Notes under the pieces: model-generated
Seen by the model: only the letters and a program-made list of their open reading frames with translations
The model's database searches: none
Told to the model about the DNA's origin: nothing
Shown: positions 1 to 22,225 of the stretch, one piece after another
Layout of the letters: the number at the start of each line of letters is the position of its first letter
How positions within the stretch are numbered: the first letter of the stretch is position 1
Virus record (IMG/VR): IMGVR_UViG_3300045928_000032
Location: 1-22,225 of that record
DNA: 22,225 nt
Strand: one strand, 5' to 3'
DNA from: a virus
Made by a program: the position numbers and the translations under genes

Positions 1-219
1 CCCGAGAAAGCCATCCAGGCCCAATCCCTAAGAACTCCCGCTAGGAGCACCAACCGGCTTTTAACCATTAACGGAGAAACACACCCTGTTTCCGAGTGGG
101 CGAAACTTGTCGGTATTCCAGCTCCGACAATCTACACGCGCCTGTATCACGGCAGAACACCATCCGAAGCTATCCAAACCGCACATTTCAGGAGATCAGA
201 TGCCGCTTCTCGAACGTGA
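1..219 (+). CDS. C-terminal end of a small phage protein with a SEWA-type helix-turn-helix motif (5' partial)
   Basis: Frame 1 is open from the first base and stops at TGA 217-219, so the gene begins before the window. The visible 72 residues contain a motif of the form LTINGETHPVSEWAKLVGI followed by TIYTRLYHGRTPSEAI. This GE-x-x-x-x-SEWA-x-x-x-G-I pattern recurs in phage proteins, often as a short helix-turn-helix module attached to HNH endonucleases or AP2-like proteins. The pattern is seen directly and the DNA-binding role is inferred from family resemblance. The upstream domain, which would tell what the whole protein does, is outside the window. The end overlaps the next gene by 20 bases. 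Confidence 0.6.
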   Translation, partial: PEKAIQAQSLRTPARSTNRLLTINGETHPVSEWAKLVGIPAPTIYTRLYHGRTPSEAIQTAHFRRSDAASRT

Positions 220-595
220 TGTCTATCTCCAGACAAAGCACTTCTTGGAGTTTCGTGGCTGGCGTACTGTACGGATGCAGCGCACAGTCGTTCCAGGCCA
301 ATTTCAGACTGGTGAGCCTGGTATTTGTGATGCGCTCTTTATTTTTTACTTTGAGAAGCCTCTTGGTGCCAGCGCCTCGCTATGGTTGGAAACAAAATCC
401 CCGAGGCCCGGCAGCAAACGCAGCGCACAGCAGAAGAAGTGGCAGGCCCGCGAAGCGGCTCGAGGCGCTCTCGTGGTCACCGTCTACGACTTCAACCAAT
501 TCGAGGCGTGGTACCGCGAGACATTCGGCTGGCTGCATGCGATGACCGGGCAGCAGGAGCTTGCGCTTGCCGGGTCCGCCGAGGAGAAGTGGTGA
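200..595 (+). CDS. VRR-NUC domain nuclease (PD-(D/E)XK fold)
   Basis: A 131-residue protein starting at ATG 200, which has AGGAGA five bases upstream. The frame is open further upstream (an ATG at 107), but that part overlaps the previous gene and has no comparable ribosome binding site. The VRR-NUC signature is clear: G-I-C-D at residues 41-44 (family G-x-P-D), E-T-K at 64-66 (catalytic E-x-K), and a Q-rich helix followed by W at about 77-81, then a valine-rich strand at 91-95. VRR-NUC proteins are virus-type, Holliday-junction-resolvase-like nucleases. Stand-alone copies of this size are common in phage replication regions, where they may process branched DNA or act with a helicase. The stop overlaps the GTG start of the next gene (GTGA at 592-595), implying translational coupling. 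Confidence 0.85.
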   Translation: MPLLERDVYLQTKHFLEFRGWRTVRMQRTVVPGQFQTGEPGICDALFIFYFEKPLGASASLWLETKSPRPGSKRSAQQKKWQAREAARGALVVTVYDFNQFEAWYRETFGWLHAMTGQQELALAGSAEEKW

Positions 596-771
596 TTGAG
601 GTCCACACATTGGTGTGCGAGAAGTGCAACCGGACCTATGTCTCGGCCGACGCGGATAGTATGTACTGCGGGCTTTGCCGGCTTGCCATGCGCCGTGAGG
701 CCGCGCAGGAGCGCCTGGACAATATCAATGCGCGGCTGGACGTAGTCGTGCTGCCGGAGGATGCGGCGTGA
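592..771 (+). CDS. small zinc-ribbon protein
   Basis: A 59-residue protein starting at GTG 592 with GAGGAG five bases upstream. The same frame is open earlier, but only as a shadow of the VRR-NUC gene. Two cysteine pairs, C-E-K-C near residue 9 and C-G-L-C near residue 28, form a likely zinc ribbon. A basic, charged helix follows (R-R-E-A-A-Q-E-R-L-D). Such mini zinc ribbons are frequent in early phage operons and are presumed to bind nucleic acid or a host protein. No specific function can be assigned. Both ends overlap the neighbouring genes by 4 bases, so it is part of a coupled chain. Confidence 0.7.
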   Translation: MIEVHTLVCEKCNRTYVSADADSMYCGLCRLAMRREAAQERLDNINARLDVVVLPEDAA

Positions 772-1547
772 AGCGTGGTGCTCCTCGTCACCGTAAAATG
801 CGCGACCTGGCTGCCAAACTCGGTGTCCCGCTCTCACACGCCGTCGGCATCATGGAGATGCTTTGGCACTATGCCGGCATAGAAACACCCCAGGGTGACA
901 TCGGAACAGCGAAGGACATTGAGATCGCCGTGGCTGTCGACTGGAGCAAAAAGCCTTCAATTCTCATAGAAGCTCTGATTGAAACGGGCTGGCTCGATCG
1001 AGACGAGAAATATCGACTGATAGTCCACGATTGGCCAGACCACGCAGAGCAAGCCGTAAAGAAATGGTTGGAGAGAAACAGAAAGGAGTTTCTTCCGGTG
1101 TACGCGCAGATGTCTGGAAATTCGTCCAGACAAACGTCCGGACAAAATACAGACACGCGTCCGCCCTCGCGGGAGGCTAGGCTAGGCGAGGAAGATGTTT
1201 GTACAAACAACGAAAAGTTGACAAACGGGAACCGCGCCGCGAAATTCGATGCCGGATTCCTCGAATTGCGAGCAGCCGTTGCGGAAGCTGGCATCTCGTG
1301 GAGCGATGCTGACTGGCGCCAAGCCTACTCTAAGTGCTGGAATAACTTGGCGTTAGAGGAACGAATCGCTGCTGTAAATGGTATCCGCGACCGCATAGGA
1401 ACAGGGGATTTTGTCCTCAAAGCGAAGCCGGAAAACTACCTGGCGAACCACCTGTGGGAGCGGTCTTTGCCATCTGAAGGCAGGCAAATTTCAGCCACTG
1501 AGCGCGAGTTTTACCGCATGAAACGCGATCGGGAGGCCCAAAGTTGA
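768..1547 (+). CDS. phage replication-initiator-like protein with N-terminal winged helix
   Basis: A 259-residue protein starting at GTG 768; CGGAGG lies seven bases upstream and the start overlaps the previous TGA. The first 100 residues resemble the N-terminal domain of phage replisome organisers: a basic start, A-K-L-G-V as a helix, A-V-G-I-M-E-M-L-W-H, G-D-I-G-T as a turn, then G-W-L-D and R-L-I-V-H-D-W. A low-complexity polar linker (about 115-150) leads to a second folded part (about 155-259) containing S-W-S-D-A-D-W and Y-L-A-N-H-L-W. In known phages such proteins bind the origin and recruit helicase or loader, which fits the next gene. The domain resemblance is strong, and the exact role in origin melting or helicase loading is inferred. 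No origin repeats were recognised inside the gene by eye. Confidence 0.7.
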   Translation: MKRGAPRHRKMRDLAAKLGVPLSHAVGIMEMLWHYAGIETPQGDIGTAKDIEIAVAVDWSKKPSILIEALIETGWLDRDEKYRLIVHDWPDHAEQAVKKWLERNRKEFLPVYAQMSGNSSRQTSGQNTDTRPPSREARLGEEDVCTNNEKLTNGNRAAKFDAGFLELRAAVAEAGISWSDADWRQAYSKCWNNLALEERIAAVNGIRDRIGTGDFVLKAKPENYLANHLWERSLPSEGRQISATEREFYRMKRDREAQS

Positions 1548-2056
1548 CCATGTGCAGCGAGAAAAAGTCGCTCGAAATAGCCGACAAATTGGACGTGCTG
1601 CAGCACTATCCGGCACCCGGAAAAGCGCGCGCCGCGATCGCGGAAATGGTGCGGGAAATCTGCCCGACAGATAAGGCGGCCGACGTACTGTTCCGCCAGA
1701 TTGTGGAGGCTTACAACACTTGGCCTGGTCCGCAGGAATTCACGCAGTTTGCACGCGGCAAGATGAGGCCGCAGGCGCAACGGGCTGAGCTGCAGGAGTG
1801 GGATCCGGACCAGTGGCGGCACCAGGTGGAATGCTCGCGCTGCGGCGACGATGGCTATATCCGTGGCGCCGGCGAGTTCGCGCGGTGCAACTGTGACGCC
1901 GGCAGAAACATCGATTCTCGCTTCCTGAAGCTGCTCAACGAAACGGCGCAGGCCGCGGCCGACCCGGTTCGTTCGGTGCGGACCGATGCGCCAATTAAGC
2001 CAAGCGTGTCCGAAATTGCGAAAGTGATGCGGCAGAAGAGTGCACGGACGCAGTGA
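1544..2056 (+). CDS. zinc-finger protein, possible replication accessory or truncated helicase-loader-like protein
   Basis: A 170-residue protein starting at TTG 1544, overlapping the previous TGA, with GGGAGG seven bases upstream. ATG 1550 is an in-frame alternative but sits 13 bases from that site. An N-terminal helical part (about 1-75) includes L-F-R-Q-I-V-E-A-Y-N-T-W, similar to helical domains of phage replication accessory proteins. Cysteines at about 97, 100, 115 and 117 (C-S-R-C ... C-N-C) surround G-D-D-G-Y-I-R-G, a zinc motif like the one in phage DnaC-type loaders. No Walker motifs follow, so it is not a complete ATPase loader. Its position just after the initiator-like gene supports a replication role. 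That role is inference. Confidence 0.6.
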   Translation: MTMCSEKKSLEIADKLDVLQHYPAPGKARAAIAEMVREICPTDKAADVLFRQIVEAYNTWPGPQEFTQFARGKMRPQAQRAELQEWDPDQWRHQVECSRCGDDGYIRGAGEFARCNCDAGRNIDSRFLKLLNETAQAAADPVRSVRTDAPIKPSVSEIAKVMRQKSARTQ

Positions 2057-2334
2057 ATCGTGCTGGGATAAGCCACTTCGTTCATTTATTCAAGATTCTG
2101 CCAGAGCGGTTTATGGAATGGGAAGTTGAAGAACGAAATACAGCAGAAGAATTCAGATCTCGCGGCATTGAACCGCTCTCGATTTTGAAAGACAGGCGCG
2201 GCGGGCAAATAAAAAATCTGTATCTCTGGCAACTTCGGGAACGAATACAGTCTGGCGATACGTTCCCTCGTGATGAGTGGGGAGGATGCGGGTGCGGTGG
2301 CGCAACGCAGGATAGGCAAGGAGCTGTATCATGA
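2053..2334 (+). CDS. small hypothetical early phage protein
   Basis: A 93-residue protein starting at GTG 2053, whose start overlaps the previous TGA. I do not recognise a family. It is mostly charged and helical (E-E-R-N-T-A-E-E-F, L-W-Q-L-R-E-R-I) and ends in a glycine- and cysteine-containing tail (G-G-C-G-C-G-G). An overlapping frame-2 reading of 2270-2575 is less convincing, because the next gene at 2331 has a good ribosome binding site inside this gene and a 4-base ATGA overlap with its stop. Position in the coupled operon is the main support for this being a gene. Confidence 0.5.
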   Translation: MNRAGISHFVHLFKILPERFMEWEVEERNTAEEFRSRGIEPLSILKDRRGGQIKNLYLWQLRERIQSGDTFPRDEWGGCGCGGATQDRQGAVS

Positions 2335-2585
2335 CGTACCAGCAAGAGCAGCGCGCAGCAAAAATGCGCGCGAGGAATGCATCTCTGATCCGGACACGGC
2401 AACGCGCACGCCGGCAGCCGCGCAGCGCGAACGGGCAGCGGTTCGCCAGGTCCGTCTGGTGTGTGATGTACACCGACAGGACCACCGCATGCCTGTTGTG
2501 CGGCGTTGTCTTGGAACCCGAGCAGCGGCACGAATGCTATGGAAAAGGGCTGGAGGCCGAGCCGCAAGTGAGTAAATGCGTGTAG
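2331..2585 (+). CDS. small basic protein with cysteine pair
   Basis: An 84-residue protein starting at ATG 2331 (ATGA overlap with the previous stop), with AAGGAG about seven bases upstream. The first half is strikingly arginine-rich (R-T-R-Q-R-A-R-R-Q), and the second half holds C-L-L-C at about 54-57, with two more Cys near the end, so it may chelate zinc. A basic small protein of this sort could bind nucleic acid. No family was recognised. The last 10 bases overlap the start of the next gene. Confidence 0.5.
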   Translation: MTYQQEQRAAKMRARNASLIRTRQRARRQPRSANGQRFARSVWCVMYTDRTTACLLCGVVLEPEQRHECYGKGLEAEPQVSKCV

Positions 2586-2755
2586 CAAGGCTACTGAAGA
2601 CTTGGCGGGTGATTGCTAACTTAGGCATCCGCGAAGTGGCCAAAGAAATTGGTGTCTCGCCCGCTACCCTCTCAAGGATAGAACGCGGTGAAGAGATGAA
2701 TGGACAGACGCTCGCCAAGGTGATCATGTGGATGCTTGGGCAGCCGAAATCATGA
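2576..2755 (+). CDS. 59-residue XRE/Cro-type helix-turn-helix regulator
   Basis: ATG 2576 to TGA 2753-2755 encodes 59 residues. It has a clear XRE/Cro-CI helix-turn-helix: G-I-R-E-V-A-K-E-I-G-V-S as helix 2 and turn, S-P-A-T-L-S-R-I-E-R-G-E as the recognition helix and the usual end, and T-L-A-K-V-I-M-W-M-L as helix 5. It is only the DNA-binding domain, with no peptidase or dimerisation tail, so it resembles Cro more than CI. The start is inside the end of the previous gene with only a weak ribosome binding site, suggesting coupling. It is the only obvious transcription factor in the window and lies directly before the integrase, so it may help control early transcription or integration. That role is inferred. 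Confidence 0.75.
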   Translation: MRVARLLKTWRVIANLGIREVAKEIGVSPATLSRIERGEEMNGQTLAKVIMWMLGQPKS

Positions 2756-2796
2756 CGCTGGACACCAAGAGGCTCAGGCCGGAAAGGGAGATTTAG
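2752..2796 (+). CDS. 14-residue mini-ORF between regulator and integrase (doubtful)
   Basis: ATG 2752 overlaps the TGA of the regulator gene (ATGA) and reads 14 residues (MTLDTKRLRPEREI) to TAG 2794-2796. Its last codons form GGGAG, which can serve as the ribosome binding site of ATG 2800. It may be a translated spacer that carries ribosomes from the regulator to the integrase, or may have no product of importance. Only the ATGA overlap supports it. Confidence 0.2.
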   Translation: MTLDTKRLRPEREI

Positions 2797-2845
2797 CCCA
2801 TGTCAACCCAGCTAATACGCACGGAGCCGATTCGCGATAGAATGT

Positions 2846-2866
2846 TGTCCCTTCGAGGAGGGGACA
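2846..2866 (+). promoter_or_regulatory. hairpin around the ribosome binding site of the likely integrase start
   Basis: TGTCCC (2846-2851) and GGGACA (2861-2866) are perfect complements around a nine-base loop that contains GAGGAG, the ribosome binding site of ATG 2866. The A of that ATG is in the stem. Folding of the message here would partly hide the start, so integrase translation could depend on structure or on ribosomes arriving from upstream. The complementarity is seen directly and the regulatory effect is inference. Confidence 0.4.
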
Positions 2867-4089
2867 TGGGACGTCGGCGCGGACAGAGAAAGGGCTGGCT
2901 ACGCGAGCAGAGCGGGCAATGGCGGCTCACGTACAGACTCTACGACGTGCTCGGCAGACCGAAGCGCGAGGACGTGTATATCGGGCCGGCCGAAGGGCCC
3001 GGTAAACTCACGGCGAAGCAGGCCGAGCGACGGGCCTGGGACGACTACCTAAGCAAAGCAGACGACATTTCGCGTAAGCCAAAAGCGACTATTACGGTCA
3101 CAGAATTTTGGGATTCGAAGTACTGGCCACAAGCGGAGCTCAGGCTCCGCAAGAGCACGCGCGGGCAGTACTCGTCGCTGTGGGGCCACTGGCTCAAGCC
3201 GCGGATCGGGAGCACTTCAGTTGCACTCGTGACGGTTGAACACATCGAGCAGACACTCGCCGAGATCGCCAGTGCCGGAAAGTCGCCAGCAACCGTAAAG
3301 CATGCGCGCAAGGTGCTTTCGGCTCTCTTCACCCGGGCAAAGAGGCTCGGATACTTCACGGGAGACAACCCAGCCGGACTCGTAGAATTGCAGCCTGCGA
3401 CAAGCGTCAGGAAACCGTATGCGCTCTCTGTGGCGCAAGCGAGGGCGATACTGGCAGGAAAACCTAAAGGCGCCCAGAATGGCTCTCTTGCCACGCCAAA
3501 TCGATTCCTGCACATGATTCGCGCGGCGTTGCTGACCGGCATGAATGCGGCCGAACTCTGCGGGCTGCGGTGGTCTCAAGTGAACTTGACGGACGCTCCG
3601 GCGGGCGACATTCCGGCGAAGTGCATCGGTGTCCGCGAGCACTGGTACCGCGGTGAGGCCGGCGCACTAAAGACCGGCAACCGGTACCGCAACATCCCGA
3701 TTTGCGGCGCGCTCGCAAAGCTTCTCGAGGAGATCCGGGCCCGCGGCGTGTTCCTCACGGGCGCAGACCGCGTGTTCTGCTCGCGCAATGGGAAGCCGCT
3801 AACCGAGAACAATATTCGCCGACGCCATCTTGCGCCGCTTGCCGAATCGCTCGGGCTTCCATATCTCGGCTGGCACATCTTTCGCCACACGGTGGCCAGC
3901 TGGTGCGCCGAACTCGGGATGCACGAGGTTGACCGACAAGTGCTCCTCGGGCATGCGCCGGCCACGATGACACAGCGCTACACACACGCTGAGCTTGAGC
4001 GGATACGCGGCGTGCTCGATCAGTTGGCGGCGCGGATTGAACCGGCGAAGACTGGTTCGAACGTGGTGGAGATCAGGAGAATTGGTTGA
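2866..4089 (+). CDS. int: tyrosine recombinase / phage integrase
   Basis: Starting at ATG 2866 gives 407 residues. ATG 2800 is an in-frame alternative giving 429, but GAGGAGGGG immediately precedes 2866 and the extra 22 residues look unlike a domain. Numbering below is from 2800. The order is an N-terminal basic arm-binding-like part with W-L-R-E-Q-S-G-Q-W (33-41), an SAM-like core-binding domain (about 98-190), and a catalytic domain (about 205-400). Active-site candidates are K291 in A-L-K-T-G, H359 and R362 in W-H-I-F-R-H-T, H385 in L-L-G-H, and nucleophile Y394 in Q-R-Y-T-H. The motif that normally carries the first catalytic Arg reads T-G-M-N-A-A-E-L, with Asn249 where Arg is expected. 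The protein should recombine the attP site found 1.8 kb downstream with a tRNA-Arg gene of the host. It is embedded in the early operon and its stop overlaps the next start (TTGA). Confidence 0.92.
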   Translation: MGRRRGQRKGWLREQSGQWRLTYRLYDVLGRPKREDVYIGPAEGPGKLTAKQAERRAWDDYLSKADDISRKPKATITVTEFWDSKYWPQAELRLRKSTRGQYSSLWGHWLKPRIGSTSVALVTVEHIEQTLAEIASAGKSPATVKHARKVLSALFTRAKRLGYFTGDNPAGLVELQPATSVRKPYALSVAQARAILAGKPKGAQNGSLATPNRFLHMIRAALLTGMNAAELCGLRWSQVNLTDAPAGDIPAKCIGVREHWYRGEAGALKTGNRYRNIPICGALAKLLEEIRARGVFLTGADRVFCSRNGKPLTENNIRRRHLAPLAESLGLPYLGWHIFRHTVASWCAELGMHEVDRQVLLGHAPATMTQRYTHAELERIRGVLDQLAARIEPAKTGSNVVEIRRIG

Positions 4090-5054
4090 CGACGGAGCAA
4101 AAAAGGCTCGCAGCAATTGAGCGAATCCTGACCTACCTCAGCCTTTGCGATGAGCTTGAATTGCGATTTAGCGAAGACGAAGACGAAGACGAAGACGAAG
4201 AAAAAATCCGCTTTCGCATGTTACCACTGACCTACTTCAATCGCTGTGAGCCAATATCACATTGCGAAGAACTTGGGAATTTACCCAAATCGTATCAGCG
4301 CTTCATCCCGGCGGATGCGGCGCCGCGCGATGTGGACCACGACGAATGGGATGTCTCCTGGTTCACAAACAGAATCACTGGGAACGACACCAATCCGACG
4401 GCTGAACTGTGGAAGGATAAAAAGGCCATTTATGGTGTTCAGCGCATACGACGTGTCGCACTGAGCGAGATTCGCGGGAGGTTCAAACTAAAAAGCGGAA
4501 TGGTAATCGAATTAGCGGCTGCCTTAATTCATAGTGATGGAACGTACACGAGTTCTCGCTTTTACGCCGAACAATGGGGATCTAGCGGATGGTATGTAAT
4601 TGGGCAACCCGGCCCTGTTATCCCAGAGTTGCTTTTAGATCATGAGCGGCGGCAAGTAGAAATCTCACTAGGGTACGCTTACGCACGCCATTTCGACTGG
4701 CAAGTAGAAATCGGCTACACAAAAATGCCGACCATCGCCCTCACGGTCGATCCACCTGCCGCACGAACAGTTTTTAAACTCCGCGATCTCCCGCCTGGAA
4801 AGGACAGACGCGAAGCTCTTAAACATTGGGTCGGTGAACACTATAGGCATCAATCGTCAGGTGACAGCACGGAAGAGTTGATTAAGATCTGGCCGTACCT
4901 GAGGGGCGGCAATCAATTCAAGTGGCATGGCATGGAGTGCCGAATTCATCCCAGCAGACATGACCTGATCAGGGCCAAGAAATACGAAGAGTACCGGGCG
5001 ATCCAGCGGCAGCAGAACCAACAAACGGCGGCGAATAGGAGGAAGCGAAAATGA
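4086..5054 (+). CDS. unrecognised 322-residue protein with acidic repeat and basic tail
   Basis: Starts at TTG 4086, overlapping the integrase stop, and ends at TGA 5052-5054, giving 322 residues. I do not recognise a family. A run of alternating Glu and Asp at about 30-39 is encoded by a GAAGAC tandem repeat. The middle (about 130-200) looks like beta-rich folded protein (I-Y-G-V-Q-R-I-R-R-V, R-F-Y-A-E-Q-W, G-W-Y-V-I-G-Q-P-G-P). The C-terminal third contains R-R-E-A-L-K-H-W-V-G-E-H-Y-R and a strongly basic tail (R-R-K-R-K). The gene is visibly more AT-rich than the integrase before it. Its place between integrase and att region is where phages often carry accessory (moron) genes, but no function can be deduced. 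Confidence 0.75.
   Translation: MTTEQKRLAAIERILTYLSLCDELELRFSEDEDEDEDEEKIRFRMLPLTYFNRCEPISHCEELGNLPKSYQRFIPADAAPRDVDHDEWDVSWFTNRITGNDTNPTAELWKDKKAIYGVQRIRRVALSEIRGRFKLKSGMVIELAAALIHSDGTYTSSRFYAEQWGSSGWYVIGQPGPVIPELLLDHERRQVEISLGYAYARHFDWQVEIGYTKMPTIALTVDPPAARTVFKLRDLPPGKDRREALKHWVGEHYRHQSSGDSTEELIKIWPYLRGGNQFKWHGMECRIHPSRHDLIRAKKYEEYRAIQRQQNQQTAANRRKRK
4173..4202 (+). repeat. GAAGAC hexanucleotide tandem repeat inside a coding region
   Basis: GAAGAC occurs four times in perfect tandem at 4173-4196, followed by a partial copy GAAGAA. It encodes Glu-Asp repeats. Because the unit is 6 bases, gain or loss of copies keeps the reading frame and would change only the length of the acidic stretch. 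Confidence 0.9.
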
Positions 5055-5152
5055 AAGGAAAAACGTGCCAATCATGTAGGAACGTCTACCCGCCGTGGTT
5101 CTCTCGCTGCCCGGTTTGCCAAAAGGTCGGTAGTGCGCTAAAAGTTGGTTGA
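5051..5152 (+). CDS. 33-residue zinc-ribbon mini-protein
   Basis: ATG 5051 overlaps the previous TGA (ATGA) and has a perfect AGGAGG seven bases upstream (5038-5043). It reads 33 residues to TGA 5150-5152. Two cysteine pairs, C-Q-S-C and C-P-V-C, are separated by about 10 residues with a Y-P-P-W-F-S-R linker, a minimal zinc ribbon resembling half of a rubredoxin-type or ribosomal zinc ribbon. It is too short to recognise further. The very strong ribosome binding site argues that it is translated. A hairpin follows directly, so it appears to be the last gene of the early operon. Confidence 0.65.
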   Translation: MKGKTCQSCRNVYPPWFSRCPVCQKVGSALKVG

Positions 5153-5153
5153 T

Positions 5154-5180
5154 AAAAAAAAGGCCCCGGACACCCGGGGC
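5154..5180 (-). terminator. rho-independent terminator, oriented for the minus strand
   Basis: GCCCCGG (5163-5169) and CCGGGGC (5174-5180) form a 7-bp GC stem around the loop ACAC. Eight A residues precede it on the + strand (5154-5161). Read on the minus strand, this is a hairpin followed by eight U residues, the classical intrinsic terminator. On the + strand the downstream side is TCTCAAGC, without a U-tract, so termination of the early operon would be weaker. No minus-strand gene was found to its right, so it may stop antisense transcription into the early operon. Confidence 0.6.
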
Positions 5181-5197
5181 TCTCAAGCAACAGATTG

Positions 5198-5461
5198 ATG
5201 CTCATTAGTATATTCCTATCGCGGATAGCCATCATTGCCACAATTGTGATTGTAGGTGGTGTTGTTTACTGGGCTGCCACGGTCCAGTCTGATGTGAACT
5301 ATCTGAAGTCTGACATGGCATCGATCAAGGGGACACTCACTGAGATTCAGGCTCAACTAATAGAGCTGAGACTGAAGGCGATGGAGAAAGGCAAGCAGAC
5401 TAACCCAGGCAATCAAGAAGAAGCCAAGAAAATTTCTGCGGATATCAGAGCAGGAGGCTGA
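5198..5461 (+). CDS. small membrane protein with one N-terminal membrane segment and a coiled coil
   Basis: ATG 5198 is preferred; TTG 5195 is directly in front and also possible. It encodes 87 residues. An N-terminal hydrophobic segment (about 3-27, L-I-S-I-F-L-S-R-I-A-I-I-A-T-I-V-I-V-G-G-V-V-Y) is a signal anchor or membrane helix. A heptad-like amphipathic helix follows (about 33-65: V-N-Y-L-K-S-D-M, L-T-E-I-Q-A-Q-L-I-E-L-R-L-K), ending in a charged tail. The layout, one membrane helix plus periplasmic or cytoplasmic coiled coil, is seen in some phage lysis or superinfection-exclusion proteins, but it is not specific. No clear ribosome binding site precedes the start. Confidence 0.55.
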   Translation: MLISIFLSRIAIIATIVIVGGVVYWAATVQSDVNYLKSDMASIKGTLTEIQAQLIELRLKAMEKGKQTNPGNQEEAKKISADIRAGG

Positions 5462-5468
5462 TGAAGCC

Positions 5469-5705
5469 ATGCCTGAACCCCAAGCGCGAGCGTCTTCCGT
5501 TCATAGCAATATTCTGAATACGCCAGCAGCCAGCAAATTGCCGGATGCGGTGATGATCTTCAGTTGGCCGCTTTCCAAGGAGATCATGGCAGAGGTCAAG
5601 CTCACTGGAAGCGGCATTCGCTCTGTCCATTTAGAAAGACTCCGACAATACCTTGAGCTTGCTAAAGACGCCGTCGATTCTGACGATGGAGACGGGGGTA
5701 AATGA
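5469..5705 (+). CDS. small hypothetical protein (78 residues)
   Basis: Starts at ATG 5469, 11 bases after AGGAGG (5452-5457), and ends at TGA 5703-5705. The middle reads V-M-I-F-S-W-P-L-S-K-E-I-M-A-E-V-K-L-T-G, then H-L-E-R-L-R-Q-Y-L-E-L-A-K-D-A-V, like a beta hairpin followed by an amphipathic helix. I have an impression of similar small proteins in regulatory positions in Acidobacteriota mobile elements, but I cannot name the family. The ATG at 5461 is nearer the ribosome binding site but reads only 18 residues in another frame. The stop codon forms the start of the hairpin at 5703-5748. Confidence 0.5.
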   Translation: MPEPQARASSVHSNILNTPAASKLPDAVMIFSWPLSKEIMAEVKLTGSGIRSVHLERLRQYLELAKDAVDSDDGDGGK

Positions 5706-5748
5706 TCCACTGGCGGCCCGTACTCGCGAGGCCGCCACCAAGGGATCA
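5703..5748 (+). terminator. long two-step inverted repeat, possible terminator after the preceding gene
   Basis: TGATCC (5703-5708) pairs with GGATCA (5743-5748), and inside it TGGCGGCC (5711-5718) pairs with GGCCGCCA (5730-5737) around an 11-base loop. No U-tract follows on either strand, so it may be a rho-dependent or structural element, or the end of an RNA. It begins at the stop codon of the preceding gene and lies 11 bases before the first att arm repeat. Confidence 0.45.
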
Positions 5749-5758
5749 ACCAGAAATT

Positions 5759-5779
5759 AGTCAAATAGCAGTCAGAAAA
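5759..5779 (+). repeat. left att arm repeat
   Basis: AGTCAAATAGCAGTCAGAAAA, 18 of 21 bases identical to 5936-5956. It comprises two half-motifs, AGTCAAAT and GTCAGAAAA. This is a likely arm-type binding site of the integrase or of an excision factor. The identity is seen directly and the binding is inferred. Confidence 0.7.
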
Positions 5780-5880
5780 ATACAGATTCGACATCAAGGC
5801 AAACTGTCGCTCAGGATGTTAAGAGTTCAACTGTAACTTAATGTGGCTTATATCATACTGAAAAATAAGGCAGTTAAGTG

Positions 5881-5930
5881 GTACGCCCGAGAGGATTCGA
5901 ACCTCTGACCTCTTGCTCCGGAGGCAAGCA
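5881..5930 (-). pseudogene. 3' part of tRNA-Arg(CCG), att core
   Basis: Read on the minus strand this is the 3' two-thirds of a tRNA. It has an anticodon stem CTTGC/GCAAG with loop CTCCGGA (U33, anticodon CCG, so Arg), a five-base variable loop, a T arm AGAGG/CCTCT with loop TTCGAAT, the acceptor 3' strand CGGGCGT, discriminator A and an encoded CCA. The acceptor 5' strand ACGCCCG and a D arm are absent upstream (minus-strand positions 5931-6000), so it cannot make a tRNA. It matches what a phage carries to restore the host tRNA after integration. Confidence 0.8.
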
Positions 5931-5935
5931 GGCTC

Positions 5936-5956
5936 AGTCAAATGTCGGTCAGAAAA
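5936..5956 (+). repeat. right att arm repeat
   Basis: AGTCAAATGTCGGTCAGAAAA, 18 of 21 bases identical to 5759-5779 and in the same orientation. It begins six bases after the tRNA-derived core ends. Likely integrase arm site. Confidence 0.7.
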
Positions 5957-6012
5957 TGATTGAGAATATAGGCACTTAGATGCCTGTAGCAAGGTATCAG
6001 CAGTTACGTAGC

Positions 6013-6021
6013 AGTCAAAAT
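6013..6021 (+). repeat. third partial att arm motif
   Basis: AGTCAAAAT, one base longer in A than the AGTCAAAT half-motif of the two main repeats and in the same orientation. It may be an additional weak arm site. A short motif, so chance is possible. Confidence 0.4.
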
Positions 6022-6201
6022 CACCGGATTTCTGGCCGAGGCAAGCGGTCTATACCCCCACATTTGACAAGATTCCAGATTTGTTGCAGACTGACAACTG
6101 AGTGTTTGTAAGCTCTTGGGCAATACTTGTTGCCCCACCGTACCGACGGACCCTTTTGAGTCCTTTCGTCTAAACCACCAAAAACCCCGTCAAACCACGA
6201 C
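6022..6201. other. 180-base intergenic stretch, small hairpin only
   Basis: No convincing gene on either strand. GGGCAA (6118-6123) and TTGCCC (6130-6135) can form a six-base-pair hairpin with a six-base loop. TTGACA occurs at 6064-6069, but no acceptable -10 box lies 16-18 bases downstream, so I do not call a promoter. The minus-strand open frame here lacks a ribosome binding site and family resemblance. Confidence 0.4.
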
Positions 6202-6477
6202 ATGAGAGTCCTCATCGAGAACTCGTCAGGTAATGGGTCTACCTCGATCAAACGGGCCCGCAGTTACGTTCGGCGCAAGCGTGCGGAGTGGGTAGAGGAA
6301 GCCACCGTACCCACAATCTGTTTCACAAAAAACATAAACCATCACCACTACGAAACGGTACTTACTCCAGGTGCTCTCTACTCAGCCGGCCGCGACACAC
6401 TCGCTCGCTACGACCAGGCGCGGCGTATCCCGATGGTCGGCGATGTCAGGCGCCTGTTCACGACGAAATCGCCATGA
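6202..6477 (+). CDS. small hypothetical protein (91 residues)
   Basis: ATG 6202 to TGA 6475-6477. A basic stretch S-I-K-R-A-R-S-Y-V-R-R-K-R-A-E-W-V near residues 15-31 could be a helix contacting nucleic acid. The C-terminal half reads Y-D-Q-A-R-R-I-P-M-V-G-D-V-R-R-L-F. No family is recognised and no strong ribosome binding site precedes the ATG. Overlapping frames at 6288-6557 and 6371-6577 look like shadows in this part. Being first after the att region, it may be an accessory gene. Confidence 0.45.
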   Translation: MRVLIENSSGNGSTSIKRARSYVRRKRAEWVEEATVPTICFTKNINHHHYETVLTPGALYSAGRDTLARYDQARRIPMVGDVRRLFTTKSP

Positions 6478-6505
6478 GCCCAAATGCGGGTATGAACTTA
6501 CCCAA

Positions 6506-6577
6506 ATGCGAGGTGCGCTATTTCTGCTGCTGCTGGTGGTTGTTCTGTGGCTCCTGAGTCGATACGGACTGCTCTGA
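6506..6577 (+). CDS. 23-residue hydrophobic membrane peptide
   Basis: ATG 6506 reads 23 residues to TGA 6575-6577. It has M-R-G-A followed by an almost uninterrupted run of Leu, Val and Phe (L-F-L-L-L-L-V-V-V-L-W-L-L) and a short R-Y-G-L-L end, so it is a single membrane helix. The TGA overlaps the ATG of the next gene (TGATG). No good ribosome binding site is seen. The same frame is open from 6371, but that part does not look coding. Possible roles include a mini-holin or a leader for the next membrane protein. Confidence 0.35.
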   Translation: MRGALFLLLLVVVLWLLSRYGLL

Positions 6578-6879
6578 TGGAGATGTTGATGGGCTTCTGT
6601 TGGGGCGCCGTGCTGGTCTTGATCTTTATCGCGATGATTCTTGTGTGGGAAGAGCCTGCACCGAAGCCCTGCTACCAGTCCGAACCTCGTTCCGCGTGGA
6701 ACTTCGTAGAGCCGATGAAGCCCACGCGCGAGCGCTGCCTACCGGTTACTGGCGTCGTTGGGGTCTGTCACGCATGCGGCCAGTTCGTGCACTCGGATGC
6801 GCACGTGCCGAACGAATCGCTGGGGATTTTCCACGAGGCTTGCTGTCCCGCGTGTCATCCAGAGCCGGAGCCTGTTTGA
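6577..6879 (+). CDS. membrane-anchored zinc-ribbon protein (100 residues)
   Basis: ATG 6577 overlaps the stop of the previous peptide. ATG 6583 and ATG 6589 are in-frame alternatives, the latter with GGAG about six bases upstream. The N-terminus has one membrane helix (about 8-26: W-G-A-V-L-V-L-I-F-I-A-M-I-L-V-W). The C-terminal part holds C-H-A-C, then H-S-D-A-H, then H-E-A-C-C-P-A-C-H, giving enough Cys and His for one zinc site. The domain order, a membrane anchor followed by a soluble zinc ribbon, suggests a protein facing the cytoplasm or periplasm near the membrane. No family is recognised. Frames at 6600 and 6758 are shadows. Confidence 0.55.
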   Translation: MEMLMGFCWGAVLVLIFIAMILVWEEPAPKPCYQSEPRSAWNFVEPMKPTRERCLPVTGVVGVCHACGQFVHSDAHVPNESLGIFHEACCPACHPEPEPV

Positions 6880-6983
6880 AAAATATCACTTTGCGGGTCC
6901 TTCCAGGACGTACACCACGGGCGGGTGTAACTATTGCGTAAAATCAGTAGTTTAGCGTCCATGGTTAGGTTATAGGTGTCAAA
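6880..6983. other. 104-base gap before the packaging operon with a small inverted repeat
   Basis: TACACC (6911-6916) and GGTGTA (6924-6929) form a six-base-pair hairpin with a seven-base loop. This is the last non-coding gap before the terminase genes. In lambda-like phages with Nu1/GpA terminases the cos site lies just upstream of the small terminase, so this is the place to look for cos. No lambda-like cos sequence is recognisable and no good promoter was found. Confidence 0.3.
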
Positions 6984-7121
6984 ATGATCTCACCTGGGAT
7001 GATCTGTTTGCTTCTAGCGTTGGTGTGTTTTGTACTGGCGACGATCAATGCAATAATTCCGAGGATCAACGTGATGGCGCTCGGGTTCTGTTTCTGGGTG
7101 CTTTCGATACTGCTCAAATGA
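6984..7121 (+). CDS. 45-residue membrane protein with two short hydrophobic helices
   Basis: ATG 6984 to TGA 7119-7121. Two hydrophobic stretches, I-C-L-L-L-A-L-V-C-F-V-L-A (about 7-19) and V-M-A-L-G-F-C-F-W-V-L-S-I-L-L (about 30-44), are linked by a turn with N-A-I-I-P-R-I-N. TAGGTG lies about six bases before the start. Its stop overlaps the ATG of the small terminase (ATGA), so it is translationally coupled to the packaging genes. Small two-helix proteins of this look occur widely in phages and bacteria without known function. A holin-like role is possible but not shown. Confidence 0.6.
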   Translation: MISPGMICLLLALVCFVLATINAIIPRINVMALGFCFWVLSILLK

Positions 7122-7597
7122 CCGTAAGCACTCGACAATTGGCGGCGATGCTCGGGCTAAGCTTAGCCCGTGTCTACACGCTTGGCCGCCTGGGAAAAAT
7201 TCAGCCAGAGGCCCCTAATTCCTGGGACGTCGACAAAGTCGCTGCCGCGCTCGGGCGGGATCTAGACAGGTCAATCATACACACGGAGTCGCCATCTGAT
7301 GACCATGTTCCCGTATCTCCTCGCCAAGGGAGTCAAGCCTACGAGAGCTGGCGCCTGACAAGGGAGAAGGCAGCGCGCGCAGAACTGGAGCGGCAGAAGC
7401 TCGAGGGCTCGCTGCTCGATGTACGCGAAGTTAGAACTGCCTGGGCTGGAATGATTTCAATCGCTCGCTCAAGACTGTTGCTCGTCGGAGAGCAGGTCAG
7501 CGATACCGTGGCGGCCGAGGCCGATCCCATACGCTGTCGGGAAATCATCACTGGTTCGATACACGACGCCCTTTCATCGCTCTGTGAATCGCGCTAA
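7118..7597 (+). CDS. terminase small subunit, Nu1-like
   Basis: Starting at ATG 7118 (ATGA overlap with the preceding small membrane protein) gives 159 residues. The frame is open upstream to 7025, but that part is the membrane gene in another frame. The N-terminus is a helix-turn-helix (S-T-R-Q-L-A-A-M-L-G-L-S-L-A-R-V-Y-T-L, about 4-22), as in Nu1, which binds cos. It is followed by a linker and a long charged helix (R-E-K-A-A-R-A-E-L-E-R-Q-K-L-E-G-S-L-L-D-V) typical of the Nu1 and related family, then a C-terminal part that would contact the large subunit. It recognises phage DNA and recruits the large subunit for packaging. The stop overlaps the large subunit by 14 bases. Confidence 0.85.
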   Translation: MTVSTRQLAAMLGLSLARVYTLGRLGKIQPEAPNSWDVDKVAAALGRDLDRSIIHTESPSDDHVPVSPRQGSQAYESWRLTREKAARAELERQKLEGSLLDVREVRTAWAGMISIARSRLLLVGEQVSDTVAAEADPIRCREIITGSIHDALSSLCESR

Positions 7598-9518
7598 ACA
7601 ATTACTCAAGGAATGCTGCCGGCTTTGGGCGCCGCCAGTCCGAGAATCGCTCTCGCAATGGGCAGAAGCGAACTTCCGGCTCAGTTCGGAGTATTCGGCG
7701 TATGAAGGCCCGCTCAGGCTTTACCAGTTCCAGCGCGGCATCCTGGATGCTTACAGCGACATTTACACCCGCGAGCTCGTGGTGATGAGCGCAACCCAGA
7801 TGGTGAAGACGCTACTTCTGCAATGCATCATCGCCCACACGATCGCCCGGGATCCGGGCCCGATCCTACTGGCTCAACCTACCGAAACGGATGCCGAAAC
7901 GTTCTCAAAGGAACGTCTCGACCCAATGATCCGTGACATGGAATGCCTCAGAAAGCTCATCGCACCGGCGAAAAAGACGAGCAGCGCGAATACGGTCCTG
8001 CATAAAGTATTCCGCGGTGGCTCGCTATCGCTCATCGGCGCCCAAACGCCTGGCAATTTCGCGCGCCGGTCTATTCGTGTGTTCCTGGCGGATGAGCGTG
8101 ACAAATGGAAGCGGAATGTTGGCAGGGAAGGCGACGGCTATTCCCTTGGGGTGAAGCGCACGGCCACATTTCGGAGCCGGGCGAAACTGGTTCAGGTATG
8201 CTCTCCTACAATCGAGGGCGCCTCGCAGATAGCAGAAGCCTACCAGGGCAGCGATCAGCGTAAATTTTGGGTGCCATGCCCGTCCTGTGGCCATTCCCAG
8301 GTTCTTCGCTGGTCACAAGTAGTCTGGGAAGCCGCAGCTCCGCGCGAAACGGCCAGGTACAAGTGCGAAAACGAGGATTGTGGCGCACCCTGGAACGATT
8401 TCGAGCGCTGGGGCGCGTGTAGCCGCGGAGAATGGAGAGCCGATCGCCCTTTTCAGGGTATTGCTGGATTCTGGATCTCTGAACTTGCCAGTCCGTGGAA
8501 GACACTGGGCGACATGGTTGCGGATTTCCTGTCGAAGAAAGACGATCCTGCGCTTCTGCAGACCTTCGTCAACACTTCGCTTGCTGAAACATGGAAAGAA
8601 CGCGGCGATGCTCCGGATTACGAGAAGTTGATGGCGCGGAGAGAGCCGGATTACCGTCTCGGTCAGGTTCCGGCGCCTGTTCTGTTCCTCACGGCCGGCG
8701 TCGACGTCCAGAAGACCTGGCTCGAGGGTTATGTCTGGGGCTGGGGCCGCGGTAAAGAACGCTGGATTATCGACCATTGGCGGATCGAACACAACCCGTA
8801 TGATCAGGCGGCGTGGGATGCACTGACAACCAGGCTGAATTCTACCTATAGGCATTCGTCCGGAGCCGATCTCGCCATCATGCGGATGGGAGTCGATACA
8901 GGATATGCCACTCAGGAAGTTTACCGGTGGGCCAGGGAACAGGGCGGCGGCAGAGTCATAGCGACGGACGGACGGCCTTCAGGTGCGGCGTTATTGGGGC
9001 TTCCGACGCAGGTCGACGTCACAATAGCCGGACGAAAAATCAAGCATGGCTCGAAGCTCTGGCCGGTCAATGTTTCGATGGGAAAGTCGGAACTGTACGG
9101 TCTGCTCGGCAAAGAGCGACCGGCAGCCGGCGAACCGTATCCGCCAGGCTGGGTCCATTTCCCCTCGGATCTCCAGGAAGAGACCTTCAGGCAATTAACA
9201 GCCGAAGTTCTGGTTACCAGGATCGTCAAAGGCTACCGGAAAACGGAATGGGTCAAGATCCGTGAGCGCAATGAGGCTCTCGACTGCGCGATCATCAACC
9301 GTGCCTGTGCCGCGCACATCGGTATTGACAGATTCGGCGAGCGCCGATGGCATGAGTTCGAAACAGCTCTCAGGTATGCCGATATTAAAGAACTCGAGCC
9401 GGAACCGGGAATAAAACCCGCGGTTGAAATCGCTCAGCGGTCCCCTGAGATTGGCGTGGTGCGCGAACGCACCCAAAGTTGGCTGGGCGGCCGCGGCGAG
9501 AACTGGTTTTCACGATGA
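7584..9518 (+). CDS. terminase large subunit, lambda GpA family
   Basis: GTG 7584 gives 644 residues, the normal size for this family. The ATPase domain contains the Q-F-Q segment, a Walker A region M-S-A-T-Q-M-V-K-T at about 68-76, and Walker B V-F-L-A-D-E-R-D at about 166-173. A zinc motif C-P-S-C (232-235) and C-E-N-E-D-C (261-266) follows, as in GpA. The nuclease domain begins at about 367, with metal-binding candidates D374 in A-G-V-D-V-Q and D438 in M-G-V-D-T-G-Y. The Walker A loop lacks the Gly normally before Lys-Thr (M-V-K-T). It pumps DNA into the prohead and cuts concatemers, most likely at cos. No strong ribosome binding site precedes GTG, so translation is probably coupled to the small subunit. 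Confidence 0.95.
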   Translation: MNRAKQLLKECCRLWAPPVRESLSQWAEANFRLSSEYSAYEGPLRLYQFQRGILDAYSDIYTRELVVMSATQMVKTLLLQCIIAHTIARDPGPILLAQPTETDAETFSKERLDPMIRDMECLRKLIAPAKKTSSANTVLHKVFRGGSLSLIGAQTPGNFARRSIRVFLADERDKWKRNVGREGDGYSLGVKRTATFRSRAKLVQVCSPTIEGASQIAEAYQGSDQRKFWVPCPSCGHSQVLRWSQVVWEAAAPRETARYKCENEDCGAPWNDFERWGACSRGEWRADRPFQGIAGFWISELASPWKTLGDMVADFLSKKDDPALLQTFVNTSLAETWKERGDAPDYEKLMARREPDYRLGQVPAPVLFLTAGVDVQKTWLEGYVWGWGRGKERWIIDHWRIEHNPYDQAAWDALTTRLNSTYRHSSGADLAIMRMGVDTGYATQEVYRWAREQGGGRVIATDGRPSGAALLGLPTQVDVTIAGRKIKHGSKLWPVNVSMGKSELYGLLGKERPAAGEPYPPGWVHFPSDLQEETFRQLTAEVLVTRIVKGYRKTEWVKIRERNEALDCAIINRACAAHIGIDRFGERRWHEFETALRYADIKELEPEPGIKPAVEIAQRSPEIGVVRERTQSWLGGRGENWFSR

Positions 9519-9694
9519 GAGTACAGGAACCGGGCATCGGCGAGGAACGGCGTGCACAGTACGAATATCGAACGTCTGTGCTGGATATCGACACGGACCT
9601 CAGTAAATGGGGCGACGAAGGCTGGATATGCTTTGCGATCGTTCCGCTCGAATACAATTCCAAGGCTGTTTTTCACTTCCGCAGAAATAAATAA
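9515..9694 (+). CDS. DUF4177-like small protein
   Basis: ATG 9515 overlaps the terminase stop (ATGA) and gives 59 residues. The frame is open to 9479, but the shorter form is supported by the overlap. It has Y-E-Y-R-T, then L-S-K-W-G-D-E-G-W-I-C-F-A-I-V-P-L, the pattern of DUF4177-type small alpha/beta proteins (N-x-x-G-x-E-G-W-E-L). Such proteins appear in phage head regions without known role. Stop TAA shares its last base with the next ATG (TAATG). Confidence 0.65.
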   Translation: MRVQEPGIGEERRAQYEYRTSVLDIDTDLSKWGDEGWICFAIVPLEYNSKAVFHFRRNK

Positions 9695-9897
9695 TGCCCT
9701 GGTTACCCTCGGACCTCGAAGCGTTGGAAGCAGCCATCAAGACCGGTGTGAGCGAAGTGCGCTATGCAGACCGGAGCGTCCGTTACCAATCGCTCGAGGA
9801 AATGCTTGCGCTTCGCCAGATCATGCGGGAATCGATCGAAGGCGGCAGTTCAAGCGGCCAGGTTCGGACCACGCTCGCTTCGTACACCAAAGGCTGA
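9694..9897 (+). CDS. gpW-like head-tail connector protein
   Basis: Starts at ATG 9694, 67 residues. The layout matches lambda gpW (68 residues): D-L-E-A-L-E-A-A-I-K-T-G-V at the N-terminus, S-E-V-R-Y-A-D-R-S-V-R-Y as a hairpin, and S-L-E-E-M-L-A-L-R-Q-I-M-R-E as helix 2. The position between terminase and portal is the same as in lambda. gpW plugs the filled head and makes the surface for the tail-attaching protein. The next gene starts 3 bases after the stop. Confidence 0.85.
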   Translation: MPWLPSDLEALEAAIKTGVSEVRYADRSVRYQSLEEMLALRQIMRESIEGGSSSGQVRTTLASYTKG

Positions 9898-9900
9898 GAT

Positions 9901-11361
9901 TTGAATTGGCTTGATCGAGCGATCGACTGGCTGTCGCCGGCCATGGGTCTCAAGCGCGCCCGGGCCAGGCACATTCAAGAGGTTTTGCTCGGATATGAAG
10001 GCGTTCGCAGTACACGGCGCCAGGGCGGCTGGAACACGGCGCAGAACAGCGGCAACGCCGAAATGGGCGTTGCGCTCACGAAACTCCGTGATAACGCCCG
10101 TGACCTTGTTCGTAATAACGCCTACGCAAAAAAGGCGGTGCGCGAATGGTCGAAGCGCGTCGTCGGATGGGGTATCACACCACAGGCCGATACCGGCAGC
10201 GCCTCGCTTAACGAGATTATCGATCAGTACTGGGAACAGTGGGTTCCGCAGTGCATGTCTGACAGGCGGCTCGGGTTCTACGCGGCGCAAAAGCTCATTT
10301 GCCGGGCAGCTTTCGAGTCCGGAGAGTGCCTTGTCAGGATCTGGGATAGGCGAATTCAAGATCAGCTCGCCGTCCCGTTTCAAATTCAGATTCTTGAGTC
10401 TGATTATTTGGATATCAACCAAACAAAGACGCTCGAGACCGGCTACATTCTCCATGGCATCGAGTTCGACCCTATCGGCCGTATCCGCGGCTACTGGCTC
10501 TTTGGGCAGCATCCAGGGGATGTTGTCAACACGAGGCTCGGGAGAAATCTAGCTAGCAGATTCGTACCAGCCGAGGTTATTCTGCACCATGCCGAAATCG
10601 AGCGGCCGGGCGATGTCAGGGCAGTAACCCGGTTTGCGCCGGTCATGAACAAGCTGCGAGACGTCGATGAATACGCCGATGCCGAGATTGTGCGTAAGAA
10701 AATCGAGGCGTGCCTAACGGCCATGATTACGCAGCCCGAGGGCGCCGACGGTCCAACGATGGGTTCCCTGGTAACGGATGCGGACGGCAACAAGGTAGAG
10801 AAATTCCAACCCGGTATGATAATGTACGGCGCCCAGGGAGTCAGCGCGGAGTTCTTCGCTCCGTCGAGCTCCGGCGACTTCGCCTCACATAAGAAAACTG
10901 AACTACGGGAGGTCTCCACCGGCCTTGGAATTCCTTATGTGACGCTCGCGGACGACCTCAGCGATGTCAATTACTCGAGCTATCGCGGCGGCGCGGTCGC
11001 TTACCGGGATGACATCGACGAATACCGGTGGAATTGGTTTATCCCGCAGGTCCTCGACCCCATCTGGCGTAAGTTTGTCGACACTCTGTATCTGATGGGC
11101 GGCATTCCGGAGGCAAATTACGGCGTGAAGTGGAATCCTCCGCCATTCGATCTGCTCGACCGTGAATCAGAGAGCAAGGCCGATATGACCGAGTTACTCA
11201 TCGGTAAAAAGACATGGCCACAAATGTTGGGCGAGCAAGGCAGAGACCCGGAAAAACAATTCACGGAAATTGCGGCATGGAAGCCCAGGCTGGACTCTGT
11301 CGGAGTCTCATTCAATCCGAAAGGAAACAAAAATGGCGAAGCTCAGAATTCCGCGGCCTAG
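9901..11361 (+). CDS. portal protein, lambda family
   Basis: TTG 9901 is used as start with AAAGG about seven bases upstream, giving 486 residues, close to lambda gpB (533). Family features include the N-terminal A-R-D-L-V-R-N-N-A-Y-A-K-K-A-V region (about 65-80), V-G-W-G-I-T-P near 88, R-R-L-G-F-Y-A-A-Q-K near 122, E-S-G-E-C-L-V-R near 140, and L-E-S-D-Y near 165. The conserved S-S-Y-R-G-G-A-V near 360 is typical of this family. Twelve copies form the channel at one vertex through which DNA enters and leaves. The C-terminal 29 bases overlap the start of the capsid gene in another frame. Confidence 0.95.
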   Translation: MNWLDRAIDWLSPAMGLKRARARHIQEVLLGYEGVRSTRRQGGWNTAQNSGNAEMGVALTKLRDNARDLVRNNAYAKKAVREWSKRVVGWGITPQADTGSASLNEIIDQYWEQWVPQCMSDRRLGFYAAQKLICRAAFESGECLVRIWDRRIQDQLAVPFQIQILESDYLDINQTKTLETGYILHGIEFDPIGRIRGYWLFGQHPGDVVNTRLGRNLASRFVPAEVILHHAEIERPGDVRAVTRFAPVMNKLRDVDEYADAEIVRKKIEACLTAMITQPEGADGPTMGSLVTDADGNKVEKFQPGMIMYGAQGVSAEFFAPSSSGDFASHKKTELREVSTGLGIPYVTLADDLSDVNYSSYRGGAVAYRDDIDEYRWNWFIPQVLDPIWRKFVDTLYLMGGIPEANYGVKWNPPPFDLLDRESESKADMTELLIGKKTWPQMLGEQGRDPEKQFTEIAAWKPRLDSVGVSFNPKGNKNGEAQNSAA

Positions 11362-13222
11362 CATTATTGCGACCCTCGCGCCGGAATCGCTCAACGGCGA
11401 GGAACGCACAATCGACGCTACATTTTACAGTGGCGCCGAAGTACCTCGGTTTTCGTGGCTCCGCGGCGAATACATGCTCACGCTGGAGACCAAGCCAGGC
11501 GCAGTGCGGCTCGGTCAGTTGAACACCGGCTCTGCCCCAGTGCTCGAGGCACACAACGATTGGAGGACAAGTGATGTCCTTGGTGTCGTGGAAAAAGGCT
11601 GGCTCGAGAATGGTTCGGCCAAAGCGAGTCTGCGTTTCGCCAAGAACGATGAATCCGCCGATCGCGTCTGGAACAAGATCGAGCAGAAGATCCTGCGCAA
11701 CGTTTCGATGGGTGTCCGGATTCACAAGATGAAAGAGACCTCGACAGCCGAGGACAAAATCAAGTCGTACCTTGCGACAGACTGGGAGCCATTCGAAATT
11801 TCCATCGTCCCGATCGGGGCTGATCCTGGAGCCCATCTTGAACTCGCCGGCGATACCGGCGAGCAGGAAATCGAAGTCGAAGAGTTTTCGCGGGCAACTA
11901 GCCCAAAGGAGGCACACATGCCTGAACAGACGGGCGAAACTGCCCACAATTCGGATGCGGTGGCAGCGGCGCAAGCCGCGGAGCGTACCAGAGTCCTGGA
12001 AATTACCAAAAAGGGCGCACTGGCCAAGCTGGAGCCGGCTTTCGTCACTCAACACATCGAGGCTGGCACGTCGGTTGAGGAATTCATCCGGCTGGGATTC
12101 GACCGGATGGCGGCGCGCAGCGAAGCGATTCCGACACGGGAACATCACGAGATTACGCGCGATGAACGCGAAACCAGGCGCGCACTGGCCGAGTCAGCCA
12201 TTCTCAATCTGGTCCTGCCGAGCAAATTCAAAGTGGAACCGGAGAATGACTTCCGCGGCATGCGGATTTCCAGGCTGGCCGAGGAGTTGCTCACACGCTC
12301 GGGCGTCAGCGTTCGCGGCAAAAACATGGCGGAAATCGTGAATCTCACCATGCACGCGACGGCCGACTTTCCGTACATCCTCGAAAACAGCGCGCGCAAG
12401 ATGCTGCTGGCCGCCTATGAATACGCTTCTCCAACATACAGGACTTGGACCAAGCGCTCGACAACTCCGGATTTCAAAACGATGAGCCGGTTACGACTCA
12501 GTGAGACCCCGGCGTTCATCGTGGTTCCGGAAGGCGGACAGATCCAGCTCGGGCCGATGACGGAATCGCGCGAACAGTACGCGATCGCCACATACGGCCG
12601 CGGCGTATCGTTCACTCGGCAGATGCTGATCAATGACGACCTCGGAGCGTTCAACGATTTGATCTCCGCGTTCGGCATTCAGGCCTCCCGGCTGGAGAAT
12701 AAGACCGTTTACGCGATCCTGACGGCGAATGCTGCCATGGCCGATACAGTCGCGTTGTTCCATGCCACGCACAACAACCTGGGATCCGGGGCCCTTGGTA
12801 ATCCAGGGCTGGATTCGATGTTTACGGCGATGGGAACACAAAAGGGGCTCGATGGTCTGACGGTTCTTAATTTGCGACCGCAGTATCTGATTGTCCCGAT
12901 GGCGAAGGCTGCTACCGCTCAAAGCGTGATGACTCCGGTGGGACCGTCTGTCAAGATCACCGATCAGAACTGGTTCGCCGGCCGGCTGACCATCGTCGCG
13001 GATGGGGAACTTGACGCCAATTCAACCAGCGTGTGGTATGGCGCCGCAGATCCGAGTACTGCACCCGGCATCGAATACTCTCACCTCGAGGGAGCGGAAG
13101 GTCCGCAAATCATCCGCAAAGAGAACGAAGGCGCGATTCTTGGCGTGCAGCTCTATGCGTACCTCGATTTCGGAGCGAAAGCCATCGACTGGCGCCCGCT
13201 CTACAAGAGCACAGGCGTATAA
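11333..13222 (+). CDS. prohead protease / major capsid protein fusion
   Basis: ATG 11333 with AAAGGA about seven bases upstream gives 629 residues. The open frame extends back to 11270, but that overlaps the portal gene and lacks a ribosome binding site. Residues about 10-170 are an HK97-type (S78/U35) prohead protease: candidate catalytic His74 in V-L-E-A-H-N-D, Ser125 in L-R-N-V-S-M-G-V, then E-P-F-E-I-S-I-V-P near 153-161. A linker (170-260) with helical, scaffold-like character follows. The rest (about 290-629) is a Mu gpT/HK97-type capsid protein with F-I-V-V-P-E-G-G, the E-R-F-like R-G-V-S-F-T-R-Q-M-L-I-N-D-D motif and a C-terminal beta-rich part. A nested in-frame start at ATG 11918 with AAAGGAGG is described separately. 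Fusions of this kind are known in phages. Mature capsid requires cleavage of the protease part or independent translation of the capsid part. Confidence 0.9.
   Translation: MAKLRIPRPSIIATLAPESLNGEERTIDATFYSGAEVPRFSWLRGEYMLTLETKPGAVRLGQLNTGSAPVLEAHNDWRTSDVLGVVEKGWLENGSAKASLRFAKNDESADRVWNKIEQKILRNVSMGVRIHKMKETSTAEDKIKSYLATDWEPFEISIVPIGADPGAHLELAGDTGEQEIEVEEFSRATSPKEAHMPEQTGETAHNSDAVAAAQAAERTRVLEITKKGALAKLEPAFVTQHIEAGTSVEEFIRLGFDRMAARSEAIPTREHHEITRDERETRRALAESAILNLVLPSKFKVEPENDFRGMRISRLAEELLTRSGVSVRGKNMAEIVNLTMHATADFPYILENSARKMLLAAYEYASPTYRTWTKRSTTPDFKTMSRLRLSETPAFIVVPEGGQIQLGPMTESREQYAIATYGRGVSFTRQMLINDDLGAFNDLISAFGIQASRLENKTVYAILTANAAMADTVALFHATHNNLGSGALGNPGLDSMFTAMGTQKGLDGLTVLNLRPQYLIVPMAKAATAQSVMTPVGPSVKITDQNWFAGRLTIVADGELDANSTSVWYGAADPSTAPGIEYSHLEGAEGPQIIRKENEGAILGVQLYAYLDFGAKAIDWRPLYKSTGV
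11905..11920 (+). promoter_or_regulatory. internal Shine-Dalgarno and ATG for a separate capsid protein
   Basis: AAAGGAGG (11905-11912) lies five bases before ATG 11918, in frame with the fusion gene at residue 196. Translation from here would give 434 residues to the same stop, a scaffold-like segment plus the capsid domain without the protease. This is one of the best ribosome binding sites in the window, better than that of the full gene. Lambda makes its scaffold Nu3 from an internal start in the protease gene C, so the logic is known. The site is seen directly and use of it is inferred. Confidence 0.65.
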
Positions 13223-13246
13223 CCGTTTTTAAGAGGAGAAAACAAC

Positions 13247-13624
13247 ATGCCTACTGGATATCTTGTTCCTGCGCCACCGCAAATCAGCCCGAAGGCCACG
13301 GTCGTGGCTCATGCTGCTAGCGCTACGTTAACCGTTGCAGACTTCGGTAAAATTCACACCAATACTGGAGCCTCCGGAGCGACTATCTATACATTGCCGG
13401 CGCCGGCAGATGCCGCGGGAGTCACTCTGCGAGTCCAGTTGACAGTAGCTCAAACTGTCCAACTGCTGCCACCGTCTGGCAAGTCGGTATACCTCGGTGG
13501 TTCCGGAGTTGCTTCGAAATATGCGTTGCTTGCTGGGGTCATCGGCAATTACGTCGATCTCTTCAGCGATGGCGAGGCTTATTTGATAACGGGCTATAGC
13601 GGAGTGGTCACAAAAGAGGCCTAA
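13247..13624 (+). CDS. probable head decoration protein
   Basis: ATG 13247 has AGAGGAG about nine bases upstream; 125 residues. It lies directly after the capsid gene, where lambda-like phages carry the decoration (gpD-like) gene. It is beta-rich and has A-D-F-G-K-I-H-T-N-T-G-A-S-G-A and T-L-P-A-P-A-D-A-A-G, a pattern of extended repetitive strands, often seen in capsid decoration proteins and in tail-spike domains. No named family is certain. Role in stabilising the head is inferred from position. Confidence 0.6.
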   Translation: MPTGYLVPAPPQISPKATVVAHAASATLTVADFGKIHTNTGASGATIYTLPAPADAAGVTLRVQLTVAQTVQLLPPSGKSVYLGGSGVASKYALLAGVIGNYVDLFSDGEAYLITGYSGVVTKEA

Positions 13625-13626
13625 CC

Positions 13627-13917
13627 GTGGCCTTTGATTTTGGGCCACTCAATGATGCTGTAACCAGCATCTACGGTCAAACTGTGACACACATCCCCAA
13701 CGCCGGGCCGAACCAGGAACTGCAAGCGACACTCCTGGATCCGGCGCGGCTCGGGGAAGTATCGCCTGGTGTTTTGCTTGTGGCAGCCGCTCCGCCTTTA
13801 CACTTTGTCACGCAGCCGGCAAAGGGTGACCAGATACAAATTGGCAGCGTGGAGTACCGTGTTTTCGCGATTTCCACCGATGCCGGCGGAATGGCGCAAC
13901 TCTCGTTGACTCTGTGA
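13627..13917 (+). CDS. head-tail joining (neck) protein, lambda FII-like
   Basis: GTG 13627, two bases after the previous stop; 96 residues, near the usual size for gpFII-type (117) connectors. It begins with a helix (L-N-D-A-V-T-S-I-Y-G) and is then all beta, with G-D-Q-I-Q-I-G-S-V-E-Y-R-V near residues 70-82, similar to phage head-tail attachment proteins. It follows the head genes and precedes the tail-terminator-like gene. The stop overlaps the next GTG (GTGA). Confidence 0.65.
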   Translation: MAFDFGPLNDAVTSIYGQTVTHIPNAGPNQELQATLLDPARLGEVSPGVLLVAAAPPLHFVTQPAKGDQIQIGSVEYRVFAISTDAGGMAQLSLTL

Positions 13918-14369
13918 CCAATCCGGATATCCTGCGGGCGAACCTTGTGACAAAGCTCCGCGACATTCCATCGCTGGTAGCGCTGCTCGGCGGAGACCCG
14001 GCCAATATCGTCGAGTTCATTGAGCAAGCGGAGGGCGATTCTTTCGGGACCATCGCAAAGCTAAGTCCTCCAAAGCTCTTGGTCATGTACACCGGTTCGG
14101 TTCCACGCACGCAGATGGAGTACAGGCAGCACAATTTCTCGTTGATTCCTCGCGTATCCGGGAGCCCGGTTGCGATCTACGAGCAAATCGAGGACGGCAT
14201 ACCAGTCAGCGGCACTGGTCTGAAAATGCTGTACGAGCCAATACACTTTGCCGTGCATCCGATGGAAGTTACATCGATGCAGCGTCGCGTGATCCCAGTG
14301 AGCGAGCAGTCCAGCTTTGATTACTGGGAGATCTTGACTTCATTCGTTGAAAACAGAGTAGGAGGGTAA
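13914..14369 (+). CDS. probable tail-terminator / tail completion protein
   Basis: GTG 13914 overlaps the previous TGA; 151 residues. A helical N-terminus (I-L-R-A-N-L-V-T-K-L-R-D-I-P-S-L) is followed by a mixed alpha/beta body. Position between the neck protein and the tail tube protein equals lambda Z/U, and the size fits. No motif clinches the family. The role at the tail-head junction is inferred from order. Confidence 0.6.
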   Translation: MTNPDILRANLVTKLRDIPSLVALLGGDPANIVEFIEQAEGDSFGTIAKLSPPKLLVMYTGSVPRTQMEYRQHNFSLIPRVSGSPVAIYEQIEDGIPVSGTGLKMLYEPIHFAVHPMEVTSMQRRVIPVSEQSSFDYWEILTSFVENRVGG

Positions 14370-14373
14370 GAAA

Positions 14374-15432
14374 ATGCCTGCACGCGAACAGGAACTCGCA
14401 ACCGGGATTGGATTTAAAAAGCAGGGTGCTCTGCAAACCGCATTGACGGCTGCGGATCTCTGGACGCTCCGATCGACAAGTTTCAATCCCAGTTTTCCGG
14501 AGCACGTCAACGAAACAGACGCCGATGATTTCAACAAGGGCGACGAGTTCGTTACGCAGGTGTTTCCGTCTCACATAAACTTCCCCTGGGAGTGGCCGTA
14601 CTATCTCACATCGCAGAATGCAGCCCAGGTATTCACGTTTGGGTTCGGCAAGTCCGTGGAGTCAACACCCGGTGCCGGAGCTTTCCAATACGTCTGCACG
14701 CTGATGGATCCCGTAACTGACGGCGTAAACCTTCCTGCTACTACGATCGTTTCCGGACTGCGGGCCGGTACTGGCGGCGAGATGCTGGATATGGCACTCA
14801 TCGGAGCCATCCTGGACTCGTTCGAAATCAAATTGTCGTCTGGGCCTGGCCGCCAAAACGCCACGATGACCTCGCGCTGGTTCGGATGTGGCAAGTACCT
14901 GAACAATTCCGGGATCGCGATACCGGCTGTTACCTCAGAGAATCTCCTGCAGAGCGGTGGGGCGACGGTCATCACCATTAACGGAGTCGATTATTTCGCA
15001 GCGGCTACGTTTGTAGAAACGACTTTCGGCTATCAAAACAACGTGCCTCCGGATGGCGGATTTTTCGCTGGTTCCGGCGTGATGGCATCGGCGGGAGGAA
15101 ATTATGGTATCCGCGGCCGCATGCGGCAGGGCCGCCGGACATTTTCATTGACGCACACCGCAGAACTGGAATCCAGTTCAACGGAACTCGCATTATTGCT
15201 CGCCGGCACAGAAGGCACAGCAACGATCACTATTGAGGGTGCTGTAATAGCAGGCGCCGTCAAGCATAAACTGATTCTCACCTTCCATCGAATTCGATTC
15301 AGCGCGATATCCCTCGGCGAATCTAATGAGGGATTCACGACGGTAGTCGTAGGGTCTCAGATCATGAAACACCCATCGAATGGGGTGATGACGGCGACCA
15401 TCGTCACGGACAAAACCGGGATCTGCCAATGA
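14374..15432 (+). CDS. major tail (tube) protein
   Basis: ATG 14374 with AGGAGGG about six bases upstream, one of the strongest in the tail operon, as expected for a highly expressed structural protein; 352 residues. The sequence is beta-rich, with many Thr, Gly and Ser, begins K-K-Q-G-A-L-Q-T-A-L-T-A, has G-R-Q-N-A-T-M-T-S-R-W-F in the middle and a C-terminal part with E-G-A-V-I-A-G-A-V-K-H-K. Size and location before the tail assembly chaperone match tail tube proteins. It polymerises around the tape measure. The stop overlaps the next ATG (ATGA). Confidence 0.75.
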   Translation: MPAREQELATGIGFKKQGALQTALTAADLWTLRSTSFNPSFPEHVNETDADDFNKGDEFVTQVFPSHINFPWEWPYYLTSQNAAQVFTFGFGKSVESTPGAGAFQYVCTLMDPVTDGVNLPATTIVSGLRAGTGGEMLDMALIGAILDSFEIKLSSGPGRQNATMTSRWFGCGKYLNNSGIAIPAVTSENLLQSGGATVITINGVDYFAAATFVETTFGYQNNVPPDGGFFAGSGVMASAGGNYGIRGRMRQGRRTFSLTHTAELESSSTELALLLAGTEGTATITIEGAVIAGAVKHKLILTFHRIRFSAISLGESNEGFTTVVVGSQIMKHPSNGVMTATIVTDKTGICQ

Positions 15433-15701
15433 CCTACCAGGAAGGGGATCGGATCAAAGTCAAGGCGACGGGCAAATCCGGTGTAGTACGCACGGCCAGC
15501 TTCCACGTCAAGCGGAGCGTCGGAACGGCCGAGGTCATCGAGACGCAGGCCGTGATGGTAACGCTCGACAATGGCGGCGAATCCGCTGAAGTGCTATTTA
15601 CCCACGAAGAAATCGAAAAATCAGAGATAAAGAAGGACAAGCACGAGCATGTTCAGCCTGAACGAGAGCATCGAGGGAAGTCCTCGACCCATAAACGTTA
15701 A
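15429..15701 (+). CDS. small KOW/SH3-like tail-region protein
   Basis: ATG 15429 overlaps the tail protein stop; 90 residues. The first 65 residues resemble a small beta barrel (G-D-R-I-K-V-K-A-T-G-K-S-G-V-V, like a KOW motif), and V-M-V-T-L-D-N-G-G-E is a later strand. The last 25 residues are polar and charged. Function unknown. Its 3' end overlaps the tail chaperone gene by 53 bases in a different frame, longer than any other overlap in this part. Confidence 0.55.
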   Translation: MTYQEGDRIKVKATGKSGVVRTASFHVKRSVGTAEVIETQAVMVTLDNGGESAEVLFTHEEIEKSEIKKDKHEHVQPEREHRGKSSTHKR

Positions 15702-16278
15702 ATTGCCGCCTGGTAGTAGTGCGGAGAGCGTAGATGTTCGCTATCCGACGGATGCGGAGTGGTGCGAACGAATTAGAAACTTCCGCATCGTGCATGCAGC
15801 GTCCGGCAGGAACTACAAGCGTGTTGGAGATAACAGGCCGGCAGTTTCTCAGGAACTCTTCAAAAAAATCTGCCTGAATGGTCATGGCGAGACTATCGAT
15901 GAAGCCGAAGCCTTCTACGTTATCGATCGGCTTGAGCGGTCGCAATGCATCGGGGTTGAGCGGAGTGGAGATCTGTTCCAAGTTCAACTCAGGGTGCAAG
16001 GTGGCATAACTGTTCATGTTCTAAAGGCTCCAACGCAGAAGCGAGTACTCGAATATAAACGCGCCGTCAGCCCTGAGCCGACTGTGCGTAACGGGAAAAT
16101 CGAATCCCGCGGGAGGCTCGAACCAGCCGGGCAACTCTACGATGACCTGATCCAGATGCGAGCCCAAGGTTATTCGGCCGGTGTGCCGATAATCCACAAG
16201 GACCAGGTTCTATCGGCGTTGCTGCTCGAGATGGACGCGATTGCCAATGACGAAGAAGACGACTTCCCGGAAGACTGA
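15649..16278 (+). CDS. tail assembly chaperone, gpG-like
   Basis: ATG 15649 is the only good start before the folded part, with AAGGA about ten bases upstream; 209 residues. V-D-V-R-Y-P-T-D-A-E-W-C-E-R near residues 28-41 and L-L-L-E-M-D-A-I-A-N near 190-200 resemble tail chaperones of siphoviruses. The acidic end (D-E-E-D-D-F-P-E-D) is typical. It lies between the tail tube and tape measure genes, as gpG of lambda does. An open frame in the -1 register continues beyond its stop (see 16251-16553). Tail chaperones coat the tape measure during assembly. Assignment is from order plus frame architecture, not from a decisive motif. Confidence 0.65.
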   Translation: MFSLNESIEGSPRPINVKLPPGSSAESVDVRYPTDAEWCERIRNFRIVHAASGRNYKRVGDNRPAVSQELFKKICLNGHGETIDEAEAFYVIDRLERSQCIGVERSGDLFQVQLRVQGGITVHVLKAPTQKRVLEYKRAVSPEPTVRNGKIESRGRLEPAGQLYDDLIQMRAQGYSAGVPIIHKDQVLSALLLEMDAIANDEEDDFPED

Positions 16279-16553
16279 ACCCCGGCCAGGAGCCGGGGGG
16301 ATTCAGGGACGCGATCGCCGGGTGGATTCGAGGCCGCGACGTCGATGAAATTTACCGGCCTCTGCTCGATCGCGTCTCGATCATCGATGCAGCACTTCAG
16401 ATGCAATTCCACGTGAGCTTGGACGATGTGACGCCCGAGGAGTTCCGGGCGCTGCCCATACTCCGCGCTGAACGTGATCGTTGGCGAGACGAGGAAGAGA
16501 AGAAGCAGGCTGCTATCGCCGAGATGAGACGGAAGTCCACGAGCAGTTTCTGA
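16251..16553 (+). CDS. tail assembly chaperone -1 frame extension (gpT-like)
   Basis: The frame is -1 relative to the upstream gene and open from 16251 to TGA 16551-16553 (100 codons). It has no ATG until 16401, yet the code before that reads like protein (G-F-R-D-A-I-A-G-W-I-R-G-R-D-V-D-E-I-Y), as does V-T-P-E-E-F-R-A-L-P-I-L-R-A-E-R-D-R-W, a pattern common in T extensions of tail chaperones. The two frames overlap at 16251-16278, just where a programmed -1 frameshift would join them. A classical X-XXY-YYZ heptamer is not present. C-CCG-GAA (16266-16272) is the best candidate, located eight bases before a hairpin. An alternative is independent translation from ATG 16401. ATG of the next gene follows the stop directly. 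Confidence 0.65.
   Translation, partial: RRRRLPGRLNPGQEPGGFRDAIAGWIRGRDVDEIYRPLLDRVSIIDAALQMQFHVSLDDVTPEEFRALPILRAERDRWRDEEEKKQAAIAEMRRKSTSSF
16280..16298 (+). promoter_or_regulatory. hairpin at the tail chaperone frame junction
   Basis: CCCCGGC (16280-16286) pairs perfectly with GCCGGGG (16292-16298) around loop CAGGA. It starts two bases after the stop of the upstream frame. Stable hairpins 5-9 bases after a slippery site stimulate -1 frameshifting, and the position suits that. It has no U-tract, so it is not a terminator. Confidence 0.55.
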
Positions 16554-17015
16554 ATGGCGGCGAAGTTCGAAACCAAGATCAGGAAGGCCCGGTTCGTAGT
16601 CTCGCCCTACACGGCCCAGGAAATGATCAGGTACGGGCAAGTCGTAATCGATTCCAACTTAGCCAGGTGGGACCGCGCCGTCGATGCCAACGATGGAGTG
16701 GCGCCTCCGCTGAGGCCTCGCTATGCCGCTTTCAAGTCCAAGCGATACGGCAGCACGCTACGCGATCTGAAACTCACCGGACGTCTGCGGCGCTCTCTGA
16801 AGGTGCTTACCGCGAGCGTGTACCGCGCAACGATGGGGCCTATGGATGGCATCCACACACGCAGCCAGAAGCGCCGGAGCCTGACCTTCGGGGATGTCCT
16901 GGCCATTCTCAATCGCCGCTGGCGCATGTGGGGCGTGTCGCCGCTGGACCAAACCACCGTCGTCCACAAGATGATGGAACGCCCGATCATTCAGGCGAAG
17001 AACGTAGCAGCGTAA
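16554..17015 (+). CDS. virion-morphogenesis-like tail protein
   Basis: ATG 16554 follows the previous TGA directly; 153 residues. P-L-R-P-R-Y-A-A-F-K-S-K-R-Y near residue 52 followed by L-R-D-L-K-L-T-G-R-L-R-R-S-L near 69-82 resembles the core of phage virion morphogenesis / tail completion proteins (Mu gpG type). In those phages the gene often lies near the head-tail junction, so its place between tail chaperone and tape measure is unusual. Assignment is from the motif only. It ends one base before the tape measure ATG. Confidence 0.55.
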   Translation: MAAKFETKIRKARFVVSPYTAQEMIRYGQVVIDSNLARWDRAVDANDGVAPPLRPRYAAFKSKRYGSTLRDLKLTGRLRRSLKVLTASVYRATMGPMDGIHTRSQKRRSLTFGDVLAILNRRWRMWGVSPLDQTTVVHKMMERPIIQAKNVAA

Positions 17016-17016
17016 C

Positions 17017-20000
17017 ATGGCGGCGCAGGAAGTCATCGTTCTCGAGGTTGACCCGACGAGTGCGCTCAAGGCGCAGCAGGCGACGGCGAAGGGCTTCGCT
17101 GAGACTGAAGCCCGGGCAAAACAGGCAACGGCCGCGATCGCCGAGACAGCCGAACAGGCCGGTCAGCAGACAATTCGCCTCATCGATCGGAGTAAGAATT
17201 CCATCGACCGCATCGCTGCATCAGCTGAGAAGCGGGCTTCACAAATCGGCAGGAGCGCACTGGAGCGACTCGAGTCTCAGCGCACTTTTGATTTAAACCG
17301 CGTGGCTGGCGATCCGCGGGCCATCGAGCGTGTGGCGCAGGCTTATTCCAGGCTGATTGCTGAGCAGAAAAAGGCCGATGCTGCGGCCGGTGGGTTCGGA
17401 GACAGACTGCGGCATGCACTCGAGAACCCGCGTGGCGCGCTCGATGCGTTGATCGGCGGACTTACAGGATTGCCTGGGCTTATCGCGGCCGGAGCAACCG
17501 CGGCTATAGGGCTCGGTGTCGGAGTATTCAAAGTCGTCAGTGGCATGGCGGACTGGGTCGAAAAATTAGATCAGGTCGCTATGCAAACCGGACTGACGAC
17601 CGAGCAAGTTCAGCTATTGACAGCGGCTGCAAAAACCCAAGGTGTTCAGGCAGACATCATAACCGGAATAATGCGCGGGCTCTCCAAAACGATGACAGAG
17701 AGCACGGCAGACGCGATTAAGTTGCGTAAGGAATTGGCCGCAATGGGCGTCAGCGGCAAAGATCCCTTCGAAGTATTTCTGAGTATCGGAGAGGCGCTCA
17801 GTAAAATCCAAGATCCATTCGAACGTTTTAATAAGGCCAACGAAATCCTCGGGCGGTCGGGCGGCGAAGCTCTGAAATTGTTTAACGGGCAACTGCGCCA
17901 AACGGTAGAGGGAATCAAGGAGATGGGCGCGGCGCTCGATGAGAACGCGCTGGCAGCCATGCGCCGAATGGACCAGCGGCTCGATGAAGCCGGCGTTCGA
18001 TGGGATACCTGGCTCAAAAAGGGAAAGGCTGCAATCGTCGATCTTGTCGATGCATGGATTACACAATCAGACCGTCTGCAATCGTTAGCTCCAGTAGGCG
18101 GAGATCCCTTTTCGGAAGTAGCCAAGCGACTTTCTCCAACCGAGCTTGAAGAGCGCGTAAGGCGCGACGCAGCGACCAGGGAACAGCGTGATATCGCGGC
18201 CGGAAGGGCGGTCGTAGCCGAATTCGAACGGAAACGCGGACAGGGCTTAGCCGGACTCCAGGCCAGCCAAGCCGCACTTACGCAGCAGCGTCAGGACGCG
18301 TTAGGTCGAGTCGGACGGCTCGGCATCGGCGAAGCAGCAGCACGTACCGCGGTGGCCGATGTCCAGCGGCTGGACAAGGAAATAGCCAGTGTGCAGGCTC
18401 GCATCAAGGCTATCCAGGAAGCACCGGCAAAGGCGGAAGCAGAGCGGCGTCAGGCGGAAGCACTGGATAAGGCGCTGCACGGTAAGCGACTGGAGATGAT
18501 CCGGCAATCCGAAAAAGAAGCTCTTGATTCTGCAGCCAGGCAAGCGGAAGAAATGATTGCGCTCGATGGGCGCGTAGCTCAAGCCAGGACCGAATATCAG
18601 CGCGAAACCGGAGAGATGCAGGACCGTATCCGGCAAACCAATTTTGACCAGCAGATGGTCATGCTCGAGCGCAGCCGCGACGAGCAGCTTCGCAGCCTGG
18701 AAGCTGTCACGGCGCGGACGGTATCAGAAAAGATTGCACTTGAGCAACAGAAACTCGAGATTGAACTGGAATATCTGAAGCGGGCTGAAGAATTGAATCT
18801 CGCCAGCGTGCAGCGTCAGAACCAGTCCGAAATCGACCAGGCTTATCGGCTGGCGCAGACGAAAGAGGACCTGGAGAATCGGCTCACCATTCTTCAGCAG
18901 GAATCCGCGCAACGCGTGGCAATCGCGCGTGATGATGCGGAGGCACGGATTAGGGCGACACAACAGGAATCCGTGAACCGTCAAGCTGCCACCATGCAGA
19001 CCGAATATGAAAGGGCCTTCGACCGTATCCAGAACGGCTTCGAGGGCCTGTTCGACGCACTGCTAACGCGATCCCGGTCGTTTGGCCAGGCGTTGCTCGG
19101 TATGCTCCAGGCTGTGCTGCTGACTCCGCTGAAACAGGCAATGTCCGCAACCGTGGCCGGCGTGCTGACAGGTCGCGGCGGCGGGGCGCTTGGCGGGCTA
19201 TTCGGTGGACTCCCAGGGCTCGGAGGAATTGGCATACCCGGGGCGCCCGGCGGTACTCCTGGGTTTGCCGGACCAGTCGGAGGTCTCGGTTCGATCGGCA
19301 ACGCGGCCGGGCTCCTGGGGCTCTCCGGTATCGGCTCGCTGGCTCTCGGAGGCGGGATGCTCGGCGGGCTCGGAGCCTTCAAACTTGGGCAGCGCGGCGG
19401 TATCGGCGGTGCACTCGCACCCGGGCTGGGCGCTTTGAGCGGGATGCTCGGATTCGGCGGACTTACAGCTATGTTCCCAGCACTGGCTGCCGCTGGGCCT
19501 TTCGGGCTCATCGCGGCTGGCGGCATTGGTGCGTTCGCCGGCATACTCGGGTTGCTCCGCGGGAAATCTACCGATAAGATCCGCGAGAAAATCCGAGGGG
19601 CTTACGGCATCGACATCCGCGAGAAGAACATCCTTGAGCAAATCGCCGGAATTACCAAGCAGAACTTCGGCGGCAACATCGATATGGCGATTAGCTCGCA
19701 GCCCATCCGCGAATTGATCAATCTCTACTCGATGGCTTTCGGCGGCCGTAGCATGGGTCTCTCGAACGTGGCGAGGCCGGTGAGCGTGTTCCAGTCCGGC
19801 GGCCAGATCACGCAGGCGCCATCGGCTTACTCTGCAGCGCCGCCAGCGGGAAGCCGCGGAATGACCGTCGTGATGCCTGTGCAGGTCGTCGGGGCGCGTG
19901 AATTCCTCACCCAGGAAACGACGACGGTAATCGCGCGCAGCGGAAACGTCGTGCAAGGCGCGGTGCTATCCGCGCAGCGGGCCAATGTCGGGCGCCGGAA

Positions 20001-20043
20001 ATCCGCAACCAACATGCTGGCACCAAACTTAATCACTTCGTAA
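17017..20043 (+). CDS. tail tape measure protein
   Basis: ATG 17017, 1008 residues, the longest gene here. N-terminal and central parts are long helical and coiled-coil stretches rich in Ala, Gln, Glu and Arg (about 15-130 and 390-690). A hydrophobic segment lies at about 147-177 (L-P-G-L-I-A-A-G-A-T-A-A-I-G-L-G-V-G-V). A glycine-rich hydrophobic segment spans about 715-850. Then comes a conserved-looking C-terminal part (K-I-R-G-A-Y-G-I-D-I, F-G-G-N-I-D-M-A-I, Q-P-I-R-E-L-I-N-L-Y). This architecture is characteristic of tape measure proteins, which set tail length and help DNA pass the inner membrane. If the usual 1.5 angstrom per residue holds, the tail would be about 150 nm long, an inference only. 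Confidence 0.93.
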   Translation: MAAQEVIVLEVDPTSALKAQQATAKGFAETEARAKQATAAIAETAEQAGQQTIRLIDRSKNSIDRIAASAEKRASQIGRSALERLESQRTFDLNRVAGDPRAIERVAQAYSRLIAEQKKADAAAGGFGDRLRHALENPRGALDALIGGLTGLPGLIAAGATAAIGLGVGVFKVVSGMADWVEKLDQVAMQTGLTTEQVQLLTAAAKTQGVQADIITGIMRGLSKTMTESTADAIKLRKELAAMGVSGKDPFEVFLSIGEALSKIQDPFERFNKANEILGRSGGEALKLFNGQLRQTVEGIKEMGAALDENALAAMRRMDQRLDEAGVRWDTWLKKGKAAIVDLVDAWITQSDRLQSLAPVGGDPFSEVAKRLSPTELEERVRRDAATREQRDIAAGRAVVAEFERKRGQGLAGLQASQAALTQQRQDALGRVGRLGIGEAAARTAVADVQRLDKEIASVQARIKAIQEAPAKAEAERRQAEALDKALHGKRLEMIRQSEKEALDSAARQAEEMIALDGRVAQARTEYQRETGEMQDRIRQTNFDQQMVMLERSRDEQLRSLEAVTARTVSEKIALEQQKLEIELEYLKRAEELNLASVQRQNQSEIDQAYRLAQTKEDLENRLTILQQESAQRVAIARDDAEARIRATQQESVNRQAATMQTEYERAFDRIQNGFEGLFDALLTRSRSFGQALLGMLQAVLLTPLKQAMSATVAGVLTGRGGGALGGLFGGLPGLGGIGIPGAPGGTPGFAGPVGGLGSIGNAAGLLGLSGIGSLALGGGMLGGLGAFKLGQRGGIGGALAPGLGALSGMLGFGGLTAMFPALAAAGPFGLIAAGGIGAFAGILGLLRGKSTDKIREKIRGAYGIDIREKNILEQIAGITKQNFGGNIDMAISSQPIRELINLYSMAFGGRSMGLSNVARPVSVFQSGGQITQAPSAYSAAPPAGSRGMTVVMPVQVVGAREFLTQETTTVIARSGNVVQGAVLSAQRANVGRRKSATNMLAPNLITS

Positions 20044-20060
20044 AGAAGAAAGGTAAAAGA

Positions 20061-20357
20061 ATGCCATACGAAAACCCAATCTGGTCGCTGACAGCGGCCG
20101 AAGCTGACGAACAAGTGGTCTGGCTGAATGCCAATGGCATGGCTACTGCCGGTTCGATCTATGACATGTACAAGGCTGATTACCGGGAGCCAAACCACGG
20201 ACAGCAAATTCCTCCCGACGAAAGCGGGGAATGGCTGACTGATTTTGCCAACAAAACTACCGGCTACAGCCTGGGAATGATCAAAGACCGACGCGGGAAG
20301 TACGAAGAGGCAGTCGCCGTTCAAATGACCAAGGACGATACGGGACACAAGCAGTAA
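20061..20357 (+). CDS. hypothetical distal-tail-region protein (98 residues)
   Basis: ATG 20061 with AAAGG about seven bases upstream. No family is recognised. It is acidic overall, with W-S-L-T-A-A-E-A-D-E-Q near the N-terminus, and Y-D-M-Y-K-A-D-Y in the middle. By position directly after the tape measure it is likely a minor tail protein or tail assembly factor. Confidence 0.55.
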   Translation: MPYENPIWSLTAAEADEQVVWLNANGMATAGSIYDMYKADYREPNHGQQIPPDESGEWLTDFANKTTGYSLGMIKDRRGKYEEAVAVQMTKDDTGHKQ

Positions 20358-20362
20358 CCTGA

Positions 20363-20758
20363 ATGCCAGGTTCCGTCCAGAACGCCGCTCCCGTGGCTGT
20401 GATGCCGCGGTTTCTTGCCTCGCAGTTCACGCACTCGCGCGAGGTATGGGTCCAGCAGAATTTTTACCGCGACGGTGAGCGGCAGACCGGGCTACTGGCC
20501 AATACGAGCCGCAAACGATTTAATGCAACCTTCATCGGCCCAGCGTCGGAACTCACAGCCATGCGCGAGTTTTATATGGCCCGCAAAGCAGGGACAGAAC
20601 CGTTTTGGTTTTACTACCTGCCCGAGACCGGCTATGTGTATGATCCAAGCGGTATCAGTTCTACAGGCCGCTACGCTGTCGTTTTCGCGAACACCTGGGA
20701 GCAGATGGTTGGAATAGCCCGTTCACAGGTCCAGATCCAACTCCTCGAGGTGAACTGA
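20363..20758 (+). CDS. minor tail protein, probably at the tail tip
   Basis: ATG 20363; ATG 20402 is an in-frame alternative giving M-P-R-F-L-A-S-Q. The 131 residues are mainly beta strand, with S-R-K-R-F-N-A-T-F near 50, then L-T-A-M-R-E-F-Y-M-A-R-K-A-G-T-E-P-F-W-F-Y-Y near 63-84. This last pattern (a helix followed by G-x-x-x-P-F-x-F) is typical of tail tip proteins of the lambda gpM/DUF2460 kind. Role at the distal end of the tail is inferred. The stop overlaps the next ATG by one base (TGATG). Confidence 0.65.
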   Translation: MPGSVQNAAPVAVMPRFLASQFTHSREVWVQQNFYRDGERQTGLLANTSRKRFNATFIGPASELTAMREFYMARKAGTEPFWFYYLPETGYVYDPSGISSTGRYAVVFANTWEQMVGIARSQVQIQLLEVN

Positions 20759-21165
20759 TGGCTAATACGTTCTACCCGAAGGCCAAGAAAGCCTGGGCCA
20801 AAGGTCAAGTCAACTGGGAAGGCGACACCATCAAAGTCCAACTCGTGGATACTGCGGCCTATACCTACTCGGCAGCGCACGAGTTCCTCTCCGAATTGCC
20901 GATCGGCGCCCGTGTTGGAGCCGCAATAACGCTTGCTAATAAAACCGCTGCAGACGGTGGAGTACTCGACGCCGACGATGGCAGCTTTGTAGCGCTGGCC
21001 GGACCACAATTAGAAGCTATCGTCATCTATCAATACACCGGCGTGGAATCGACATCACGGCTGCTCTTGTACCTCGACTTCGGCGTGGGGATTCCTTATA
21101 CTCCGAACTCGTCAACCGTCCCTCTGATCTGGGACAACGGCTCCTCAAAAATTGCTAGATTGTGA
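20758..21165 (+). CDS. small phage tail-associated protein (135 residues)
   Basis: ATG 20758. The order F-Y-P-K-A-K-K-A-W-A-K-G, D-T-I-K-V-Q-L-V-D-T-A-A-Y-T-Y-S, H-E-F-L-S-E-L-P-I-G-A-R-V-G, I-V-I-Y-Q-Y-T-G-V and P-L-I-W-D-N-G is a common phage protein pattern found in tail or fibre regions, mainly beta sheet. I do not know a proved function. Likely part of the tip, baseplate or fibre attachment. Its stop overlaps the GTG of the next gene (GTGA). Confidence 0.65.
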   Translation: MANTFYPKAKKAWAKGQVNWEGDTIKVQLVDTAAYTYSAAHEFLSELPIGARVGAAITLANKTAADGGVLDADDGSFVALAGPQLEAIVIYQYTGVESTSRLLLYLDFGVGIPYTPNSSTVPLIWDNGSSKIARL

Positions 21166-22225
21166 CACGATTATCTTTAATTGCGCTGTTCTTTGCGGCC
21201 TCGTTATCTGCACAGAACCCGAATACCGCCGTGTTCCCGGGCGCGATCCTCACAGATGCAGTTTCCACGGTAGCGAAAGACCGCGCCGTCTCAGTTCTTG
21301 ATGCTTCCATCGATGCCGATGATCTTACACTCCAGGTCGATACCGGGCATGGCGTAAGGTTCAACCGCGCGTTCATGCTAATCACAATCGAAGACGAGCA
21401 AATGATGGTCTGCTCTGTCGCGGGAGATACTCTCACTATCTGTCCTGGGACTCGTGGCTTCTCGTGGACTAACGCAGCCAGTCATTCCAACGGCTCTGAC
21501 GTGAGCGGCAATTACGTGGAATGGATTATGAACCAAAGCCTTGCAGAAATAAAAGCTGTTCAGACATTCCTCGGTATTAACGGCCTCAATATACTACGCA
21601 CGAACGCTGACAACATCACCACCGCGGAAACTACGACGACATTTCAGCCAGGCACAACGAAGCCCGGGTTCCGCGTGGGGTGCGGACCGTTGCCGACAAC
21701 TCCCGGGACCGGCGGCGTGCTTCATTGCAACTCAGCCAGCGCGAACGATCCGTACTGGAACGACGGCACGGCCTGGCGCAACCTCGCACAAAGCTTCACC
21801 GGCATAGCGAACCGCGGCTTCGAACGCACCGGCACTAACTTTTCTATAGACTCTACTGTTCATGGTTACGACCACGGCAACCTCATCGTAACGGTCTACG
21901 ATTACGACACCAGCAATCAAATCCTGGCCGCGGTGCATGTTGCCAGGACCGCGCCGTTCGCCATAAGCCTCGCTGGCAATCTCCCATCGTCCCGGCACAT
22001 GTGGGTGACGATCGCTGGCTGGGGCGGACCGAGCGGCGCCGGCACGGGCGACGTGACGGGAGGCGCCGTGTTGACGACGAATAACTCTCTCGTGAAGGTC
22101 GGCACGACGGACGGAGGCCTCGTAGAAGCTGCAGCTTCCGACGTCGTAGCGGAGTTCGGCGGCGGGAGCTGCTCGGGCTACCTGAAGAGCGACGGTAGCT
22201 GCGATACACCGTCCGGCGGCATCAG
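21162..22225 (+). CDS. tail fibre-like protein with signal-peptide-like leader (3' partial)
   Basis: GTG 21162 overlaps the previous TGA (GTGA). The frame stays open for 354 codons to the window end. The N-terminus, M-T-R-L-S-L-I-A-L-F-F-A-A-S-L-S-A-Q-N, has one Arg, a hydrophobic core and S-L-S-A as a signal-peptidase-like end. The next part holds V-D-T-G-H-G-V-R-F and a Thr/Gly/Asn-rich beta region. The last residues (G-S-C-S-G-Y-L-K-S-D-G-S-C-D-T-P-S-G-G) look like repeated Gly-rich fibre segments. Likely a tail fibre or adhesin. A secretion signal on a virion protein made in the cytoplasm would be unusual. The C-terminus is not in the window. Confidence 0.65.
   Translation, partial: MTRLSLIALFFAASLSAQNPNTAVFPGAILTDAVSTVAKDRAVSVLDASIDADDLTLQVDTGHGVRFNRAFMLITIEDEQMMVCSVAGDTLTICPGTRGFSWTNAASHSNGSDVSGNYVEWIMNQSLAEIKAVQTFLGINGLNILRTNADNITTAETTTTFQPGTTKPGFRVGCGPLPTTPGTGGVLHCNSASANDPYWNDGTAWRNLAQSFTGIANRGFERTGTNFSIDSTVHGYDHGNLIVTVYDYDTSNQILAAVHVARTAPFAISLAGNLPSSRHMWVTIAGWGGPSGAGTGDVTGGAVLTTNNSLVKVGTTDGGLVEAAASDVVAEFGGGSCSGYLKSDGSCDTPSGGI

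Follow-up and report, generated by a model that had tools for sequence, protein, structure and literature searches.

Does a truncated tRNA gene between the genes of a tailed phage mark the place at which the phage enters its host chromosome? Such a fragment is present in the stretch of viral DNA analyzed here (the window; 22,225 nucleotides of an IMG/VR record). With a probability of roughly 94%, we consider it to be the attP of a temperate tailed Bryobacterales phage that recombines with the host tRNA-Arg(CCG) gene at its anticodon stem-loop.

The tRNA-derived core within the phage genome

The minus strand at 5879–5929 holds the 3′ part of a tRNA-Arg(CCG) gene: the 5′ side of the anticodon stem, the loop with anticodon CCG, the T arm, the 3′ acceptor strand and an encoded CCA (TGG at 5879–5881 on the plus strand), in this order. 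A preliminary description of the window had recognized this fragment and its extent from anticodon stem to CCA, lacking D arm and 5′ acceptor strand; both the sequence itself and ARAGORN, which called no complete tRNA in the window, agree. While the identity stands, the position given there (5881–5930) is slightly shifted, and base 5930 is unlike that of all 16 host tRNA genes compared. Neither the D arm nor the 5′ acceptor strand is found beside the core. The Rfam tRNA model scored the core at 27.6 bits (cutoff 29), aligning the anticodon and T arms and leaving the 5′ acceptor strand unmatched. The anticodon loop (5917–5923, minus strand; TCCGGAG in plus-strand letters) lies between the inverted half-sites CTTGC and GCAAG and is a candidate for the overlap of strand exchange.

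At a distance of 1.8 kb from the attP, a tyrosine integrase of the lambda type is encoded (2800–4089, plus strand; 429 aa; Pfam PF00589, E = 9e-18; PHROG integrase, E = 1.5e-56). The catalytic residues R257, K291, H359, R362, H385 and Y394 are all conserved in alignments. Residues 32–91 of the N-terminus are predicted to form a three-stranded sheet (32–37, 40–48, 54–63) and a helix (72–91), a modeled fold which resembles arm-binding domains. The structure model is weak overall (pLDDT 60.6; 72–86 in the N-terminal region) and was used for this domain only. Three genes (4086–5705) lie between integrase and attP. The first encodes a 322-aa protein without family match, in a frame that overlaps the integrase stop; of the other two products, one (88 aa) weakly matches an Rz-like spanin (E = 7e-4) and the other has 78 aa. 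Among the genes of the phage no excisionase gene was recognized. On the opposite side of the attP the terminase, portal and capsid genes follow from 7025 on, beginning with the small terminase subunit (7025–7597, plus strand; PHROG 57, E = 1e-22) and the large subunit of the GpA type (7584–9518, plus strand; Pfam and PHROG matches). The gene at 11270–13222 is an apparent fusion of a prohead protease domain and the major capsid protein (PHROG 4523, E = 9e-181; Peptidase_S78 and Phage_capsid_4).

The same phage is found in two sister records of IMG/VR, of 21,987 and 49,411 bases. Over the att region these two records and the window agree without mismatch, and to the right of the core the sequence is also present in a 12.5-kb record. 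Both ends of the 49.4-kb record lie in one shared array of 12-bp repeats within one ORF, and joining the ends keeps a single reading frame open without a stop. Hence, the assembly closes in frame via the shared array and the genome is circular or circularly permuted. The array (L008 1–239 and L010 9157–9411 in the 49.4-kb sister genome, beyond the window) is part of a phage gene, for whose product it specifies an alanine-rich repeat (EAAG/EAAR/AAAW); this tandem repetition probably halted the assembly at that point.

Phage genes run for 13 kb on one side of the core and for 36 kb on the other. The preliminary description had taken the segment for a joined attP with phage genes on both sides, had proposed circularity as a check, and had named a complete tRNA or nearby host genes in a longer assembly as findings that would speak against it. 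Integrase and structural genes indeed flank the core, the 49.4-kb assembly closes into a circle, and it contains no tRNA gene and no recognized host gene. Since many genes of the tail half lack a family match, it is the circular closure together with the nameable genes that argues against host genes. Given the closure and the lack of a tRNA gene, the core is a joined site, and the identification of the segment as the joined attP is strongly supported. Likely, the DNA was sequenced from the free phage rather than from replicating DNA or a tandem prophage junction.

Repeats flanking the core

Candidate arm-type repeats surround the core on the plus strand. R1 (5759–5779), on the CCA and integrase side, and R2 (5936–5956), on the anticodon and terminase side, share 18 of 21 bases, exactly as the preliminary description had reported for a direct repeat on either side of the core. 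Shuffling the 801-bp region 300 times produced such a repeat once, and in 20-nt windows none of 200 shuffles reached the best repeat across the core. A weaker third copy, R3 (6002–6022; 15/21), was also obtained by repeat comparison, and a third copy of at least 15/21 arose in 8 of 1000 shuffles. The shorter copy previously placed at 6013–6021 thus exists, as the best-conserved part of this longer, in-register copy. All three repeats contain a pair of GTCA-like boxes 11 bp apart (5760/5771, 5937/5948 and 6003/6014, the box at 6003 reading GTTA). Two further candidates, the repeat GAGGCAAGC at 6038–6051 and an inverted repeat (5937–5948/6057–6068), were estimated to be at chance level and were set aside.

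A conserved stem-loop (5703–5749, plus strand; fold z-score −3.8) begins at the stop codon of the ORF at 5469–5705 and ends 10 bp before R1. It has no U run and is hence not a standard terminator. Of 257 genomes of the host order, six have a single, nearly identical copy; copies lie at L104 1472–1524, L105 2032–2071 and L106 1971–2010. The three genomic copies inspected begin at the stop codon of a gene with a P63C domain (PF10546).

Predicted target gene, host order and relatives

Of about 85,000 species genomes, only 16 contain an exact match to a 47-base part of the core. Twelve of these are named Acidobacteria, Bryobacterales, Bryobacteraceae or Terriglobia, and three (L013, L015, L025) belong to other phyla. 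ARAGORN identified a complete tRNA-Arg(CCG) in each of the 16. All 16 cease to match the window at 5929. In the opposite direction 14 of them match as far as the CCA at 5879, with at most three chance bases beyond; the 51 bp from 5879 to 5929 are exact in most of the 16 genes. When 20 kb of the phage were compared with 257 genomes of the same order, the core was the dominant match, and 85 of these genomes match it with at most three mismatches. The best relatives found for the large terminase, at 50% identity, belong to the predicted host order, versus about 41% among 50,697 named phages. Based on the core matches and the terminase relatives, assignment to uncultured soil Acidobacteria (Bryobacterales) is well supported as a sequence-derived, order-level prediction; the exact host species we infer. 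A close relative of the integrase was absent from the 13 genomes searched among those of the 16 core-bearing contigs. As to the earlier prediction of insertion at the 3′ end of a host tRNA-Arg(CCG) gene, the matching gene does exist in Bryobacterales; an integrated copy of the window phage was not found among the genomes searched.

Extra copies or fragments of the core are present in five genomes of the order (G054, G127, G129, G192, G206). All of them include the anticodon loop and diverge just beyond it, within or just past the anticodon stem. Complete gene and fragment are found on one contig, 4.2 kb apart in G127 and 1.9 kb apart in G206. In G206 the match ends directly behind the anticodon loop, and therefore strand exchange falls in or before the loop. 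These extra tRNA-Arg(CCG) fragments are leftovers of other elements. In G054 (L091) and G127 (L092), several 3′ fragments stand in a row beside the complete gene, and such rows suggest stacked integrations at tRNA-Arg(CCG).

A colinear integrated relative was identified in the 4.4-Mb genome G151, where terminase (38% identity), capsid (42%) and further genes occur in the order of the window phage. Next to its integrase this prophage ends in a complete tRNA-Cys(GCA); its terminase end, at a distance of 34.6 kb, holds 49 bp identical to the 3′ part of that tRNA. The window phage is predicted to be arranged in this way once integrated. The integrases of G151 and of the window are only remote relatives, so that phages with similar bodies appear to exchange their integration modules.

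Relatives of the integrase itself were also analyzed. Integrases with 34–41% identity adjoin tRNA-Arg(CCG)-type sequence in L037, L041 and L044, and others of the family adjoin tRNA-Val, tRNA-Pro or tRNA-Arg(TCT) genes. Six viral sequences (L081, L082, L083, L086, L088, L089) carry 3′ fragments of tRNA-Arg(TCT), tRNA-Pro(CGG) or tRNA-Val(TAC) near the integrase, the isotypes being assigned from the anticodon loops. The scan for relatives worked with an alignment of five integrases, whereas one of 11 sequences was too diverse; IMG/VR scans with the single integrase or large terminase sequence yielded only copies of the window phage. The window phage terminase was not found in five phages sharing the integrase, in a search that had no positive control. 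An integrase directly behind a complete tRNA-Arg(CCG) in L020 (301–1017) marks a further element at the same gene; considered as a close relative, it was rejected, being at best remote (26% over 143 residues).

In L037 the repeats straddle the core with a spacing of 174 bp, compared with 177 bp in the window. As in the window, the repeats across the core exceeded all 200 shuffles in L037, L082 and L083. In L088 and L044 they reached p ~0.1, and the pair in L044 is not the motif-bearing one; L081 and L086 showed no significant repeat across the core (200 shuffles, 20-nt windows). L041 has no across-core repeat either; being an integrated end, it would hold one arm only. Several relatives have two similar boxes 11–12 bp apart in each repeat, and the motif TTCTGNC is found on both sides of the core in the window, L037, L044 and L083, though not in all relatives. 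A weight matrix of arm sites built from the relatives missed R1–R3 in the window, and conservation of the letters is hence not claimed. Thus, of the repeat conservation in relatives that the preliminary description had called for, the positions around the core are kept and the letters diverge. The tRNA fragment in L037 (1215–1430) has arm-like repeats on both sides and lies next to host genes and transposase remnants; instead of a simple attR, it may be a place where stacked elements meet.

Tentatively, and with some doubt, the integrase family might share a common attP plan. It would consist of phased box pairs 27–69 bp off the anticodon end and 66–111 bp past the CCA, with tRNA cores (Arg-CCG, Arg-TCT, Pro, Val) and phage bodies freely exchanged and the attP in either orientation to the integrase gene.

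Proposed recombination and significance

By analogy with lambda and with tRNA-targeted phages (PMC10865867, PMC4383910), the N-terminal domain of the integrase would bind the GTCA box pairs in the arms, and the enzyme would also contact the core half-sites CTTGC and GCAAG around the loop TCCGGAG. Strand exchange would take place over a 7-bp overlap (5917–5923), an overlap which, like the exact cleavage points, we infer. After recombination the integrase end would combine the 5′ half of the host gene with the phage core and R1, giving a working tRNA, and R2 together with the host gene's own 3′ part, now displaced, would end up on the terminase side. The 51-bp core is predicted to rebuild the complete tRNA, so that insertion would spare the host gene. 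With a core of 51 bp without mismatch, a phage-encoded tRNA is not needed.

Other origins of the segment have to be weighed against an attP. The core could be the attL or attR of a prophage, or the junction of tandem prophages, in DNA derived from a lysogen. In its favor, two genomes of the order (G054, G127) do have tandem fragments of tRNA-Arg(CCG), and the fragment of L037, next to host genes, lies between arm repeats. However, the core of the window adjoins neither a D arm and 5′ half nor any recognized host gene, the long runs of phage genes on either side belong to an assembly that closes on itself, and a tandem junction would still have the sequence of an attP. We regard a lysogenic origin as improbable. 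Less probable again is that the fragment is a relic, or that it acts at the RNA level as a decoy or tRNA-derived RNA, its role in integration having been lost. A tRNA-like fragment could be transcribed; yet this one is exact over 51 bp, ends where the displaced host fragments end, and is accompanied by flanking repeats and a nearby integrase with intact catalytic residues, an arrangement which relatives show with other tRNAs. Metagenome assemblies can join at repeats, and a chimera of host tRNA DNA and phage DNA might look similar, but three records agree across the region, and on neither side of the core does the sequence run on as the remainder of the tRNA gene or as its known surroundings, which makes an assembly artifact extremely unlikely.

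The segment is an ordinary attP of a known kind, with an integrase complete in its catalytic residues, a tRNA 3′ core, a joined site and flanking repeats. Like lambda-type attP sites in the 3′ half of tRNA genes at the anticodon subsite (Williams 2002 classification; Islander, PMC4383910), it has a 3′ tRNA core between direct repeats, a neighboring tyrosine integrase with an N-terminal sheet domain, tRNA rebuilding (here predicted) and displaced host fragments. In contrast to such sites, integrase and attP are separated by three genes and 1.8 kb, and target and host (tRNA-Arg(CCG), Bryobacterales) were deduced from sequence alone. The attP of mycobacteriophages with Int-Y integrases likewise has its core over a host tRNA near the anticodon loop, flanked by pairs of arm-type sites (PMC10865867). 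In the tRNA-dependent lysogeny of Fionnbharth, only about 10 bp are shared and a phage tRNA is required (PMC10865867). The window phage differs: its 51-bp core is free of mismatches, and neither the window nor the 49.4-kb genome includes a tRNA gene. Proviruses described from Acidobacteriota and Bryobacterales (PMC11924767, PMC5900883) are temperate tailed phages of the same host group, and a text search of PMC11924767 yielded no mention of attachment sites.

The integrase and its attP are a possible tool for site-specific integration in soil Acidobacteriota that are hard to culture. The main use of this attP is host assignment. A complete phage that has been seen only in metagenomes thereby receives a likely host order, in a bacterial group from which few phages are known, and an integration site that can be tested.
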